Of a stretch of 64,000 bases of DNA, positions 1-64,000 are shown piece by piece (the stretch's first letter is position 1; each line of letters begins with the position of its first letter). Location of the stretch: assembly GCA_947647615.1 (NCBI GenBank), contig CANSKS010000005.1:1-64000 (forward strand). Direction: 5' to 3'. The position numbers were made by a program, and so were the translations under genes. The stretch is from an uncultured Neglectibacter sp. GTDB lineage: Bacteria > Bacillota > Clostridia > Oscillospirales > Acutalibacteraceae. The notes below the pieces were generated by a model. That model did not search any database and had not been told where the DNA came from. It saw nothing but the letters and a program-made list of their open reading frames with translations.

Positions 1-18
1 TCTAAGAAAGACAAGGAA

Positions 19-86
19 AGCTTTCCTCAATAAAATTCACCGCAAGGTGAATTTCTTAGGGGAAATCGGATCCCGATTTCCCCTTA
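19..86. repeat. two-stem repeat, copy 1
   Basis: The unit holds two consecutive perfect hairpins. Stem A is 33-41 with 46-54 (9 bp, GCAA loop) and stem B is 59-69 with 73-83 (11 bp, ATC loop). It begins with a CTTTCC-type lead and ends in CCCTTA, as the other copies do. The unit resembles REP/BIME-like or small mobile palindromic elements; its function is unknown. Confidence 0.75.
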
Positions 87-191
87 CGCAAAAGGGAAGT
101 TTCTGCCTTTGCCAGGAGCTACTGCTTTTTGCGTTTTACTTTTCTTTTTTAGAAGGGGGCACAGCCCCCTTCTACCCCCATATTTCGGGGA

Positions 192-265
192 CAAGCTTCC
201 CGCAATAAAATTTGCCGCAGGCAAATTTCGTAGAGAAAATTGGAACCCAATTTTCTCTTCCCCTT
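192..265. repeat. two-stem repeat, copy 2
   Basis: Same layout as copy 1. Stem A is 208-216 with 220-228 (9 bp, built on TTTGCC/GGCAAA) and stem B is 233-243 with 247-257 (11 bp, GAGAAAATTGG and its complement). Both stems differ in sequence from copy 1 yet still pair fully, so the differences are compensatory. Confidence 0.75.
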
Positions 266-287
266 ATTGAACCCCCACGTTTCCAGT

Positions 288-362
288 TAGCTTCCCGCGA
301 TAAAATTCACCGCAAGGTGAATTTCGTAGACGAAAGCGGACCCCCGATTTCGTCTTCCCCTT
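288..362. repeat. two-stem repeat, copy 3
   Basis: Stem A is 303-311 with 316-324 (9 bp, GCAA loop, same arms as copy 1). Stem B is 329-339 with 344-354 (GACGAAAGCGG arm, 10 of 11 positions paired, one G/A mismatch). The unit is preceded by AGCTTCCCGC and followed by TTCCCCTTA like copy 2. Confidence 0.75.
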
Positions 363-570
363 ACTACCCCCAAGCTTTTGGGGCAGCTACCCTCTATTAA
401 ATTTGCCCAAGCAGGGCTTGGGGCGGCAGCCCCAAAAAGGTAATTTTAAAAACGTCAGTTTTTAATCTCCCTCGCGCAACGACGGGGCCAAGAGGATGCA
501 AGAGCTATCCTTGCGCGAAATCGATGAACCAGGGCGGGCTGCTTTGCCTAAGAAAAATAGGGAAAGCAGC

Positions 571-672
571 CCGCAATAAAATTTGCCGTAGTAGGCAAAA
601 TGAAGAAAGCTTCCCTTTCTGAAATTCCCGTGAGGGAATTTCTTAGGGGAAATCGGATCCCGATTTCCCCTT
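571..672. repeat. two-stem repeat, copy 4 plus half copy
   Basis: A half unit (stem 582-587 with 594-599, TTTGCC/GGCAAA) is followed by a full unit. In the full unit stem A is 621-629 with 634-642 (9 bp) and stem B is 646-656 with 660-670 (11 bp, identical to stem B of copy 1). The half unit shows that the modules can be lost separately. Confidence 0.7.
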
Positions 673-913
673 TGGATCACCGATTTTGTCTTTCCGTCAC
701 AGCTTACGCCGTGTCACCTCCCTTTATACAAGGGAGGCCTTAATACTGCGCAAAATTCCAGACCGCACGGTACACCGATACTGTAAGCGCGCCCTTCATC
801 AGTTCGAAAAATTCCCATTCATTGGTTTGTATTATCCTACCATACACCTTTAAATCTATATAAGAACAAGCCCGGCAGACATTACTGCCAGGCCTGAAGT
901 TCCCAAATAAATA

Positions 914-937
914 GCCCTCCGGTAACTGCCGGAGGGC
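914..937. other. strong G+C hairpin
   Basis: A perfect 9-bp stem, GCCCTCCGG at 914-922 with its complement at 929-937, has a 6-base loop. On the plus strand it is followed by CAAAATGCTGTTTTT, a poor U-tract, so it may be a weak terminator for transcription entering from the left. Confidence 0.4.
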
Positions 938-984
938 CAAAATGCTGTTTTTGGGTACATGTACTATATAACATACCATATCTC

Positions 985-1024
985 AGAAAAAAAGTCTAGT
1001 CTTTTTTTCTTTTTCTGGTATACT
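985..1024 (+). promoter_or_regulatory. probable helD promoter with inverted repeat
   Basis: TATACT at 1019-1024 is preceded by TGG, an extended -10 arrangement. No good -35 hexamer is present. A perfect 10-bp inverted repeat (985-994 with 1001-1010, 6-base loop) sits where the -35 should be, so it could be an operator or the weak terminator of an upstream unit. Confidence 0.45.
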
Positions 1025-1119
1025 TTTTGAGTACCCGAAGGCCCGGGGGAACGCCGGGCAGAAAAGGGGAAAAAGTACGGTTAAAAAAAGAAAGAAGAAG
1101 AAAGGAAGGTGGCCAGAAC

Positions 1120-3192
1120 ATGGAACAGGAAAAGAAACAGCCGGAGCAGGCGGAGCCCTGTATGCCCGAGGAAACGGCCCATTTGGAAGCCATTGAAAAA
1201 ATGATCGATTTGGAGCTTTTGGAAGCGGAGCGTACCGTGGAGCAAATGGATGAGGAATACCGGGAAACGCAGCTCTATATGGCAGAGCACCGGAACGAGG
1301 GCGACGCCAAAGAAATGTTTCAAAGCGAAATGGCCCTGCGGCAAATCGATTCCTTGGGGACTTCGGCGGTGTTGTTCCGGGATAAGCTGAAAAAAACAAA
1401 AAATTCCCCCTATTTTGCCCGGATCGATTTTTCCCCTCAGGGAACCGGAGAGACGTTTCCCTACTACATTGGCCTTTACGCCTTCCACCACCAAAAGCAG
1501 TTAAAAATTATCGATTGGCGCGCCCCGGTGGCCAGCATGTTTTACGATTACGAACTGGGCCCCGCCCAATACGACGCTCCCGAAGCCCACGTAGAGGGGG
1601 AGCTGGTGTTAAAGCGCCAGTTTAAAATTCAGGAGGGCAAGCTGGAATATGCTTTCGACAGCTCCCAGAATATACAGGACGATATTCTGCAAAAAGAGCT
1701 TGCCCATACCTCGGACGAGAAAATGAAATCTATCATTTCCACCATTCAGAAGGAACAAAACCAGATCATTCGAAACGAAAAGGCCCATACCCTGATCATT
1801 CAGGGAGTGGCGGGCTCCGGAAAAACCAGCATCGCTTTGCACCGGGTGGCCTTTTTGCTGTACCGGTTCCGGAACCGCTTAAAGGCCCAGAACATCACCA
1901 TCATTTCTCCCAATAAAGTGTTCGGCGATTACATTTCCAACGTGCTGCCGGAGCTGGGGGAGGAGCCCATCTTTGAGGCCAGTTTGGAAGATCTAGCTCT
2001 GGTTCAGTTGGAAGAGGGTATAGATTTTGTAGGGGACCGGAACCCCCTGGAGCCCCAAGACAAGGCTTGGGTAGAGCGGGTGAGATTTAAGGCCACCTCC
2101 GAGTTTGTAAAGCAAATGGACGAATACATAGAACGGCTGCCGGAAAACGCCTTCCAGGCGGAGGATTTCGTATTCCAGTCCTTTTCCGTGCCGGCGGAAT
2201 TCATCAAAAGCCGGGTGGAGATCTACCGGCGCTACCCCTTGATGAAGCGGTTGGAGCAAACGGCCGACGATATTTACAGCCGCCTGGAAAACGAATTTTT
2301 GCGGGAAGAGCAGCCCCCTCACCGAACGCGGATCTTCCAGGCTTTGAAAAAGATGCTGCGCCTGAAAACCACCCTGGCGGCTTACCGTGATTTTTACCGG
2401 TGGCTGGGAAAACCCAAAATGTATGTGCCGGTAAAAAAGGGCGTACTGGAATGGAACGATGTATTTCCCTATTTATATCTGCAGTCGGCTTTTACCGGCC
2501 TGCAGGAAAGCAGGCTCATCAAGCACCTTGTGATAGATGAAATGCAGGATTACAGCCCCATTCAATATGCGGTGCTGAACCGGCTGTTCCAATGTCCCAA
2601 AACCATTTTGGGCGATTTTGGCCAGTCTATCGACCCAAACCGCCAGTATACCTTGGAGGAGCTTCATGGCCTTTACGAAGGCTCCCAGCTGGTGCGGCTG
2701 GAAAAAAGCTACCGTTCTACCTACGAAATTATCCACTTTGCCAAAAGCATCGTAGAGCAGCAGGATTTTGAAGCAGTGGAGCGTCATGGAGAGGCGCCGG
2801 AGCTTCTCCTGTGCCAAACAGAAGAGGAAGAGCTTCAAAGGCTGGAAGAAAAATATCGCGCTTTCCAAAACAGCCAATATAACGCCTTGGGTATCGTCAC
2901 CCGTACCAACTCTCAGGCCCAGGCCCTTTACGAGAGGCTCAAAGACCGCTGCCCCGGCCTCCGGCTGGTGCTGCCAGAAAGCACCACCTTTGAAAACGGT
3001 CCCATGGTCCTTTCCATTCAAATGTCCAAAGGCCTGGAATTTGACGAAGTCATTGTGCCCAATGTGTCAGAAGAAGCCTACCATACCCAGTTCGACCGCA
3101 ACCTGCTTTATGTTGCCTGTACCCGGGCTATGCACAAGCTTTCCCTTACCTGTGCCGGAAAGCTCACGCACCTTTTGGAAGGACTGCTGTAA
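1120..3192 (+). CDS. helD: HelD-type UvrD/Rep superfamily 1 helicase
   Basis: Superfamily 1 ATPase of the HelD type, known in Bacillus as an RNA polymerase-binding recycling factor. The protein is 690 residues, near the usual 700-780. Walker A is GVAGSGKTS at about 229-237 and Walker B is VIDEMQD at about 471-477. The later motifs are DFGQSIDP, the QMSKGLEFDE segment and LLYVACTRA near the C-terminus. The N-terminal 100 residues are acidic and probably form the coiled-coil arm that enters the polymerase channel. I chose ATG 1120, which has GGAAGGTGG just upstream, over an in-frame TTG at 1027 whose extra residues are low-complexity basic. The gene is alone between its promoter and a terminator. 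HelD identity rather than another UvrD-like helicase is inferred from the long N-arm and the split motor layout. Confidence 0.88.
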   Translation: MEQEKKQPEQAEPCMPEETAHLEAIEKMIDLELLEAERTVEQMDEEYRETQLYMAEHRNEGDAKEMFQSEMALRQIDSLGTSAVLFRDKLKKTKNSPYFARIDFSPQGTGETFPYYIGLYAFHHQKQLKIIDWRAPVASMFYDYELGPAQYDAPEAHVEGELVLKRQFKIQEGKLEYAFDSSQNIQDDILQKELAHTSDEKMKSIISTIQKEQNQIIRNEKAHTLIIQGVAGSGKTSIALHRVAFLLYRFRNRLKAQNITIISPNKVFGDYISNVLPELGEEPIFEASLEDLALVQLEEGIDFVGDRNPLEPQDKAWVERVRFKATSEFVKQMDEYIERLPENAFQAEDFVFQSFSVPAEFIKSRVEIYRRYPLMKRLEQTADDIYSRLENEFLREEQPPHRTRIFQALKKMLRLKTTLAAYRDFYRWLGKPKMYVPVKKGVLEWNDVFPYLYLQSAFTGLQESRLIKHLVIDEMQDYSPIQYAVLNRLFQCPKTILGDFGQSIDPNRQYTLEELHGLYEGSQLVRLEKSYRSTYEIIHFAKSIVEQQDFEAVERHGEAPELLLCQTEEEELQRLEEKYRAFQNSQYNALGIVTRTNSQAQALYERLKDRCPGLRLVLPESTTFENGPMVLSIQMSKGLEFDEVIVPNVSEEAYHTQFDRNLLYVACTRAMHKLSLTCAGKLTHLLEGLL

Positions 3193-3220
3193 CGGTAGTT
3201 TTTAAGAGCATTTATGGCTG

Positions 3221-3256
3221 CCCACGCCATGAATTCCCATGGCGTGGGTTTTGGGT
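3221..3256 (+). terminator. helD terminator
   Basis: An 11-bp perfect stem (3221-3231 with 3238-3248) is followed by TTTTGGGTTTT, 28 bases after the helD stop codon. Confidence 0.7.
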
Positions 3257-3287
3257 TTTCCGGCGCGGCGAAAAAGCGAAGACCGCC

Positions 3288-3316
3288 TTGACATTTTTCC
3301 GGCATAATGGTATGAT
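3288..3316 (+). promoter_or_regulatory. promoter of the ECF S-component operon
   Basis: TTGACA at 3288-3293 and TATGAT at 3311-3316 are separated by 17 bp, close to the vegetative consensus. Transcription would start near 3323, leaving a leader of about 150 nt before the first gene. Confidence 0.8.
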
Positions 3317-3427
3317 AGCTACGTTATCCAGAAGGCTAACGGAAAAGCAGAAGCTTTTTTCCATCTTGCAAAGTATTGCAGACCAAACGAAACCAAGAAT
3401 GAAAAGATACTTAGAAGGTGTCATTGT

Positions 3428-3470
3428 CTTTCCAAAAAGAGAATGGCGCCTTTTTGTGTCTGGAAAGGAG
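3428..3470 (+). promoter_or_regulatory. leader hairpin covering the ribosome binding site
   Basis: CTTTCCA at 3428-3434 is complementary to TGGAAAG at 3461-3467, which is part of the GGAAAGGAG ribosome binding site of the next gene. An inner AAAAAG/CTTTTT pairing extends the stem. This could hold translation off, as in vitamin-responsive leaders of ECF genes, but I could not match the upstream leader to a known riboswitch class. Confidence 0.45.
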
Positions 3471-3475
3471 CTTCT

Positions 3476-4015
3476 ATGAAAAACCATATCAAGCTGTTAA
3501 AGGTGATTCTTTCTGCCTTGTTTTTGGCGATCGCCTATGTTTTGCCCTTTTTGACGGGACAAATTCCGGAAATTGGTTCCATGCTTTGTCCCATGCACCT
3601 TCCTGTCTTGCTTTGCGGCTTTCTCTGCGGCTGGCCCTGGGGGCTGGCTGTCGGGTTTATTGCCCCGCTGTTTCGCTCGCTCACGCTGGGGATGCCGCCG
3701 CTGTTCCCCACGGCTGTTTGTATGGCCTTTGAGGTTGCTGCCTATGGCGCGGTGGCGGGGTTAATGCACAAGCTGCTGCCCCGTAAAAAGCCCTATATCT
3801 ATTGCTCCCTGCTTATCGCGATGGTTGCCGGCAGGCTGGTTTGGGGAACCGCCATGTATATCTGCATGGGCATCAGCGGCGGCAGCTTTACCTTCGCGGC
3901 GTTCCTGGCGGGAGCGGTCACCAACGCGATTCCCGGAATTATCGTGCAGCTTGTGCTGGTCCCCGTTCTTGTTATGGTGCTGGATAATCCCAAAATCATC
4001 GACCTCAGGGAGTAA
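3476..4015 (+). CDS. ECF transporter S component
   Basis: Substrate-binding membrane subunit of an energy-coupling factor importer, which would share a T component and two ATPases encoded elsewhere. It is 179 residues with about five to six hydrophobic segments and the LTGQIPEIGSMLCPMH stretch typical of one clostridial S-component family. ATG 3476 follows GGAAAGGAG at a good distance; an in-frame ATG at 3443 has none. The next gene begins 12 bases after the stop and encodes a kinase, which suggests that the imported compound is phosphorylated on entry. The substrate is not readable from the sequence; nucleosides or a vitamin such as pantothenate are possibilities. No EcfT or EcfA gene is nearby. 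Confidence 0.82.
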   Translation: MKNHIKLLKVILSALFLAIAYVLPFLTGQIPEIGSMLCPMHLPVLLCGFLCGWPWGLAVGFIAPLFRSLTLGMPPLFPTAVCMAFEVAAYGAVAGLMHKLLPRKKPYIYCSLLIAMVAGRLVWGTAMYICMGISGGSFTFAAFLAGAVTNAIPGIIVQLVLVPVLVMVLDNPKIIDLRE

Positions 4016-4026
4016 ACAAAAAAACG

Positions 4027-5094
4027 ATGGAACACAACGAAAGAACCGCCGAATTGCTAAAGGCCCACTGCCGGGCCTACCCGAAGCTGCAGCCCCAAGA
4101 CCTGTTTAAATATCTTTACCAAAGCTCCTTCGGCTGTGAACATATGGTTTCTTCTTTAGAAGCCGTAACGGAGCGCATCCGCGGGGAAAGGGAGTGCCTT
4201 CTGGAAGGCGGCCGGCCCGGCATCGATATGCTGGACGGCGCCTATAGCCGCGTCCCCCTTGCCTGTTTAGATCGTGGCCTGAGCGTAGAAACCCTGGCAA
4301 AGCTTTTCTTTTTTTCCGCCAAGGAAGAGCCCGGCGGCAGGCCGGGATTGGAACGCCGGCTGGAAGTTGCCTGGGAGCTTGTAAAAAAAGGGGAGCTTCC
4401 CTTTTCTCAAACGGATTTTGAGGAAGCCCTTGAAGAATGGCAGGGAAAGGGGTACCCGGCTCTCCACCATTCCCGTGCCTTCCGCGAAGCCTACCGCCCG
4501 GCATACCGGGTGGTGGCAAACCGGTATGTGAAATTTTTGCCGCTTTTCGAAAGGCTGGACGGAATGCTGGAAAAGAGACGGACAGTGGTGGCTGTTGAAG
4601 GCGGCAGCGCCAGCGGAAAAACTACCCTTGGCGAAATGCTGGCAAGCCTATACGATGGTACGGTGTTCCATATGGATGACTTTTTTCTGCGTCCCGAGCA
4701 GAGGACGGCAGAACGCTACGAGGAGCCGGGAGGCAATGTGGACCGGGAGCGCTTTTTAGAAGAGGTGCTGCATCCTTTAAAAAAAGGAGAACCGGTGACC
4801 TATCGCAGGTTCGACTGTTCTACTTGGAAGATGGGCGCCCCGGTAGAGGTTATGCCTAAAAGGCTCACTGTTGTGGAGGGGGCCTATTCTATGCATCCGG
4901 AGCTTGCACCCTATTATGACCTTTCTGTGTTTTTGAGCATTTCTCCCCAGTTGCAAAAAGCGCGCATAGCAAAACGGAACACTCCCGAAACGGCCCGGCG
5001 GTTCTATGAGGAATGGATTCCCTTGGAACAGGTGTACTTTTCTAAGACACAGGCGCAGGCGCGATGCGACATTTCTGTTTTGATCTGCGAATAG
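4027..5094 (+). CDS. two-domain protein with uridine-kinase-like P-loop domain
   Basis: The 355-residue protein has two parts. Residues 1 to about 175 form an alpha-helical domain that I do not recognise. From about 185 on it is a P-loop kinase of the uridine kinase/phosphoribulokinase type, with VEGGSASGKTT as Walker A, HMDDFF as the following acidic motif and a YEEPGG-containing loop. Such kinases phosphorylate nucleosides, pantothenate or related small molecules. It lies 12 bases downstream of an ECF S-component, almost certainly in one operon, so it probably traps the imported substrate. The start is ATG 4027, with AGGGAG overlapping the end of the S-component gene. Stop is TAG. Substrate unknown; uptake plus phosphorylation is inference from the pairing. 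Confidence 0.7.
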   Translation: MEHNERTAELLKAHCRAYPKLQPQDLFKYLYQSSFGCEHMVSSLEAVTERIRGERECLLEGGRPGIDMLDGAYSRVPLACLDRGLSVETLAKLFFFSAKEEPGGRPGLERRLEVAWELVKKGELPFSQTDFEEALEEWQGKGYPALHHSRAFREAYRPAYRVVANRYVKFLPLFERLDGMLEKRRTVVAVEGGSASGKTTLGEMLASLYDGTVFHMDDFFLRPEQRTAERYEEPGGNVDRERFLEEVLHPLKKGEPVTYRRFDCSTWKMGAPVEVMPKRLTVVEGAYSMHPELAPYYDLSVFLSISPQLQKARIAKRNTPETARRFYEEWIPLEQVYFSKTQAQARCDISVLICE

Positions 5095-5262
5095 TCGAAT
5101 TCTGGCCCGTGCGATGGACCAATGGAGAAGAGAGGGCAGGTTTTTAAAGGAACGTTTTCTGTTTTAGTTAAATTTGCACGCCGAAGTTTACGTTTTGCAC
5201 CCTCAAGTGTCTTGCCGTTTTTTCGATAAAAAATTACTATTAAGAATAGGGGAGGCGGGAGC

Positions 5263-5862
5263 GTGACAACAGGAGAAAAATTAGCTTTGTTGCGGAAGAA
5301 AAGTGGGATGACCCAGGAGGAGCTCTCTGAACGTTTGGAGGTTTCCCGGCAATCGGTGTCCAGGTGGGAAATGAACGCTGCTTTCCCGGAAACAGAGAAG
5401 CTGATAAAGCTGAGCAAAATCTTTGGGGCCAGCATAGATTATTTGCTGCGGGAAGAGGTTTTGGAAAGCCGGGAAATTATCACCGGTATTTCTGCTGACG
5501 ATTGCTGTAAGTTCCTCCGTGACTGCGGTTATTTTTTCCTGGCTACCTCCGTGGGCGGCCAACCCAAGCTGAGACCTTTTGGGATGATCTATTCCCAGGG
5601 AAATGTCCTTTTTTTCGCTACCGATAAACGGAAAAGCGTATATTCGGAATTGCGGGCAAATCCCCAAATTGCCATTGCTTCCTACCACCTGCATACCCGA
5701 AAATGGCTCAGAATATTGGGGAAAGCAGAGGCCGAGAGCTCAGCTCTCATAAAAGAAGAGCTGAAGAATACATACCCATTGTTAAAGCAGAAATATCCGC
5801 AGGACACGGAAATGTTCCTGGCAGTTTTCAAATTGCTTGCCGAAGACATCCGCATGACCTAA
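5263..5862 (+). CDS. XRE-type HTH fused to PPOX-fold flavin domain
   Basis: 199 residues. Positions 1 to about 65 are a Cro/C1-type helix-turn-helix (MTQEELSERLEVSRQSVSRW). Positions about 80-199 match the split-barrel pyridoxamine-phosphate oxidase-like fold (FLATSVGGQPKLRPFGMI, then VYSELRANPQIAI). These barrels bind FMN, heme or F420. The fusion suggests a DNA-binding protein that senses a flavin or redox ligand. GTG 5263 is preceded by AGGGGAGGCGGGAG. The next gene, 13 bases on, is a stand-alone protein of the same fold, so the pair is likely an operon. The HTH and fold assignments are secure; the sensing role is inference. Confidence 0.75.
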   Translation: MTTGEKLALLRKKSGMTQEELSERLEVSRQSVSRWEMNAAFPETEKLIKLSKIFGASIDYLLREEVLESREIITGISADDCCKFLRDCGYFFLATSVGGQPKLRPFGMIYSQGNVLFFATDKRKSVYSELRANPQIAIASYHLHTRKWLRILGKAEAESSALIKEELKNTYPLLKQKYPQDTEMFLAVFKLLAEDIRMT

Positions 5863-5875
5863 AGGGGGAGAAAAA

Positions 5876-6313
5876 ATGAAAAAGCCAAGTCCGGAAGTAA
5901 AAAAGATCATGGCCGAAAGGTTTGGAAAAGATAATATCATGGCTTTAGCCACGGTAGAGAACGGCCTCCCTTATGTTCGCAATGTCAATGCCTTTTACGA
6001 GGATGGAGCCTTCTATGTGATCACTTACGGCCTTTCCAACAAGATGCGGCAGATAGAAAAAGAACCCACAGTGGCCCTTGCCGGAGAATGGTTTGCGGCA
6101 CACGGGAAAGGGAGCAGCCTTGGCTATTTTGGAAAAAACGAAAATAAAGACATTGCCGAAAAACTAAAAAAAGCCTTTTCCGCCTGGATCGATAACGGCC
6201 ACAACAATTTCGACGACGAAAATACCTGCATCCTTTGCATTCGGCTTACAGACGCTGTGCTCTTTTCTTATGGGACAAGATATGACTTGGACTTTACTGC
6301 CGGAGATGCATAG
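5876..6313 (+). CDS. pyridoxamine 5'-phosphate oxidase-family protein
   Basis: A 145-residue single-domain split-barrel protein (NIMALATVENGLPYVRNVNA, then SNKMRQIEKEPTVAL), the pattern of FMN-binding PPOX-like proteins in anaerobes. Substrate unknown. It begins 13 bases after the XRE-PPOX fusion gene with AAGGGGGAG upstream of ATG 5876, so the two are likely co-expressed. The fusion might regulate or pair with this protein. The gene ends before a bidirectional terminator shared with the convergent S66 peptidase gene. Confidence 0.75.
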   Translation: MKKPSPEVKKIMAERFGKDNIMALATVENGLPYVRNVNAFYEDGAFYVITYGLSNKMRQIEKEPTVALAGEWFAAHGKGSSLGYFGKNENKDIAEKLKKAFSAWIDNGHNNFDDENTCILCIRLTDAVLFSYGTRYDLDFTAGDA

Positions 6314-6386
6314 GCTTCGGAGCTTATGTGCTACCACTTCCCGCTCCGCCATAAAATTGTTTTCATTGTGAAAAAGAAGAGAAAAG

Positions 6387-6430
6387 AAAAAACGGAAGCT
6401 TTCCCCATACGGGCAGGGCTTCCGTTTTTT
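6387..6430. terminator. bidirectional terminator
   Basis: AAAAAACGGAAGC (6387-6399) pairs with its complement at 6418-6430. A-rich and T-rich arms serve both strands, between the PPOX gene on plus and the S66 peptidase on minus. Confidence 0.8.
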
Positions 6431-6478
6431 GTAAAAATCTCGTTTGGGGGAATTTCTCTCTCCATTCTCACCGCCAAG

Positions 6479-7402
6479 TCAGGGGCAATAATTCAGGGAG
6501 AGGCTTTCCGCATCCAGCACGGCCTTTCGCCCAATGGGAAGGATGGCGTGGTTTTTCCCGTGGCCAAAGTCGTCACAATACACCACAGGAATATGATGCC
6601 GCCGGCCCAGAAGGCCCAACCGGTCATACAATTGGGGGCAGGCTTTGTCTGAATAATTGCCGAAGAGCAGCCCCGTGACGGTTTTCATAAAATCGCTTTG
6701 CTCTATGTGGGCCAAAAACGCGCTTACCTGGCCCAGGCCACTGAATTTTTCGTGGTCTTCCAAAAATAAAATATGAGGCTCGTTCAGGCTTACTGGAAAG
6801 TATCCGGTGCCCAGCAGCAGGCAGAAATTCAAGGTGTAGCCGCCTACCAGAACACCCTCTGCCTTGCCGGGAGCCAAGGCGCGCCAGGAAGAGTTCTTTT
6901 CATGGGTGGTCATGGTATCGCTCAAAATGTGTCCTTCGAAATGACGGCGGTCGTAGCCGGTAGCTTCCGTGAAATAAACCGGGTTTTGCCCGTAATAGGT
7001 CTCCAGGCCCGTTATGGCCCAAATGGAATTCAAGATGGTGGTGCCGTCGCTGTAGCTGCAAATGCGCTTGGGGCTTTTCCGGAATTGCTCAAAGTCCAAA
7101 TGGGGCAAAAGCTCCGGACTGCCCTCGCCGCCTCCGAAAAGGATGTACTCCACCCTTTCGTCGGCCGCCAACTGGTTGAGATCGGCGCCCCGTTCCGCGT
7201 CAGAGGCCAAGTAGCCCCAGGTATCTTTGTACATGTTCTCTCCGGTAACTACTTGAAAGCCTTCTGCTTCCATTTTGCCGATGATGTTTTTATATTCCAG
7301 GCTCCAAGGAAGCTCTTGCCCCGGCACGGCTTCATATAAGGGAATATGGCTGGGAGAGCAAAGGCCTATGGTGCCGCCGGGCTTTAAGCAGGGTGCACGC
7401 AT
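6479..7402 (-). CDS. S66-family peptidase (LD-carboxypeptidase/MccF-like)
   Basis: 307 residues, the usual length for serine peptidase family S66. This family comprises LD-carboxypeptidases that trim murein tetrapeptides and MccF-type enzymes that cleave microcin C-like compounds. The YSDGTT motif carries the probable nucleophile Ser118, ILFLED gives a Glu near 215, and FGHGKNHAILPIG gives His281, completing the Ser-Glu-His triad. No signal peptide is visible, so it acts in the cytoplasm. The MccF-like branch seems likelier because of the substrate-loop sequence and cytoplasmic location, but that is an inference. The start ATG at 7402 has AAAGGCGG upstream. It is a single gene, convergent with the PPOX pair. 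Confidence 0.82.
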   Translation of the reverse strand: MRAPCLKPGGTIGLCSPSHIPLYEAVPGQELPWSLEYKNIIGKMEAEGFQVVTGENMYKDTWGYLASDAERGADLNQLAADERVEYILFGGGEGSPELLPHLDFEQFRKSPKRICSYSDGTTILNSIWAITGLETYYGQNPVYFTEATGYDRRHFEGHILSDTMTTHEKNSSWRALAPGKAEGVLVGGYTLNFCLLLGTGYFPVSLNEPHILFLEDHEKFSGLGQVSAFLAHIEQSDFMKTVTGLLFGNYSDKACPQLYDRLGLLGRRHHIPVVYCDDFGHGKNHAILPIGRKAVLDAESLSLNYCP

Positions 7403-7471
7403 GCGGTTTCCGCCTTTCTGTTATTTTTTTTCATTATATAAAACATGAAAGATTCCTGCAAGAGAAAAACC

Positions 7472-7524
7472 TTGACAATGGAGTTACTTAACAATATAAT
7501 ATAGTTATATAAATGAGTTATATT
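7472..7524 (+). promoter_or_regulatory. consensus promoter and candidate TetR operator
   Basis: TTGACA (7472-7477) and TATAAT (7495-7500) have a 17-bp spacer, a perfect consensus. Directly overlapping and downstream is an A/T-rich inverted repeat, AATATAA near 7493 with TTATATT near 7518, and a repeated AGTTATAT. Such a strong promoter next to a TetR gene suggests autorepression at this site. Confidence 0.7.
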
Positions 7525-7553
7525 ATTTTGTTTTGTGCGGCTGAGGAGGTATC

Positions 7554-8162
7554 ATGCCAAAGCAAAGGATCACCAAGGAAATGGTAGTGAGTGCGGCGTT
7601 TGAATTGGCCAGGAGCAGCGGAATAGGACAGGTTACCGTGAAGAGTATTGCCCAAAAGCTGAACTGCTCCGTACAGCCCATTTACAGCTATTGTGAAAAC
7701 ATGGAGGGCCTGCGAAACGAGGTGGCAAAAAGGGCAAGGCTCTTTATTGCGCGGTATGTGGAAGCCTGCATGGCGGGCGGAAGCTCTGCCACGGGCGCGG
7801 CCCAGAGTGCAAGCCCTGATCTATTTCGTCATACGGGCCAGGCCTACGTGCGGTTGGCAAAGGAAGAACCCCATGTTTTGGAGATGTTTCTTTTCCAAAA
7901 GCGGGAGAATGTGGCTTCCTTGGAAGACTTTTACCGTTTAGAAGCCAACCAAAATATGGCAAAGATCATAGCAGACCAACTGGGAGTTGGGCTGGAAAAG
8001 GCGAAACAGCTGCATTTGCACATGCTACTCTATACCATAGGGCTGGGCGCTGTATGCGCTGTGACATCACCGGGAGTTTCTGCCGATGAAATATTTTTAC
8101 AGCAGGAGCAGGCTTATGAGGCCTTTTTAAAGGCGGTTCTGGAACCGGAGCCTAAAGAATAA
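7554..8162 (+). CDS. TetR/AcrR-family regulator
   Basis: A 202-residue regulator with the TetR N-terminal helix-turn-helix (residues about 5-55, ITKEMVVSAAFELARSSG, then QPIYSYCENMEGL). The C-terminal half is a helical ligand domain ending in TetR-C-like helices. It precedes a flavodoxin-domain gene by 35 bases and has a consensus promoter with an inverted repeat just upstream. It likely represses this two-gene operon. Ligand unknown. ATG 7554 follows GAGGAGG. Confidence 0.85.
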   Translation: MPKQRITKEMVVSAAFELARSSGIGQVTVKSIAQKLNCSVQPIYSYCENMEGLRNEVAKRARLFIARYVEACMAGGSSATGAAQSASPDLFRHTGQAYVRLAKEEPHVLEMFLFQKRENVASLEDFYRLEANQNMAKIIADQLGVGLEKAKQLHLHMLLYTIGLGAVCAVTSPGVSADEIFLQQEQAYEAFLKAVLEPEPKE

Positions 8163-8197
8163 AACTTTACCCGAGAAGAAAGGAAGTTATTGGAAGC

Positions 8198-8743
8198 ATG
8201 AGAAACAGCAGAGTTTTAATTGTCTATAAAAGCGTGACGGGGTTTACCCGGGAATATGCCCAAATGGTTGCCCAAGAGGTGAACGGCATGCTGATCGATT
8301 TAAAAAGGGTTACGGCCGAAACTATGTCCGATTTCGACACCGTGGTCTTTGGCGGCAGGCTTCATGCAGGCACCATAGAAGGGCTAAAAAAGGCAAAGAA
8401 GATTTTTGAAAAAAGCAAAGCTTCCCGCTTTCTGGTATATGCCACAGGCGCCGCGCCAAAAGACGCGACGGAAGTCATTGAAAAAATGTGGCAAACAAAC
8501 TTCATCCCGGAAGAGCTGCGGAAAATTCCCCATTTCTATTTTCCGGGAGGCCTGCGTTATGAAAAAATGCCGGCCATGGACCGGTTGATGATGAAAGCCT
8601 TTGCTTCTATTATGAAACGGCAAAAGGGAAAGAAAGAAGGGCAGGAAGAATTTGTGGCTGCCATTTCCGGTTCCTATGACATTTCTTCGGAAGAATATAT
8701 TGCGCCACTTTTGGAAGCTTTGGGTGCCGGACGGAAGAAGTGA
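8198..8743 (+). CDS. flavodoxin-domain protein
   Basis: 181 residues. The N-terminus VLIVYKSVTGFTREYAQMV is the phosphate-binding loop of a flavodoxin fold, followed by FDTVVFGGRLHAG. It resembles the flavodoxin-domain proteins related to HemG-type protoporphyrinogen oxidase, which carry FMN and move electrons. The C-terminus is basic. It shares an operon with the TetR regulator upstream (AGAAAGGAAG ribosome binding site), so its expression is probably induced by a small molecule. Electron partner unknown. Confidence 0.78.
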   Translation: MRNSRVLIVYKSVTGFTREYAQMVAQEVNGMLIDLKRVTAETMSDFDTVVFGGRLHAGTIEGLKKAKKIFEKSKASRFLVYATGAAPKDATEVIEKMWQTNFIPEELRKIPHFYFPGGLRYEKMPAMDRLMMKAFASIMKRQKGKKEGQEEFVAAISGSYDISSEEYIAPLLEALGAGRKK

Positions 8744-8749
8744 AAACAA

Positions 8750-8794
8750 AAAAAGAGCATGGAAGAGGGAGAATCCCCTTTTCCTGCTCTTTTT
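8750..8794. terminator. bidirectional terminator
   Basis: An A-rich arm AAAAGAGCATGGAA (8751-8764) pairs imperfectly with TTCCTGCTCTTTTT (8781-8794). It lies between the convergent flavodoxin and trpS genes. Confidence 0.75.
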
Positions 8795-8797
8795 GCG

Positions 8798-9796
8798 TTA
8801 CCGCAGGTAACCTATTTTTTTCATGACCTTTGAAAGGGTGCGGCTTGCGATGGCTTGGGCTTTGGGAGCGTTTTCACGGTAGCACTGCTCCAAATAGGCT
8901 TTGTCGGCAATGAGCTGTTGGAATTTTTCCTGAATGGGGCGCAGCTCTTCCACAACGGCCTCTCCCACTGCCGTCTTAAAATCGCCATAGCCTTTCCCAG
9001 CGAATTCCGCCTCAATTTCTTCCATGGATTTTTCTGTGATACAGGAGTAAATTCCCATAAGATTATTGACGCCGTCTTTTCCTTCCGCGAACCGGACTTG
9101 AGATTCGCTGTCGGTAACAGCCCGTTTCATTTTGCGCATAATAACGTCGGGACTGTCCAGTACGGCGATGAAGCCGTTGACGTTTTCATCGGATTTCGAC
9201 ATCTTTTTTGTGGGATCCTGTAAAGACATCACTCTGGCCCCGTGCTTTGGAATAATAGGGGCGGGCACTGTAAAGGTGGGGCTGTAAATGCCGTTAAAGC
9301 GTTCGGCCACATCCCGGGCCAGCTCCAAATGCTGCTTTTGGTCGGCGCCAATGGGTACATAGTCTGCCTGGTATAACAAAATATCGGCTGCCATGAGGCA
9401 GGGGTAGGTGAACAGGCCGGCATTGATGTTGTCCGCGTGTTTTTGGGATTTATCCTTGAATTGGGTCATGCGGGAAAGCTCCCCGAATTGGGTGTAGCAG
9501 TTTAAAAGCCAGGCCAGCTGGGAATGCTCCGGGACTTGACTCTGGATGAAGAAGATGCTTTTTTCCAAGTCAATGCCCATGGCCAGGAGCAGGGCATAGG
9601 CCTCTAGGGTGTTTTTCCGCAGTTGGGCGGGTTCCTGACGCACCGTAATGGCATGCAGATCGGCCAGAGCGTAAACACATTCGTAGTCGTCCTGCAAGCG
9701 AACAAAATTTTTTAAAGCGCCCAGGTAGTTTCCCAGGGTAAAAGTCCCAGTAGGCTGGATCATACTGAGAATACGTTTCTTCTGTGTCGTTTCCAT
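8798..9796 (-). CDS. trpS: tryptophan--tRNA ligase
   Basis: Class I aminoacyl-tRNA synthetase that charges tRNA-Trp, 332 residues as usual for bacterial TrpS. The HIGH-type signature appears as TGTFTLGNYLG at about 16-26 and the KMSKS loop as KKMSKSDEN. It starts at ATG 9796 with AAGGAGAAAG upstream, 12 bases after the stop of the aminotransferase gene. Both genes lie behind one T-box leader whose apparent specifier codon is UGG, so uncharged tRNA-Trp should raise trpS expression. Confidence 0.95.
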   Translation of the reverse strand: METTQKKRILSMIQPTGTFTLGNYLGALKNFVRLQDDYECVYALADLHAITVRQEPAQLRKNTLEAYALLLAMGIDLEKSIFFIQSQVPEHSQLAWLLNCYTQFGELSRMTQFKDKSQKHADNINAGLFTYPCLMAADILLYQADYVPIGADQKQHLELARDVAERFNGIYSPTFTVPAPIIPKHGARVMSLQDPTKKMSKSDENVNGFIAVLDSPDVIMRKMKRAVTDSESQVRFAEGKDGVNNLMGIYSCITEKSMEEIEAEFAGKGYGDFKTAVGEAVVEELRPIQEKFQQLIADKAYLEQCYRENAPKAQAIASRTLSKVMKKIGYLR

Positions 9797-9808
9797 AAAG
9801 CTTTCTCC

Positions 9809-11002
9809 TTATTTACAGTTCATTTCTTTGGCCGTCCCGCCAAGAATTTGAATGCCTTTGACCAGTTGTTCGTCGGTAGGGGTAGAAAAATTGATGCGGA
9901 AGGAAGAGCATGGGGCGTTTTCGTCGGTCAAAAAGGCGGTGCCGGGGACAACGCAGACTTTACGCTCCATGGCCTTTTTTACAAATGCCAACATGTCTAT
10001 GGTTTCCGGCAAGGTGCACCAGGCGAAAAGCCCGCCCTGGAATTTGCTCCAGGTGACCAACGGCGCAAGGTGCTCTTCCATGGCTTGCAGCAAGATCTGG
10101 CTTTTCCTGGCGTAAATCTCCCGCAGCCTGCGCAGGTGCGCTTCGTAATCGTATTGGGTCATAAAACGGTGGCACACGATCTGCGCCCAAATATTGGAGT
10201 GTACATCCTCTCCCTGCTTGCACACCACCATCTTTTGAATGACGGCCTTTGGGCCAATGGCGTAGCCGATGCGCATGCCTGGAGAAACCACTTTGGAGAA
10301 AGAACCGGCGTACATCACAATGCCTTCTTCATCGAAGGACTTGATGGCCGGGATATTCTCCCCAGCAAAACGCAGGTCGCCATAGGGGTTATCTTCCAGG
10401 ATCAGAACACCGTGATCCCGGCAAAGCTCATACACCTTTTTCCTTTTTTCTAAGCTCATGGTGATGCCGGAAGGGTTTTGAAAGTTAGGAATGGTGTAAA
10501 GATATTTTATGTTCTTTTCCGTGTTCAGGGCGTTTTCCAGCGCATGAATATTTATGCCATCCTCTTCCATGGGAATCCCCTTCAGCTTCGCCCTGTAAGA
10601 ACGGAAGGTGTTTAGGGAGCCGATAAAGCTGGGAGCTTCGCAAAGCACCGTGTCGCCCTCGTTCAGCAGGGCTTTTGTCAGCAGGTCCATGACCTGCTGA
10701 GCGCCGCTGGTGATGAGGATGTCGTCGTTTTCGCCGCCCACATGATGTTTTTCTTTCATATAGGAAGTCAGGTGTTGGCGCAACGGCACATAGCCCTCTG
10801 TGATACTGTACTGCAAAGCCTCGATGGGGGTGTTCTGTAAAAGCTCCGCCGAAATCCGGTTAATAGCCTCCGCCGGGAAAGCGTCCGGGGCGGGATTTCC
10901 GGCGGAAAGGGGAATCACGCTGGGGTCGGCGGAGTTCTTTAAAATTTCGCGGATCGCGGAAGGCTTCAAGCTTTTTACACGGTCAGAAAATTGGTATTCC
11001 AT
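9809..11002 (-). CDS. PLP-dependent aminotransferase (class I/II, LysN/AadAT-like)
   Basis: 397 residues of the fold-type I aminotransferase family, closest by eye to the 2-aminoadipate/aromatic branch that also forms the catalytic part of MocR regulators. There is no DNA-binding domain here. The PLP lysine is in YAGSFSKVVSPGMRIGY, and NFQNPSGITMS and DNPYGDLRF are the cofactor-binding segments. It is the first gene behind the T-box leader and is followed by trpS, so it is co-induced under tryptophan (or cognate amino acid) shortage. A role in aromatic amino acid transamination is a reasonable guess from this link but not shown. Start ATG 11002 has AGAAAGGAA upstream. Confidence 0.85.
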   Translation of the reverse strand: MEYQFSDRVKSLKPSAIREILKNSADPSVIPLSAGNPAPDAFPAEAINRISAELLQNTPIEALQYSITEGYVPLRQHLTSYMKEKHHVGGENDDILITSGAQQVMDLLTKALLNEGDTVLCEAPSFIGSLNTFRSYRAKLKGIPMEEDGINIHALENALNTEKNIKYLYTIPNFQNPSGITMSLEKRKKVYELCRDHGVLILEDNPYGDLRFAGENIPAIKSFDEEGIVMYAGSFSKVVSPGMRIGYAIGPKAVIQKMVVCKQGEDVHSNIWAQIVCHRFMTQYDYEAHLRRLREIYARKSQILLQAMEEHLAPLVTWSKFQGGLFAWCTLPETIDMLAFVKKAMERKVCVVPGTAFLTDENAPCSSFRINFSTPTDEQLVKGIQILGGTAKEMNCK

Positions 11003-11040
11003 GCTGCAAATTCCTTTCTAAAAGCAAAATGGTCGAAAAA

Positions 11041-11326
11041 TAAAAAACTGTCCCATCTCCCAAAAGGAAAGAAGGGACAGGCATACTAAGAAACCTGCGG
11101 TACCACCCAAATTGACGAAAAATCTATTCTCGCCCGCTTGTGTTCCTTAACGCGGAAAACGTCAAACCATACTGTCCGCCATGTAAAAAACAAGGCGGGT
11201 TCCGGTCTGCCCTCGTGGGTCCATTCGCAAACAGCTTCCTGCCGTATCTCACCAATCCACGGCTCTCTGATATAGAAAGACACGTTTGTTACTACTCCCA
11301 GTCATGGGTTTTTGAGTATCATGTTT
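11041..11326 (-). promoter_or_regulatory. T-box leader (apparent UGG specifier)
   Basis: Read on the minus strand, the region shows AGTAGTAAC at the base of stem I and AGAGAGCCGTGGATTGGTGA as the apical loop. GCGAATGGACCCACGAG is the specifier region, TGGGTGGTACCGCAGG (about 11094-11109) the T-box, and CTGTCCC/GGGACAG with six T residues (11042-11080) the terminator. In the usual GAA-codon-A context the specifier reads TGG (Trp), in agreement with trpS in the operon. The variable T-box base is T, which pairs best with an A discriminator, whereas bacterial tRNA-Trp normally has G, so a G-U pair would be needed. Confidence 0.88.
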
Positions 11327-11331
11327 TTGTT

Positions 11332-11360
11332 ATTATAGACTTTCTGTGGAAAAAAGTCAA
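11332..11360 (-). promoter_or_regulatory. promoter of the T-box operon
   Basis: On the minus strand TTGACT (11355-11360) and TATAAT (11332-11337) have a 17-bp spacer. The start point falls just upstream of the T-box stem I. Confidence 0.8.
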
Positions 11361-11496
11361 ACAGGAAATTTTCGCCGTTTTTTGATTACATAATCTATTT
11401 ACATAACTTTTTATGTCAGAAAAAGCTATCAAGTCTACATAATTTTTTTATATAAAGAAAAATCCTAGAAAAGTGACAGGAAAGTGCAGACGCCAA

Positions 11497-11529
11497 GTGA
11501 CAGAAATTTTTTGTTTTCCTGGGTATAAT
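11497..11529 (+). promoter_or_regulatory. candidate Spo0A-type spoIIE promoter
   Basis: TATAAT at 11524-11529 has no -35 at the normal distance, but GTGACA at 11497-11502 lies 21 bp upstream. The same AAGTGACAG word occurs again at 11471-11479. Bacillus spoIIE and spoIIG promoters have unusually long spacers and need Spo0A, so the layout fits. No perfect TGTCGAA box is present. Confidence 0.45.
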
Positions 11530-11586
11530 TCCTCCGTAACCTGCATAATTGGTTTCCAAATTAATTTATTTGAGGCGGTGTTTTCG

Positions 11587-13908
11587 GTGGAAGAAGGTAA
11601 GGTTCGGCAAGTTTTCACAAAAGTGGGGGAATATTTACATACCTCTTATGCGCAAAAAGCGTTAACCATTACAGGTAGCTTTTTTGTGGGCTTGATCTGT
11701 TCCCGCGGCGTTGTATTTGGGAAGTATTCTCCTTTTGGTGTGGCGGCGGTGACTGCGGTGCCCCGGGTTGGCATGTGGGGAGCAGCGCTGGGAGCTTTTT
11801 TGGGGTACCTGATTCCTTCCCCTGCCTATGTCCCTGCCAGGTATGCGGCAGCGCTCATTGCCGCTGTAGCCATTCGATGGTCCCTTTCGGAGCTTCAAAA
11901 TATCCATACTCATGTGCTGTTCGCGCCGGTAGTCACTTTTTTGCCTTTGTTGCTTACAGGTATGACCATGGTGTTTCTCAATGGTTCGCTTACCTATTCC
12001 GCAGCCTTGTATGTGGCGGAATCCTTTTTGGGAAGCGGCTGTGCCTATTTCCTGCACCGAGCCGCCGGGATCCTTACAAGCCGGCGAGCAGGAGATCTTT
12101 TTGAAGCGGGAGATGTGGCAGCTCTTACGGTGAGCCTGGGAATCCTGGTATTGGCATTTTCCAATGTGACAGTGGGCGGAGTATCCCTTGGCCGTATTCT
12201 CATGATTCTTATGGTTATTTACTGTGCTCGAGTGGGGGGGATCGGGGGAGGTACCGTGGCCGGAGTGGCCGCCGGTGCGCTGCAAGGGCTTTCTACCGCA
12301 GGGCTTTCTCACCTTTCCGGAGCTTATGGCTTAGGCGGGTTAATGGCGGGTGTGTTTTCGCCTATGGGGAAAGTGGCCGCTGCCGCTGCCTTCATTATTT
12401 CTCATGGAGTGGCCTCTTTACAGGTGGGCGACAGCGGACAGATCTTTACCGGGGCTATCGAGGTGGCGGTGGCCACCCTCCTCTACATGTTCCTGCCGAA
12501 AAGCCAATGGCTGAGCGCCTTATTCGGCATGCGGAAAGATACGCTCAGCGGCAGTGCGCTGCGGGGAAATATTGTCATGCGGCTCCGTTATGCTTCGGAG
12601 GCGCTGACAGATGTGTGCGCTTCCGTAGAAGAAATTGCCAAAAAGCTTTCTGCCGTCTGCGCACCTAACCTGCAAGAGGTATATAATAAAGCCACAGAGG
12701 CCATTTGTGCCGGATGTGCTTTGAGCTCCGTATGTTGGAGGAAAAGAAAAGAACAAACCTTGGAAAATTTTTCCCAATTTACCGTGGCTTTACGGGAAAA
12801 AGGAAAGCTGGAAAGCAGCGATTTTACCAAGGATTTTACGGAACGCTGCGGCCGGGCCGGAGAAATGCGGGAAACTATCAATAAGAATTACGAGCGGTAT
12901 TTGATGCGGGAGGCTGCCGAGCTGCGAGCCGCCCAGATTCGTGAGGTGGTAGAGGGCCATTTCAAAACTACGGCAGGAATTTTAGAGGAGATGGCGGGAG
13001 AGTTTTCCTTGTACCAGCATTTCGATGAGGAGGCAGCTCAGCGAGTAGAAGTAATTTTGCGCAACAGTGGGCTAACGCCTTTAGAAGTTTGCTGCAGGGT
13101 AGATAAATTTGGCAGAATGACTGTGGAAGCGGAGGTGGAAAAGGAACGGCAAAAACGCATCAACCGCAGCACCTTCACCCGAGAGATCTCTGCCGCCTGC
13201 GGGCGGGTATTTTCCCCGCCCTGTGTCAGCAATACGGAAGACCGGTGCCGCATTCAGATGTGCCAACGTCCCGTTTACGAAGTAGCCCGGGGATTTTCCC
13301 AATATAACGCTGGAAATGCCGCCTTCTGCGGCGATAGTACTAACGTGTTTTATGATGGATGCGGCCGGTTGGTGGCTATACTCAGCGACGGCATGGGCAC
13401 AGGAGGGAGAGCCGCGGTAGACGGTGCCATGACGGCTGCTATGTCGGAAAGTCTTTTAAAAGCAGGAATAGGATTTGACAGTATGGTACAAACGGTAAAT
13501 TCTGCCCTTTTGGCGAAAAGCGGCGACGAATCCTTGGCTACCATAGATATTGCCTGTATCGATTTGTTTACAGGAAAAACGGAATTCCGGAAGGCCGGGG
13601 CGGCAGGTACTGTCGTACGAAAGGGCAGGAAGACCGAGCTCATTGAGGCAGCTTCCATGCCGGTGGGGGTCATGCCCTCTGTGGAGTTTGCCTGCGCTCG
13701 GCGAGAGCTTTCCGAAGGGAATATGGTGGTGATGGTGTCCGACGGAGTAGTAGCTTCCGGTACAGAATGGCTGGTAGATTTTGTGGCGAACTGTGATGAA
13801 GAGGAAAACCCCAACACCATTGCAGAGCGCATTACAGAAGAGGCCAAAAAGCGTAGGAGCGACGGTCACGAAGACGATATTACCGCTCTGGTGTTGGTAT
13901 TGCAATAA
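11587..13908 (+). CDS. spoIIE: stage II sporulation protein E, PP2C-type phosphatase
   Basis: Membrane serine phosphatase that dephosphorylates SpoIIAA in the forespore and so releases sigma F. 773 residues from GTG 11587. Residues 1 to about 300 hold about ten hydrophobic segments, the middle is a coiled regulatory region with a CAGCALSSVCW cysteine cluster, and the C-terminal 200 residues are the PPM/PP2C domain. Metal-binding acidic residues sit in SDGMGTG (Asp601), SDGV (Asp719) and GHEDDIT (Asp763). The longer frame from 11473 has no ribosome binding site; GTG 11587 has GAGGCGG about 10 bases upstream. The gene stands alone, divergent from the T-box operon, and marks the organism as a spore former. 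Confidence 0.93.
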   Translation: MEEGKVRQVFTKVGEYLHTSYAQKALTITGSFFVGLICSRGVVFGKYSPFGVAAVTAVPRVGMWGAALGAFLGYLIPSPAYVPARYAAALIAAVAIRWSLSELQNIHTHVLFAPVVTFLPLLLTGMTMVFLNGSLTYSAALYVAESFLGSGCAYFLHRAAGILTSRRAGDLFEAGDVAALTVSLGILVLAFSNVTVGGVSLGRILMILMVIYCARVGGIGGGTVAGVAAGALQGLSTAGLSHLSGAYGLGGLMAGVFSPMGKVAAAAAFIISHGVASLQVGDSGQIFTGAIEVAVATLLYMFLPKSQWLSALFGMRKDTLSGSALRGNIVMRLRYASEALTDVCASVEEIAKKLSAVCAPNLQEVYNKATEAICAGCALSSVCWRKRKEQTLENFSQFTVALREKGKLESSDFTKDFTERCGRAGEMRETINKNYERYLMREAAELRAAQIREVVEGHFKTTAGILEEMAGEFSLYQHFDEEAAQRVEVILRNSGLTPLEVCCRVDKFGRMTVEAEVEKERQKRINRSTFTREISAACGRVFSPPCVSNTEDRCRIQMCQRPVYEVARGFSQYNAGNAAFCGDSTNVFYDGCGRLVAILSDGMGTGGRAAVDGAMTAAMSESLLKAGIGFDSMVQTVNSALLAKSGDESLATIDIACIDLFTGKTEFRKAGAAGTVVRKGRKTELIEAASMPVGVMPSVEFACARRELSEGNMVVMVSDGVVASGTEWLVDFVANCDEEENPNTIAERITEEAKKRRSDGHEDDITALVLVLQ

Positions 13909-13956
13909 AAAATCGCCGAGAAACCTGGGAAGTTTTCTATGCTTTGCAGCAACAGG

Positions 13957-14001
13957 TCCCTCGAACAGGGCTATTTTCCTGTCGAGGGATTTTGCTTGTT
14001 T
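13957..14001 (+). terminator. spoIIE terminator
   Basis: TCCCTCGA (13957-13964) pairs with TCGAGGGA (13982-13989), with an inner ACAGG/CCTGT pairing, followed by TTTTGCTTGTTTTC. Confidence 0.8.
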
Positions 14002-14120
14002 TCAAAAATTGTAGCGCAGAGCTTTTGAGTTCAACAAAACGGTAAAAGATAGTAGCAACCTTTGCACGAGAGTCTGTTCCCTGCGGGCCGAAGCTTCTGC
14101 CAAAGAACGAAAGGGAGTTT

Positions 14121-14178
14121 TGTCGAAAACAATGAATTGGGAAAAAGCATTGGATATTTTTGCATTTTATGCTACAAT
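14121..14178 (+). promoter_or_regulatory. promoter with a perfect 0A-box-like heptamer
   Basis: TTGGAT (14150-14155) and TACAAT (14173-14178) are 17 bp apart. TGTCGAA, the Spo0A-binding heptamer, is at 14121-14127, about 23 bp upstream of the -35. One heptamer can arise by chance, so control by Spo0A is only a suggestion. Confidence 0.5.
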
Positions 14179-14219
14179 ACTAAAAGAAGGTCCTTGTTTT
14201 TTGAAAAGGAGGAGAAATT

Positions 14220-14744
14220 GTGAACGGGAAAAAGCTTGGAATATTGGTCTTACTGGTGTTTTGCTTTGCGATATTTGGAGGCTGCGGAAACGATTCCAAA
14301 GAAGAGGAGACGTCCCTTCCTTCTGCTGTGCCCACTTTAGCCCCCACGCCTACGCCGGAGCCTCAAATGGTGAAAGTAGCGGAGGTGAGTAAAGTGGATC
14401 CCGGCCTTAATGTTAGAAAAGAAGCTTCCACGGAAGGGGAAATCTTGGGTATGGCCGAAACCGGTGACCAGTTTCTTTTAATGGTAGAAACGGCCAAGGA
14501 CGGCTGGTATCAAATAGAATATGAAGGGAAAACAGCCTATATTTCCGCAGAGTTTTCCACAGTAAGGGAAGTCACCATGGAAGAGGCTGCGAAGCTGCGA
14601 AGTTCTGGCTCCGCTTCTGGAAGCACCCAGAGTTCCTCTTCGGAAAGCAGTTCAGAAAGCCCTTCGGAAAGTGATTCTGCTTCTTCCAAGGAATCGAGCG
14701 CTTCGTCCACGGCATCGCGGGATTTGGAAGACGGCGAGAGTTAA
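14220..14744 (+). CDS. SH3-domain lipoprotein
   Basis: 174 residues. A lipoprotein signal peptide ends in the lipobox FGGC (cysteine near residue 22), so the protein is tethered to the outer face of the membrane. A threonine/proline linker leads to a bacterial SH3-type domain (GLNVRKEASTEGEILGMAE, then GWYQIEYEGKTAYIS). The C-terminal 45 residues are nearly all Ser, Glu and Ala, a wall-spanning spacer. Such domains bind peptidoglycan peptides. GTG 14220 has the strong site AAAGGAGGAG. It sits between spoIIE and two TrkA-type genes with no clear operon partner. Confidence 0.8.
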   Translation: MNGKKLGILVLLVFCFAIFGGCGNDSKEEETSLPSAVPTLAPTPTPEPQMVKVAEVSKVDPGLNVRKEASTEGEILGMAETGDQFLLMVETAKDGWYQIEYEGKTAYISAEFSTVREVTMEEAAKLRSSGSASGSTQSSSSESSSESPSESDSASSKESSASSTASRDLEDGES

Positions 14745-14852
14745 AACACCTGAGACAGTGGGAATATCAAATATGTGGCTGGATCTGGACGTTTGGAGGG
14801 ATCCGGCCGTTTCCTGTATTGAGATAAGCTTTGAAAAGGAGGAGGAGTATTC

Positions 14853-15476
14853 ATGAATGTTTTGGTGGTAGGCGGCGGCCTTTTGGGCAGAAAGGTAGCG
14901 GAAATGTTAGATGCCGCCGGGCATGATGTGTCCGTGATCGATGAAAGTGAAGAGAACTTATCCTTGCTGGATTCCGACTTTGACGGCGTGACCTCCGTGG
15001 GCTTTCCTATGGATATTGAGGCGTTAAAGAATGCGGGTATTGAAAGTTGTGATGCGGTTGCCGTCACAACTGCCGATGATAATTTGAATATTACAGTGGG
15101 GCAGATCGCCAAAAATGTGTTTGGTATAGAAAATGTGGTGTCCCGCATTTCCGACCCTTACCGGGAATCTGTGTTCGAAAGCTTTGGTTTGAAAAGCGTA
15201 TGTCCTACCAACATGGCGGGAGAAAAGATTGTTTCTGCCCTCACCAGCCCTATGCAGAGCAAGCAGGTCACCTTTGGCGCAACTACGGTGGCGCTTTCGG
15301 TGCTTCCGGTAGAAAAAAAGCAAGTGGGGAAATATCTTACTCAGTTGGAAACACGCCCGGGTGACGGCCTTTTTGGAGTGCTGAAGGGCGATGGGAAATT
15401 CCTACTGAAAACAGAAGATACCCAGATCATGCTTGCCGCTGGCGATTCCGTGGTGGTGAGCCGGAAGATTGATTAA
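14853..15476 (+). CDS. TrkA/KtrA-type K+ channel regulatory protein (first copy)
   Basis: 207-residue cytoplasmic RCK protein. The N-terminal Rossmann domain (MNVLVVGGGLLGRKVAEML) binds a nucleotide; the C-terminal TrkA-C domain (about 135-207) may bind a ligand such as c-di-AMP. These proteins form octameric rings that gate K+ channel subunits of the Trk/Ktr type. A second RCK gene follows 21 bases later, so the two may form a mixed ring. No membrane subunit (TrkH/KtrB) lies in the window. ATG 14853 follows AAGGAGGAGG. Confidence 0.82.
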   Translation: MNVLVVGGGLLGRKVAEMLDAAGHDVSVIDESEENLSLLDSDFDGVTSVGFPMDIEALKNAGIESCDAVAVTTADDNLNITVGQIAKNVFGIENVVSRISDPYRESVFESFGLKSVCPTNMAGEKIVSALTSPMQSKQVTFGATTVALSVLPVEKKQVGKYLTQLETRPGDGLFGVLKGDGKFLLKTEDTQIMLAAGDSVVVSRKID

Positions 15477-15497
15477 CACAGAATAGGGGGCGCAAGT

Positions 15498-16163
15498 ATG
15501 AAAATCGTGATTATGGGCGGCGGCAAGGTGGGTTGGAACCTGGCGAGGATCATGTTGGAAAGGCGCCATGAGGTCCATTTGATCGAACGGGATAAGCAGC
15601 GTTGCGAAAAGCTGGCCGATGACTTGGACGCAGTAGTATTTCGGGGGGATGGCTCCAACGTCAATGTGTTGGAAGCGGCAGAAACAAAGGACACCGATGT
15701 GTTTATGGCGGTTGCAGGCCAAGACCAGGATAATTTGGTGGCGGCACAGCTTGCCCAGAATTATTTTCACGCCAAAAAGGTGATCGTCCGGGCTAACGAT
15801 CCCCGGAACATTGAAACTTTTCGGGTGTTGGGCATCCAGAACACTGTGAGCAGTACCGATATCATCTCTAAGCTCATTGAACAGGAGGCAAACCTGGAGC
15901 ACATGCACCTGATTGCCACATTGAACAAAGGCAAAGCGGGGATATGCTCTATTCTGCTGCCGGAAAACAGTGTTTTGGATGGGGTGGCGTTAAAGGATAT
16001 TGTATTTCCGAAAGGCTCACTGTTGATTTCTTTGATCCGTGGCGGTGAACTCACAATTCCCAACGGTTCTACCGTACTGCAAACGGGAGACGAATTGGTA
16101 GCAGTCAGCGAGGAAAACAGCCAGAGGTCTTTGGTAAAGCTTCTTGGGGACGTTAAAAAATAA
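15498..16163 (+). CDS. TrkA/KtrA-type K+ channel regulatory protein (second copy)
   Basis: 221 residues, same layout as its upstream neighbour but clearly diverged. The Rossmann domain starts MKIVIMGGGKVGWNLARI and the TrkA-C domain covers about 140-221. Residues after GGG keep the nucleotide-binding acidic position (HLIERD). The pair probably forms one operon (GGGGGCGC upstream of ATG 15498). The partner channel must be elsewhere in the genome. Confidence 0.82.
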   Translation: MKIVIMGGGKVGWNLARIMLERRHEVHLIERDKQRCEKLADDLDAVVFRGDGSNVNVLEAAETKDTDVFMAVAGQDQDNLVAAQLAQNYFHAKKVIVRANDPRNIETFRVLGIQNTVSSTDIISKLIEQEANLEHMHLIATLNKGKAGICSILLPENSVLDGVALKDIVFPKGSLLISLIRGGELTIPNGSTVLQTGDELVAVSEENSQRSLVKLLGDVKK

Positions 16164-16181
16164 AATTAAGAATTATTCCTA

Positions 16182-16210
16182 TTTACAAATGGGGAAATTT
16201 GTGATACACT
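16182..16210 (+). promoter_or_regulatory. promoter of the PerR-rubrerythrin operon
   Basis: TTTACA (16182-16187) and TACACT (16205-16210) are separated by 17 bp. It leaves a leader of about 200 nt before the regulator gene with no other recognisable signal. Confidence 0.65.
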
Positions 16211-16413
16211 ATCATCTGTAGCAAACGTAATGTTTTAAGGAACGGCTTTGCTTTTTGTTTTAGAATGGAAAAGCGAGTGAGAAGGAAAAGTGAAGCCCAA
16301 TTTTTTGAAACTTTCGAAATCGTCTTTCGGCTTTGATGGTTTTTACGCAAGCTGCGGCTCTGGGAAAAAATTCTAGGAGCTCCCGTTGTTAGCCGATCCA
16401 AAGGAGATCCGAA

Positions 16414-16809
16414 ATGGAAAAAAGAGAAAATTTCAGCAGGAAACGGATGGCAATTTTAAGCACCTTGCAAGAGACAAATATCCATCCTACTGCCGATTGG
16501 GTTTATTCCCAGCTGCGGCCCCGGTACCCCAATTTAAGTTTAGGCACAGTTTACCGAAATTTGAAAAAACTCTGTGAAACAGGGAAAGCGGTAAGTGTGG
16601 GCGTGATAAACGGCCAGGAACATTTTGACGGGAAAATAGAGCCCCATGCCCATTTCGTCTGTAAGAAATGTGGCGCGTTGATTGATATTTCCGAGCCGTT
16701 TTTCACAGAAGAAGAGCTGTGGCAGATGTCAGAAAAAACTGGGCTGCTGGTAGAAGAAGCCGGTGTAATGTTTCGGGGCGTTTGTGATGCATGTAGGAAA
16801 GACAGGTGA
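16414..16809 (+). CDS. Fur-family regulator, PerR-like
   Basis: 131-residue metalloregulator. The winged helix (about 10-75) includes the [12 protein letters not shown] and [10 protein letters not shown] helices. The metal site segment [14 protein letters not shown] holds the His and Asp residues used by PerR for the sensing metal, and two CXXC pairs (CKKC, CDAC) bind the structural zinc. PerR-type proteins lose DNA binding when peroxide oxidises the iron-ligand histidines. The downstream rubrerythrin and rubredoxin genes support a PerR rather than Fur or Zur role. ATG 16414 follows AAAGGAGAT. Confidence 0.85.
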
Positions 16810-16820
16810 CTCAGGTCACC
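16805..16820 (+). other. small palindrome at the regulator stop codon
   Basis: GGTGAC TCAG GTCACC forms a perfect 6-bp stem over the stop codon of the PerR-like gene. Just downstream, around 16837-16851, the A/T stretch contains ATTATAA, one half of a PerR-box-like palindrome. It may modulate the ratio of regulator to rubrerythrin mRNA. Confidence 0.35.
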
Positions 16821-16868
16821 CAGAAGCAGGTGTTCTATTATTTTATTATAAAATTGGAGGAAACTAGC

Positions 16869-17411
16869 ATGAAAAAGTTTGTTTGCACGATTTGTGGTTA
16901 TGTTCACGAGGGCGATTCTGCTCCCGAAAAGTGCCCTGTTTGCAGCGCTCCTGCAGAGAAATTTAAAGAGCAGGATGCCGGTATGACTTGGGCCGCCGAG
17001 CATGTGGTTGGCGTCGCAAAGGGCTGCAGCGAGGAAATTCTGGAAGGCCTGCGGGCTAACTTTAACGGCGAATGCAGCGAAGTCGGCATGTATTTGGCTA
17101 TGAGCCGTGTGGCTTACCGGGAAGGTTACCCCGAGATCGGTGATTACTGGTTCAAAGCCGGTTTAGAAGAGGCTGAGCATGCCGCCAAGTTTGCCGAGTT
17201 GCTGGGTGAGGTTGTCACCGACTCCACTAAGAAGAACCTGGAGATGCGTGTAGAAGCCGAAAATGGTGCTACTGCCGGTAAGGTCGCCCTGGCTAAGCTT
17301 GCAAAAGAGCAGAACCTGGACGCGATTCACGATACTGTCCATGAAATGGCTCGGGACGAAGCCCGCCACGGAAAAGCTTTCAAGGGCTTGCTGGAGCGGT
17401 ATTTCAAATAA
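16869..17411 (+). CDS. rubrerythrin, reverse type (rubredoxin domain first)
   Basis: 180 residues. The N-terminal 35 residues are a rubredoxin-like iron site (CTICGY and CPVCSA); the rest is the four-helix di-iron domain with ExxH-type ligands ([37 protein letters not shown]). In clostridia this order of domains marks the reverse rubrerythrins, which reduce hydrogen peroxide and oxygen with electrons from NADH-rubredoxin oxidoreductase. I chose ATG 16869, preceded by GGAGG, over an in-frame start at 16806. It lies directly behind a PerR-like gene and before a rubredoxin, so the operon is a complete peroxide response module apart from the reductase. Confidence 0.92.
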
Positions 17412-17414
17412 GCC

Positions 17415-17633
17415 GTGGATATCAAAAAGAAGATAGAAGAACTGCTGGATAAACTGAAAAACGATGATGAGCTGCGGGAGCAGTTTCTCAAAGACCCCGT
17501 CAAGACGGCGGAAAAGCTGTTGGGAGTAGATCTTCCGGAAGAACAGCTCCGGCAAATTGTGGAAGGCGTAAAGGCAAAGATTAATTTTGACCAGGCCGGG
17601 AAGTTTATTGGCGGATTGTTTGGGAAAAAATAA
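17415..17633 (+). CDS. small protein with NHLP/Nif11-like helix pattern
   Basis: 72 residues from GTG 17415, only 3 bases after the rubrerythrin stop, so translation is probably coupled. It has two predicted helices with the pattern LREQFLKDPVKTAEKLLGVD and a turn LPEEQL, followed by a short amphipathic glycine-rich tail ending GGLFGKK. The F-x-x-DP-x-x-x-x-x-x-LG pattern recalls nitrile-hydratase-like and Nif11-type leader peptides. The tail lacks Cys, Ser and Thr, so it is not an evident RiPP precursor, and no modification enzyme is nearby. I do not recognise a function; a partner of rubrerythrin or rubredoxin is possible from position. Confidence 0.7.
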   Translation: MDIKKKIEELLDKLKNDDELREQFLKDPVKTAEKLLGVDLPEEQLRQIVEGVKAKINFDQAGKFIGGLFGKK

Positions 17634-17696
17634 AGATAATCTAGTTTTGCGCTATGCCAGAAGTGAATTTGTGTGGCGCAGGAAAGGACAAAAGCA

Positions 17697-17852
17697 ATGG
17701 AGAAATATGCTTGCCCTTGCGGCTATGAGTATGACCCTGCTGTTGGCGATCCCGATAACGGTGTGGCCCCCGGCACTCCTTGGGAGCAGGTACCGGAAGA
17801 CTGGGTTTGCCCGGTTTGCGGTTTGGGGAAAGATTCTTTCGAAAAGCTTTAA
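17697..17852 (+). CDS. rubredoxin
   Basis: 51 residues, [15 protein letters not shown] at the start and [16 protein letters not shown] at the end, a small electron carrier with one iron bound by four cysteines. The second pair is the standard CxxCG. The first pair reads CPCGY, one residue shorter than the usual Cxx[15 protein letters not shown] is the conserved middle. AGGAAAGGA precedes ATG 17697. It closes the peroxide operon and should feed electrons to the rubrerythrin. Confidence 0.9.
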
Positions 17853-17866
17853 ACCCAAAATAGAGA

Positions 17867-17893
17867 AAAGCGGCCTAATGTGGCCGCTTTTTT
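17867..17893 (+). terminator. rubredoxin operon terminator
   Basis: AAAAGCGGCC (17867-17876) pairs with GGCCGCTTTT after a 6-base loop and is followed by further T residues. Confidence 0.85.
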
Positions 17894-17897
17894 CGCC

Positions 17898-18230
17898 TCT
17901 ATGTCAATAGTTGAGGTAGAGGAATAACCGAAATCGAGTCGGAGTGAAAGCTCGGGCAGGAGAGTGTTGCTCTCAAAAAAACGTTTGCCACAGCAACAGC
18001 GGTAACGGCGCTTCCTCTGGCAAGAAGGTATTTCTTGCCAGAGGAACATCCTTGACCGTCTGCATCCGATAATCGTGTACACGGTCTGTGACAGCTCCAC
18101 AGGCAGGGCAAGTATGCTCTTTTCGAGGAAGCTCGATATAGATGTGGAGTTTCTCAGAAATATTTTCCACATTGGTGATCATTACATCTTCCAAATTCAG
18201 AAGTTTTGCAGTATAATCCTGATTAGGCAT
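17898..18230 (-). pseudogene. ISL3-family transposase remnant, frameshifted and truncated
   Basis: On the minus strand an intact start (ATG 18230, GGAAAGGAAG upstream) gives MPNQDYTAKLLNLEDVMITN, and the zinc-ribbon part continues with HTCPACGAVTDRVHDYRMQ and VKDVPLARN. This is the N-terminus of ISL3 transposases. The sequence then shifts frame near 18020-18050, continuing in another frame as RRYRCCCGKRFFESNTLLPE, and stops after roughly 110 codons of about 400. The catalytic domain is absent. The segment at about 18312-18345 outside the start may be the old element end, but no matching right end is seen. Confidence 0.8.
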
Positions 18231-18369
18231 AGAGCTTTTTCTTCCTTTCCTTGTTGTAGGGGTACATTCATTGTAAAGGATTTTATCTCTATGCTCAACT
18301 TATAGATATAGCTTTGGGGCCAGCCTCACCACCTGACCCCAACATTTATTATAGAACCATATCTGTGGG

Positions 18370-18397
18370 AAGGCTGGGAGCGATCCCGGCCTTTTGC
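18370..18397 (+). terminator. possible terminator
   Basis: AAGGCTGGGA (18370-18379) pairs with TCCCGGCCTT (18384-18393) with one G-C-rich mismatch, loop GCGA, then TTGCTT. No clear plus-strand gene ends here. From the minus side it lies upstream of the transposase remnant. Confidence 0.4.
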
Positions 18398-18499
18398 TTA
18401 CCCTCAATTAAGGGCCGGGCCTCCCCCCAAAAGCGGGAAGCGCCCCGGGGCACAAAAACACACACCGCCCCGCTGGGAGACGGCGTGCTTTCCTGCCGG

Positions 18500-19423
18500 T
18501 CAATGGGTATCGGGATAGGCTTCCTGGTACTGGGAGGGTGTCATGCCTGTTTTGCTTTTAAACACCTTCAAAAAGTAAAAATAGTCCTCAAACCCGCAGG
18601 CCGCACTGGTTTCCGAAATGGTGTGGCCGGAGCTGAGCATACGCTTGGCCTGATCCACCCGCAGGATCCCCTGCATTTGCTTGATCGTCACGCCGTACAC
18701 AGTCTGAAAAATGGCATTCAGATGGCGGTAAGTTCTGCCAAACGCGGCGGCGTAGTCCTGGTTTTGCAGCTGCCGGCCTTTGTTGTTATCGATATATCGC
18801 AAGATCCGGAGGGCCATTCTGTTTTCCCTATTGGACCACAGTTTCTTTTTTTGCATAGCCAGGCTTAGCTGGTACAGGATCGCCTGGATCTGGGAAGAGA
18901 GGAAACTCTCGCTGAAAAAGGGCGGAGCCCGGTGGCAGGCCGCATACTCCATCAGGTCAAAGCAGGAGAGCTCCAAGGGGACCTGCCCCCACAAGGGCAG
19001 CAGGATGTGGCCGGGATCCAGCTCTGCCGGAGGCGGGGACTCTGCCCCCTCTGCCTGGAAATGAGCGAAATACGCCTCATGTTGGTCATACTGAAGCCCG
19101 TAATGCCGCACATATGGCGGCAGCAAGAAAAATTCTCCGCTGTGAACCACATGGTCCTCCCCATAGATGCGGAAGGTCCGCGTTCCGTTGATCATCAGCA
19201 CCAGGACCCACTGGGCCATCACCCGGTCTGGGTGTACGTTCCCGCCGCTGAATTTATCCACGATCTCCACATGGGCCTCCCCTGTCAGCCGGAACCACCG
19301 GGAGATCCCTTGTCCGGTATCCATAGATGCCGCACCTGCCTTTTCCAATAAGTCCATTTCATAATAGGCCGAGCCGGGGGGAAAAGTCAAGTGAGGATGA
19401 ACAAAAATATCCATTTTTTCCAT
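18500..19423 (-). CDS. AraC-family regulator
   Basis: 307 residues. The N-terminal half is a cupin-like ligand domain (RIYGEDHVVHSGEFFLLPP) and the C-terminal 100 residues hold two helix-turn-helix motifs (QDYAAAFGRTYRHLNAIFQ and ISETSAACGFEDYFYFLKVF). Such regulators usually sense a sugar and activate a divergent gene. The gene is divergent from the Gfo/Idh/MocA oxidoreductase with 77 bases between the starts, so that is its likely target. The DNA is richer in G+C than the flanking housekeeping genes. Confidence 0.85.
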   Translation of the reverse strand: MEKMDIFVHPHLTFPPGSAYYEMDLLEKAGAASMDTGQGISRWFRLTGEAHVEIVDKFSGGNVHPDRVMAQWVLVLMINGTRTFRIYGEDHVVHSGEFFLLPPYVRHYGLQYDQHEAYFAHFQAEGAESPPPAELDPGHILLPLWGQVPLELSCFDLMEYAACHRAPPFFSESFLSSQIQAILYQLSLAMQKKKLWSNRENRMALRILRYIDNNKGRQLQNQDYAAAFGRTYRHLNAIFQTVYGVTIKQMQGILRVDQAKRMLSSGHTISETSAACGFEDYFYFLKVFKSKTGMTPSQYQEAYPDTH

Positions 19424-19442
19424 ATCCTTTTCGTTCCCTCCA

Positions 19443-19471
19443 TAGACTTTTCCCCGGTATCGCGGTATGAT
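19443..19471 (+). promoter_or_regulatory. promoter of the oxidoreductase gene
   Basis: TAGACT (19443-19448) and TATGAT (19466-19471) are 17 bp apart, in the divergent region shared with the AraC-type regulator. Confidence 0.55.
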
Positions 19472-19500
19472 GCTGTCAAAACACCCAAGGAGGATACGAA

Positions 19501-20658
19501 ATGAAAAATGGCAAGCTCAGAGTGGCGTTGGTAGGGGTCTCGTTCGGCGCGGAATTTGTGCCCATCTACCTGAAACACCCGGATGTGGATTCCCTGGTAC
19601 TGGTGGATGTCGACCGGGAAAAGCTGGACAAGATTGGCGACAAGTTCCTGCTGGAAGAGCGGCTGACGGATTTTGACGCCATGTTGGCGGACGAGACCAT
19701 TGACGCGATCCATCTGGTAACGCCCCCGGCCACCCACGCTCCCCTGTCTGTGCGGGCGCTGAACGCGAACAAGCACTGTGCCTGCACCATTCCAATGGGA
19801 ATGAGCCTCGACGAACTGCACCAAGTCATCGAGGCCCGGAAAAAAAGCGGGAAGCACTATATGTTCATGGAAACATCTGTCTATGGGAGGGAATTCCTGT
19901 ATGTGAAGGACCTGTACGAAAAGGGGGAGCTGGGCAGGATCCAGTTCATGCGCTGCGCCCACTACCAGGACATGGAGGGCTGGCCACAGTACTGGCTGGG
20001 CTTCCCGCCCCTGATGCACCCTACCCATGCGGTGGCCCCCTGCCTGATGCTGCTGGGCAAGCGCCCGGAGAGCGTGTACTGCAAGGGCTCCGGCGCGGTG
20101 CGCAAGGAGGTGGAAGCCGCATATGGCTGCCCATATGCCTTTGAGTCGGCCCTGATCACCTTGAAAGACAGCGACGTGGGCATCGAAATGGCCCGGTTCC
20201 TCTACCATGTGGCCCGGGGCTACACAGAGAGCTTCAACATTTACGGCGAACGGAGGAGCTTTGAGTGGCAGCAGCTGGAAGCCGAGCAGCCGGTGCTGTT
20301 CTCCATGGCATTCGACCCCCATGCCGGACATGTGATGAACGACTATGGCCGGGGAGGGTTGGTGACGGAAGAACGTATCGAAATCCCCGACTACGCAGAC
20401 CGTCTGCCCGCGGAGATCGGGCGCTTTACCCGGCAAACGGTGTATGACGACAGCAATCCCCACCTGGCGTTCCTCCAAGGCGGAGGCCACGGGGGATCCC
20501 ATCCCCACCTGGTTCATGAGTTCGTTCGGAGCATTTTAGAGGACCGGGACCCTGTCCCCAGTGACATCGACGGCGCCTACTGGACCGGTGTGGGGATCTG
20601 CGCCCACCAGTCCGCTATGGAGGGTGGCGTGATAAAGCGTGTGCCTGTTTTCGGATAA
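19501..20658 (+). CDS. Gfo/Idh/MocA-family oxidoreductase
   Basis: 385 residues. It has an N-terminal NAD(P)-binding Rossmann domain (LRVALVGVSFGAEFVPIYL, then VDVDREKL) and the C-terminal alpha/beta dimer domain of this family, with the HLVTPPATHAPL stretch after the Rossmann fold. Family members oxidise or reduce sugars, inositols or sugar acids. The usual catalytic EKP motif is not obvious; the equivalent region reads CTIPMGMSLDEL, as in some subfamilies. AAGGAGGATACGAA precedes ATG 19501. The AraC gene and the downstream glycosidase suggest a role in plant-polysaccharide sugar metabolism. Confidence 0.83.
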   Translation: MKNGKLRVALVGVSFGAEFVPIYLKHPDVDSLVLVDVDREKLDKIGDKFLLEERLTDFDAMLADETIDAIHLVTPPATHAPLSVRALNANKHCACTIPMGMSLDELHQVIEARKKSGKHYMFMETSVYGREFLYVKDLYEKGELGRIQFMRCAHYQDMEGWPQYWLGFPPLMHPTHAVAPCLMLLGKRPESVYCKGSGAVRKEVEAAYGCPYAFESALITLKDSDVGIEMARFLYHVARGYTESFNIYGERRSFEWQQLEAEQPVLFSMAFDPHAGHVMNDYGRGGLVTEERIEIPDYADRLPAEIGRFTRQTVYDDSNPHLAFLQGGGHGGSHPHLVHEFVRSILEDRDPVPSDIDGAYWTGVGICAHQSAMEGGVIKRVPVFG

Positions 20659-20683
20659 ATAGCCTGGATAATAATTCATTAGA

Positions 20684-20716
20684 GGAAAGACCGGGAGCAC
20701 CCCCGGCCTTTCCCAT
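20684..20716. terminator. terminator, probably bidirectional
   Basis: GGAAAGACCGGG (20684-20695) pairs with CCCGGCCTTTCC (20702-20713) with one mismatch, followed by CATTTTATT. Confidence 0.7.
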
Positions 20717-20717
20717 T

Positions 20718-21205
<488 letters not shown>

Positions 21206-21316
21206 GGGAATATATAGTCCGCAGGGTTTTGAAGGGTGGGCAGTAAACCATTGGTCGGTTGTCCCCGGGCCGTCTTTGTGGTATTCTTGAAAAAACGTCA
21301 AGGGGGAGAGATAAGA

Positions 21317-23398
21317 ATGAACATGACTAAGACAGGGAGCCTGATCACCCGGCTGCGTCTGGGCTTAGGCCTGACCCAGGCCCAGCTGGCTCAGCGGCTG
21401 GATGTGACCGACAAGGCGGTATCCAAGTGGGAGCGGGGGAAAAGCCTGCCAGACATCGCTCTTTTGAACCGGCTGGCGGCGGAGCTGCGGGTCAGCGTGG
21501 TGGAGATCCTCAGCGGCGAGCTGATAAATGTGGCCCGCAGCAGCAACTTAGATGGCCCCGGGGCCGGCGGAGAGGAAACGGGGGAGGACAAGCCCTGCTC
21601 TCTGCGGCTTACGGCTCCCGGTGATCTGATGGTGCCGGACTATCTCTTCGGCAGCAATCTGGAGCACACCCGCTCCTGCATCCACGGCGGACTGTCCGCC
21701 CAGATGCTGCGCAACCGAAAATTTGCCGGAAAGCCCACCGCCTGCCGGGGCTGCGCCATGGAGTGGTATCCCATCGGTCAGGAGGCGGTCTTTACCTTTG
21801 ACCGGCCCTACACCCGCCACGGAGAGGGCTACCATATGAACCGCATCCTGGAGTGCAATTCTCTCAGCGTGTTCAATCCATGCCATACTGCTGGGCTGGG
21901 GCAGCACGGCCTGTCTGTCCAGAAGGGGAAAACCTATCTGTTCGCCGCAGTGGTCCGGGCCAGGGAGAGCCTTCCCCTCTCGGTGTCCCTGACTGACCGG
22001 GCGGGGAGCGAGGTCTATGACCGGCGGGACCTGCTGGTGGAGGTGGGGGACTGGACCCGCTATGAGCTCGAGCTGACCCCCAGCGTGAGTGATCCTGACG
22101 CGGATATCCGCGTTTGCTGGGACAGGGAGGGGGCCGTCTGCTTTGGCGCGCTGTCCCTGATGCCAAAGGAGAATTTCCAGGGGATGCGCCGGGATGTGGT
22201 GGATAAGCTGAAGGAAATGGGGATCAGGGTGCTGCGCTGGCCAGGCGGGAACTTCGCCGGGGAGTACAACTGGATGGACGGGCTGCTCCCGGCGGATATG
22301 CGTGCGCCCCTGCAGTCCTATCTGGGCTTGGAGACCCAGCCCCATACTATGGGCTATGACTATGACGAGATCAACACGGATGATTTTATCGCCCTGTGCC
22401 GGGAGATCGGGGCGGAGCCGTTTATCACCATCAATCCCTGCTGGAACACCCCGAAGGAAAACGCCGCCTGGGTGGAATACTGCAACGGCGGCAGCGACAC
22501 GAAATACGGACGCCTGCGGGCGCAGCGCGGGCATGAGGAGCCGTATCACGTGCAGTTCTGGTCATTGGGGAACGAGTTCGGGTACGGCCACATGGAGGGG
22601 GACAACACCCCGGGGGGCTACTGCCAGACCGCCCTGGAAAACGGCCGGAAAATGCTGGAGGTCTCCCCGAACCTGAGCCTTTGTTCCTCGGGTCCATACC
22701 CCAGCAAGGAATGGTCGGAGTTGTCCGCCCGGCCCCTTTCCGGCATTTCCCGGCTGATCTCCCAGCACTACTATGGGTACGCTCCCTGTTACACCAGCCC
22801 CGCCACGGTAGAGCAGGAGTACAACCGGTGCATTACCTCTGTTTCGCGAATGCGCCAGCTGATCCATCAGTCCAGGCAATGGCTTGAACCCGGCGTGCGG
22901 ATCTCCCTGGACGAGTGGAATGTCTGGTACGCCTGGTATCGCCCCTCCAGCGTGACGGACGGCATTTATGCCGCGCTGGCCATGCACCTGCTGATCGAGG
23001 AGTCGGAAAAAAGCGGCGTCGCCCTGGCCTGCCATTTCCAGGCGGTGAACGAGGGAATGCTGTGCGTCGGGCCGGAGGGCGTAGCCCTGACGGCGCAGGG
23101 GCAGATTTTCTCCCTGATGCGGCGCCACGCGGGGAACCGCCTGTGCTCCGCTGCCCAGGAGGCGGTGGTGACCAGCGGCCCGGAGGGCGGGTACATCGCC
23201 ACGGTGGTGAACGCCTCATTCCGCAAGGAGAAAACGGTGGACTTCCCCTCTTTTGGCCCCTGCCGGGAGGCGGCGCTCTATTTCAGCGAAACCGTCCTGC
23301 CGCCCTCCGTCTTTGAGAAAAAGGACGTTTTGGATGAGGCCCTGACGGCTCGCTCCGTACGTATACCGCCCCACAGCGTTTTGTTTCTGCGCTTTTAG
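21317..23398 (+). CDS. XRE helix-turn-helix fused to GH51-like alpha-L-arabinofuranosidase
   Basis: 693 residues from ATG 21317 (GGGGGAGAG upstream). Residues about 8-67 are a Cro/C1-type helix-turn-helix (LGLTQAQLAQRLDVTDKAVS). A short Gly/Glu linker leads to a full GH51-type arabinofuranosidase from about 95: LFGSNLEHTRSCIHGG, a carbohydrate-binding-like insert, then the barrel (RWPGGNFAGEYNWMDG). The acid/base is in SLGNEFGYG (Glu420) and the nucleophile in SLDEWNVWY (Glu533), both present. The C-terminal beta domain ends at RIPPHSVLFLRF. There is no signal peptide, so it is cytoplasmic. The DNA is G+C-rich with no gene break in the junction. It could be an enzyme that also binds DNA in response to arabinosides. 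No such double role is known to me. Confidence 0.85.
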   Translation: MNMTKTGSLITRLRLGLGLTQAQLAQRLDVTDKAVSKWERGKSLPDIALLNRLAAELRVSVVEILSGELINVARSSNLDGPGAGGEETGEDKPCSLRLTAPGDLMVPDYLFGSNLEHTRSCIHGGLSAQMLRNRKFAGKPTACRGCAMEWYPIGQEAVFTFDRPYTRHGEGYHMNRILECNSLSVFNPCHTAGLGQHGLSVQKGKTYLFAAVVRARESLPLSVSLTDRAGSEVYDRRDLLVEVGDWTRYELELTPSVSDPDADIRVCWDREGAVCFGALSLMPKENFQGMRRDVVDKLKEMGIRVLRWPGGNFAGEYNWMDGLLPADMRAPLQSYLGLETQPHTMGYDYDEINTDDFIALCREIGAEPFITINPCWNTPKENAAWVEYCNGGSDTKYGRLRAQRGHEEPYHVQFWSLGNEFGYGHMEGDNTPGGYCQTALENGRKMLEVSPNLSLCSSGPYPSKEWSELSARPLSGISRLISQHYYGYAPCYTSPATVEQEYNRCITSVSRMRQLIHQSRQWLEPGVRISLDEWNVWYAWYRPSSVTDGIYAALAMHLLIEESEKSGVALACHFQAVNEGMLCVGPEGVALTAQGQIFSLMRRHAGNRLCSAAQEAVVTSGPEGGYIATVVNASFRKEKTVDFPSFGPCREAALYFSETVLPPSVFEKKDVLDEALTARSVRIPPHSVLFLRF

Positions 23399-23440
23399 GC
23401 GCTTCTCTCCCATGACAGCGCCCAGGAAGGAGGGAAAACC

Positions 23441-23908
23441 GTGAACAGAAAGGGAAAACGGCTCCTCCTCATGGGAGCACTGCTCATACCTGAGGTTTTT
23501 GCTCTTCTGCTTGGGACTTTGGCTGGGACAAAGGACCCGGGCTTTCAGGCCCTGCCGTCCCTGCCGGCTCCCAAGCTGCAATGGGCCTTCATCACCCGAG
23601 AGGGAGGCGAGCTTTCGGAATACGGCTGCCTGCTGCCGGATCCCCGCCGTCTGGAGAAACTGACCGGGGTGCCGGTGGAGGCCACCGTATGTACGGCGGA
23701 CAAATTCATGAACCTGATCGCCGCCAATAAGGCGGTGGAAAGTTGCCGGCAAATCCAGGTGGTACGCATCGTCGTTTCCACGCCCCAGAGCGAGGTGGAG
23801 CAGATCTACCGGGAGACCCTGCTGGAAATGGAAAACCGGGGCCATGACCTGATGGTGCAGTGGAAGCAAAACAAGTACCGTCAGGCAATGCTGCTGGTAA
23901 CGGAATGA
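23441..23908 (+). CDS. hypothetical membrane-anchored protein
   Basis: 155 residues from GTG 23441 (GGAAGGAGGG upstream). The start is a basic-then-hydrophobic segment (KRLLLMGALLIPEVFALLLG) that would be a signal anchor or signal peptide. The remaining 110 residues are a mixed alpha/beta domain that I do not recognise. It lies 42 bases after the XRE-GH51 gene, in the same orientation and with the same G+C-rich composition, so it probably belongs to the same unit. A terminator follows. Confidence 0.6.
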   Translation: MNRKGKRLLLMGALLIPEVFALLLGTLAGTKDPGFQALPSLPAPKLQWAFITREGGELSEYGCLLPDPRRLEKLTGVPVEATVCTADKFMNLIAANKAVESCRQIQVVRIVVSTPQSEVEQIYRETLLEMENRGHDLMVQWKQNKYRQAMLLVTE

Positions 23909-23919
23909 GCCCGAAGATC

Positions 23920-23957
23920 CTTTGGCGAAGAACTGTCTCTTTGCCAAAGAATTTTTT
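23920..23957 (+). terminator. terminator at the right end of the island
   Basis: CTTTGGC (23920-23926) pairs with GCCAAAG (23943-23949), followed by AATTTTTTG. Confidence 0.7.
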
Positions 23958-24182
23958 GTGCGATTTTTTCTGGAACGCGAGAATACATTTGTCCGATTAA
24001 TCCATTTTTTTCATGCTGCAAAAGTCTATGTCTGGCTTTCCTTTGAACTCCTCGCATCGGGAAAGGAATAAAAAAGAGACACGAGTGCTAGGATTTTGTG
24101 AGGAAAAGATCACGATATTTTGGGGTAGCAAAGAAAACCTCCCCATTTTCCGGTGTTTTTCGTTTTTTCTTAAGAAGCGCGG
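23958..24182. other. intergenic stretch before ylxM
   Basis: A+T-rich again after the island. Apart from the ylxM promoter at its right end I see no gene, RNA or repeat; a short open frame at 24098 has no ribosome binding site. Confidence 0.6.
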
Positions 24183-24211
24183 TTGACAAACGGAGAGAGA
24201 CCGTGTATAAT
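24183..24211 (+). promoter_or_regulatory. ylxM-ffh promoter
   Basis: TTGACA (24183-24188) and TATAAT (24206-24211) with a 17-bp spacer, a perfect consensus, fit a strongly expressed housekeeping operon. Confidence 0.88.
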
Positions 24212-24312
24212 CACTATTGCTGTAAAGAAAAAAACTTTACAGGGAAAGTGAAGTTTCTTGGGATACGGCGTGCTTCCTTGTAAAAATTTGGGCTTCTATT
24301 TGGAGAAAAGTC

Positions 24313-24678
24313 ATGGCGAAAGATTTAAAAATTACGTTTCTGCTGGATTTTTACGGCGATATGCTCACAGAGACCCAGCGGGAGGTTGTGGAAGCTTATT
24401 ATAATGAGGATCTTTCCTTGGCTGAGATCGCCTTGGAAAGGGATATTTCCCGGCAAGGCGTTCGGGATGCCATTAAACGGGCGGAGCAGCAGCTTTTGGA
24501 AATGGAAGAAAAGCTGGGACTGGCCTCCCGGTTCCAGGCTGTACAGGAGGTGCTCACCGCTATTTGCGATTGCGCGGTGAATATTCAGGAGCAGAACAGC
24601 AGAACTGGCGATGATGAAATCATTCGGGAAAACGCGGCGGAAATTTTAGAACGGGCCGCGTTAATTGCGGAAGAGTAA
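24313..24678 (+). CDS. ylxM: YlxM-family SRP-associated helix-turn-helix protein
   Basis: 121 residues with a sigma-factor-like helix-turn-helix (LTETQREVVEAYYNEDLSLA, then ISRQGVRDAIKRAEQQL) in the first 70 residues, typical of the UPF0122/YlxM family. In Gram-positive bacteria it is encoded directly before ffh and has been linked to the signal recognition particle. Here ffh starts 36 bases later. ATG 24313 with GGAGAAAAGTC upstream. Confidence 0.88.
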   Translation: MAKDLKITFLLDFYGDMLTETQREVVEAYYNEDLSLAEIALERDISRQGVRDAIKRAEQQLLEMEEKLGLASRFQAVQEVLTAICDCAVNIQEQNSRTGDDEIIRENAAEILERAALIAEE

Positions 24679-24714
24679 GGGCAAAAATGAGATTCCTTGA
24701 AAGGGGGCAGGGCA

Positions 24715-26046
24715 GTGGCATTTGAAGGCTTGGCAGAAAAACTCAGCAATTCCTTTAAAAAGCTCCGCAGCAAAGGGAAGCTGACAGAGGCCGACGTGAA
24801 AGAGGCCATGCGGGAAGTGCGTCTTGCCCTTCTGGAGGCGGACGTAAACTATAAAGTAGCAAAGGATTTTACCAATAGAGTGTCAGAACGGGCGGCGGGC
24901 GCCGAAGTGATGGAAAGTTTGACGCCTGGCCAAATGGTAGTGAAGATCGTCAACGAAGAGTTGACAAATCTAATGGGCGGCAGCGAAGAGCGGCTGCGGA
25001 TGCCTGCTCATCCGCCTGCCATTGTTATGATGTGCGGCCTACAGGGCGCAGGCAAAACTACCCATGCGGCCAAGCTGGCATATCTGTTGAAAAGCCAAGG
25101 TCACCGCCCTTTGCTGGTGGCGGGGGATATTTACCGGCCTGCGGCTATTAAGCAGCTGCAAGTGGTGGCGGAAAAAGCAGGAGCTCCCGTCTATGAAAAG
25201 GGTCTTCAAGACCCGGTGCTCACCGTAGTGGAGGCAGTAAAGCATGCGAAGGATTACGGGAACGATTATGTGATTATCGATACCGCCGGCCGTTTACAGA
25301 TCGATGAAGAACTGATGGATGAGCTGCGGCGAATTAAGGAAGCAGTAGTCCCTACCGATATCTTATTGGTGGTGGATGCGATGACCGGTCAAGAGGCCGT
25401 AAATGTTGCCAAAGCCTTTGACGATCTTTTAGACATTACCGGTGTCATTCTGACAAAGCTGGATGGCGATACCCGCGGCGGCGCCGCCCTTTCTGTAAAG
25501 GCAGTGACAGGGAAGCCTATTAAATATGCGGGTACAGGAGAAAAGCTGTCCGATTTGGAAATTTTTCATCCCGATCGCATGGCCGGGCGTATTTTGGGCA
25601 TGGGCGATGTGCTTAGCCTCATCGAGGATGCCCAGATGAAGCTGGATGAAAAGGAAGCCATGAAAACCGCTCAAAAGCTTATGAATAATAAGCTTGATCT
25701 AAACGATATGCTGGAGCAGTTCAATCAGGTGCGTAAAATGGGGCCGATCAAGGGAATCCTCTCCAAGCTTCCCGGTATGGGAAATAAGCTGGACGATATG
25801 GACATCGATGACCGGGTGCTGGATCGAAGCGCCGCCATAATCCTCTCCATGACACCTTATGAACGTTCCCACCCTGAGTCCTTGGATGCTTCCCGCAAAC
25901 GGCGTGTTGCTGCTGGATGCGGTATGAAGGTGGAAGATGTAAACCGCCTTTTGAACCAGTTTAAACAGACACAGAAGCTCATGAAGCAGTTTGGCGGTAA
26001 AGGAAAAGGAAAACGGCGTATGCCGCCGATGAACCTTCCGTTTTGA
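24715..26046 (+). CDS. ffh: signal recognition particle protein Ffh
   Basis: GTPase that binds SRP RNA and signal sequences and delivers ribosomes to FtsY at the membrane. 443 residues: N domain, G domain with GLQGAGKTT, DTAGR and TKLDGDTRGG, and a methionine-rich M domain from about 300 (IDDRVLDRSAAIILSMTPYE) ending in a basic tail. The annotated start is GTG 24715, with AAAGGGGGCAGG upstream; an in-frame TTG at 24697 would add six residues. It follows ylxM and precedes rpsP, the standard firmicute order. Confidence 0.96.
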   Translation: MAFEGLAEKLSNSFKKLRSKGKLTEADVKEAMREVRLALLEADVNYKVAKDFTNRVSERAAGAEVMESLTPGQMVVKIVNEELTNLMGGSEERLRMPAHPPAIVMMCGLQGAGKTTHAAKLAYLLKSQGHRPLLVAGDIYRPAAIKQLQVVAEKAGAPVYEKGLQDPVLTVVEAVKHAKDYGNDYVIIDTAGRLQIDEELMDELRRIKEAVVPTDILLVVDAMTGQEAVNVAKAFDDLLDITGVILTKLDGDTRGGAALSVKAVTGKPIKYAGTGEKLSDLEIFHPDRMAGRILGMGDVLSLIEDAQMKLDEKEAMKTAQKLMNNKLDLNDMLEQFNQVRKMGPIKGILSKLPGMGNKLDDMDIDDRVLDRSAAIILSMTPYERSHPESLDASRKRRVAAGCGMKVEDVNRLLNQFKQTQKLMKQFGGKGKGKRRMPPMNLPF

Positions 26047-26120
26047 GATCAGTTCCGGGCTTCCGGAGTTGACATAGAAAAACATAAGTTATTAACGACA
26101 AAAGTATAGGAGGAAAAAAC

Positions 26121-26363
26121 ATGGCAGTAAAAATCAGGCTCAGGAGAATGGGTGCGAAAAAGGCTCCCTTTTACCGCATTGTAGTGGCAGATTCTCGCTT
26201 CCCCAGGGATGGCCGCTTTATTGAGGAGATCGGTTATTACGATCCGATGGAAGAACCCAGCGTGGTAAAGGTAGATCCCGAAAAGGCCAAGAAGTGGTTG
26301 GAGAACGGCGCTCAGCCCACCGACACAGTAAAGGCTCTTTTCAAAAAGCATGGTGTAATCTAA
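26121..26363 (+). CDS. rpsP: 30S ribosomal protein bS16
   Basis: 80 residues ([20 protein letters not shown]), a small-subunit assembly protein. AGGAGGAAAAAAC precedes ATG 26121. A TTGACA at 26069-26074 with an A/T-rich -10 region suggests an extra promoter between ffh and rpsP. Confidence 0.97.
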
Positions 26364-26402
26364 CTTTTTGGTTTGCCCTGTTCGGAAAGGAGTAGTACGG
26401 GA

Positions 26403-26633
26403 ATGCAGAATTTATTGAAAGCCATTGCTTCCGGGTTGGTAGAAAACCCTCAGGAGATCGTAGTCACAGAAGAAGAGTCAGAAAATGGCGCTATGGTATA
26501 CCATCTTCATGTGGCGGAAGAAGATATGGGAAGGGTAATCGGCAAGCAAGGCCGCATTGCTAAGGCTATTCGTGTGGTTATGCGCGCGGCCGCCGCCCGG
26601 AGCGACCAAAAGGTCATGGTGGAAATAGACTAA
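26403..26633 (+). CDS. khpA: KH-domain RNA-binding protein KhpA
   Basis: 76 residues with a single KH domain whose GxxG loop is GKQGRIAKAIR. In other Gram-positives this protein pairs with KhpB (EloR) to bind RNA and affect cell elongation. I chose ATG 26403 (GGAAAGGAG upstream) rather than an in-frame ATG at 26373. It lies between rpsP and rimM as usual. Confidence 0.92.
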   Translation: MQNLLKAIASGLVENPQEIVVTEEESENGAMVYHLHVAEEDMGRVIGKQGRIAKAIRVVMRAAAARSDQKVMVEID

Positions 26634-26681
26634 ACAAGGGAGGGCGGAAGCCCTTTTTTGTTTTGCCTTCAAGGAGAAATT

Positions 26682-27206
26682 ATGAGACAGAGATTTATAG
26701 AAACCGGGAAAATTGTCGGCACACACGGCGTGCGGGGAGAACTTCGGGTGGAGCCCTGGAGCGATTCTCCGGAATTCCTCAAGGGTCTGAAAAATTTGTA
26801 TACTAACGGCGGAAAAACAAAATTGCCGCTTGTTTCTTCTCGCGTGCATAAGGGCCAGGTACTTTTAAAGCTTCAGGGTGTGGATACGGTAGAACAGGCC
26901 GACGTCCTGCGGGGCCAGGTGCTTTGGCTGGACCGGGAAGATGTGAAGCTGAAGCCCGGGCGTTTTTTTCTGCAAGACTTGATTGGCCTCAGGGCTTTTG
27001 ACGGAAATACGGGAGAAGAATATGGCATCTTGAAAGAGGTCATTGCCACTGGCGCCAACGACGTATACCGAATCCAAAACAGCGCGGGAAAAAATTACCT
27101 TTTTCCGGCCGTCGCACATATGATAAAGCAGATCGATCTGGAAAAAGAGATTATTTGGCTGCTACCAATCCCCGGTATTTTTGATGATGAGGGGGAAAAG
27201 GCTTGA
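26682..27206 (+). CDS. rimM: ribosome maturation factor RimM
   Basis: 174 residues. The N-terminal barrel (IETGKIVGTHGVRGELRVEP) binds bS19 during 30S assembly and the C-terminal PRC domain ends in a typical acidic tail. ATG 26682 follows AAGGAG. Its stop overlaps the start of trmD by one base (TGATG), so the two are translationally coupled. Confidence 0.95.
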   Translation: MRQRFIETGKIVGTHGVRGELRVEPWSDSPEFLKGLKNLYTNGGKTKLPLVSSRVHKGQVLLKLQGVDTVEQADVLRGQVLWLDREDVKLKPGRFFLQDLIGLRAFDGNTGEEYGILKEVIATGANDVYRIQNSAGKNYLFPAVAHMIKQIDLEKEIIWLLPIPGIFDDEGEKA

Positions 27207-27925
27207 TGCGTGTAGATATTGTCACGCTGTTTCCGGAAATGTTCGACCAGATTTTAGGTGGGAGCATTGTGGGAAAAGCTCGTAAAAAAGGCTTTTTGCA
27301 GGTTTGTTGTCACCGACTGCGCGATTTTTCCCCTGATCTTAGAAAACGGGTAGATGACACGGTGTTCGGTGGCGGAAAAGGGATGCTGCTGGGGGCAGAG
27401 CCTTTTGCCAGGTGTATCGATACCCTTATGGAACATTTGGGCTGGATGCCTCGTATCCTCTATATGTCTCCTCGGGGGAGAGTGTTCGACCAAGCTATGG
27501 CAAAGAGTTTGGCGGCAGAAAAAGGCCTGCTGCTCCTCTGCGGCCATTATGAGGGGATAGACCAACGGCTTTTGGACGAGTATAGAGTGGAAGAGGTTTC
27601 AACCGGCGATTATGTGCTGACAGGCGGAGAACTGCCTGCCATGATATTGACGGATGCTGTGAGCCGTATGCTGCCGGGCGTCCTTTCTGAAGAGGCTTGT
27701 TTTGTGGAAGAAAGCCACTATTCCGGGCTTTTGGAATACCCTCAATATACCAGGCCGGAGCTCTGGAGGGGAAGGCAGGTGCCGGAGGTACTGCTGAGCG
27801 GCCATCATGAAAATATTCGGAAATGGCGCAGGAGAGAATCGCTGAAGATCACTCGATTGAACCGGCCGGACTTATGGGAGAAATTGCCTCTCAACGCTGA
27901 GGATGAGAGGTTGCTTTTGGAATAA
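27206..27925 (+). CDS. trmD: tRNA (guanine37-N1)-methyltransferase
   Basis: 239 residues of the SPOUT family, methylating G37 of tRNAs that read CNN and similar codons, which prevents frameshifting. Visible signatures are RVDIVTLFPEMF, DDTVFGGGKGM, GHYEGIDQR and STGDYVLTGGELP, the last two forming the knotted SAM site. The start ATG 27206 overlaps the rimM stop; an upstream in-frame TTG is less likely. It ends the ylxM-trmD unit. Confidence 0.96.
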   Translation: MRVDIVTLFPEMFDQILGGSIVGKARKKGFLQVCCHRLRDFSPDLRKRVDDTVFGGGKGMLLGAEPFARCIDTLMEHLGWMPRILYMSPRGRVFDQAMAKSLAAEKGLLLLCGHYEGIDQRLLDEYRVEEVSTGDYVLTGGELPAMILTDAVSRMLPGVLSEEACFVEESHYSGLLEYPQYTRPELWRGRQVPEVLLSGHHENIRKWRRRESLKITRLNRPDLWEKLPLNAEDERLLLE

Positions 27926-28248
27926 AAGAGAGGGCAGAAAGAAAAATATTTTTTAGGCATATTGTCGAAAAAAGCCTGCGTTTTAGCCAGAAAAGGGCCA
28001 TTATCCCCTTTTCCATATCAGAATGGGCAAAAAGTTTTCCACAAGACAAGCAAAATACACAAATTGGCGCTTTTGGAAAAGTTGGGCTCTGTTCAGTCAT
28101 CCGAAAATGAGGCATATGTGTTGACGGACGCAAGAAATGTGATATAATGACAGTAAACTCTAAAATTTCTTTTACAGTTAGACGGATTGTTCCGCTGACA
28201 AAACCATAAACAAAATATTTCTGACGATTTGTAGGAGAGTGAATTTTC
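27926..28248. other. trmD-ptsH intergenic region
   Basis: About 320 bases without a gene. It contains TGTCGAA at 27963-27969 (a Spo0A-like heptamer, alone), a weak hairpin in an A/T-rich region near 27990-28015 and the ptsH promoter at 28121-28148. Nothing else is recognised. Confidence 0.5.
28121..28148 (+). promoter_or_regulatory. ptsH promoter
   Basis: TTGACG (28121-28126) and TATAAT (28143-28148) with a 16-bp spacer. Confidence 0.75.
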
Positions 28249-28512
28249 ATGTGTGCAAAAGAGGTACTGGTTCAAAATCAAGTTGGCCTTCATGCCCGCC
28301 CTGCTACTTTCTTCATCCAAAAGGCGAATGAGTTTAAATCTTCTATTTGGGTAGAGAAAGAAGAAAGAAGAGTAAATGCGAAAAGTTTACTGGGTGTTTT
28401 GTCTTTGGGTATTGTAGGCGGTGTTACCATCCGTATTATTGCAGACGGGGCCGATGAGGAGCAGGCTGTGGACAGCTTGATCAAACTGGTGGAATCTGGC
28501 TTCGCTGAGTAA
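28249..28512 (+). CDS. ptsH: HPr phosphocarrier protein
   Basis: 87 residues. His15 lies in GLHARPAT and is phosphorylated by EI-P to feed the sugar PTS. Ser46 in KSLLGVLSLGI is the site of regulation by HPr kinase in Firmicutes, so the protein can take part in CcpA-type catabolite control. ptsI does not follow; the gene stands alone between its promoter and a terminator. GTAGGAGAG precedes ATG 28249. Confidence 0.95.
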   Translation: MCAKEVLVQNQVGLHARPATFFIQKANEFKSSIWVEKEERRVNAKSLLGVLSLGIVGGVTIRIIADGADEEQAVDSLIKLVESGFAE

Positions 28513-28532
28513 GTTTCCTAGTTACCGTTAGT

Positions 28533-28562
28533 AGCCTCCTTAGCATAAGGGGGCTCTTTTTT
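28533..28562 (+). terminator. ptsH terminator
   Basis: AGCCTCCTTA (28533-28542) pairs with AAGGGGGCT after a short loop and is followed by CTTTTTTATTTT. Confidence 0.85.
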
Positions 28563-28640
28563 ATTTTCCAATTCTTTTGGACGTGCGGCAAAACGGGCGG
28601 AGAGCCTGCGGTGGAAAATTTTCTTTAAAGAGGTCGGCAT

Positions 28641-30530
28641 ATGACGGAGCAAGAACAAAAAAAGAAAGAACTGCGGCAAAAGGCCATGAAACTTCCGCTG
28701 GAGCCTGGGGTTTATCTGATGCACAACAAGGCGGGGGAAATTATTTATATCGGCAAAGCAAAAGCTCTAAAAAACCGGGTAAGCCAGTATTTTGGCTCTG
28801 AAAAGAACCATGATAATAAGGTGCGGCGCATGGTGGCTAATGTGGACTGGTTTGAATATATTGTCACCGATAGTGAATTCGAGGCTCTGGTTCTGGAAAG
28901 CAGCCTGATTAAGCAGAACCAGCCCAAATATAATATCCTTTTGAAGGATGATAAGGGATATTGCTATATCCGTATCAGCGGCGGCCCCTGGCCCCGGATC
29001 ACAGATGTGAAGAAAATAGAAAACGACGGGGCAAAATATTTGGGACCTTATCTTAGCTTTTGGTCCATTAAAGAAACAATCGACGCTGCCAGAAAAATTT
29101 TTAAGCTCCCCTCCTGTAACCGGAAATTCCCCCAAGACTTTGGGAAAGGACGGCCTTGCCTCAATTACTTTATCAAACAGTGCTGCGCGCCCTGCCGGGG
29201 GCGGGTAAGCGAAGAGGAATATCGGGAAGCTTTTGAGGAAGCGTTGGACTTCATAAAAGGGGGCAGTACCAGTTCCGTGAAAGCCCTTACCGAAAAGATG
29301 GAAGCGGCTGCGGAAAATTTGGAATTTGAGCTGGCTGCCCGGCTTCGGGACAGGATCAATGCGATTAACCGGATGAAAGACCGCCAGAAGGTGGTGGCCA
29401 GCAAGGTGGAGGAACAGGATGTGTTCGCGTTGGCACAGGGGGAAACCTACACCGCTTTTGAAGTATTCCGGTTTACCGGAAATAAGCTCAGCGATAGGGA
29501 AAGCTTTTTGACAGAGGGCTGCCAGCCCGACCCGGAAGCCCGTTCGGAATTTTTACGGCAATATTACTCTTTGCGAGACCGCATCCCTCCGCTGCTCGTG
29601 TTGGATGGTCCAGTGGAAGACCAGGAGCTCCTGGAGCGGTGGCTTTCGGAAAAACGGGGAAAGGCTTCCCGGATTTTGATTCCCCAGCGGGGAGACCAGT
29701 ACCAGCTGGTGGAGATGTGCCGTTCTAATGCCGGGGAAAGTCTTTCCAGGCAAATGGGCAATTCCGGGAAGGAAGCTTCGGCCCTGGATGAGCTGCGCAG
29801 GCTTCTGGGCTTGGAAAAGTCTCCTGCATACATTGAGTCCTACGATATTTCTAACCTGGCAGGCGGGGAAAATGTAGCCGGTATGGTAGTGTTCGAAAAT
29901 GGACGGCCGCTGAAATCGGCCTACAGGAAGTTCAAAATCAAGACCGTAACAGGTCAGGACGACTATGGCTCTATGCGGGAAGTGGTGCGCAGGCGTTTTG
30001 AAGAGTACCGTCTGCATGTGGAGGAAGGCGACCAGGAGGGCTTTGGACGCTTGCCGGATCTAATCCTGCTGGATGGCGGAAAGGGTCATGTAGCGGCAGT
30101 AAAGCCTCTTTTGGAAGAAATAGGAGTGGAGGTTCCCCTTTTTGGTATGGTGAAGGACGATAAGCACCGCACCAGGGCTATTGCTCTTTCCGGTGGGGAA
30201 ATCGCCATCAATTCCAGTCGACGGGCTTTTACCTTACTTTCCACCATCCAGGATGAGGTACACCGGTTCGCCATTGGTTTCCATCGGCAGCAGAGGAAAA
30301 AAACAGCGGTGTCTTCCACTTTGCTTTCTATCGAAGGTATTGGCGAAGTTCGGGCAAAAGCACTGCTGCGCCAGTTTAGAACGATTTCGGCCATTGCCGG
30401 GGCAGATCTGAAGGAGTTGGAAAATGCCCCGGGCATGAACAGGCCGGCGGCCTTACGGGTATATGAGCATTTTCATGGGGGCTCCGGAGAAGATATGTCT
30501 TCGGAAGAGGGAAGAAATCTTGCCGAATAG
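28641..30530 (+). CDS. uvrC: excinuclease ABC subunit C
   Basis: Nucleotide excision repair nuclease, 629 residues. The N-terminal GIY-YIG domain is GVYLMHNKAGEIIYIGKA (about 20-40), a UVR helix pair lies near 205-240, and the C-terminal endonuclease domain contains ESYDISNLAGGENVAGMVV. The last 60 residues are a helix-hairpin-helix DNA-binding domain (IEGIGEVRAKALLRQFRT). ATG 28641 with AAAGAGG upstream. Ends TAG. Confidence 0.96.
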   Translation: MTEQEQKKKELRQKAMKLPLEPGVYLMHNKAGEIIYIGKAKALKNRVSQYFGSEKNHDNKVRRMVANVDWFEYIVTDSEFEALVLESSLIKQNQPKYNILLKDDKGYCYIRISGGPWPRITDVKKIENDGAKYLGPYLSFWSIKETIDAARKIFKLPSCNRKFPQDFGKGRPCLNYFIKQCCAPCRGRVSEEEYREAFEEALDFIKGGSTSSVKALTEKMEAAAENLEFELAARLRDRINAINRMKDRQKVVASKVEEQDVFALAQGETYTAFEVFRFTGNKLSDRESFLTEGCQPDPEARSEFLRQYYSLRDRIPPLLVLDGPVEDQELLERWLSEKRGKASRILIPQRGDQYQLVEMCRSNAGESLSRQMGNSGKEASALDELRRLLGLEKSPAYIESYDISNLAGGENVAGMVVFENGRPLKSAYRKFKIKTVTGQDDYGSMREVVRRRFEEYRLHVEEGDQEGFGRLPDLILLDGGKGHVAAVKPLLEEIGVEVPLFGMVKDDKHRTRAIALSGGEIAINSSRRAFTLLSTIQDEVHRFAIGFHRQQRKKTAVSSTLLSIEGIGEVRAKALLRQFRTISAIAGADLKELENAPGMNRPAALRVYEHFHGGSGEDMSSEEGRNLAE

Positions 30531-30559
30531 TTGACATATTGGCCCTTTAATGGGATAAT
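30531..30559 (+). promoter_or_regulatory. rsmD-coaD promoter
   Basis: TTGACA (30531-30536) begins one base after the uvrC stop codon; GATAAT (30554-30559) follows after 17 bp. Confidence 0.75.
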
Positions 30560-30599
30560 AAAGGGAACTCTATTCTTTTTTGCCCTGGGAGTAAAAAAT

Positions 30600-31157
30600 A
30601 TGCGTATCATCACCGGAACACAACGGGGAAAGAAATTGATCGCCCTGGAGGGGGAGCAGGTGCGTCCCACCACAGACCGGGTGAAGGAGGCGCTCTTCGA
30701 CATTTTACAGTTTCGCCTGGAAGGCCGGGCGTTTTTGGACCTGTTTGCCGGTTCCGGCCAAATAGGCCTAGAGGCTTTGAGCCGTGGAGCGGCCCGTGCA
30801 TGTTTTGTAGATTCTCTCCGCGACTCTATGCGGGTGGTGAAGAAGAATATTGCTTCTACCGGCCTCGCGCTTCAGGCCAGTGTGTTTTTTGGCGATTTCC
30901 AGGCCTTTTTTTCTCAAAGCCAAGAACTTTTCGATATTGCTTTTTTAGATCCTCCCTACCGGACAGGGCTTTTGGAAAAGGCCTTGCGTTTGGTACCGGC
31001 GCATATGAATCCTGGGGGAATTATTGTTTGTGAACATCCCCTAGATGAAGCGTTACCTCAGATGGCCGAGAAGTTTGAAAAACAAAAAAGCTACCGCTAC
31101 GGTAAAATTTTGCTTACCACCTACAGCAGACCCTTGGCGGAAGAGGAGGAAAAATAA
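30600..31157 (+). CDS. rsmD: 16S rRNA (guanine966-N2)-methyltransferase
   Basis: 185 residues. RIITGTQRGKKL and RPTTDRVKEALFDIL are the RsmD N-terminal signatures, DLFAGSGQIGLEALSRGA the SAM-binding loop and FLDPPY the catalytic motif. It methylates G966 in the 30S head. I chose ATG 30600 over an in-frame ATG at 30531 that lies on the promoter. Its stop overlaps the coaD start by one base (TAATG). Confidence 0.94.
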   Translation: MRIITGTQRGKKLIALEGEQVRPTTDRVKEALFDILQFRLEGRAFLDLFAGSGQIGLEALSRGAARACFVDSLRDSMRVVKKNIASTGLALQASVFFGDFQAFFSQSQELFDIAFLDPPYRTGLLEKALRLVPAHMNPGGIIVCEHPLDEALPQMAEKFEKQKSYRYGKILLTTYSRPLAEEEEK

Positions 31158-31648
31158 TGCGTATTGCGATATGCCCTGGCAGCTTTGATCCGGTGACCCT
31201 GGGCCATTTGGATATTATCAAACGGGCCAGCAAGCTTTTTGAAAAGGTGATCGTGGCGGTTCCGGTGAACCCGGCGAAGAATGCCAGTTTTTCTGTAGAG
31301 GAACGCATGGAGCTTTTGCGTGTGGTTACCCAAAACGAGGCTTTGACCAATGTGGAAGTGGATAAGGTAACAGGCCTTTTGGCAGATTATGCCAAGGAAA
31401 AAGGCGCTATGACCATTGTCAAGGGCTTGCGGGCCCTTTCCGATTTCGAATATGAGTTTCAACAGGCGCTTACCAATAAGAAGTTGAACCCTGAGTTGGA
31501 AACCATTTTTTTGGCTACCAGTTCGGAAAATATGTTTCTTAGTTCCAGTGTGGTAAAACAGGTGGCGGGTTTTGGCGGCGATATCACACATTTTGTGCCT
31601 TCCTGTATTTCTCATACTATCATAGAAAGGCTTTGTAAGGGTCAGTAA
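31157..31648 (+). CDS. coaD: pantetheine-phosphate adenylyltransferase
   Basis: 163 residues. Catalyses ATP + phosphopantetheine to dephospho-CoA. PGSFDPVTLGHLDII carries the nucleotidyl-transferase TxGH motif and FLATSSENMFLSSSVVKQVA the C-terminal signature. Coupled to rsmD by a one-base overlap, the standard firmicute pair. Confidence 0.96.
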   Translation: MRIAICPGSFDPVTLGHLDIIKRASKLFEKVIVAVPVNPAKNASFSVEERMELLRVVTQNEALTNVEVDKVTGLLADYAKEKGAMTIVKGLRALSDFEYEFQQALTNKKLNPELETIFLATSSENMFLSSSVVKQVAGFGGDITHFVPSCISHTIIERLCKGQ

Positions 31649-31793
31649 CCCTCGAAAGCGTGCCGGGGCGAAATGGCGTTTTTCGCTTTTGATTTCGCTC
31701 CCTGGAACAGGAAGGAAGATACCGGGTTTCCGGTTTTTATTATAGATCATCAACTCGGCGGGCTGTTTTGCGCGCTAAGGAAAGGAACGGTAC

Positions 31794-32279
31794 ATGACCA
31801 TGAGCAACACCCAGGCTACTATTGAAGACCTCATCGAAGAGATGTATGATGTTTTGGAAAAGGGGTTAAAATTGCCCTTTACCGGTGGAAAGGTGTTTGT
31901 GGATGGCGAGGAGATACGGCAGATCCTGGACGAAATTCAGGAGGAGATCCCCGCGGAAGTCCATAAAGCTAAAGCTATTGTGGCCGACAGGGCGCAGATC
32001 ATCAGCGAAGCCCAACGTGAAGCGGAAACCATTATCCGTGTGGCGGAGGAAAAGCAAAAGGCTTTGGTGAATCAAGATGAAGTGGTTCGTCAGGCCCAGG
32101 CGAAAGCTAATGAACTTATTGCCCAGGCTCAGGCGAAGTTTAAGGAGATGCGCAAGGCCAGCAATGATTATATTGATGATTTAATGCGGCGCACCGACGA
32201 TTCTTTGTCCGAAAGCTTAGCGGAATTGCGTAAAACTCGCCAGAATATTAAATCCTCTCAGCGCGGTAGCCAAATATAG
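31794..32279 (+). CDS. coiled-coil protein between coaD and mraZ
   Basis: 161 residues. The first 55 form a short acidic region (TIEDLIEEMYDVLEKGL), followed by a long predicted coiled coil of Ala, Glu, Gln and Arg (about 60-150) that resembles V-type ATPase subunit E/F0-b-like or DivIVA-like helices. There is no signal peptide or membrane segment. Genes of this kind often sit near coaD in clostridia, annotated only as ATPase-like. A scaffold role in division or envelope assembly is a guess from position. GGAAAGGAACG precedes ATG 31794; ATG 31800 is an alternative. Confidence 0.65.
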   Translation: MTMSNTQATIEDLIEEMYDVLEKGLKLPFTGGKVFVDGEEIRQILDEIQEEIPAEVHKAKAIVADRAQIISEAQREAETIIRVAEEKQKALVNQDEVVRQAQAKANELIAQAQAKFKEMRKASNDYIDDLMRRTDDSLSESLAELRKTRQNIKSSQRGSQI

Positions 32280-32320
32280 CCTTGCTATTTTGTGAATTAC
32301 GCATATAATTTAGTGGAGTA

Positions 32321-32358
32321 AAAAATTCCCCTCACAAGATGTTGTGGGGGGAATTTTT
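32321..32358 (+). terminator. terminator before the division cluster
   Basis: AAAAATTCCCC (32321-32331) pairs with GGGGGAATTTTT (32346-32357) over a loop that also contains CACAA/TTGTG. Confidence 0.85.
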
Positions 32359-32427
32359 GTTCCCTCAGAATACCCTCGAAGGTACGTTCGGTTTGAACAG
32401 CCACATAGTACTCCTGGATTTTTGCGG

Positions 32428-32456
32428 TTGCTTTTCGGGAGTGCGTGGCTTATAAT
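32428..32456 (+). promoter_or_regulatory. mraZ promoter
   Basis: TTGCTT (32428-32433) and TATAAT (32451-32456) with a 17-bp spacer, just upstream of the 10-bp repeat array. Confidence 0.7.
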
Positions 32457-32466
32457 AGGGATATCG

Positions 32467-32516
32467 GTGGTGAAAAGTGGGGGAAAGTTCCATGAAGTGG
32501 TAAATAAGGGGTAAAA
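32467..32516 (+). promoter_or_regulatory. candidate MraZ operator: phased 10-bp repeats
   Basis: Five 10-bp units in exact phase: GTGGTGAAAA (32467), GTGGGGGAAA (32477), GTTCCATGAA (32487, degenerate), GTGGTAAATA (32497) and AGGGGTAAAA (32507). MraZ is known to bind direct repeats with a GTGG/TGGG core at about one helical turn, in front of its own gene. The array begins about 10 bp after the -10 box, so binding would block initiation or early elongation. Confidence 0.7.
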
Positions 32517-32568
32517 GCTCCTGAATCCGCAAGCCACCGGGTTGGGTAAAGCGGAAAGGAAAGCAATT

Positions 32569-32988
32569 ATGTTGACAGGAGAATATCAACATAATATGGA
32601 CCAGAAAGGGCGGGTGACTGTTCCTTCCAAATTCCGGGAAGACCTGGGCGACAAGTTTTATGTTTGCAAAGGCCTTGACGGATGCCTGTTTGTGCTTTCC
32701 CAAGAACAGTGGGACAAGTTGATCGAAAAGGTGTCGGCTATCCCGTTGGCCCAAGGAAGAGGAATTCAACGTCATTTCTTTTCCGGCGCGGCCGAAGCCG
32801 AGCCCGATAAGCAGGGTCGTATCTTGATTCCTCAAAGTTTAAGGGATTATGCGGGCCTTGAAAAAGACGTCACTATGATCGGGGCTGCAGTGCGGGCCGA
32901 AATATGGGATACGGCTCGCTGGAACCAGTATAACGCAGGTCAGACCGACGAAGTGATAGAGGCTTCTATGAGCCTTCTGGATTTTTAA
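32569..32988 (+). CDS. mraZ: transcriptional regulator MraZ
   Basis: 139 residues with two SpoVT/AbrB-like half-barrels (LTGEYQHNMDQKGRVTVPSK and AEPDKQGRILIPQSLRDYAG), each with the conserved DxxGR core. MraZ forms a ring that binds repeats in front of its own operon and represses the division cluster. I chose ATG 32569 (GGAAAGGAAAG upstream) over an in-frame TTG at 32542. The 12-base gap to rsmH shows one operon. Confidence 0.94.
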   Translation: MLTGEYQHNMDQKGRVTVPSKFREDLGDKFYVCKGLDGCLFVLSQEQWDKLIEKVSAIPLAQGRGIQRHFFSGAAEAEPDKQGRILIPQSLRDYAGLEKDVTMIGAAVRAEIWDTARWNQYNAGQTDEVIEASMSLLDF

Positions 32989-33000
32989 GAAAGGCAAGGT

Positions 33001-33936
33001 ATGGAATTTCATCACAAGCCGGTGCTTTTTGAGGAGACAATAGAGGTACTAGCCATAAAGCCGGATGGGGTTTATATCGATGGTACTATGGGTGGCGGCG
33101 GTCATTCCGAAGCTATTCTGCAAAGACTGGAAACGGGAGTTCTGCTTTCCATAGACCAAGATCCGGACGCTATTGAAGCTGCGAGCAAGCGGCTTTCCGG
33201 TTATTCGTCTTCCCGAATTGTCCGCGGAAATTTTAGCCGCATGAAGGAACTGGCGGCGGAACAGGGAATCTGCGAGGCAGACGGAATTTTGCTGGACATT
33301 GGGGTATCTTCTTACCAGCTGGATACGCCCGAACGTGGGTTTTCCTACCACTACGACGCGCCGTTAGATATGCGCATGAGCAAAGAGGGGCCTTCGGCAA
33401 AGGACCTGGTAAACGGGCTTCCCCAGAAAGAGCTTTCTCAAATTATTTTCCGGTACGGCGAAGATAAAAACGCCTTTAAAATCGCAAAGGGAATTTGCGA
33501 AGCCAGGGAGAAGGGGCCTGTTGAAACCACCTGGCAATTGGCGGAAATTGTAAAGGCCTCCGTCCCCGCGGCAGTGCGGCGGGAGCAAGGCCATCCAGCC
33601 AGGAAAACCTTTCAGGCTTTGCGCATCGCAGTAAACGGTGAACTGGATAAGCTGCAGGAAGGGTTAGAAGCTGGCTTCCAGTTGTTAAAGCCAGGAGGGC
33701 GCTTTGCGGTAATCACCTTCCATTCCCTGGAAGACCGCTTGGTCAAGCAGCAGATGGCAGAATGGTGCCAGGGTTGCATTTGTCCAAAGGATTTTCCCGT
33801 GTGTGTTTGCGGCAGAAAACCCCAAGGAAAGTTAATTTACAAAAAGGGGATAGCCCCCTCGGAACAAGAATTGCAGGAGAATCCACGTTCACGTAGCGCC
33901 AGGCTGCGTGTGTTTGAAAAGAGTCAGGAAATATAA
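33001..33936 (+). CDS. rsmH: 16S rRNA (cytosine1402-N4)-methyltransferase
   Basis: 311 residues (MraW). EFHHKPVLFEETIEVLAIKP starts the enzyme, GTMGGGGHSEAIL is the SAM-binding loop and LDIGVSSYQLDTPERGFSY the catalytic region; the C-terminus has CxC-type pairs and KKGIAPSEQELQENPRSRSA. It modifies C1402 in the decoding centre. Second gene of the division cluster. Confidence 0.96.
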   Translation: MEFHHKPVLFEETIEVLAIKPDGVYIDGTMGGGGHSEAILQRLETGVLLSIDQDPDAIEAASKRLSGYSSSRIVRGNFSRMKELAAEQGICEADGILLDIGVSSYQLDTPERGFSYHYDAPLDMRMSKEGPSAKDLVNGLPQKELSQIIFRYGEDKNAFKIAKGICEAREKGPVETTWQLAEIVKASVPAAVRREQGHPARKTFQALRIAVNGELDKLQEGLEAGFQLLKPGGRFAVITFHSLEDRLVKQQMAEWCQGCICPKDFPVCVCGRKPQGKLIYKKGIAPSEQELQENPRSRSARLRVFEKSQEI

Positions 33937-33967
33937 AGAACCACAAATGAAGAAAGGGTGAGGTGAA

Positions 33968-34489
33968 TTGGCAAACTTATCGGAGGCTTATGATTTTTCT
34001 CTGTTTGAAGACAGAACCCAAAGCGCGCTTCCTATTGGGGACCCAAAAGTCTGGCAAGAACAAAAGCAAAAGGAAAATATTGTTGAGCTGCCCCAACAGG
34101 AACCCGAAAAAGCCCCTAAGCCAAAACGGCATCCTTTCAAAATGACAGTGGCCGTTATTAGCTTTTTGGTGATATTTGGCACTGTAATTTCTATCGTCAA
34201 CAACCAGGTTATATTAACGGAGCTGACGGAAGATATCCACGATGTTTCCGCGACTTTGGCAGAGGAAGAAAGCCTGGAAGTCCAGCTGACCATGCAGGCC
34301 TCCGAAAAGATGAACGGTGCTCAGATAGAGGAATATGTACAACAGCAGCTGGGTATGTCAAAGATTACCGAAGGTCAGGTTACCTATCTCAGTGTGTCTC
34401 AAGAGGATAAGGGCACCGTGGTGCAGGACCTGGAAGGTGGGTCCATCCTTGACCAGCTTTTTGCGGCCATCCGTTCCTGGTTCGCTTAG
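33968..34489 (+). CDS. ftsL: FtsL/DivIC-like septum protein
   Basis: 173 residues with the FtsL layout: a 65-residue charged cytoplasmic part, one membrane segment (FKMTVAVISFLVIFGTVISI), then a short predicted coiled coil (TELTEDIHDVSATLAEEESL) outside. FtsL forms a complex with FtsQ/DivIB and DivIC that activates septal synthesis. It starts with TTG 33968 behind GGGTGAGGTG. The position between rsmH and a PBP supports the call more than sequence identity, which is low in this family. Confidence 0.78.
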   Translation: MANLSEAYDFSLFEDRTQSALPIGDPKVWQEQKQKENIVELPQQEPEKAPKPKRHPFKMTVAVISFLVIFGTVISIVNNQVILTELTEDIHDVSATLAEEESLEVQLTMQASEKMNGAQIEEYVQQQLGMSKITEGQVTYLSVSQEDKGTVVQDLEGGSILDQLFAAIRSWFA

Positions 34490-34669
34490 GTCTGGGAAGG
34501 TTCACTGGGAGGTCCAAAAGGACTGTGGCATTATAGAATATATTTCTGGTATAAACCAGATATCGCTGGAATAAGATGACACAGCGGGACTGAAATTTGT
34601 TTGAGGGCCAGAACATGTGGTCCTCTTTTGTGATTCAAGGTTTTTCAAAAGGAAAGGTGGCGGCCGGAT

Positions 34670-36961
34670 ATGGCAAAAGGAAATTCAGAACGCATGTGGA
34701 ATAAAGCTATGGGCGTTACGGTCCTGCTGATCTTTCTAGGCTTTGGCGCAGTGGTGGTTAATTTGTTTCGCTGGCAGATCCTGCGGGGAGAAGAGCTCAA
34801 GGCGGCTGCTTTAGACCAAAGCTTACACAGCACCACACTTACCGCCATGCGCGGCACGATCTATGATTCCAGCGGTGTCAAAGTGTTGGCAAAAAGCGCC
34901 AGTGTTTGGACGGTAGTCCTGGAACCGGAATATATCCATGAGGATGAAGCCCTGCGCCGGAAAATTTCGTCCGGCCTGGCGGAAATTTTAGAAATGGATG
35001 AAGCGACTATTTATGAAAAAACCGGTCAGGCCGGTTCTTACTTTACCTATCTAAAACGGAGGGTGGAATCGGACGTCAAGGAAAAAGTTGTGGCGTTTTT
35101 AGATGAGAATGGGATAGAAAGCGGCGTACGGCTCATCGACGATTACAAGCGTTATTATCCCTATGGCACGGTAGCTTCTACCATTTTGGGATTTGTCGGC
35201 AGCGATGGCCAGGGCTTAAGCGGCCTGGAATTGCAGTACGATAAAGAACTTCAGGGTACAGCTGGCAGAATGATCTCTGCCAAAAATGCTTTGAGTACCG
35301 ATATGCCTTTTGAATATGAACAGCTTATTGGAGCCCAAAATGGGTATAATCTTATTCTTACTGTAGATGAGACAGTGCAGAGTATTTTGGAAAAATATTT
35401 GGAGCAGGGCATTGAGCAGTTTAAAGTGGCTAACGGCGCGGTGGCCATTATGATGGATGTGAAAACAGGCGGGATTTTGGGACTGGCCGTAAAAGGGGAT
35501 TATGATCCCAACGACCCCTTCACGGTGTACGACGAGACGGAGCGCAAGAAAATAGAGCTTTTGCCGGAAAAAGAGCAGGAACAAGCCTACAGTGATGCGC
35601 TGAATAAGCAGTGGCGAAACAAGGCGGTGAGCGATACCTATTATCCCGGTTCGGTCTTCAAAATGTGTGTCAGCGCCATGGGGCTGGAAGAGGGGATTAT
35701 TACCGATAACTTCAGCTTTACCTGTACGGGGAATATGCCGGTGGAAGGCGTTACAGGGGGGATTGATTGCTGGAAGCATGCTGGACATGGCCAGGAAAGC
35801 TTTCATGACGGCTTGTGCAATTCCTGCAATCCTTTCTTTATCCGAGTGGGTGAACTCTTGGGGCCCAGCACATTTGCAAAGTACCGGGAAGCCTTTGGGT
35901 TTACCACACAAACAGGGATTGATCTACCCGGCGAATCCTGGAGCATTTACCACGATGAGGAAGACTTAGGGCCAGCGGAGCTGGCTACGGAATCTTTCGG
36001 GCAAAACTTTAGTATTACCCCCATCCACATGATTACGGCTTGCGCTTCCATCGCCAACGGTGGCTACTTGGTGCAGCCCCATGTGGTGGACCGCATCGTG
36101 GATGAAGACGGCAATATTATCAAAAAGGCCGATACCGGTTACCGCCGGCAGGTGATTTCGGAAGAAACCTCTCAAAAAATATGCTCTGTACTTTACGATA
36201 ACGCCACCTCCGGAACGGCCAGCGGTGGTTATGTCATGGGGTACCGGGTGTGCGGAAAAACCGGTACTTCGGAAAAAATTGAAAAATATAACGAAGACAA
36301 AAGAACGAAAGAAAATCCCCAGATGGAATATATTGCTTCCTACTGCGGCTTTGCCCCGGCGGAAGCGCCCCGCTACGCACTGCTGGTATTTTTCGATGAA
36401 CCTCAAGGGGAGGAAAACGGAGGGCTTACCGGCGGAAACGCAGTGGCCGGTCCTATCTTCTCCTCTATGATGGAAGAGCTGCTGCCCTATTTAGGTATTG
36501 AAGCCCAATATACCGACGCGGAATATGATACCCTGGACCTGACAGCTCCCTACACCGTAGGCCTCACTCTGAAGGAGGCATACGCCCAGCTGGGTCAAAT
36601 GGGCTTGGATTATTACGTGATCGGAGACGAAAGTGAAGATTCTATCCAGGTCACGGAACAGATTCCTCAAGCCGGAGAAAACGTTCCCAAGGGTGGCAAG
36701 GTGGTGCTTTATACCAGTGGCTATGAGGAAAAGGATGTGTTGGTGGAGGTACCCGACTTCACCGGGATGGACTTGGCAAACGCCTCCTACTTGGCGTTGC
36801 TCAACAACGTACAGGTGAGCGCCAACGGTGCGGGGGCTACGGAGGGCGGCAGTGCCAAGTTGCAGAGCATTACGCCGGGAACTATGGTAAAGCCTGGAAC
36901 TGTGGTAACGATCACCTTTGTAGAAAACATCAATACGGAGACTTACGTCTCTTTGGAATAA
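34670..36961 (+). CDS. spoVD: class B PBP with two PASTA domains, SpoVD/PBP2B-like
   Basis: 763-residue monofunctional transpeptidase. One membrane segment (about 15-40) is followed by the dimerisation domain (MRGTIYDSSG) and the transpeptidase domain. Active site Ser328 is in YPGSVFKM, SCN is at 385-387 and KTG at 530-532. Two PASTA domains end the protein (VGLTLKEAYAQLGQMG and VPDFTGMDLANASYLAL). In the division cluster this position is held by PBP2B (FtsI); SpoVD is the sporulation paralogue. PASTA-bearing members of both types occur, so the gene may serve vegetative septation, spore cortex, or both. ATG 34670 follows GGAAAGGTGG. Confidence 0.85.
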   Translation: MAKGNSERMWNKAMGVTVLLIFLGFGAVVVNLFRWQILRGEELKAAALDQSLHSTTLTAMRGTIYDSSGVKVLAKSASVWTVVLEPEYIHEDEALRRKISSGLAEILEMDEATIYEKTGQAGSYFTYLKRRVESDVKEKVVAFLDENGIESGVRLIDDYKRYYPYGTVASTILGFVGSDGQGLSGLELQYDKELQGTAGRMISAKNALSTDMPFEYEQLIGAQNGYNLILTVDETVQSILEKYLEQGIEQFKVANGAVAIMMDVKTGGILGLAVKGDYDPNDPFTVYDETERKKIELLPEKEQEQAYSDALNKQWRNKAVSDTYYPGSVFKMCVSAMGLEEGIITDNFSFTCTGNMPVEGVTGGIDCWKHAGHGQESFHDGLCNSCNPFFIRVGELLGPSTFAKYREAFGFTTQTGIDLPGESWSIYHDEEDLGPAELATESFGQNFSITPIHMITACASIANGGYLVQPHVVDRIVDEDGNIIKKADTGYRRQVISEETSQKICSVLYDNATSGTASGGYVMGYRVCGKTGTSEKIEKYNEDKRTKENPQMEYIASYCGFAPAEAPRYALLVFFDEPQGEENGGLTGGNAVAGPIFSSMMEELLPYLGIEAQYTDAEYDTLDLTAPYTVGLTLKEAYAQLGQMGLDYYVIGDESEDSIQVTEQIPQAGENVPKGGKVVLYTSGYEEKDVLVEVPDFTGMDLANASYLALLNNVQVSANGAGATEGGSAKLQSITPGTMVKPGTVVTITFVENINTETYVSLE

Positions 36962-37002
36962 AGAAAACAGGCGGGAAACGGCCAACAAAAGAGGGATTTT
37001 AC

Positions 37003-38004
37003 ATGAACAGTATTTTATTCCTGGCGGTAGCAGTTATTGCCTTTGCTATTACCGCGCTGCTGGGCAAGTGGATGATTCCCTTCCTTCATAAGCTGAAGTT
37101 TGGGCAGACCATTCGGGAAATTGGACCCAGCTGGCATAAAAATAAGCAGGGGACACCTACCATGGGCGGCCTCATGTTCATCATTGGTATTGTGGCGGCA
37201 GTATTTGCCAGCATTCCCATGCTCCATGCCTTACAAATCTCCGAAACCTGGCTGATGCAGGTGAAGGTATACGGCGGGCTGGGTATGGCAGTAGGCTTTG
37301 GCGCCATCGGGTTTATGGATGATTATATCAGCATTGTGAAAAAGAGAAATTTAGGCCTTACCGAAAAGCAGAAGCTGGTATTGCAGTTTGCTGTGGCGGC
37401 GGCTTACCTGGGTACAGTATATTTGGCAGGAGGGGATACTACAACACTCATCCCCTTCTTCGGCAGGGTAGACCTAGGCGTGTTCTATTACATTTTGGCC
37501 GCCTTGGGAATCGTGTTTCTGGTAAACGCAGTGAATTTTACCGATGGTATTGATGGGCTGAACAGTATTGTTTCCTTTTTCGCCTTCTTGTTCCTGGCTT
37601 TGTGTGCCGGAGTACTTTCCATGACGGGGCTTTCCGTTATGGGGGTGGCTTCCGCTGCAGCGTGTATCGGCTTTCTCATTTGGAATTTTCACCCGGCCAA
37701 AGTGTTTATGGGCGACACAGGTTCCCTGTTTTTAGGGGGGATGGTATGTGCATTGGCATTTGGCATGGACCTGCATGTTTTGTTGCTGCCCATCGGCTTT
37801 GTTTATCTTTGTGAAATCGTTTCTGTCATGCTGCAAGTTTCTTATTTTAAGGCCACTCATGGCAAACGGCTGTTTAAAATGTCACCCATTCATCACCATT
37901 TTGAAATGTGTGGCTGGAGCGAAGTGAAAATTTGCGCCGTGTTTGGCGCGGTAGCCCTGTTGGGGGGAGTGCTGGCGCTCTTGTCTGTGATTTATGGCCT
38001 TTGA
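37003..38004 (+). CDS. mraY: phospho-MurNAc-pentapeptide transferase MraY
   Basis: 333 residues with about ten membrane segments. It makes lipid I from UDP-MurNAc-pentapeptide and undecaprenyl phosphate. The signatures are GTPTMGGLMF, GFMDDYISIVKKRNLGLTEK, NAVNFTDGIDGLNS and FMGDTGSLFLGG, plus HHHFEMCGWSE, all with the catalytic Asp/His residues. The next gene is ftsW; murD, which commonly lies between them, is absent. Confidence 0.96.
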   Translation: MNSILFLAVAVIAFAITALLGKWMIPFLHKLKFGQTIREIGPSWHKNKQGTPTMGGLMFIIGIVAAVFASIPMLHALQISETWLMQVKVYGGLGMAVGFGAIGFMDDYISIVKKRNLGLTEKQKLVLQFAVAAAYLGTVYLAGGDTTTLIPFFGRVDLGVFYYILAALGIVFLVNAVNFTDGIDGLNSIVSFFAFLFLALCAGVLSMTGLSVMGVASAAACIGFLIWNFHPAKVFMGDTGSLFLGGMVCALAFGMDLHVLLLPIGFVYLCEIVSVMLQVSYFKATHGKRLFKMSPIHHHFEMCGWSEVKICAVFGAVALLGGVLALLSVIYGL

Positions 38005-38066
38005 AAAAATATGCTTAAAACTTGCCGTATGGCACACACTATGATAGGAAAGGAGTGGTTACCGGT

Positions 38067-39350
38067 ATGGCAGAAACCGTGGGAAGAGTGGCAAGAGGCC
38101 TGAGAAAGATTCCCCAATACAGGCCGCCTCAGGAAGAACGGCCTAAGGCGCCTTCCGAAAGGAGCGAAGGGCAGAAAAAGAAACGCCGGAAAAAAATCAA
38201 ATATAACTTTTTTGCGTTGGGGGCCGGCATGGATTTGCCCTTGTTTGTGTTTTTAATTGTGCTTTTGGCCATTGGCCTTGTCATGATGTTTTCCGCAAGC
38301 TATGCCCACTGTTACTATTATTATGGTGACAGCTACTACTTCACAATCCGTCAGGCCGGATTTGCGGCGGCGGGCCTTGTGCTGATGCTCCTGATCTCTA
38401 CGGTGGATTATCATCAGCTTCATAAGTGGGCTTATCCCATCTTTGGCATAGCGGTGCTGCTGCTTTTGATAGTGCTGGTATTGGGAAAGCTTTTGAAGGG
38501 GATTACACCTTTGGTGCGCCCAAAAAATGATGTGTACCGCTGGATTAACTTAGGCATAGAATTCCAGCCTACCGAGATCGCGAAATTTGCTGTGGTCCTG
38601 TTGTTTGCCCACATGATTTCCCTGCGGGCCAGTAAAATGAAGACCTTTCGCTATGGATTTGCGCCATTTATGGGCATATTGGCGCTGTTGGCGCTGCTGA
38701 TCGCGCCGGAACCTCATCTTTCGGCCACGATTATTGTATGTGTGATCGGTGTGGTGATGATGTTCATCGGCGGCAGTTCTCCAAAATGGCTGTTCCTCGT
38801 AGGAGGCATAGGCGCGGCAGCGCTGGGAGCCGTGCTTTTGTTCTCCGGAAAGTTCGACTACGCTTTGGATAGAATTTACGGCTGGCTGGATCCCTTTCAC
38901 CCGCCGGAAGGGGTAGATACCTGGCAGACCACCCAATCTTTATATGCCATTGGCTCCGGTGGGCTTTTGGGGGTGGGCCTGGGCCAGTCCAGGCAGAAAT
39001 ACCTGTATTTGCCGGAACCTCAGAACGATTTTATTTTTGCCATCATCTGTGAGGAGCTGGGGTTTGTAGGAGCTTTAGTTATCATCATTTTGTTCAGCCT
39101 TTTAATTTGGCGGGGTGTTTATGTTTCCATTCATGCCAAAGATAAGTTCGGCATGATGCTTGGTCTTGGCATTACCTTTCAGGTAGGCATACAAGCCGTG
39201 CTGAATATCTGTGTGGTTACCAACACAGTGCCTAATACGGGTATCAGCCTGCCCTTTTTCAGTTACGGGGGTACATCGTTGGTCATGCTGCTTGCAGAAA
39301 TGGGGGTGCTGCTCAACGTATCCCGACATTCTAATATAGAGAAGGTGTGA
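38067..39350 (+). CDS. ftsW: SEDS glycosyltransferase FtsW
   Basis: 427 residues: a basic cytoplasmic tail of about 60 residues, then ten membrane segments with the SEDS signatures MMFSASYAHCYYYYGD, WINLGIEFQPTEIAKFA and NTGISLPFFSYGGTSLVM. SEDS proteins polymerise glycan strands together with a class B PBP, here the gene three places upstream. I chose ATG 38067 (GGAAAGGAGTG upstream) rather than an in-frame ATG at 38022. SpoVE would be the alternative name. Confidence 0.92.
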   Translation: MAETVGRVARGLRKIPQYRPPQEERPKAPSERSEGQKKKRRKKIKYNFFALGAGMDLPLFVFLIVLLAIGLVMMFSASYAHCYYYYGDSYYFTIRQAGFAAAGLVLMLLISTVDYHQLHKWAYPIFGIAVLLLLIVLVLGKLLKGITPLVRPKNDVYRWINLGIEFQPTEIAKFAVVLLFAHMISLRASKMKTFRYGFAPFMGILALLALLIAPEPHLSATIIVCVIGVVMMFIGGSSPKWLFLVGGIGAAALGAVLLFSGKFDYALDRIYGWLDPFHPPEGVDTWQTTQSLYAIGSGGLLGVGLGQSRQKYLYLPEPQNDFIFAIICEELGFVGALVIIILFSLLIWRGVYVSIHAKDKFGMMLGLGITFQVGIQAVLNICVVTNTVPNTGISLPFFSYGGTSLVMLLAEMGVLLNVSRHSNIEKV

Positions 39351-39460
39351 AAAAGGCATAAAAAGACAGGAGCCCGAAGTATTTGAGTTCCCGCGTCTTG
39401 TTTTCCAAAGCTGGCGCCGCGACTTTAAGAAAAAACGCGCGGCTGGAAGGGGCTACTAGA

Positions 39461-40582
39461 ATGAAGGTTTTGTTTACAGGCGGCGGCACAGCCGGGCATA
39501 TCAATCCGGCTTTGGCGGCTGCGGGGTATTTGAGAGGTAAAGATCCAGATTGCGAAATTTTATATATCGGGAACAAGGGGGGCATGGAGGAGCGTTTGGT
39601 GGCGAAGGCCGGTTATGAGATACGCACTATTACCATTTCCGGTTTTCAGCGGAAGCTGACACCGAAGAATCTGGTGCGCAATGCCCAGACGGTAGTGCGG
39701 ATGTTCACAGCCAGTGCCGAGGCAAAAAAGCTAATCCAAGCTTTTTCCCCCGATGTGTGTGTGGGCACTGGTGGGTATGTGAGCGGCCCGGTGATCCGGG
39801 AAGCGGCAAAGCTGGGAATTCCCTGCGTGATCCACGAATCAAACGCTTATCCTGGCGTGACCACCAAAATGTTGGCTAAGTCTGTAAAAACAGTGATGCT
39901 GGCAGTACCGGATGCAAAGAAGTATTTTGACAGTTCCGTGAACTGTACTGTCACGGGAAACCCGGTGCGGGGAGAGGTACTCAGCGCGGAGCGGGAAGCC
40001 TCCCGAAAGGCTTTGGGGCTGGATGACCGGCCTTTGGTACTTTCCTTTGGGGGGAGCCTGGGGGCTTCGGCCCTGAACAGGGCGGCGGCTTACCTTTTGG
40101 CCGAAAGCGCCAAAGAAAAAAAGTTCCAGCATATCCACGGTTATGGCCAGCATGACGAAAAGTTTCTTTCCGAGCTTTCAGAGTTGGGATTCCGCCAAAA
40201 GGAGAACCCCCAGGTTCGCCTTTTGGAGTACATCGATAATATGCCTCTTTGCCTCTCTGCTGCCGACTTGGTCATTGGCCGGGCGGGAGCGATGACTCTT
40301 TCCGAAATTGAAGCGAAGTCCAAGGCTTCTATTTTGATTCCGTCTCCCAATGTGGCAGAAAACCACCAGTACCATAATGCGATGGCGCTGGTACGCCGTG
40401 GAGCGGCCGAGATCATAGAGGAAAAAGACCTGACAGGTGAGGCGCTGTGGAATAAGGTAAACAGCATTTTATCGGATCCTCAGCGGCTGCGTACCTTAGG
40501 GGAGAACGCCGGAAAAATGGAGATTTTGGATGCCAATGAACGCATTTACCGGGTTATACGTTCGGCCGTGAAGGGCAGTTGA
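39461..40582 (+). CDS. murG: lipid II-forming GlcNAc transferase MurG
   Basis: 373 residues (GT28) adding GlcNAc from UDP-GlcNAc to lipid I. GGGTAGHINPALAAAGYL, GTGGYVSGPVIREAA, IHESNAYPG and FGGSLGASALNRA are the family signatures, and GRAGAMTLSEIEAKSKAS binds the nucleotide. ATG 39461 follows GGAAGGGG; the longer frame from 39383 starts with TTG and adds 26 unconserved residues. Confidence 0.95.
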   Translation: MKVLFTGGGTAGHINPALAAAGYLRGKDPDCEILYIGNKGGMEERLVAKAGYEIRTITISGFQRKLTPKNLVRNAQTVVRMFTASAEAKKLIQAFSPDVCVGTGGYVSGPVIREAAKLGIPCVIHESNAYPGVTTKMLAKSVKTVMLAVPDAKKYFDSSVNCTVTGNPVRGEVLSAEREASRKALGLDDRPLVLSFGGSLGASALNRAAAYLLAESAKEKKFQHIHGYGQHDEKFLSELSELGFRQKENPQVRLLEYIDNMPLCLSAADLVIGRAGAMTLSEIEAKSKASILIPSPNVAENHQYHNAMALVRRGAAEIIEEKDLTGEALWNKVNSILSDPQRLRTLGENAGKMEILDANERIYRVIRSAVKGS

Positions 40583-40683
40583 GAAGCTTTCCATTTGGGG
40601 CTTTACTGTGGAAAGACAGGCCAACGAACCCTTTTGGAGCCACCTCATATAATGCAGTATGTTGAAAAAGGTGAGGTGTTTCT

Positions 40684-41931
40684 ATGATCGTCATTGATGG
40701 CCCTGCCGAGCTCGGCGGGGAAATTTCCATCCAAGGGGCCAAAAACAGTACACTGCCTTTACTGGCTGCCGCAGTGATCTGTAAGGGACAGACTGTCCTG
40801 CATAATTGCCCAAAAATTTCGGATGTGAAAACCGCAGTGCAGATTTTGGAGCATTTGGGCTGTCGTTGCTGTTGGGAAGATTCCGACCTCATAGTGGATA
40901 ACGCTATGACCTGCTGTGAAATCCCCCAGGACCTTATGGGGGAGATGCGTTCTTCCATTGTGTTCCTGGGGGCGATTGTTTCCCGCTGCGGGCAGGCGGA
41001 TCTGTGTTTTCCCGGCGGCTGTGAGTTGGGGCCAAGGCCCATAGACCTGCACATTTCTTCTTTAAAAAAGTTGGGAATAGAAATTGAAGAATCCGGCGGC
41101 TGCCTGCATTGCCGAGCCCCAAATGGGATAGAGGGGAATTACATTTCCCTTTCCTTTCCCAGTGTAGGCGCAACGGAAAACGTGATGCTGGCAGCAGTGT
41201 GCTCCAAGGGTACCACCATCATTGCCAATGCGGCTCGAGAGCCGGAGATTGGGGATTTGGCGGCCTATTTGAACCGCTGCGGCGGCAGAATTTACGGAGC
41301 AGGGGAAGGCTGCATTATTATTGACGGCGTAAAAGAGCTTTACGGCTGCGAACACCGTGTTATACCGGACCGTATTGTGGCGGTCACTTACATGGCGTCG
41401 GCAGCTGTGACAGGCGGGAATATCACCTTAAAGGATATCGATAACGCTCACATTCTTCCCATGCTCTCTCCCTTTGAGGAATCGGGGTGCGAAGTCCGGC
41501 AGCTGGGAGGTGCGCTCAATATTATGGCTCCCAGAAGACTCAATGCCGTGAAACATATTCGCACTATGCCCTATCCCGGATTCCCTACCGACGCCCAGCC
41601 TGTGATCATGAGTATGGCAGCCGTAGGCAGGGGCACCAGTGTCTTCGTAGAAAACATATTCGAAAACCGGTATAAACATGCCGGAGAATTGCAGCGAATG
41701 GGCGCAAAAATCAAGGTGGAGGGAAAGGTAGCTGTGGTAGAAGGGGTAGAGGCATTGTCCGGAGCGCCAGTTACCGCTTATGACCTTCGGGGTGGAGCGG
41801 CTCTGGTGGTGGCGGGCCTCGCAGCCAGCGGGAAAACTACGGTCAGTGACGCAGGGTTCATTGCCAGGGGGTATGAAGATATCGCCGGCGATTTGGCCTC
41901 TCTGGGGGCCAGAATTCGGGAACTTCCCTAA
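40684..41931 (+). CDS. murA: UDP-GlcNAc 1-carboxyvinyltransferase
   Basis: 415 residues, the first committed step of peptidoglycan synthesis (UDP-GlcNAc plus PEP). GAKNSTLPLLAAAVI starts domain I, and PGGCELGPRPIDLH carries Cys113, the residue attacked by fosfomycin in sensitive enzymes. The usual PGGCxxG is intact. Gram-positive genomes often hold two murA genes; this one lies inside the division cluster. AAGGTGAGG precedes ATG 40684. Confidence 0.94.
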   Translation: MIVIDGPAELGGEISIQGAKNSTLPLLAAAVICKGQTVLHNCPKISDVKTAVQILEHLGCRCCWEDSDLIVDNAMTCCEIPQDLMGEMRSSIVFLGAIVSRCGQADLCFPGGCELGPRPIDLHISSLKKLGIEIEESGGCLHCRAPNGIEGNYISLSFPSVGATENVMLAAVCSKGTTIIANAAREPEIGDLAAYLNRCGGRIYGAGEGCIIIDGVKELYGCEHRVIPDRIVAVTYMASAAVTGGNITLKDIDNAHILPMLSPFEESGCEVRQLGGALNIMAPRRLNAVKHIRTMPYPGFPTDAQPVIMSMAAVGRGTSVFVENIFENRYKHAGELQRMGAKIKVEGKVAVVEGVEALSGAPVTAYDLRGGAALVVAGLAASGKTTVSDAGFIARGYEDIAGDLASLGARIRELP

Positions 41932-41967
41932 TAGGACAGATAAAGAGAAGGAAAGGAGGGCAGGCCG

Positions 41968-43260
41968 TTGAAGGAAAGGGACATAAGGCCATCCAGGGAC
42001 CGCGATCTCTGGGAAGGCGAATATTTCATTGATATTCAGTCCGATTCCAGAAGGCGGCCTCCGCCTGCCACTGGAAACAGGCCTTCTACAAAAAGGAAAG
42101 TTTCGGCAGGAGACCGGGGAACAAAAGGGCAAGACCTCAGCAATTCCCAGCGAAGGTCCAGCCAAACCCGGCGGCCTGCCCAAAGGCCTTCCACCGGCGG
42201 GAAGTCTCAAAGACTTTCCGTAAAGCTCTCGGAGCATCCCGGCGAAAGGCGTCCGCAGGGAAAGGGGAGAAAAGGGGAAACCAGGAAACGGCCTCCGGCC
42301 GACCGGCAATACCAGCGCCGGCAGCAAAGGCCCATGGGAAAAAAGGCCAGGGCACTGGTGGGGATTTTTACTTTCCTTATTACCCTTACCGCTTTTATCC
42401 TTTTATGTGTGTTCTTACTGTTTCGGATTTCACGTGTGGAGGTAACAGGCGATCTAATTTATGATGAGCAGGAGATCTTAAAGCTGTGCGGCTACCAGGG
42501 AGGAGAAAACCTGGTGTTCGCTCCGGTAGAAGACCAGCAAAGACTGCTGGAAAAAGAACTTCCCTACATCGAAAGGGCAAAGATTACGAAGCACCTGCCA
42601 GGCACGATCCGGGTGGAAATTACAGGAGCTCGATTGGGTGCCTGCCTGGAAAACGGTGGCAGCTGGCTGTATCTCAGCGAAACAGGGAAAATTTTGGACA
42701 GAAAGGCAGAGGCTCCGGAAGGCGTGATGCAGGTGGTAGGGATTGTCCCAAAAGACAACACTCTGGGAACACACTTGCAGCTGGCCGACGAAAGCCAGGA
42801 AGCCGCTTACCAAGAGATTATGGAAGAGCTTGTGAAGCTGAATGCGGCGGCACAATTCACAAAACTGGATCTTACCGATATTTATAATCTTCGTTTATGG
42901 TATGAGGACCGCATCGAGTTCCGCCTGGGAAGTGCGGCAGATCTCGCTTATAAGGTGGGGTTTGGGTATGACACTGTCAGCGACAGGGTGCACAACTACA
43001 TTGGGCAGGAGGAGCACGGTGTTTTGGACCTTTCTGTGGCCAACGAAGCCAACCGCTCTACTTTTACGGCCGATAAGTCCGGAGGTGGAGCCTCTGGGAA
43101 AGCTGATTCCGAAGAAAGCGGAGAGGTCTCCCCTGAGGGCAGTACCCCTGGGGCCGGAGACCAGCAGGGGGAAAACAGCGGTGAAGAAGGGGAAACACAA
43201 GACTGGAATGGCGAGGAAGAAACAGGTGTTGCTCCTGCCGGGGAAGAGGGGGTAGAATAG
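41968..43260 (+). CDS. ftsQ: FtsQ/DivIB-type division protein with long charged tails
   Basis: 430 residues, long for FtsQ because both ends are extended. Residues 1 to about 125 are basic and Pro/Arg/Gln-rich (cytoplasmic), then a membrane segment (FTFLITLTAFILLCVFLLF), the POTRA domain (ISRVEVTGDLIYDEQEILKL) and the FtsQ beta domain to about 345. The last 70 residues are acidic Gly/Glu/Ser. FtsQ holds FtsL and DivIC at the septum. The start is TTG 41968 with a very strong GGAAAGGAGGG. It is followed by a 231-base gap and ftsZ; no ftsA is present. Confidence 0.88.
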   Translation: MKERDIRPSRDRDLWEGEYFIDIQSDSRRRPPPATGNRPSTKRKVSAGDRGTKGQDLSNSQRRSSQTRRPAQRPSTGGKSQRLSVKLSEHPGERRPQGKGRKGETRKRPPADRQYQRRQQRPMGKKARALVGIFTFLITLTAFILLCVFLLFRISRVEVTGDLIYDEQEILKLCGYQGGENLVFAPVEDQQRLLEKELPYIERAKITKHLPGTIRVEITGARLGACLENGGSWLYLSETGKILDRKAEAPEGVMQVVGIVPKDNTLGTHLQLADESQEAAYQEIMEELVKLNAAAQFTKLDLTDIYNLRLWYEDRIEFRLGSAADLAYKVGFGYDTVSDRVHNYIGQEEHGVLDLSVANEANRSTFTADKSGGGASGKADSEESGEVSPEGSTPGAGDQQGENSGEEGETQDWNGEEETGVAPAGEEGVE

Positions 43261-43491
43261 CGGCCTTTTTGCTGCTTTCCGGCGAAAAAAGAAGTTTTTT
43301 TGGAAATTCTTTCTTTTGCTGGAGGTAAAAGGGCGAAAGATACATTTTATGATGGCCTTTTTTCAAGAAATTCCTTGAAATTTTCTTGTAAAAGTGATAG
43401 ATTATACCATGTAGTATAATGAAATTAAATGCTCACGGCTTTACACGGCGCGGAGAGTATTCAGAATTAGGAAAGCCAAGGAGGAAACAAT
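43261..43491. other. ftsQ-ftsZ intergenic region
   Basis: A/T-rich, 231 bases. TATAAT lies at 43415-43420 but the nearest TTG-type -35 (43386-43391) is 23 bp upstream, too far for the usual spacing. CAAGAAA (43365-43371) with TTTCTTG (43383-43389) forms an inverted repeat just before it. A separate ftsZ promoter is likely but its exact form is unclear. Confidence 0.4.
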
Positions 43492-44634
43492 ATGCCTTTT
43501 GAAGTAGATAACCTGTTGGATGAAACTCCCCAGATCATAAAAGTGGTAGGTGTTGGCGGCGGCGGCGGGAATGCCGTGAACCGGATTGCCAGCGCCGGTG
43601 TGCGCAGTGTGGAACTGGTTTGTATGAATACGGACAAGCAGGCCTTGCAGCGTTCCCAGGCTTCGATAAAAGTGCAGCTAGGGGAAAAGAGTACCCAAGG
43701 GCGGGGCGCTGGCTCAAAGCCAGAAGTGGGTGAAAAGGCTGCTGACGAAAGCCGGGAGCAGATCGCCAATGTATTGAAAGACGCCGACATGGTGTTTGTC
43801 ACTGCCGGTATGGGTGGAGGCACCGGCACCGGTGCCGCGCCCCGAATTGCTCAAATTGCCAAGGAACAGGGGGCGCTTACGGTGGGGATTGTCACAAAAC
43901 CCTTTGCCTTTGAGGGCCGCCACCGTATGGAGCAGGCCGAAATGGGCATTGCCGCCCTGCGAGAGCATGTGGATTCCTTGGTGGTAATTCCTAACGAGAG
44001 GCTGAAGCTGGTTAGCGAAGAGCGCATTACTCTGGCAAATGCTTTTCTGGTAGCAGACGATGTGCTGCGCCAAGGCGTACAGAGCATCTCCGACCTTATC
44101 CAGCTGCCCGGTATTGTAAATCTGGACTTTGAGGATGTAAAATCTGTCATGCAGAATGCGGGCTATGCCCATATGGGCGTGGGACATGCCAGCGGAAAAG
44201 ATAAGGCGGAACAGGCCGCTATGGCCGCTATTTCCAGTCCCTTGTTGGAAACTAAGATCGCCGGGGCCAAGGGTGTGATTATCAATGTGACTTCTTCTCC
44301 CGATATTGCCCTGGACGAGATCGATACCGCCTCCCAAATCATCACCGAGCGTGCCCACGAAGATGCCAACATTATTTGGGGCGCTACCTTCGACGAAAGT
44401 ATGGAAGACGAAATGACGGTTACCGTTATCGCCACAGGCTTTGAGGGGATGAACGGGGAAAAGGCAAAGCGGGCGGCTCCCGTGCTGGACTTGGTGGAGG
44501 ATGAGGACGACTACCTTTCTTCTACCTCTACTCCGGTGACAACTTCCAGAGCCCAAGAGCCCAAGGTGGATCCGGCTATTATCGATGACGACGATACTTT
44601 TACCGACATTATGTCTATCTTCAATCGTAAATAA
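43492..44634 (+). CDS. ftsZ: cell division GTPase FtsZ
   Basis: Tubulin-like GTPase that forms the division ring, 380 residues. [13 protein letters not shown] starts the GTP-binding domain, [12 protein letters not shown] is the tubulin signature loop and the T7 loop region reads [20 protein letters not shown]. The C-terminal tail ends [15 protein letters not shown], a usual binding site for FtsA/SepF-type partners. Strong AGGAGG precedes ATG 43492. FtsA is not encoded beside it. Confidence 0.97.
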
Positions 44635-44685
44635 GGACGCCTTTTGAAGCCAATAGGGAATGATTTGTTTTAGGGAGGAATAAGA

Positions 44686-45078
44686 ATGAGTAAATTGATC
44701 CAAGGCGTGCACCACATTGCCATAAAGCCTACTGCCGAGAACTATCAAAAGACGGTGTCGTTTTACACCGAGCTTTTGGGCATGGAGGTTTTGAAAAGCT
44801 GGGGCGATCCGGAAATGCCCTGCTTGATGGTCTCTTGCGGGGACAATAGCTGCATGGAGATCCTAAGTTCTCCGGAGGAGCTTCCTCGAGGCGGCCCTCT
44901 TGCTCATGTTGCTTTTGCCACAGACAAAGTGGATGAGATTGTAAAAATGGTGCGGGAAGCGGGCTACGAGGTCACCGACGAGCCAAAGGATGTAAACCTG
45001 GCAGGTTCCCCCATACGTATTGCTTTCTTTTATGGCCCCACCGGAGAGCACATTGAAGTGTTCTGGGAGAAGGGCTGA
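44686..45078 (+). CDS. VOC-family protein (glyoxalase/lactoylglutathione lyase-like)
   Basis: 130 residues of the vicinal-oxygen-chelate fold. VHHIAIKPTAENYQKTVSFY gives the first metal His, HVAFATDKVDEIVKMVREAG the second, and GPTGEHIEVFWEKG the C-terminal Glu. Members may isomerise hemithioacetals or act as dioxygenases or binding proteins; the substrate cannot be told. AGGGAGGAATAAG precedes ATG 44686. Confidence 0.8.
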   Translation: MSKLIQGVHHIAIKPTAENYQKTVSFYTELLGMEVLKSWGDPEMPCLMVSCGDNSCMEILSSPEELPRGGPLAHVAFATDKVDEIVKMVREAGYEVTDEPKDVNLAGSPIRIAFFYGPTGEHIEVFWEKG

Positions 45079-45117
45079 CAGCCAGGTTTTCTACTGCTTG
45101 TTAGGAGGCTTCTTGCA

Positions 45118-45648
45118 ATGAAAAAGGCGCTTGCCTTAAATACCGCGGAGTTGCCGGAATGGGCGGAAAAGCTGCGGGCAGGCCAGCGGGTACTGCTTTC
45201 GGGAATTTGTTATACTTCCCGCGATGCGGCCCATAAACGGATTTGGGAATTGCTGGACCAAGGAAAAGTGCTACCTTATCCCTTGAAAAACGGGACGATC
45301 TATTATGCGGGCCCTACCCCCGCGCCAGAAGGACTGCCCATCGGCTCCTGTGGGCCCACTACCAGCGGTAGAATGGATGGTTTTACCCCGCGGTTTTTGG
45401 ACTTGGGCTTAAAGGCCATGATTGGAAAAGGGAAAAGGAGCCGGGAAGTAGTGGAGGCCATTTGCAGGAATCGTGCTGTGTACTTTTGTGCTTTGGGAGG
45501 CGCGGGAGCTTTGGCGGCCAGATGTATTGAGAAGGCCGAAGTCGTTGCCTTTGAAGATTTGGGTTGTGAATCGGTAAAAAGGCTTGTTTTGCGTGATTTT
45601 CCCATGATTGTTGGAATAGACAGTACAGGCGGTACCGTGTTGGTATAG
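45118..45648 (+). CDS. class I fumarase/tartrate dehydratase beta subunit
   Basis: 176 residues, the C-terminal half of the iron-sulfur class I fumarases (LLSGICYTSRDAAHKRIWEL and GSCGPTTSGRMDGFTPRFLD). In two-subunit anaerobe enzymes the beta chain pairs with an alpha chain that carries the cluster ligands. No alpha gene lies on either side: the neighbours are a VOC protein and a cation efflux protein. It must pair with a distant alpha subunit or is an orphan. Substrate fumarate versus tartrate cannot be decided. Confidence 0.85.
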   Translation: MKKALALNTAELPEWAEKLRAGQRVLLSGICYTSRDAAHKRIWELLDQGKVLPYPLKNGTIYYAGPTPAPEGLPIGSCGPTTSGRMDGFTPRFLDLGLKAMIGKGKRSREVVEAICRNRAVYFCALGGAGALAARCIEKAEVVAFEDLGCESVKRLVLRDFPMIVGIDSTGGTVLV

Positions 45649-45719
45649 GAAAAGATAAAAAATATCGGAGTGCGCCGTGAGGTTTCCCGGCGCCTCCGTT
45701 CTATTTTGGAGGGATTTAT

Positions 45720-46895
45720 TTGTCCGATTTCATAATGAGGCTTTTAGTGAAAGGCTACGGCATCACAGAAAGCCTCGAGGTTCGAGAAAAAAGCGGCCGG
45801 GCGGCTGGAGCGGTGGGAATTGCTACCAATCTGCTTTTGTTTCTCATTAAATTTATCACCGGGTTCTTTTCTCATTCCTTGGCTATTATGGCCGATGCAA
45901 TAAATAACCTGACCGATTCCGGATCTTCTATCATCATGCTGGTAGGGTTCAAATTGGCCGGAAAACCGGCAGACGAGGAGCATCCCTTTGGCCATGCCCG
46001 TATTGAGTACCTTTCTGGTGTGATCGTCTCGTTTATCGTGCTGTTTTTGGGGCTTCAGCTGGGTATGTCTTCCATAGAAAAGATTTTTCATCCGGAGGTT
46101 ACCGAGTACGGCTGGACCGCTTTATTCGTCTTGGTGGTTTCTGTTCTGATTAAGCTTTGGCAATGCCTTTTTTACCGGAAAGTGGGCCGGCAAATCCATT
46201 CCGAAGCATTGCTTGCCACTTCGGAAGACAGCCGCAATGACGTAGCCGCCACCGGAGTGGTATTGCTGGGAGCTGTGATCACCCGGCTTTCGGGATGGAA
46301 CTTGGATGGTTTTTTGGGCTTGGCTGTGGCCTTGTTTATTGTAGTTTCCGGCGTTAAGCTCATTATGGATACGGGAAACCCATTGCTTGGAGTGGCTCCG
46401 GAAAAAGCTTTGGTACGGGAAATCTATGAGAAGATTATGTCCTATGAAGGGATTATCGGCATTCATGACCTGACGGTTCATAATTACGGAATAGGCCAAT
46501 GCTTCGCTTCTGTCCATTGTGAAGTGCCTGCAGAAACCGATATCCTGCTGAGCCATGATGTGATTGACAATATAGAACGGGATTTTTTGAAAGAGGAGAA
46601 CATCCACCTGGTGATTCACCTGGATCCTGTGGTCACCAGTGACGGCCGTACCAACGCTTTGCGGGAGCAGGTACGGGACCGTGTGAAAAAAAAGTATCCG
46701 CAAGTCACAATTCACGATTTCCGGGTGGTGTGGGGTGTCACTCATTCCAATATCGTTTTTGACGTGGCTGCCCCTTATTCCTTAACCGATAGCGATGAAA
46801 CCATTCGAAGAAATTTGGACGAAGAGCTTAGAAAGCTGGATGAATCCTATCGTATGGTGATTACCATCGACAGGGAAAGCATGCAAGGCCCTTGA
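45720..46895 (+). CDS. cation diffusion facilitator-family transporter
   Basis: 391 residues. Six membrane segments contain the metal-binding motif IMADAINNLTDS and the following HPFGHARIEYL segment, then a C-terminal cytoplasmic domain of about 170 residues (IHDLTVHNYGIGQCFASVHC). CDF proteins exchange divalent metals such as Zn, Mn or Fe for protons. The extra C-terminal part (about 310-391, AAPYSLTDSDETIRRNLDEE) is a second repeat of the cytoplasmic domain. The TTG 45720 start follows GGAGGG; ATG 45735 is an alternative. Metal not predicted. Confidence 0.85.
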   Translation: MSDFIMRLLVKGYGITESLEVREKSGRAAGAVGIATNLLLFLIKFITGFFSHSLAIMADAINNLTDSGSSIIMLVGFKLAGKPADEEHPFGHARIEYLSGVIVSFIVLFLGLQLGMSSIEKIFHPEVTEYGWTALFVLVVSVLIKLWQCLFYRKVGRQIHSEALLATSEDSRNDVAATGVVLLGAVITRLSGWNLDGFLGLAVALFIVVSGVKLIMDTGNPLLGVAPEKALVREIYEKIMSYEGIIGIHDLTVHNYGIGQCFASVHCEVPAETDILLSHDVIDNIERDFLKEENIHLVIHLDPVVTSDGRTNALREQVRDRVKKKYPQVTIHDFRVVWGVTHSNIVFDVAAPYSLTDSDETIRRNLDEELRKLDESYRMVITIDRESMQGP

Positions 46896-46970
46896 AAAGA
46901 GAGGCTTTTTATATTACAATGGTTCCATTGACCGGTTTTGGAAACCGGTTTTTAGAAGGGCGGGCATGCG

Positions 46971-47699
46971 GTGAAAGAAAATAAATATGATGAACCTGCT
47001 TTTTTCGAAAAATACGGGCAGATGTATCGCTCCAAGGAGGGGCTTGCCGGAGCGGGAGAATGGGAAACCTTACAAAGCCTCCTGCCGGAGCTTTTGGGAA
47101 AAGAAATGCTGGACTTGGGATGCGGCTATGGTTGGCATTGTATTTATGCGGCAGAACATGGCGCGGCCCAGGTGCTGGGCGTGGATATTTCGGAGCGAAT
47201 GTTGGCGGTGGCTAGAGAAAAGACAAAATTTTCTCAAGTGATTTACCGGAAAAGCGCTATGGAAGATCTGGAATTCCAGGAAAGCAGTTTTGATTTGGTA
47301 TTTAGCTCCTTGGCTCTTCACTATGTAGAATCCTTCGAAAAGCTGGCGGGAAATGTATGGAAATGGCTTAGGCCCGGAGGTGATTTTATATTTTCTGTGG
47401 AGCATCCTCTGTTCACGGCGGAGGGTTCTCAGGATTGGCTGCGGGATGAAGAGGGGAATATCCGTTGTTTTCCGGTAGATAACTACTTTTTCTCCGGAAA
47501 ACGGGAGGCTTGCTTTTTAGGAGAGACGGTGGTGAAATATCACCGTACCTTAACAGATTATTTAGAAGGCCTGGTGCGGCAGGGCTTCTCTTTGGCTCAT
47601 GTGGCGGAACCACGTCCGCCGGAAAGGATGCTGGCGTTTCCTGGCATGAAGGACGAGCTGCGCCGGCCTATGATGCTGCTGGTAGCGGCAAAAAAATAA
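46971..47699 (+). CDS. class I SAM-dependent methyltransferase
   Basis: 242 residues. DLGCGYGWHCIYAAEHGA is motif I of the SAM site, VLGVDISERML motif II and DLVFSSLALHYVESF motif IV. The C-terminal third has EHPLFTAEGSQDWLRDEEG, common in the small-molecule methyltransferases of Firmicutes. Substrate unknown. It starts with GTG 46971 behind GGGCGGGCATGCG, a weak site. Confidence 0.82.
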   Translation: MKENKYDEPAFFEKYGQMYRSKEGLAGAGEWETLQSLLPELLGKEMLDLGCGYGWHCIYAAEHGAAQVLGVDISERMLAVAREKTKFSQVIYRKSAMEDLEFQESSFDLVFSSLALHYVESFEKLAGNVWKWLRPGGDFIFSVEHPLFTAEGSQDWLRDEEGNIRCFPVDNYFFSGKREACFLGETVVKYHRTLTDYLEGLVRQGFSLAHVAEPRPPERMLAFPGMKDELRRPMMLLVAAKK

Positions 47700-47717
47700 C
47701 AGAAAGGAAGTTCTATT

Positions 47718-49610
47718 ATGGCACTCAAAGAATTTAAAGCGGAATCCAAGCGACTGATGGACCTGATGATCAATTCCATCTATACACATAAAGAGATTTT
47801 TCTTCGGGAACTGATCTCTAATGCCAGCGACGCCATTGATAAGCTTTATTATCAAACCTTACAAAATGGCGATACCGGTCTTGACAGGGGAGACTTTGCC
47901 ATTACCATCACGCAGAACAAAGATACCAGAACCTTGACAGTTTCCGATAACGGCGTAGGCATGACTCAGGAGGAACTGGACAATAACCTGGGAGTTATTG
48001 CCAAAAGCGGTTCTTTGCAGTTCAAAAAAGAGAACGAGCAGAAGGAAGAGATCGATATCATCGGCCAGTTTGGCGTAGGCTTTTATTCTGCCTTTATGGT
48101 GGCGGAAAAGGTGACGGTAGAAAGCCGGGCCTATGGCAGTGAAGAGGCGTGGCGATGGCAGTCCTCCGGGCTGGACGGCTATGAGATCACGCCCTGTGAG
48201 AAAGAAGGCCACGGCACGGTGATTACGTTGGAGCTAAAGCCCGATACGGAAGAGGAAAAATACAGCGAGTTTTTAGAGCAATACCGCATCACTTCTCTGG
48301 TGAAAAAATATTCCGACTATATCCGGTACCCTATTCGCATGGAGCTTCAAAAAAGTAGGCTGAAGGAAGGCACAGGTACGGAAGGGAAGGACCCGGAATA
48401 TGAGAGCTATTTTGAATGGGAAACCCTGAACAGTATGACGCCCATTTGGAAAAAATCCCGCTCCGAAGTCAAGGACGAGGAATTGAATGCCTTCTACAAA
48501 GAGAAATTCTTCGATTGGCAAGACCCTCTAAAGGTGATTCGCACTTCCACAGAGGGCGCGGCCACATACAGTGCTTTGCTGTTTATTCCCAAATCGGCCC
48601 CCATGGATTACTATACCAGGGAATATGAAAAGGGCTTGCAGCTTTATGCCAGCGGCGTGCTGATTATGGAAAAGTGCGGCGACCTGCTGCCCGATTGCTT
48701 TAGCTTTGTGAAGGGCCTGGTGGATTCCCAGGATCTTTCCCTGAACATTTCCAGGGAAATGCTGCAGCACGACCGCCAGCTGAAGCTCATAGCCGGAAGA
48801 TTGGAAAAGAAGATCACTTCCGAGCTGTTGACCATGCGGAACAACGACCGGGAACATTATGAGGAGTTCTTCAAGAATTTTGGTCTGCAGTTAAAATATG
48901 GTATGTACGACAACTACGGCGCCAAAAAGGAAGAATTAAAAGATCTGGTGCTGTTCTATTCCTCTACAGAAAAAAAGCCGGTTACTTTAGAAGAGTATGT
49001 TTCCCGGATGAAGGAAGACCAACAGGTGATTTATTATGGCTGTGGCGAAACCGTGGAGAGAATTCTTCAATTGCCCCAGGCAGAGGCTATTGGGGAAAAA
49101 GGCTACGAAATGCTGTGCTTGACCGATAATGTGGACGAGTTCGCCCTGCGCGTGCTAGGAAAATATGCGGAAAAGGAATTTCGCAATATTTCTGCCGACG
49201 ACCTGCAGCTGCAAAGCGAAGAAGAAAAGAAAGAAACGGAAAAGCTCGCTTCCGACAACAAAGAGCTGCTGGATTATATGAAAGAAGGGCTGGAAGGTAA
49301 AGTAAAAGAGGTTCGCATTTCCGGCCGTTTAAAAAAGCACCCGGTGTGCATTTCCACCGATGGTATGATTTCTACGGAAATGGAAAAGGTGCTCAACGCC
49401 ATGCCTGCTCAGGAAAAAGTGAAAGCTCAGCGGGTGTTGGAGATCAATGGGGAGCATCCCGTATTTGAAAAGCTCCAGGAGCTGTACGCGAAGGATAAAG
49501 AAAAGGTGAAACTTTATGCTGAGATCCTTTACGACCAAGCATTGCTAATCGAAGGACTTTCCATTGAGGATCCGGTAGCCTTCTCTCAAAAAATTTGTGA
49601 GATCATGTAA
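47718..49610 (+). CDS. htpG: HSP90-type chaperone HtpG
   Basis: 630 residues. The N-terminal GHKL ATPase has [22 protein letters not shown] and [14 protein letters not shown]. The middle and dimerisation domains follow in the usual order, with [19 protein letters not shown] in the middle domain. It folds late-stage clients with ATP. Strong AGAAAGGAAG precedes ATG 47718. Confidence 0.96.
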
Positions 49611-49680
49611 ATGACGGGAATGCTCTTCCCAGAAAAGCCCATGAAGTTTTGCCAATGGCAAAGAAAGCTGGTATTGAAGT

Positions 49681-51132
49681 ATGAATCCGAATACCCCATA
49701 TCCTTGTTCACAAGGTTCTGTCGGCCCTGTTCCGGGAAATGGTGCTCCGCCGTCTGGGCCTTATGCGCCGGGATATTTTCAAGTTCCACCGGCTGGCCCC
49801 TCCGGGACTGTCTATTCCGGGCCCTCTACCGATTCCGGTTACGGGGTGCCAATGGCTTGTGCTCCTGTGCCTACAGAGGATGCTGCTGCCGTCCGCGCAT
49901 CCTCCTCCGTTCCCGGAGGCTATGGCGCTTCTCCGGCAGGTTGTCAAGTGCCGCCCACAGTGGGAGGCGGTATACCTGGCGCTTTCGTTTTTCCGGATAA
50001 TTCCACGCCTCGGTCCTTTCCTGGTTTTCCTGTAGCGGAAGGATACGGGCAGCCTCCAACGGCAGCTGGGCCTAAGGCTGTATATGGGAGTGAATTCTCG
50101 CCGGCCTATGTCCCTCCGGCAGGATATGGGAGCTATCCGGTTTACGGTGGGTACCCGGCCCCGGGATTTTCCCTGCGGCCCTGTCGTCCTTCTCGTCTGA
50201 AGAACGCTACAAAGGCACTGAATGTTATGGGGCTTTTGGTGCTGGGACAAACAGGCCTTGGTATGGTTTTTGGCTTCCTTCTGGGAATGGCCGTTTCCCT
50301 CACCGGGATCAATTTGGGGATTTGGGGCATGACCCAGCAATGGATGTCTGCGGCCTTGGTGCCTCTGAGTACAGCGTTGCCTTTCGCCATTTACCTGGGA
50401 GCTCGCCGGGAATATTTGACGGAGTATTTGCGGTTCGAAAAGGTGGGATTCTTGAACGGCCTGCTCTGTGTGTTGGCTGGGTTGGGAATTTGTTTGCTGG
50501 GAAATTTCCCCTCGGCGTTTATTCAGGAGATCTTTGGCCGGTTTGGCTATGAACCAGCGGAAAGCTTTTCTCCCTATGCCACACTTGCGGAAATCTTGGT
50601 GGATTTTTTTGTCACTGCCATTGTGGTGCCGGTGATGGAGGAGTTTGCTTTTCGTGGTGTGCTATTTTCCCATTTACGACGTTATGGCGCAGGATTTGCC
50701 ATTGCCGCCTCTTCCATTGTGTTCTCTTTGGTGCACCTGGATTTTTCCAATGTGGTTTTTGCCTTCATAGCAGGAATTGTGTTCGCTTTCCTCTATGAAA
50801 AAACCGGAAATTTGTGGGTTTCCATCTGCATTCACGCTTTGAATAACGGCTTGGCTGTTTTTCAAAATTACTCCAGTTCTCTTTTGGGTTCTCTGGGAGA
50901 CCTGGTGGGCCTGTGGAGCTTCTGGGGGAGCATTGTTGTGGGGCTAATAGCCCTGGTGCTGCTGCTCACTTTGCGGCGGCAGCTGCTGTTCCAGAAAAAA
51001 GCAAGGCCTGGTTTGGCGGAGGTGCAGCCTTTAAGGGCCGGGGAAGCAGCATCCTGTATAGCCCGTTCTGTGGTACTCTGGCTGATCGTGGGGCTGATGG
51101 TGGCCTACACAGTTTCTCTTTTCCTTTTATGA
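49681..51132 (+). CDS. CPBP-family intramembrane protease with Pro/Gly-rich N-terminus
   Basis: 483 residues. Residues 1 to about 170 are a low-complexity Pro, Gly, Tyr and Ala stretch, probably disordered and cytoplasmic. The remaining part has about eight membrane segments with the CPBP glutamate motif VVPVMEEFAFRGVLFSHLRR and the second motif FSLVHLDFSNVVFAFIAGI, then NLWVSICIHALNN. Family members include Rce1-like prenyl proteases and bacteriocin-immunity proteins. The ribosome binding site is weak (GAAGT). Its stop overlaps the tadA start (ATGA). Confidence 0.83.
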   Translation: MNPNTPYPCSQGSVGPVPGNGAPPSGPYAPGYFQVPPAGPSGTVYSGPSTDSGYGVPMACAPVPTEDAAAVRASSSVPGGYGASPAGCQVPPTVGGGIPGAFVFPDNSTPRSFPGFPVAEGYGQPPTAAGPKAVYGSEFSPAYVPPAGYGSYPVYGGYPAPGFSLRPCRPSRLKNATKALNVMGLLVLGQTGLGMVFGFLLGMAVSLTGINLGIWGMTQQWMSAALVPLSTALPFAIYLGARREYLTEYLRFEKVGFLNGLLCVLAGLGICLLGNFPSAFIQEIFGRFGYEPAESFSPYATLAEILVDFFVTAIVVPVMEEFAFRGVLFSHLRRYGAGFAIAASSIVFSLVHLDFSNVVFAFIAGIVFAFLYEKTGNLWVSICIHALNNGLAVFQNYSSSLLGSLGDLVGLWSFWGSIVVGLIALVLLLTLRRQLLFQKKARPGLAEVQPLRAGEAASCIARSVVLWLIVGLMVAYTVSLFLL

Positions 51133-51596
51133 TGCCCCTTGCTTTCTTGCCGAAAAAAGAGTTCATGCTTCGCGCCTTGGAGCTGGCGGCTCAAGCAGCG
51201 GCCGATGGAGAAGTGCCTGTGGGTGCCGTGGTAGTGAAAAACGGCGTTGTAATTGGGGAGGGCAGAAATCGCCGGGAAAGAGAGAAGAATGCTTTAGCCC
51301 ATGCCGAATTGGAGGCGATTTCCATGGCTTGTTGTGCCCTTGGAACTTGGCGGCTTACCGGATGCGAGCTTTATGTGACCTTGGAACCTTGCCCCATGTG
51401 TACTGGCGCGGTGATCAACTCGCATATAGATAAAGTGATATATGGGACGGATGACGAACGGGGAGGCTGTTGTGGCACGGCGACGGATCTTTTTTCCCTG
51501 CCCTATAGCCACCGGCCGGAGATTTTCCGAGGATTTTTAGAAGAAGAGGCCAGAAAACTTCTGCAGAGCTTTTTTCGGCATTTGCGGAATTTGTGA
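51129..51596 (+). CDS. tadA: tRNA-specific adenosine deaminase TadA
   Basis: 155 residues. The zinc-dependent deaminase site is HAE (His58, Glu60) plus PCPMC (Cys88, Cys91), the standard spacing. It turns A34 of tRNA-Arg(ACG) to inosine. ATG 51129 overlaps the CPBP stop by four bases; ATG 51132 and 51165 are in-frame alternatives. GGCCxGxATDL near the C-terminus is also typical of the family. Confidence 0.92.
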   Translation: MMPLAFLPKKEFMLRALELAAQAAADGEVPVGAVVVKNGVVIGEGRNRREREKNALAHAELEAISMACCALGTWRLTGCELYVTLEPCPMCTGAVINSHIDKVIYGTDDERGGCCGTATDLFSLPYSHRPEIFRGFLEEEARKLLQSFFRHLRNL

Positions 51597-51634
51597 CTTC
51601 TTTTCGAAAAAAGGGGAAAATCTTGTTTTTTTTG

Positions 51635-51684
51635 TAGACACCGTCCCCAACATATGGTATACTCAACAAAAGGCTTTTGTTGAG
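51635..51684 (+). promoter_or_regulatory. promoter with perfect inverted repeat at the start point
   Basis: TAGACA (51635-51640) and an extended -10 TGGTATACT (TATACT at 51658-51663) are 17 bp apart. Immediately after, CTCAACAAAA (51662-51671) pairs perfectly with TTTTGTTGAG (51675-51684), a 10-bp repeat with a 3-base loop at the transcription start: an operator or a 5' stabilising hairpin. Confidence 0.6.
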
Positions 51685-51727
51685 GCGGTTTGCCAAGGCA
51701 GCCGAAAATATTTAGGAGGGTTTTTTT

Positions 51728-52081
51728 ATGAATCTCAAACAACGCAGTATCCCTATTGCCATTCTTCTCAGCATCATCACGTGCGGTATTTATGGAATCT
51801 ATTGGTTTATTGTGATCACCAATGAGGTGAATCAGGTTACAGGTAACCAGAACGATACTTCCGGTGGTGTTTGCTTTTTGCTGTCCTTGATCACCTGTAA
51901 TATTTATGGCATCTATTGGGCCTATAAAATGGGTGATAAACTGGACAATGCCCGGGCAAAGAATGGCGTTGCTCCTGGTTCTTTCCCCGTTCTGTTCCTG
52001 ATCCTAAATTTGTTTGGACTGAGCATTGTCACAATGGGCATTATGCAGAACGAACTGAATAAGTATCTTCCTGCTGCCTAA
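51728..52081 (+). CDS. DUF4234-type small membrane protein
   Basis: 117 residues with three hydrophobic segments; CGIYGIYWFIVITNEVNQV and CNIYGIYWAYKMGDKLDNA show an internal repeat of a membrane helix followed by a polar stretch, the mark of DUF4234 proteins. Function unknown. AGGAGGG precedes ATG 51728. It overlaps the DUF2752 gene by one base (TAATG). Confidence 0.8.
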   Translation: MNLKQRSIPIAILLSIITCGIYGIYWFIVITNEVNQVTGNQNDTSGGVCFLLSLITCNIYGIYWAYKMGDKLDNARAKNGVAPGSFPVLFLILNLFGLSIVTMGIMQNELNKYLPAA

Positions 52082-52461
52082 TGACAGTTTCTAAAAGGCG
52101 GAAGCGTCTGCTTTTGGGTGCAGCGATATTGCTTAGTGCCGGGTTACTTTATGCCCTTTGGATCAATATTACCGGGCTTGCTATTCCTTGTGTGTTCCGG
52201 TTAATCACCGGGTTGTACTGCCCTGGCTGTGGTGTAACGACTCTATGTCTTTCTTTGTTACGGCTGGACTTTTCCGCCGCGTGGGAAGCAAATGCTGTGT
52301 TGCTGTTGTCCCTGCCTTTTTTGGCGCTCCTTTTAGGAAGGCTTTGTTTTCGTTACGTGAAAACAGGTTCTGTAATGTTATGTAAGTGGGAAACTGTGCT
52401 GTGCGGAGCACAGGTGGCGGTGTTCCTGATTTGGGGCGTCGTTAGAAATATTTGTTTTTAA
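52081..52461 (+). CDS. DUF2752-type membrane protein
   Basis: 126 residues, three membrane segments; ITGLYCPGCGVTTLCLSLLR is the conserved CPxCGxT core of DUF2752, which suggests a metal or redox site. It is translationally coupled to the DUF4234 gene (one-base overlap). Such pairs are common in gut Firmicutes; the job is unknown. Terminated by a perfect hairpin. Confidence 0.8.
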   Translation: MTVSKRRKRLLLGAAILLSAGLLYALWINITGLAIPCVFRLITGLYCPGCGVTTLCLSLLRLDFSAAWEANAVLLLSLPFLALLLGRLCFRYVKTGSVMLCKWETVLCGAQVAVFLIWGVVRNICF

Positions 52462-52470
52462 ATTTTTAAG

Positions 52471-52509
52471 AAAAAAGCTGCCGCTTCCTAGGAAGCGGCA
52501 GCTTTTTTT
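52471..52509. terminator. strong bidirectional terminator
   Basis: AAAAAAGCTGCCGCTTCC (52471-52488) and its exact complement (52491-52508) make an 18-bp stem with a 2-base loop, serving both the DUF2752 operon and the convergent BofC-like gene. Confidence 0.92.
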
Positions 52510-52918
52510 ATCGGTAGTCTTCCAAGATGGCCTTTACCTCTGCAAAACTGTTGGTTACAATGCCTTTTTGCAAAAGTTCAATGTCGGCCTGAGGCAACAG
52601 GTATACTTCGACCGGTGATGTGAGAAAAGGGGAAGATTCTTCGTTTTTGTATACTCCGATCTTTCCGTCGCACACTGTTATTAGGTAGCGTTCCGGAACG
52701 GAGGCAGGGCTGGGTTGAGGCGTATTGGGGATTTCTTGACTTGAGGAAATCTTTGGGTTATAATAACTAGTAGTGTGCTGGTAAGGAATGGTTTGTGCCG
52801 GTGCTACGCTCTTTTTCTTTAAGGAGAAAGCTGCTGCTGTCACCACCAGAGCTACCATGGCAATTAAAGAGAGAACTAAGGTCATTTTTTTGTAATTTTT
52901 GAATTTATGGCCGTTCAA
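52508..52918 (-). CDS. BofC C-terminal-domain-like membrane-anchored protein
   Basis: 136 residues, one N-terminal membrane anchor (TLVLSLIAMVALVVTAAAFS), a Pro/Ser/Gln linker and a C-terminal domain of about 60 residues (RYLITVCDGKIGVYKNEESS, then LPQADIELLQKGI and LEDYR). This matches the C-terminal domain of BofC, a forespore protein that regulates sigma K activation in Bacillus. In clostridia such proteins are common but uncharacterised. The start is TTG 52918 with the complete GGAGGTGA ribosome binding site 6 bases upstream. The gene is divergent from the class A PBP. Confidence 0.7.
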   Translation of the reverse strand: MNGHKFKNYKKMTLVLSLIAMVALVVTAAAFSLKKKSVAPAQTIPYQHTTSYYNPKISSSQEIPNTPQPSPASVPERYLITVCDGKIGVYKNEESSPFLTSPVEVYLLPQADIELLQKGIVTNSFAEVKAILEDYR

Positions 52919-53003
52919 AAAACATCACCTCCGGTTTAGTATGGGCAGTTTTTGCCCTCCTATGCCGGGGAATGGCTTTTTCTGGATACCAAGGAGGAAT
53001 ACT

Positions 53004-55118
53004 TTGCTGAACAGAGAAGACATGAACAAGTATAATACCACTGCCCGGCCGGTTTCTGCCGGACGGGCGGAAGGAGAGCTCTCCCAAACTGCGGGAGCCA
53101 CAGCGCTTACCATGGGCGGCATGGTATGGAAGGCTATAAAGACTGTGTTGTTTATCCTTTGTCTTACCGGTCTTTTGGTGTTCCTTTCCGTTGCCTCTTT
53201 CATTTTGAGCTTTCGAGATATTGAGCCGCCTAACCTTTCGGCAATGAGCCTGAATTTTTCCAGCTTCATTTATTTGGATAACCCGGATGGGACCTCTACG
53301 GAGTATTTGACCTTGCATGCCAATGAAGACAGAGTGTGGGTTCCTTTGAACGAAATTCCCCAAGCTATGATCGACGCCCAAATTGCCATAGAGGACAAGC
53401 GTTTCATGGAACACAATGGCGTGGATTGGCGTTCTACCGGTGGTGCTGTGGTCAGCCTTCTCACCAACACGCCGGGTCGCGGTGGCTCTACCCTGACCCA
53501 GCAGCTTATTAAAAATCTTACCGATCAAAACCAGGTAAGCGTACTGCGGAAAGTGCGGGAAATTTTTACCGCCTTGAACATGGAAAAGAAATATTCCAAG
53601 GACGAGATTCTGCTGGCCTATTTGAACGTGGTAAACTACGGAAACCAGTGTCAGGGCGTGCAGGCAGCCGCCAATTCCTATTTTGGCAAAGACATTATAG
53701 ATTGTTCCATTGCCGAATGTGCGTTGATTGCGGGCATCACCCAAAACCCCTGGCAATATAATCCCTTCATTTTCCCAGAGGATGCTAAAGCGAAGGGAGA
53801 ATTAGTTCTCCAAGAAATGGAGAAGCAGGAGAAAATCACTTCGGCAGAATACCGGGATGCCTTGGCGGAAATGCAGGCTATGACCTTCGGCTCCGACGAG
53901 GAAGATGAGGAAGATGAGGAAGAAGTTGAACCGGTTCAGGACCAAGAAAAGTGGAACTGGTATATCGAAACCTTGGTAGAAGATGTGATTTCCGATATTC
54001 AGGAATCTCAGAACGTCTCTTATGACATGGCCGAATACATGCTCTATAATTCCGGCTTAGAAATCCATTGTGCCATGGACTTGAAAATGCAGACCGATAT
54101 TGAAAAGATCTTTTTGGGCTCCGAAAACATGCCGGAAGATAAAAATATCGATGCCAGCTTTTTTATGATGGATTATTCCGGCAAGGTGATGGCAGTGGTT
54201 GGCAGCCGTTTCCCAAAAACCACAGTGCGCGGTTGGAATAACGCGGTGGACGGCGCCCGGCAAACGGGCTCTTCTATAAAACCGATCAGCGTTTATTCTG
54301 TAGGGCTCATGGCGGAAGAAATTTATTACGGCTCCGTATTAAAAGATGTGCCCATACCGGAATATTCTACCGGGGGCGATAGTTGGCCTGCCAATTTCTC
54401 TTTGAATTATGAGGGGACCATGAATGTGGACAAGGCTATTGAGGTGTCCCAAAACGCCCCGGCTGCTTGGCTGGCCCAAGCAGTGACGCCGGAGGCCTGC
54501 TATGACTGGCTCACTCAAAAACTTCACTTTGAACACTTGACAGAAGAGGATTCCCACAGCCCGGCAGCTATGGCTTTAGGGGGGCTCAATTATGGCGCCA
54601 CCACTAAGGAAATGGCAGCCGCTTTCCAAATTTTTGGAAATGGCGGTGTTTACCATAAGCCTTACACCTATAACTATGTGCGCAATCACGACAACGACAT
54701 TATTTTAGATAACCGTGGTGACCCCGGTGAGCAGGTGATGAGCCCGGAGGACGCCACGGTGATGAACAAGCTTTTGCACAAGCCTACCGAAGGCTATAAC
54801 GGTACCGCTGCCCCGCAGATGAGCGAGCTGAACGTGGACGTGTTCGGTAAAACCGGTACCACCGATTCCATGTACGATTATTGGTTTGTGGGAGGTACGC
54901 CTTTCTGTGTGGCGGCCATTTGGAACGGTTATAGTATCCCAGCCTACTTGGAAGATTCTACCATACACAAGATCACCTGGCGGACTGTTATGGAATATAT
55001 GATTAACAATTACGATTGGTCTGGCAGCAGTTATACCTTGAGCGACAATGTGACACAGACTGCCTTTTGCCGCAGCAGTGGCCTTTTGGCAGGTACCAAG
55101 TGCTACGATTTCGACTAG
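53004..55118 (+). CDS. class A penicillin-binding protein (PBP1A-like), ended by an amber codon
   Basis: 704 residues: cytoplasmic tail, membrane segment (VLFILCLTGLLVFLSVASFI), GT51 glycosyltransferase with Glu130 in IEDKRFMEHNGVDW and RGGSTLTQQLIKNL, and the transpeptidase with Ser423-x-x-Lys426, SQN at 482-484 and KTG at 616-618. An acidic EDEEDEEEVEP loop lies between the domains. The start is TTG 53004 (AAGGAGGA upstream); an upstream in-frame start lacks a site. The frame ends at TAG 55116, but the same frame continues with residues that complete a PBP1A C-terminus and a Ser/Pro tail to 55493, so the protein looks truncated by one nonsense codon. The catalytic parts are complete. Confidence 0.88.
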   Translation: MLNREDMNKYNTTARPVSAGRAEGELSQTAGATALTMGGMVWKAIKTVLFILCLTGLLVFLSVASFILSFRDIEPPNLSAMSLNFSSFIYLDNPDGTSTEYLTLHANEDRVWVPLNEIPQAMIDAQIAIEDKRFMEHNGVDWRSTGGAVVSLLTNTPGRGGSTLTQQLIKNLTDQNQVSVLRKVREIFTALNMEKKYSKDEILLAYLNVVNYGNQCQGVQAAANSYFGKDIIDCSIAECALIAGITQNPWQYNPFIFPEDAKAKGELVLQEMEKQEKITSAEYRDALAEMQAMTFGSDEEDEEDEEEVEPVQDQEKWNWYIETLVEDVISDIQESQNVSYDMAEYMLYNSGLEIHCAMDLKMQTDIEKIFLGSENMPEDKNIDASFFMMDYSGKVMAVVGSRFPKTTVRGWNNAVDGARQTGSSIKPISVYSVGLMAEEIYYGSVLKDVPIPEYSTGGDSWPANFSLNYEGTMNVDKAIEVSQNAPAAWLAQAVTPEACYDWLTQKLHFEHLTEEDSHSPAAMALGGLNYGATTKEMAAAFQIFGNGGVYHKPYTYNYVRNHDNDIILDNRGDPGEQVMSPEDATVMNKLLHKPTEGYNGTAAPQMSELNVDVFGKTGTTDSMYDYWFVGGTPFCVAAIWNGYSIPAYLEDSTIHKITWRTVMEYMINNYDWSGSSYTLSDNVTQTAFCRSSGLLAGTKCYDFD

Positions 55119-55493
55119 GGCTGGTTCTCCAACGAAAAAATGCCCAGGACCTGTAACGGCGGCAGCGACCATATCGCCCACGGAAAACCGGCAGGCTCGC
55201 CTTCTCCTTCGCCTTCAGTGGAGCCCAGTGCGTCGCCCTCGATATCGCCTAGTCCCTCGGTAGATCCCAGCGCTTCTTCTCTCCCATCTCCGTCTGTGGA
55301 TCCTTCTATAGAACCTAGCGATAATCCTTCTTCTATCCCGGATGAACCTACTCCTACACCTCCTGGTCCGTCAGAGCCTCCTGTGACGGAAACGCCGGAT
55401 ATTCCGCCGGAACCTACGCCGCCGGAGCCCACAGCTACTGCAGACCCGACGGAGCCTCCTTTGAATACCGATCCGCCTGGCTTCTTGGATTGA
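55119..55493 (+). pseudogene. in-frame continuation of the PBP after the amber codon
   Basis: Directly after TAG (55116-55118) the same frame reads GWFSNEKMPRTCNGGSDHIA, the short segment that in PBP1A relatives follows the transpeptidase domain (GWF ... MP ... CNG), then about 95 residues of Pro, Ser, Glu and Thr (SPSPSVEPSASPSISPSPS) ending at TGA 55493. No ribosome binding site precedes the ATG at 55140. It would only be made by readthrough, or the stop is a mutation or sequencing error. Confidence 0.7.
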
Positions 55494-55512
55494 AAAACTT
55501 CCCTCAAAACGC

Positions 55513-55566
55513 TAAGAGGAAATCACAGATGTGATTTCCTCTTAGAAATTATTGCTTGCTTTTTTT
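55513..55566 (+). terminator. PBP terminator
   Basis: TAAGAGGAAATCAC (55513-55526) pairs perfectly with GTGATTTCCTCTTA (55531-55544) across AGAT; a run of T residues lies 14 bases further on. Confidence 0.65.
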
Positions 55567-55623
55567 CGAAAGGCGTGGTAAACTGTTCACTGCTATAGAA
55601 CAACAGTGTTTTGGTGGTGGACA

Positions 55624-56061
55624 ATGGAACAAGGGTCTTATCTTGTGATCGATGAAAGGGTTTTGCCCGAAATTTACCAGAAAGTAGTATATGCTCAGAG
55701 TTTGCTGGAAAGCGGGGAAGCTTCCAGTACTTCGGAGGCGGTCAGGCTGGCGGGAATTTCGCGGAGTGTCTATTATAAATATAAGAACGCGGTGTTCCCC
55801 TATACGAAAAAGGAAGAGGCCGGAATTTTAACGGTGCAGTTCCTTTTGATGGATCGTCCCGGTGTGTTGGTAAGCTTGCTTACCGTATTTTATGAGGCCG
55901 GGGCCAACATCCTTACTGTGAACCAGAACATTCCCGTAAAGGGACGGGCTTTTGTATCGGTTTCCGCTAAAGTAGAGAAAATGCAGCGTTCCCCCAGCGA
56001 GCTTTTGGAGTGTCTGAAGCAAGTAAGCGGGGTCATAAAAATCGATAGTATCATAGATTGA
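55624..56061 (+). CDS. ACT-domain protein (PheB-like)
   Basis: 145 residues. The first 60 residues contain a helix-turn-helix-like segment (ASSTSEAVRLAGISRSVYYK), followed by an ACT domain (LTVQFLLMDRPGVLVSLLTV) that binds amino acids. Proteins of this type lie before hom in many Firmicutes and were once named PheB or chorismate mutase-like. Here it is 59 bases before hom, so it may act as a regulator of the aspartate pathway. ATG 55624 has GGTGGTGG upstream. Confidence 0.82.
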   Translation: MEQGSYLVIDERVLPEIYQKVVYAQSLLESGEASSTSEAVRLAGISRSVYYKYKNAVFPYTKKEEAGILTVQFLLMDRPGVLVSLLTVFYEAGANILTVNQNIPVKGRAFVSVSAKVEKMQRSPSELLECLKQVSGVIKIDSIID

Positions 56062-56120
56062 AATAGAGTCGGTTTTTCAAGGCTTTGGAAAACGGCTCAA
56101 GAGGAAGGGAAGCGTAACGA

Positions 56121-57365
56121 ATGGCAGAAATTGCGGTGTTGGGCCACGGTGTTGTGGGTTCCGGTGTGTTAGAAGTTTTATATTCCCATCGGGACAGCAT
56201 CACAAAACGTGCAAAAGAAGAAATTGATGTCAAATATATTTTAGATCTTCGGGATTTTCCGGAGTTGCCTTACCATGAAAAGTTTACGAAAGATTTTAAT
56301 AAGATTCTTCAGGACGAAAGCATAAAAATTGTGGTAGAGGTTTTAGGCGGGTTGGAACCGGCATTCTCTTATGTAAAAGCCTGCCTGGAGCACGGGAAAA
56401 GTGTGGTTACCTCCAACAAGGAATTGGTAGCCGCCAAAGGCGCGGAGCTTTTGGCACTGGCCCAAAAAAACAATTTGAACTTTTTATTTGAGGCTAGCGT
56501 AGGCGGTGGAATCCCCATTATCCGTCCCATCAGCCAATGCTTAGCTGCCAACGAGGTCAGCGAGATCGCTGGAATTTTAAACGGCACCACCAATTTTATT
56601 CTCACAAAAATGATCCGGGAACGTATGGATTTTTCGGAAGCTTTGAAAATGGCTCAGCAACTGGGTTATGCGGAACGGAACCCTGCTGCCGATGTAGAGG
56701 GGGACGACGCTTGCCGGAAGATTTGCATTTTGGCCTCCCTTTCCTATGGAACCCATGTGTACCCAAAAGATGTACATACGGAAGGAATTTCCAAAATCAC
56801 CTTGGAGGATGTGAGCTATGCTGAGGCTTGGGGCGGAGTGATTAAGCTTATTGGTCAGGTAAAAACCCTGGAAAACGGAAAAATACAAATTGAAGTATGC
56901 CCTATGTTTGTTTCTCGGGAAAGCCAGCTTGCCACGGTAGACGATGTATTTAACGGGATTTTAGTGCGGGGCGACGCTACCGGTGACGTAGTATTTTACG
57001 GCAAAGGTGCCGGAAAACTGCCTACCGCCAGTGCGGTGGTGGCCGATATCATTGACTGTGTCAAGCATTTTAAGGCTCGAAAATACCTGTTCTGGGAGGA
57101 TGCCAGGGAAGATTATGTAGAGCCCTACGAGAATACTTTTGAAGATGTGTTCGTGCGGGCTAAGGCGGTCAATTCAGACTTTGCTTTGGAAACGGCTTCC
57201 CGTGTTTTTGGAGAGATTACCCGGTTAATTCGAAAAGAAGAGCCGGAAGGTGAAATTGGCTTTACCGTGGCCAATATCCAGGTTTCCAAGCTTCAGAAGT
57301 CTTTGGAGTCTTTGGAGTCTGCCGGCGTTTCGGTTTTGAATCACATTAAAATTTCTGATTTTTGA
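56121..57365 (+). CDS. hom: homoserine dehydrogenase
   Basis: 414 residues. NAD(P)H reduces aspartate semialdehyde to homoserine. The Rossmann start is EIAVLGHGVVGSGVLEVL; GGIPIIRPISQCLAANEVSE and GILNGTTNFILTKM form the catalytic and substrate-binding core; the C-terminal ACT domain (about 340-414) gives threonine feedback. It is the first enzyme gene of a hom-thrB pair followed by lysC. Confidence 0.95.
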   Translation: MAEIAVLGHGVVGSGVLEVLYSHRDSITKRAKEEIDVKYILDLRDFPELPYHEKFTKDFNKILQDESIKIVVEVLGGLEPAFSYVKACLEHGKSVVTSNKELVAAKGAELLALAQKNNLNFLFEASVGGGIPIIRPISQCLAANEVSEIAGILNGTTNFILTKMIRERMDFSEALKMAQQLGYAERNPAADVEGDDACRKICILASLSYGTHVYPKDVHTEGISKITLEDVSYAEAWGGVIKLIGQVKTLENGKIQIEVCPMFVSRESQLATVDDVFNGILVRGDATGDVVFYGKGAGKLPTASAVVADIIDCVKHFKARKYLFWEDAREDYVEPYENTFEDVFVRAKAVNSDFALETASRVFGEITRLIRKEEPEGEIGFTVANIQVSKLQKSLESLESAGVSVLNHIKISDF

Positions 57366-57377
57366 GGAGGGCTTTCT

Positions 57378-58274
57378 ATGATCCGCATTGACGTTCCTGC
57401 CACCAGTGCCAACCTGGGTTCGGGTTTCGATTCTTTGGGTATTGCCCTCACCATGAAAAACCGGGTGTGGATGGAGGAATCCGATGAACTATCCATCACT
57501 TGTACCGATGGGGCACAAGTCCCCACCGATAGCAGCAACTTGATTTTTTGGGCCGCCAGCCATCTTTATGAGTTTTGCGGTAAAAAGCTTACTGGGCTGA
57601 AAATTGTGCAGGAAAACAATATCCCCATGGCCAGAGGTCTTGGCAGCAGCTCGGCCTGTATCGTGGCCGGAATTTTGGGAGCAAACCGCTTTATGGGAAA
57701 TCCTCTTTCCCAGACCGATCTTATCCATTTGGCTGCTAAAATCGAGGGCCATCCCGATAACACCAGCCCGGCGATTTCCGGCGGCCTGGTGGCTTCTGCT
57801 ATGGAAGGAGAGAGGGTTTACAGTGTCAGCGTGCCGGTTTCCGAGAAAATCCGTTTTGCGGTGATGATCCCGCCCTTTGAGCTGAAAACAGAAAAGGCCA
57901 GAGCCGCCTTGCCCAAACAGTATTCCAGGGAAGACGCGGTATATAATCTTTCTCGTTCCGGCCTCATGACGGCATCTCTGTTTTCCGGGAAGCTGGAGAA
58001 TCTTCGGGTGGCGGTACAAGATAGAATTCACCAGCCCTACCGTTCCGGGCTTATAGAAAATTATGACAACGTGTTCCGCATGAGTTATGAGTTGGGCTCC
58101 CTTGGCACTTATGTCAGCGGTGCCGGCCCTACCATTATTGCGATGATCGATTCTGAAAACGCTCACTCCTTTGGGAAAAACTGTATGAGTCATTTGGAAG
58201 ATAAAGGTATCACCGGATGGCGGGTGGAAATTTTAAGCGCAGATCCAAACGGCGCGCAGATTATCATTGAGTGA
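57378..58274 (+). CDS. thrB: homoserine kinase
   Basis: 298 residues of the GHMP kinase family (RIDVPATSANLGSGFDSLGI and the phosphate loop ARGLGSSSACIVAGILG). It phosphorylates homoserine on the way to threonine. It starts 12 bases after hom (AGGAGGG). thrC is not in the window. Confidence 0.95.
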   Translation: MIRIDVPATSANLGSGFDSLGIALTMKNRVWMEESDELSITCTDGAQVPTDSSNLIFWAASHLYEFCGKKLTGLKIVQENNIPMARGLGSSSACIVAGILGANRFMGNPLSQTDLIHLAAKIEGHPDNTSPAISGGLVASAMEGERVYSVSVPVSEKIRFAVMIPPFELKTEKARAALPKQYSREDAVYNLSRSGLMTASLFSGKLENLRVAVQDRIHQPYRSGLIENYDNVFRMSYELGSLGTYVSGAGPTIIAMIDSENAHSFGKNCMSHLEDKGITGWRVEILSADPNGAQIIIE

Positions 58275-58278
58275 AAAA

Positions 58279-58312
58279 AGAGTTTCCCTGCCTTTTGAAA
58301 AGGGAAACTCTT
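58279..58312 (+). terminator. thrB-lysC hairpin
   Basis: AAGAGTTTCCCT (58279-58290) pairs with AGGGAAACTCTT (58301-58312). Without a T-run after it, it could be an attenuator, a partial terminator or an mRNA-processing stem before lysC. Confidence 0.5.
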
Positions 58313-58350
58313 CGAAATAAATGTTAGGAGCAGAAAGGGAAGAAGAAGCT

Positions 58351-59562
58351 ATGGCACTTATTGTTCAGAAGTTCGGCGGTTCTTCCGTCAGGGACGCAGA
58401 ACGCCTCAATAATGTGGCGGATATCGTGACTTCCACCTATAAGGAAGGAAACGATGTGATAGTGGTGGTTTCTGCCCAGGGCGATACTACCGATGATTTT
58501 ATTGAAAAAGCTGCAGAAATCAATGAAAAGCCTTCGAAAAGGGAAATGGATATGCTACTTTCCGCAGGGGAACAGATCTCGGCTGCGCTTTTGGCTATGG
58601 CCATTGAGCGCTTGGGTTTTCCAGTGGTTTCTCTTTTGGGTTGGCAGGCCGGGTTTGATACCAGTTCCGATTACGGCAATGCCCGCATTAAAAAGGTGGA
58701 TACCTCCCGGTTGAAAAAAGAGCTGGATAAACACCGTATCGTCGTAGTGACAGGCTTCCAGGGGGTAAACCGTTATGGAGATATGACTACCTTGGGTCGT
58801 GGTGGTTCCGACACCAGTGCGGTGGCTATTGCCGCTACCATGCATGCCGACCTGTGCCAGATCTATACCGACGTAGACGGCGTGTACACTGCCGACCCCC
58901 GGAAAATCCCCGCAGCGATAAAACTGGACGTGATCTCTTATGACGAAATGTTGGAGCTGGCCACTTTGGGAGCTCAGGTATTGCACAATCGTTCTGTAGA
59001 AATGGCAAAAAAATATAACATTGAATTGGAAGTCCTTTCCAGCCTTACCCGGCGGAAGGGAACCATTGTAAGGGAGGATAATAAAATGGAAAAAATGCTT
59101 ATCAGCGGTGTGGCCAAAGACGACAATATTGCTCGTATCTCCATTATTGGGGTGCCCGATAAGCCGGGCTTGGCCTTTAAAATTTTTTCAAAGCTCTCTT
59201 CCAAGGGAATTAATGTAGACATTATTTTGCAATCTATTGGCCGCAACGGTACGAAGGATATCAGCTTTACCGTAGAGAAGAATAAAATGGAAGAAACCTT
59301 GAAGCTTTTGAGCAGTTATACGGAAACGCTGGGCGCCAGCAGCATTGTTTCCGATGACAATGTGTCCAAGGTCTCTATTGTAGGCGCTGGTATGGAATCT
59401 CATCCGGGTGTGGCGGCAGAAATGTTTGAAGCCCTGTTTACCCGCAATGTAAATATCCAAATGATTTCTACCAGTGAAATCAAAATTTCTGTACTGATCA
59501 ATAAGGCAGACAGTGAACGGGCAGTAGAGGCCATTCACGAAAAATTTTTCGAAACACTTTAA
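58351..59562 (+). CDS. lysC: aspartate kinase
   Basis: 403 residues. It phosphorylates aspartate, the first step to lysine, threonine and methionine. Kinase signature VQKFGGSSV at the start, GRGGSDTSAVAIAA in the middle, and two ACT domains from about 260 (ISIIGVPDKPGLAFKIFSKL and VSIVGAGMESHPGVAAEMF) for feedback. I chose ATG 58351 (AAAGGGAAG upstream) rather than an in-frame ATG at 58321. Together with hom and thrB it forms the threonine branch block. Confidence 0.95.
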   Translation: MALIVQKFGGSSVRDAERLNNVADIVTSTYKEGNDVIVVVSAQGDTTDDFIEKAAEINEKPSKREMDMLLSAGEQISAALLAMAIERLGFPVVSLLGWQAGFDTSSDYGNARIKKVDTSRLKKELDKHRIVVVTGFQGVNRYGDMTTLGRGGSDTSAVAIAATMHADLCQIYTDVDGVYTADPRKIPAAIKLDVISYDEMLELATLGAQVLHNRSVEMAKKYNIELEVLSSLTRRKGTIVREDNKMEKMLISGVAKDDNIARISIIGVPDKPGLAFKIFSKLSSKGINVDIILQSIGRNGTKDISFTVEKNKMEETLKLLSSYTETLGASSIVSDDNVSKVSIVGAGMESHPGVAAEMFEALFTRNVNIQMISTSEIKISVLINKADSERAVEAIHEKFFETL

Positions 59563-59608
59563 AAACGGCAAGCGCGGTTTCCAAATATTACAGCAGAATG
59601 GAAAGAGT

Positions 59609-59653
59609 AATCACCCCCAGCCAGAGAAAAATAAGGCTTGGGGGTGATTTTTG
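59609..59653 (+). terminator. lysC terminator overlapping the next gene's ribosome binding site
   Basis: AATCACCCCCA (59609-59619) pairs with TGGGGGTGATT (59639-59649), followed by TTTG. The right arm contains the GGGGGTGAT ribosome binding site of the 66-residue gene that starts at 59654. Confidence 0.7.
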
Positions 59654-59854
59654 ATGTATCCTTATGGCTGGGGCTTTGGCCCTTTTAACGATGTGGGAAA
59701 TTCCGCGGCCTTTGTAGCGCTGGCAGGTAGCGGAAACTTCGGTTTTCGAAATCTGCCAGAGGAAGTACGCGAGGCTGTGGAAGCTCGGAAAGACGAAATC
59801 TATTCAGAAGAAGACCTGCATCGCATAATCAACGAATTGATGCTTCGGCGCTGA
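59654..59854 (+). CDS. small hypothetical protein
   Basis: 66 residues: a Gly/Phe/Asn-rich head (MYPYGWGFGPFNDVGNSAAF) and a charged helical tail (LPEEVREAVEARKDEIYSEE). I do not recognise it. ATG 59654 sits 5 bases after GGGGGTGAT, which lies in the right arm of the lysC terminator, so it may be expressed only on readthrough or from its own promoter. The composition is that of a real small protein. Confidence 0.5.
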   Translation: MYPYGWGFGPFNDVGNSAAFVALAGSGNFGFRNLPEEVREAVEARKDEIYSEEDLHRIINELMLRR

Positions 59855-59882
59855 CAGCCTGAAGGTAGGGGAAAAGAGCTGT

Positions 59883-59932
59883 GCCCGGCTTTTCAAAGGA
59901 AAGGCCGGGCCTTTCCCTTTTTATTTTTCGGA
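59883..59932. terminator. bidirectional terminator
   Basis: GCCCGGC (59883-59889) pairs with GCCGGGC (59904-59910), extended by an AAAGG/CTTTT pairing, then CTTTCCCTTTTTATTTTT. It ends both the small gene and the esterase on minus. Confidence 0.75.
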
Positions 59933-60757
59933 AACGTGGCCGGAGCTGACACCCTGGCTCACATCGTCCAGGGGCAGCCAATCCATGGCCTTTAAAATGT
60001 ATTCATCCCAGAAATACCAATCGTGAATTCCGGGACCTTCCACCCAGGTGAGATCGAAGTTCAAGGCCTTCAAATGATCACGGAACGCCCGGTTGGGTGT
60101 GATGAGTTCATCCTCGGTACCGCAGGCCATATAAATTTTAGGCTTGGGATTTGTGCCGGTTCCAACTTTCTTGGCCAAAGCGTCATAGTCCATGTCACTG
60201 CCCTTTAGCTTGGTGAGATCGCCGAATACCGACTCGTAATAGCCCTTATTGTCCATGAGAAAATTGGTATATTCCATGGGCCCGATGGCCTTTTCCAAGA
60301 TAAGAGCGGCAGAAAGGGCGCAAATAGCCCCGAATGTTTCGGGGTTGCGCAGCCCGTTTACCAGGGCACCGTAGCCACCCATGGAAAGGCCGCCGATAAA
60401 GGTATCTTCCCGGCAACGGGAAAGGGGAAAGCTGCGGCGTGTGAAGTCCACCAGCTCTTTGCCAATGAAATCTCCGTACATTTCATTGGAGCGAGGGTTG
60501 TTTACATAAAATTTGTTATCCCCGGAAGGCATGACCACCGCCAAGTTCCTGTCTTGGGCCCAAGCCTGTACCCGGGTGCCGCTGACCCAGTCGGTATAAT
60601 TTCCAAAAATGCCGTGGAGCAGGTAAAGGGTTTTAAAAGGCTTTTCCACCGGAGCGGCGTCTTCCGAAAATGAGACCTTGTCGGTGGGCAGTACTACCTG
60701 GATAGGTACCGTGCGCATAAGGGACTTGGAGAAAAAATTGCATTGGATAAGTGCCAT
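59921..60757 (-). CDS. alpha/beta-hydrolase-fold esterase
   Basis: 278 residues of the esterase D/tributyrin esterase/feruloyl esterase type. LYLLHGIFGNYTDWVSGTRV carries the oxyanion loop, GLSMGGYGALVNGL the nucleophilic Ser and GPGIHDWYFWDEYI the catalytic His. There is no signal peptide, so it acts inside the cell, probably on acylated sugars or thioesters. I chose ATG 60757 (GGAAAGGAAG upstream) over ATG 60775. Confidence 0.83.
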   Translation of the reverse strand: MALIQCNFFSKSLMRTVPIQVVLPTDKVSFSEDAAPVEKPFKTLYLLHGIFGNYTDWVSGTRVQAWAQDRNLAVVMPSGDNKFYVNNPRSNEMYGDFIGKELVDFTRRSFPLSRCREDTFIGGLSMGGYGALVNGLRNPETFGAICALSAALILEKAIGPMEYTNFLMDNKGYYESVFGDLTKLKGSDMDYDALAKKVGTGTNPKPKIYMACGTEDELITPNRAFRDHLKALNFDLTWVEGPGIHDWYFWDEYILKAMDWLPLDDVSQGVSSGHVSEK

Positions 60758-61319
60758 AATAAACTTCCTTTCCATGTTTTAAAAGCGATAAGGCTCCTAT
60801 ACCACTTCTTCTTTCATTATAACGCCTAAAATAGTTTTACGTCAAATAGAAATACTATGTTAATTAGAAAATAAGTGCTGTTTCCTATTGTCGTCTGCCA
60901 CAAATTCACTACCCCGTACGGTGGCATGGTATATTTTATAAAATCTCAGTGGTATAATGAGGAGCAAATCGGGAGGTGGAATTTTGGAAGTCGAAATAAA
61001 GATTGATCCTTCTGTAAAAGAAACATGTGCGCAGTTTCCCTGCTTTTGAATATTTAGCTGTTTTCCGCAAAACATAAAACGCCTGTAGTGGGTAAAATTG
61101 GCTTGCTTTTTACAACCTTGTGTTTTATAGCTTTTACCTATTTCGCGTTTTTCATGCCGGAAAACGATATGCCGCCAATTTTGTTCTAAACAAAAGCCAT
61201 TTCTTTTCTGTGGCTGCTTTTTGGGAAAGGCTGCCGGTAAGCAGTGTGTTTTATAAAATAGAGAAGGATAAGAAAAATAGGACTCTTTTTGAGGCAAAAA
61301 GAAACTTCGCAGGTTTTTA
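60758..61319. other. esterase upstream region, mostly non-coding
   Basis: About 560 bases. Apart from the LytTR-like gene start described separately and the minus-strand esterase leader there is no credible gene; open frames here lack ribosome binding sites. TATAAT at 60953-60958 may be the promoter of the broken LytTR gene. Confidence 0.55.
60984..61049 (+). pseudogene. LytTR-type gene start, disrupted
   Basis: A strong GGGAGGTGGA (60971-60980) precedes TTG 60984, which reads MEVEIKIDPSVKETCAQFPC and then stops at 61047. The first 13 residues match the start of single-domain LytTR DNA-binding proteins common in clostridia; the rest of the roughly 145-residue gene is gone. The call is based on a short match only. 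Confidence 0.4.
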
Positions 61320-61348
61320 TTGTCTCAAATGGTAGCATATGGTATAAT
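61320..61348 (+). promoter_or_regulatory. promoter of the membrane-protein pair
   Basis: TTGTCT (61320-61325) and TATAAT (61343-61348) with a 17-bp spacer. The leader to ATG 61471 is about 115 nt. Confidence 0.65.
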
Positions 61349-61470
61349 AGCTGTAAAGTGGCTATGATGCCAAAATCGATTTGCTCCGGCTGTTTTTGCC
61401 GCGGGCGAAGCCGAAGGGGCAGACGCTTTCTTTTGTCCTTATATTTTTAGGTAGGTCCAAAGGAATTTAT

Positions 61471-62973
61471 ATGAAAAAGACTTCTGCTGAGGGCTGGCTT
61501 GCCTCTCACACCGGAGAATTTGTTTTTGCGCTTTTGGTCGTACAACCCTTGCTGGATGTGCTTTCCTATTTTATGCGGGAGCTGGATGCTACGGCAGTTA
61601 CAACTTCTCTTCGTATGGTGCTGTTGTTTTCTGTCAGCTTTTATGCCTGTGTTATTTCTTCCCGAAAAAAGCTGTATGTTTTTTCCTATGGCGTGATTGC
61701 TGTGTTTTGGCTTTTGCATATGCTCAACTGTTTTCGAGTGGGATATGTGGATCCGGTGGGGGATGTAGCCGAATATTTGAAATTAGTACAATTTCCTCTG
61801 TGGGCTTTGGCGTTTTTTACTTTTTTTGAGCACAAAGAAGAATTGGAAACGGCTGTTACCGGTTGGCTGGCCTTAAATTTTGGTTTGATCTTATTGGTGA
61901 TTGTTCTTTCTTTTGGAACAGGAAATCCTGTTTACACTTATGATTACCCGGAACGTGGCATGCAAATCGGCATACTTGGGTGGTTTGGGGTGCCCAATGC
62001 CCAAAGCGCTATTGTGACTTTATTGGTTCCGCCGCTGTTGCTGTGGGCTTTTGAAAAAAAGAAGTTGTGGCTTTTTAGTTTGGCTTGTCTTTTGGGCTTT
62101 GGGCTTTTGTATTTCACCGGTACCCGTCTCACCTATTTTGCGGCTCTGCTGGTAGCAGGAGGTTTTCTTCTCCTTCTTTTATGGAATAAAGAGCCTCTGC
62201 GGTTTTGCTTGCCTCTTTTGGCTGTGCTGGTACTTTTGGTAGTTTGTAAAGATGTTTCTCCCATGGAGATTCGTCAGTCCTATTCGGTGGGCTCCAATAC
62301 GTTATACCAGGAGAAGACAGACGCTATTATGGGGGAAGACAGCGGTTTTGTCTATGAAGAGGGGGAAACCATAGATCCAAAGATTTTTGAAAAAGTAAAG
62401 CGAGTCTATACCGAGGTTTATGGGGTTCCCGGACCCTATGATCTTCCTTTACTGGGAGATTTGATCGAAAAGTTCGGGCTGGATGCCGTGATGGAGGCCT
62501 ACGACTACACCATTGCGCCGGAGCGTCTTTATCACAGTCGCATTCGAAAGCTTACCGCCTTAGAGCTCAACTGGCAGGAGAAAGACCTGCTCACAAAGGT
62601 TTTGGGTTTCGAATATGCCGAAGCGACTATAAACGGCCACATTTATGACCCAGAGAACGATTTTCAGCCCCTGCTTTATTATTACGGCTATTTGGGTTGC
62701 TTTCTCTATTTGGCTTTTCCCGCTGGCCTCATCGCCTTGGCACTGTGCCTGTTCTTCAGAAATTGGCGGACATTTCTTACGATGGGATTGGGTACTTGGG
62801 CCATGATGTTTCTGTTTGCTTTGGGAGCGGCGCAATTTTCCGGGCAGGTTTTGCGAAAGCCCAATGTCTGTGTTTATTTTTCTCTTTCCGCTGCTTTGAT
62901 CCTGCGGCATTGCGGCCGGTATTGGCAGCGAAAAGAGTCGAAAGGAAGATCGAACGGAGCGACTGGTTTGTGA
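61471..62973 (+). CDS. polytopic membrane protein, O-antigen ligase/polymerase-like (first copy)
   Basis: 500 residues with about 11-12 membrane segments and a large outside loop of about 120 residues between the late segments (SPMEIRQSYSVGSNTLYQEK onward). Its layout resembles the O-antigen ligase/polymerase (WaaL/Wzy) families that join or polymerise cell-surface glycans; GNPVYTYDYPERG and FTGTRLTYFAALL are conserved with the next gene. I chose ATG 61471 (AAAGGAA upstream) over an in-frame start at 61381. The next gene is a close paralogue. The glycan is unknown. Confidence 0.65.
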   Translation: MKKTSAEGWLASHTGEFVFALLVVQPLLDVLSYFMRELDATAVTTSLRMVLLFSVSFYACVISSRKKLYVFSYGVIAVFWLLHMLNCFRVGYVDPVGDVAEYLKLVQFPLWALAFFTFFEHKEELETAVTGWLALNFGLILLVIVLSFGTGNPVYTYDYPERGMQIGILGWFGVPNAQSAIVTLLVPPLLLWAFEKKKLWLFSLACLLGFGLLYFTGTRLTYFAALLVAGGFLLLLLWNKEPLRFCLPLLAVLVLLVVCKDVSPMEIRQSYSVGSNTLYQEKTDAIMGEDSGFVYEEGETIDPKIFEKVKRVYTEVYGVPGPYDLPLLGDLIEKFGLDAVMEAYDYTIAPERLYHSRIRKLTALELNWQEKDLLTKVLGFEYAEATINGHIYDPENDFQPLLYYYGYLGCFLYLAFPAGLIALALCLFFRNWRTFLTMGLGTWAMMFLFALGAAQFSGQVLRKPNVCVYFSLSAALILRHCGRYWQRKESKGRSNGATGL

Positions 62974-63062
62974 CATACTAAAAGAAAATGCGGGAGTCTC
63001 TCTCGTAGGTTTTGCTTTCTCAACTTGGAATATGGGATTAGGACAAGGGAGTTTAGTTTATC

Positions 63063-64000
63063 GTGATAGATATTTTTATTAAATGGAAAAATAAATTGAT
63101 TGCCCACCTTCCAAAACTGGTGTTGGCTTTGTTGGTAATTCAGCCTTTCATGGATGTGCTTTCCTACGTTATGACAAAACGGGGCACTACCATCGTTTCC
63201 ACCCTTCTTCGGTTTTTTATGCTGGGTTTGGTAGGGCTTTTAGGCTTTGTGATTACCGATAAGAAAAAGCTTTATTTGATCCTGTATGGGGTCATGGCGG
63301 GCTTTTGGCTGTTGCATGTGCTCAATGGCTTTCGTGTGGGGTATATTTCACTGTATGAAGATACCGCGAATTACTTGCGAGTCTTGACCTTGCCGGTCTT
63401 TTTGCTTTCTTTCCTCACTTTTTTCCAAAAAAAAGGGGAGCAACTGCGCAAGCTTACAGCGATTGGTTTTGCTATAAATATGGGCCTTTCCGCCCTTTTT
63501 ACCGCTCTTCCTTGGACCTTAGTCTATTTAGGGCTTGGCGACCCTATTTATACCTACGACAAGCTCTATGTAGGCTTTATGGGCTGGTTTGCCATTCCCA
63601 ACGCGCAAAGCTGTATTTTGGTACTGCTGACGCCCTTGACCTTGTTTTTTGCTTACCGGACAAAGAAGCCTGTGGTTTTTTTGTCCGCTAATCTGCTTTG
63701 TTTTTTCATGCTTTTTATTACCGGCACAAAGCTTACCTACTATTCCGTTTTTCTTATCCCAGTCGCGTATCTTGTGGTGCTGCTTTTGAACCCCGGCCGC
63801 CGAAAATCCATTCCCTATATGGCGGTACTATTGGGCATTCTTGTCTTGATGGTGGCTTTCCGCCATTATTCTCCTATGCAGATTCGGGAGAGCATGTCTT
63901 CCTATTCCCAAGGGCTACTGGGCAACGAGGTGGAAAAAAGTTTGGCAGAAGCGGACGAAGAAGTAATGGAGGCCATTCAGGAGGGGAAGGTCGAGGAAGA
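63063..64000 (+). CDS. polytopic membrane protein, O-antigen ligase/polymerase-like (second copy, partial)
   Basis: Starts at GTG 63063 (AAGGGAG upstream) and is open to the window edge, 312 codons seen. It is a paralogue of the previous protein: QPFMDVLSYVMTKRGTT, VLNGFRVGYISLYEDTAN, GDPIYTYDKLYVGFMGWF, IPNAQS, ITGTKLTYYSVF and SPMQIRES match the same places in copy one. The outside loop begins near the window edge. The first residues (MIDIFIKWKNKLIAHLPK) are basic and then hydrophobic. Tandem duplication is evident, and the C-terminus is missing only because the window ends. Confidence 0.65.
   Translation, partial: MIDIFIKWKNKLIAHLPKLVLALLVIQPFMDVLSYVMTKRGTTIVSTLLRFFMLGLVGLLGFVITDKKKLYLILYGVMAGFWLLHVLNGFRVGYISLYEDTANYLRVLTLPVFLLSFLTFFQKKGEQLRKLTAIGFAINMGLSALFTALPWTLVYLGLGDPIYTYDKLYVGFMGWFAIPNAQSCILVLLTPLTLFFAYRTKKPVVFLSANLLCFFMLFITGTKLTYYSVFLIPVAYLVVLLLNPGRRKSIPYMAVLLGILVLMVAFRHYSPMQIRESMSSYSQGLLGNEVEKSLAEADEEVMEAIQEGKVEE

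Follow-up and report, generated by a model that had tools for sequence, protein, structure and literature searches.

Few enzymes are known to moonlight as transcription factors. Trigger enzymes such as PutA, BirA and NadR are catalytically competent and also bind DNA; to our knowledge, no glycoside hydrolase is found among trigger enzymes or among enzymes moonlighting as transcription factors. In the phage CI repressor, it is the C-terminal domain that pairs the helix-turn-helix (HTH) domains. The nearest described logic that we found is that of BtAraR, a member of the NrtR family in which a Nudix-like fold and a winged HTH share one chain and which controls sugar utilisation with arabinose as effector (PMC4666351). 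The same paper reports a degenerate Nudix motif, from which inactivity was inferred by its authors (PMC4666351).

In the window, which is the whole stretch of 64,000 nucleotides that was analysed, an XRE-type HTH and a GH51-type enzyme are encoded by one gene. Its elements are as follows.

21300-21308, + strand: ribosome-binding site region AAGGGGGAG, a good ribosome-binding site by sequence ahead of the ATG at 21317
21317..23398, + strand: HTH-GH51 fusion gene, 693 aa (translation, Pfam, alignment, fold comparison)
21350..21508, + strand: XRE/HTH_3 DNA-binding domain, residues 12-64 (Pfam PF01381, AlphaFold2 model, dN/dS)
21527..21586, + strand: flexible linker, residues 71-90 (pLDDT <50; within the fast-evolving region 69-105)
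21632..23395, + strand: GH51 enzyme portion, residues 106-693, borders approximate (Pfam, structure matches, model)
22571..22576, + strand: N419-E420 (GNE), presumed acid/base, invariant in 24/24 aligned homologues
22913..22915, + strand: E533 (DEW), presumed nucleophile, invariant in 24/24 aligned homologues

The joining of an XRE HTH to a GH51 enzyme in one frame, which the earlier note had read from the letters, was borne out. The frame contains no internal stop, PF01381 is matched with E 1.2e-12 (48.1 bits against a gathering score of 23), and ASD1_dom is matched with E 1.6e-5 (25.1 bits against 22.2). The best solved-structure matches are the arabinofuranosidases 3s2c, 4atw and 3ug3 (E ~1e-49 to 1e-50, residues 283-615). 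Within the GH51 portion, an N-terminal beta region is followed by a TIM barrel at about residues 283-600 and a C-terminal beta domain, all with approximate borders. The fusion protein scores 127.4 bits with the NCBIfam ArfA equivalog NF051901, below the required 625, and no Nudix or ROK kinase-like domain was matched in it by Pfam at E 0.01, which places it outside the NrtR/AraR and ROK-type regulators. The same note had claimed that a signal peptide is missing, and this agrees with what was found, because the N-terminus is the first HTH helix (judged from sequence and model, without a signal-peptide program). A start further downstream that leaves the HTH out is unlikely, as the dN/dS of the HTH is 0.03-0.16 and its dN lies far below that of the linker.

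The AlphaFold2 model, built with 24 sequences, reached a mean pLDDT of 79.7. It contains the five helices of an XRE/HTH_3 fold (residues 3-16, 21-28, 32-39, 47-57 and 61-66), with pLDDT block means of 79-95 across residues 1-70, and the TIM barrel and beta domain of a GH51 enzyme. The 20 linker residues 71-90 fall below a pLDDT of 50, as do residues 118-148, 177-179, 311-316 and 322-350. In the Foldseek comparison, MgGH51 (6zps) and the Thermotoga enzymes (3s2c, 3ug3) came out on top, and the best 46 matches are all arabinofuranosidase structures, with 17-28% identity over these alignments. The fusion protein resembles these enzymes in fold and in the GNE and DEW motifs, and the match to MgGH51 takes in the N-terminal region ahead of the barrel; it differs from them by the additional N-terminal XRE-HTH and by a conserved promoter site. 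The enzyme half thus appears intact in sequence and predicted fold. R307, N312, N419, E420, H484, Y486 and E533, to which we presumptively assign pocket roles, are common to the Thermotoga enzyme and invariant in 24/24 homologues, fused and unfused alike; both catalytic glutamates occupy the positions given to them in the earlier note. The roles of E420 as acid/base and of E533 as nucleophile are those which we take GH51 enzymes to have. In this 24-row alignment, L001 is cut off about 15 residues short of its stop, and for L011, L014, L016 and L024 the row starts at an approximate position rather than at a start codon. Since the pocket residues are invariant throughout, the protein should still be able to cut its substrate.

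The fusion is not a chance event: 19 other distinct loci have the same full-length architecture, at 43-80% identity. Loss of the HTH in all homologues, which would have spoken against the earlier interpretation, is not what is seen. The 20 distinct fused loci examined are spread over three or more families (f1, f10, f16) within a single order. The same locus was counted once, and two near-identical pairs (L005/L023 and L007/L008) are among the 20. The genome-contig scan returned 24 loci, 15 of which align from residue 1. The survey counts are lower bounds, because scoring was limited to the first 2-4 candidates in each genome, with a cut-off of E <= 1e-60. A close relative was present in at least 6/250 genomes of the family, five of them with the HTH, and in at least 12/295 genomes of the order, where six have the HTH, four are without it, G468 is cut by a contig edge and the HTH frame of G498 (L121) is broken or cut. 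At class level the count was at least 2/391, namely the genome of the window and one whose match is without the HTH. A 35-row tree built from the GH part requires three changes of the HTH label, and its two later HTH-less clades (L116, L118-L120; L011, L014-L016) join fused rows by starred branches; one gain of the HTH followed by two losses may account for this pattern. L121 was left out of the tree labels. It sits in a fused clade with its HTH frame broken or cut at the start, possibly a third loss underway.

Against nine relatives, HTH residues 1-68 gave dN/dS values of 0.03-0.16 (dN 0.03-0.18), and the barrel gave 0.05-0.18 in the eight of nine relatives where it could be computed, so the HTH is about equally constrained. 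In the linker region 69-105, identity drops to 16-57% and dN rises to 0.31-1.37. Substitution patterns thus indicate that the HTH is under purifying selection and that the linker between two kept domains drifts freely. A conserved operon partner was sought by clustering the neighbours of 25 loci and rejected: the largest clusters, of AraC-like and Gfo/Idh-like frames, reach 7/25, with several loci cut by contig edges and the main gene displaced by a longer opposite-strand frame in L008, L014 and L019. We conclude from these neighbourhoods that the fusion gene lacks a constant partner. The genome of the window carries two more GH51-like genes, at C4:79069-80130 and C33:28942-29712 (L026, L027); in both, the match to the query covers the catalytic part only, with no fused HTH.

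The promoter of the fusion gene contains a candidate operator in a fixed arrangement with the promoter boxes.

21244-21261, + strand: putative operator TAAACCATTGGTCGGTTG, from comparison of fusion promoters, overlapping the -35 box
21259..21264, + strand: -35 box TTGTCC, overlapping the right arm of the operator, at fixed spacing in relatives
21282..21287, + strand: -10 box TATTCT, 20 nt after the TTG, at fixed spacing in relatives

Upstream of the fusions, the dyad TnnACYnnnRGTCGRTTG is found, the TTG of which starts the -35 box, with the -10 box 20-21 nt downstream. The pattern ACYNNNRGTCGRTTG occurs with at most one mismatch in 15/19 fusion promoters, 11 of them exact, at a distance of 67-89 nt upstream of the ATG; in 200 dinucleotide shuffles the mean was 0.03 and the maximum 2. 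The twentieth fusion, L117, has TAAACGGAGAGTTGATTG with two mismatches (by eye) and a -10 box at 20 nt. In total, a site with at most two mismatches is present in 16/20 fusion promoters, which is the conserved operator-like site expected of an XRE autoregulator. None of the 14 promoters of HTH-less relatives has one, their best match showing 3 to 5 mismatches; this comparison omits L022 (frame broken or without a clear start), L122 (contig edge) and L154 (found later), and several of its start codons, and hence its 150-nt stretches, are approximate. A natural pair is found in G279, whose fused copy L117 has the operator and whose HTH-less copy L123 is without it. The counts in cis are partly circular, because the pattern was derived from the same fusion promoters. 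Over 14 sites, with L008 and L023 left out as near-duplicates, information falls from 1.27 bits per position in the operator through 0.97 in the -10 box and 0.33 in the spacer to 0.06 upstream. The operator value is inflated, since the pattern itself served to anchor the rows. Both the -10 box and an invariant T three bases ahead of the pattern are unanchored in this count. Counted by phylogeny, the association of HTH and operator comprises three independent pairs and is not significant (sign test, median p 0.5). Four fusions are without a good site: L042, whose gene lies directly behind another on the same strand, has none; L013 has none under three mismatches; and in L017 and L018 the site is absent and the recognition helix reads DEKDVCAWEKG and DEKDINAWENG against TDKAVSKWERG.

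The site class also occurs outside the fusions. The operator-promoter composite was found in 12/250 family genomes (5/250 with the reversed-pattern control), that is in 4/5 fusion carriers against 8/245 other genomes. In five of these eight non-carriers (G045, G243, G132, G215, G123), the site lies in the promoter of a different XRE-HTH gene; the HTH was confirmed by profile search in G243, G132 and G215 and read by eye in G045 and G123. The five proteins, of 133 to about 374 aa, are much shorter than the fusion and are not GH51 fusions. The recognition helix is DKxVSKWER in G132, G215 and G123 and GAVHKWE in G045, and G243 was seen in its first residues only. In the other three non-carriers, the site lies ahead of the start codon of a Gfo/Idh-like frame (by eye) in G147, inside a frame in G214, and between frames with no obvious target in G019. 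Because five of the eight sites front other XRE regulators, the site looks like the operator of this HTH class, and this recurrence is the least circular evidence, because the pattern was made from GH51 fusions alone. The five loci in which an XRE regulator other than the fusion has this operator class in its promoter are L102, L103, L104, L106 and L107, and a GH4-like gene (by eye) follows the regulator in L106 and L107. Each of 14 genomes searched contains 2-21 matches to the HTH profile of the fusion at E <= 1e-7, the fusion included, and therefore another XRE protein could bind the site. The next most similar HTH in the genome of the window is L028 (C11:7478-7681), an XRE gene with a 166-aa frame; upstream of it lies a related dyad with different spacing, with two mismatches on the reverse strand.

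The genome of the window contains the exact pattern at two places, in the fusion promoter and at C8:35686-35700 (reversed control, one). The second site, at C8:35683, reads TAAACCAACAGTCGGTTG and is followed by TATACT 21 nt later. On one side of it is an ABC transporter/GH39 operon; on the other, towards which it reads, are genes for a histidine kinase and an AraC-type response regulator, which we take to be a YesMN-type pair. Neglectibacter timonensis has a site in the same intergenic region (C14:1404178) and the same arrangement, with 79-94% protein identity over six genes; there the operator is kept and the promoter spacer has diverged. A site with one mismatch and TATGCT lies behind the fusion gene of G251 (C256:2585), ahead of an ABC transporter. 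The permeases of this transporter share 56% and 47% identity with those at the C8 locus. The orthologous pair in G254/G264 and a site in G264 C22 have the full promoter geometry and no ORF of at least 100 aa in the reading direction. The C22 site is between a GH31 gene and a LacI-type gene; the pair is beside an AraC/Gfo-Idh pair, where L006 has its fusion gene, and because of this position its sites may be relics of a lost fusion gene. These operator-promoters without such an ORF are at L064:7326, L067:7857 and L065:7305, the first two beside the AraC/Gfo pair. With the composite at one mismatch, 24 sites were listed in 20 genomes, comprising 14 fusion promoters, five known trans sites and five new ones, of which L141, L142 and L151 are inside frames and L146 and L153 between frames. 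The frame behind L153 resembles a sensor kinase (by eye). A wider regulon, sought with a relaxed 18-mer at up to two mismatches in eight genomes (30 listed sites), was rejected. At 0-1 mismatch, 11/11 sites are between frames with a -10 box. Of the 19 sites with two mismatches, 17 fall within frames of at least 100 aa; the remaining two are the promoter of the L004 fusion and L074, which is between frames and has no -10 box.

The DNA-binding half of the earlier interpretation is thus well supported by comparison: within 21206-21316, where binding had been suggested, lies a conserved, HTH-linked site, and further sites exist in trans. The support for binding by the fusion protein itself is comparative in kind. 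By its enzyme half, this protein of a gut bacterium belongs to the enzymes that release arabinose from the sugars of plant fibre, and it is very probably also a DNA-binding switch that acts both on the promoter of its own gene and on those of sugar-uptake genes. Since the site overlaps the -35 box, we infer repression of its own gene and of the uptake regulators. XRE/Cro-CI regulators are like the fusion in the HTH, in a dyad over their own -35 box and in a flexible linker to a C-terminal domain, which in the fusion is a complete enzyme.

We regard it as rather probable that the product is a bifunctional cytoplasmic protein, an active GH51 alpha-L-arabinofuranosidase and at the same time a sequence-specific repressor of its own gene and of uptake, for which occupancy of the pocket is the proposed release. 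GH51 enzymes are usually oligomers, and the GH51 part may therefore oligomerise and bring the HTH domains into pairs, as in CI-type repressors. Such a pair would bind the dyad over the -35 box and block RNA polymerase; in trans it would act on the two-component system promoter beside the ABC transporter/GH39 operon and, elsewhere, on the ABC transporter itself. As long as an arabinosyl oligosaccharide, the presumed substrate, is absent from the cell, enzyme and uptake would be held low. Its arrival would fill the catalytic pocket and weaken DNA binding, and the enzyme would then reset the switch by consuming its own inducer. That substrate in the pocket relieves repression is plausible, and a digestive enzyme may in this way control the timing of its own production. 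The fuller view, in which a glycoside hydrolase is its own one-component transcription factor, with one pocket that senses, releases the HTH and destroys the inducer in a self-timing switch for enzyme and uptake, is held tentatively, with rather more doubt than confidence. The flexible linker of the model argues against simple allostery: as residues 71-90 form a low-confidence stretch of 20 residues, direct conformational coupling is less obvious, and rearrangement of the oligomer or steric masking seems likelier than a rigid lever.

The same flexible part of the model suits another explanation, in which the HTH sets the amount of enzyme, and of uptake, by ligand-blind negative feedback and the active site is uninvolved. 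A site over the gene's own -35 box, a disordered and variable linker, and the recurrence of this site class in front of XRE proteins that are much shorter and carry no GH51 enzyme would all fit it. The trans sites at sugar-uptake genes, however, suggest control beyond enzyme dosage, and the link to a substrate-specific enzyme would be incidental over a long history, for which one gain and two losses fit the tree; we think this explanation unlikely, and it ranks next after the pocket-controlled repressor. Less probable still is that some other XRE regulator binds the operator and that the fused HTH serves as an oligomerisation device or is a relic. The 2-21 related HTH matches per genome, and the altered HTH that L017 and L018 keep without a site, speak for such a regulator. 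Against it, the site is missing before the 14 HTH-less relatives, one of them sharing the G279 genome with a fused copy; the genome of the window has just two exact matches to the pattern; and constraint on the fused HTH is about as strong as on the barrel.

BtAraR shares with the fusion an enzyme fold and an HTH in one chain, and it offers a precedent for a catalytically dead regulator that uses the GH51 fold for ligand binding only, as BtAraR does with its Nudix-like fold (PMC4666351). The fusion differs from it in having an intact catalytic set and neither a Nudix-like fold nor a winged HTH, and the invariance of N419, E420, E533 and the other pocket residues in fused and unfused relatives makes a dead regulator highly improbable. 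The repressor with a working active site, which we prefer, would instead combine a competent enzyme with DNA binding as PutA, BirA and NadR do, which are not glycoside hydrolases. With a named candidate operator, two kinds of trans target and HTH-less sisters as natural controls, the idea of the pocket as sensor is open to direct test. The fusion also points to a possible means by which gut Firmicutes link the breakdown of fibre sugars to their uptake and, if the fuller view is true, it would count among several XRE-enzyme switches in this gut-bacterial order.

The claim that this is not a standard architecture stands in part. Among the titles listed in a literature search whose scope left out most subscription journals, none describes an HTH-GH51 fusion; XRE-enzyme fusions as such are not unique in the order. 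An XRE-HTH is fused to a phosphoglucomutase in L126:202-1824 and to an ADP-ribosylglycohydrolase in L127:159-1736, which share the N-terminal HTH_3 on an enzyme with the fusion and differ from it in enzyme family. In L124:114-2618, it is fused to about 770 aa matching no Pfam family.

In the window, the stretch ahead of the fusion gene looks like decayed genes. Just upstream of the operator, at 20898-21170 on the + strand, a remnant of the catalytic domain of an alpha-amylase is matched (PF00128, E 1.5e-5). An AraC-type fragment at 20718-21011 (- strand), covering HTH_18 profile positions 26-79 only, is near a pair formed by a full AraC gene (18500-19423, - strand) and a Gfo/Idh gene (19501-20658, + strand). 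Behind the fusion gene, at 23441-23908 (+ strand), is a 155-aa frame that matches no Pfam family. It looks internally deleted: L001 has a 484-aa gene at this place, and the two halves of the frame correspond to residues 32-98 and 419-476 of that gene.
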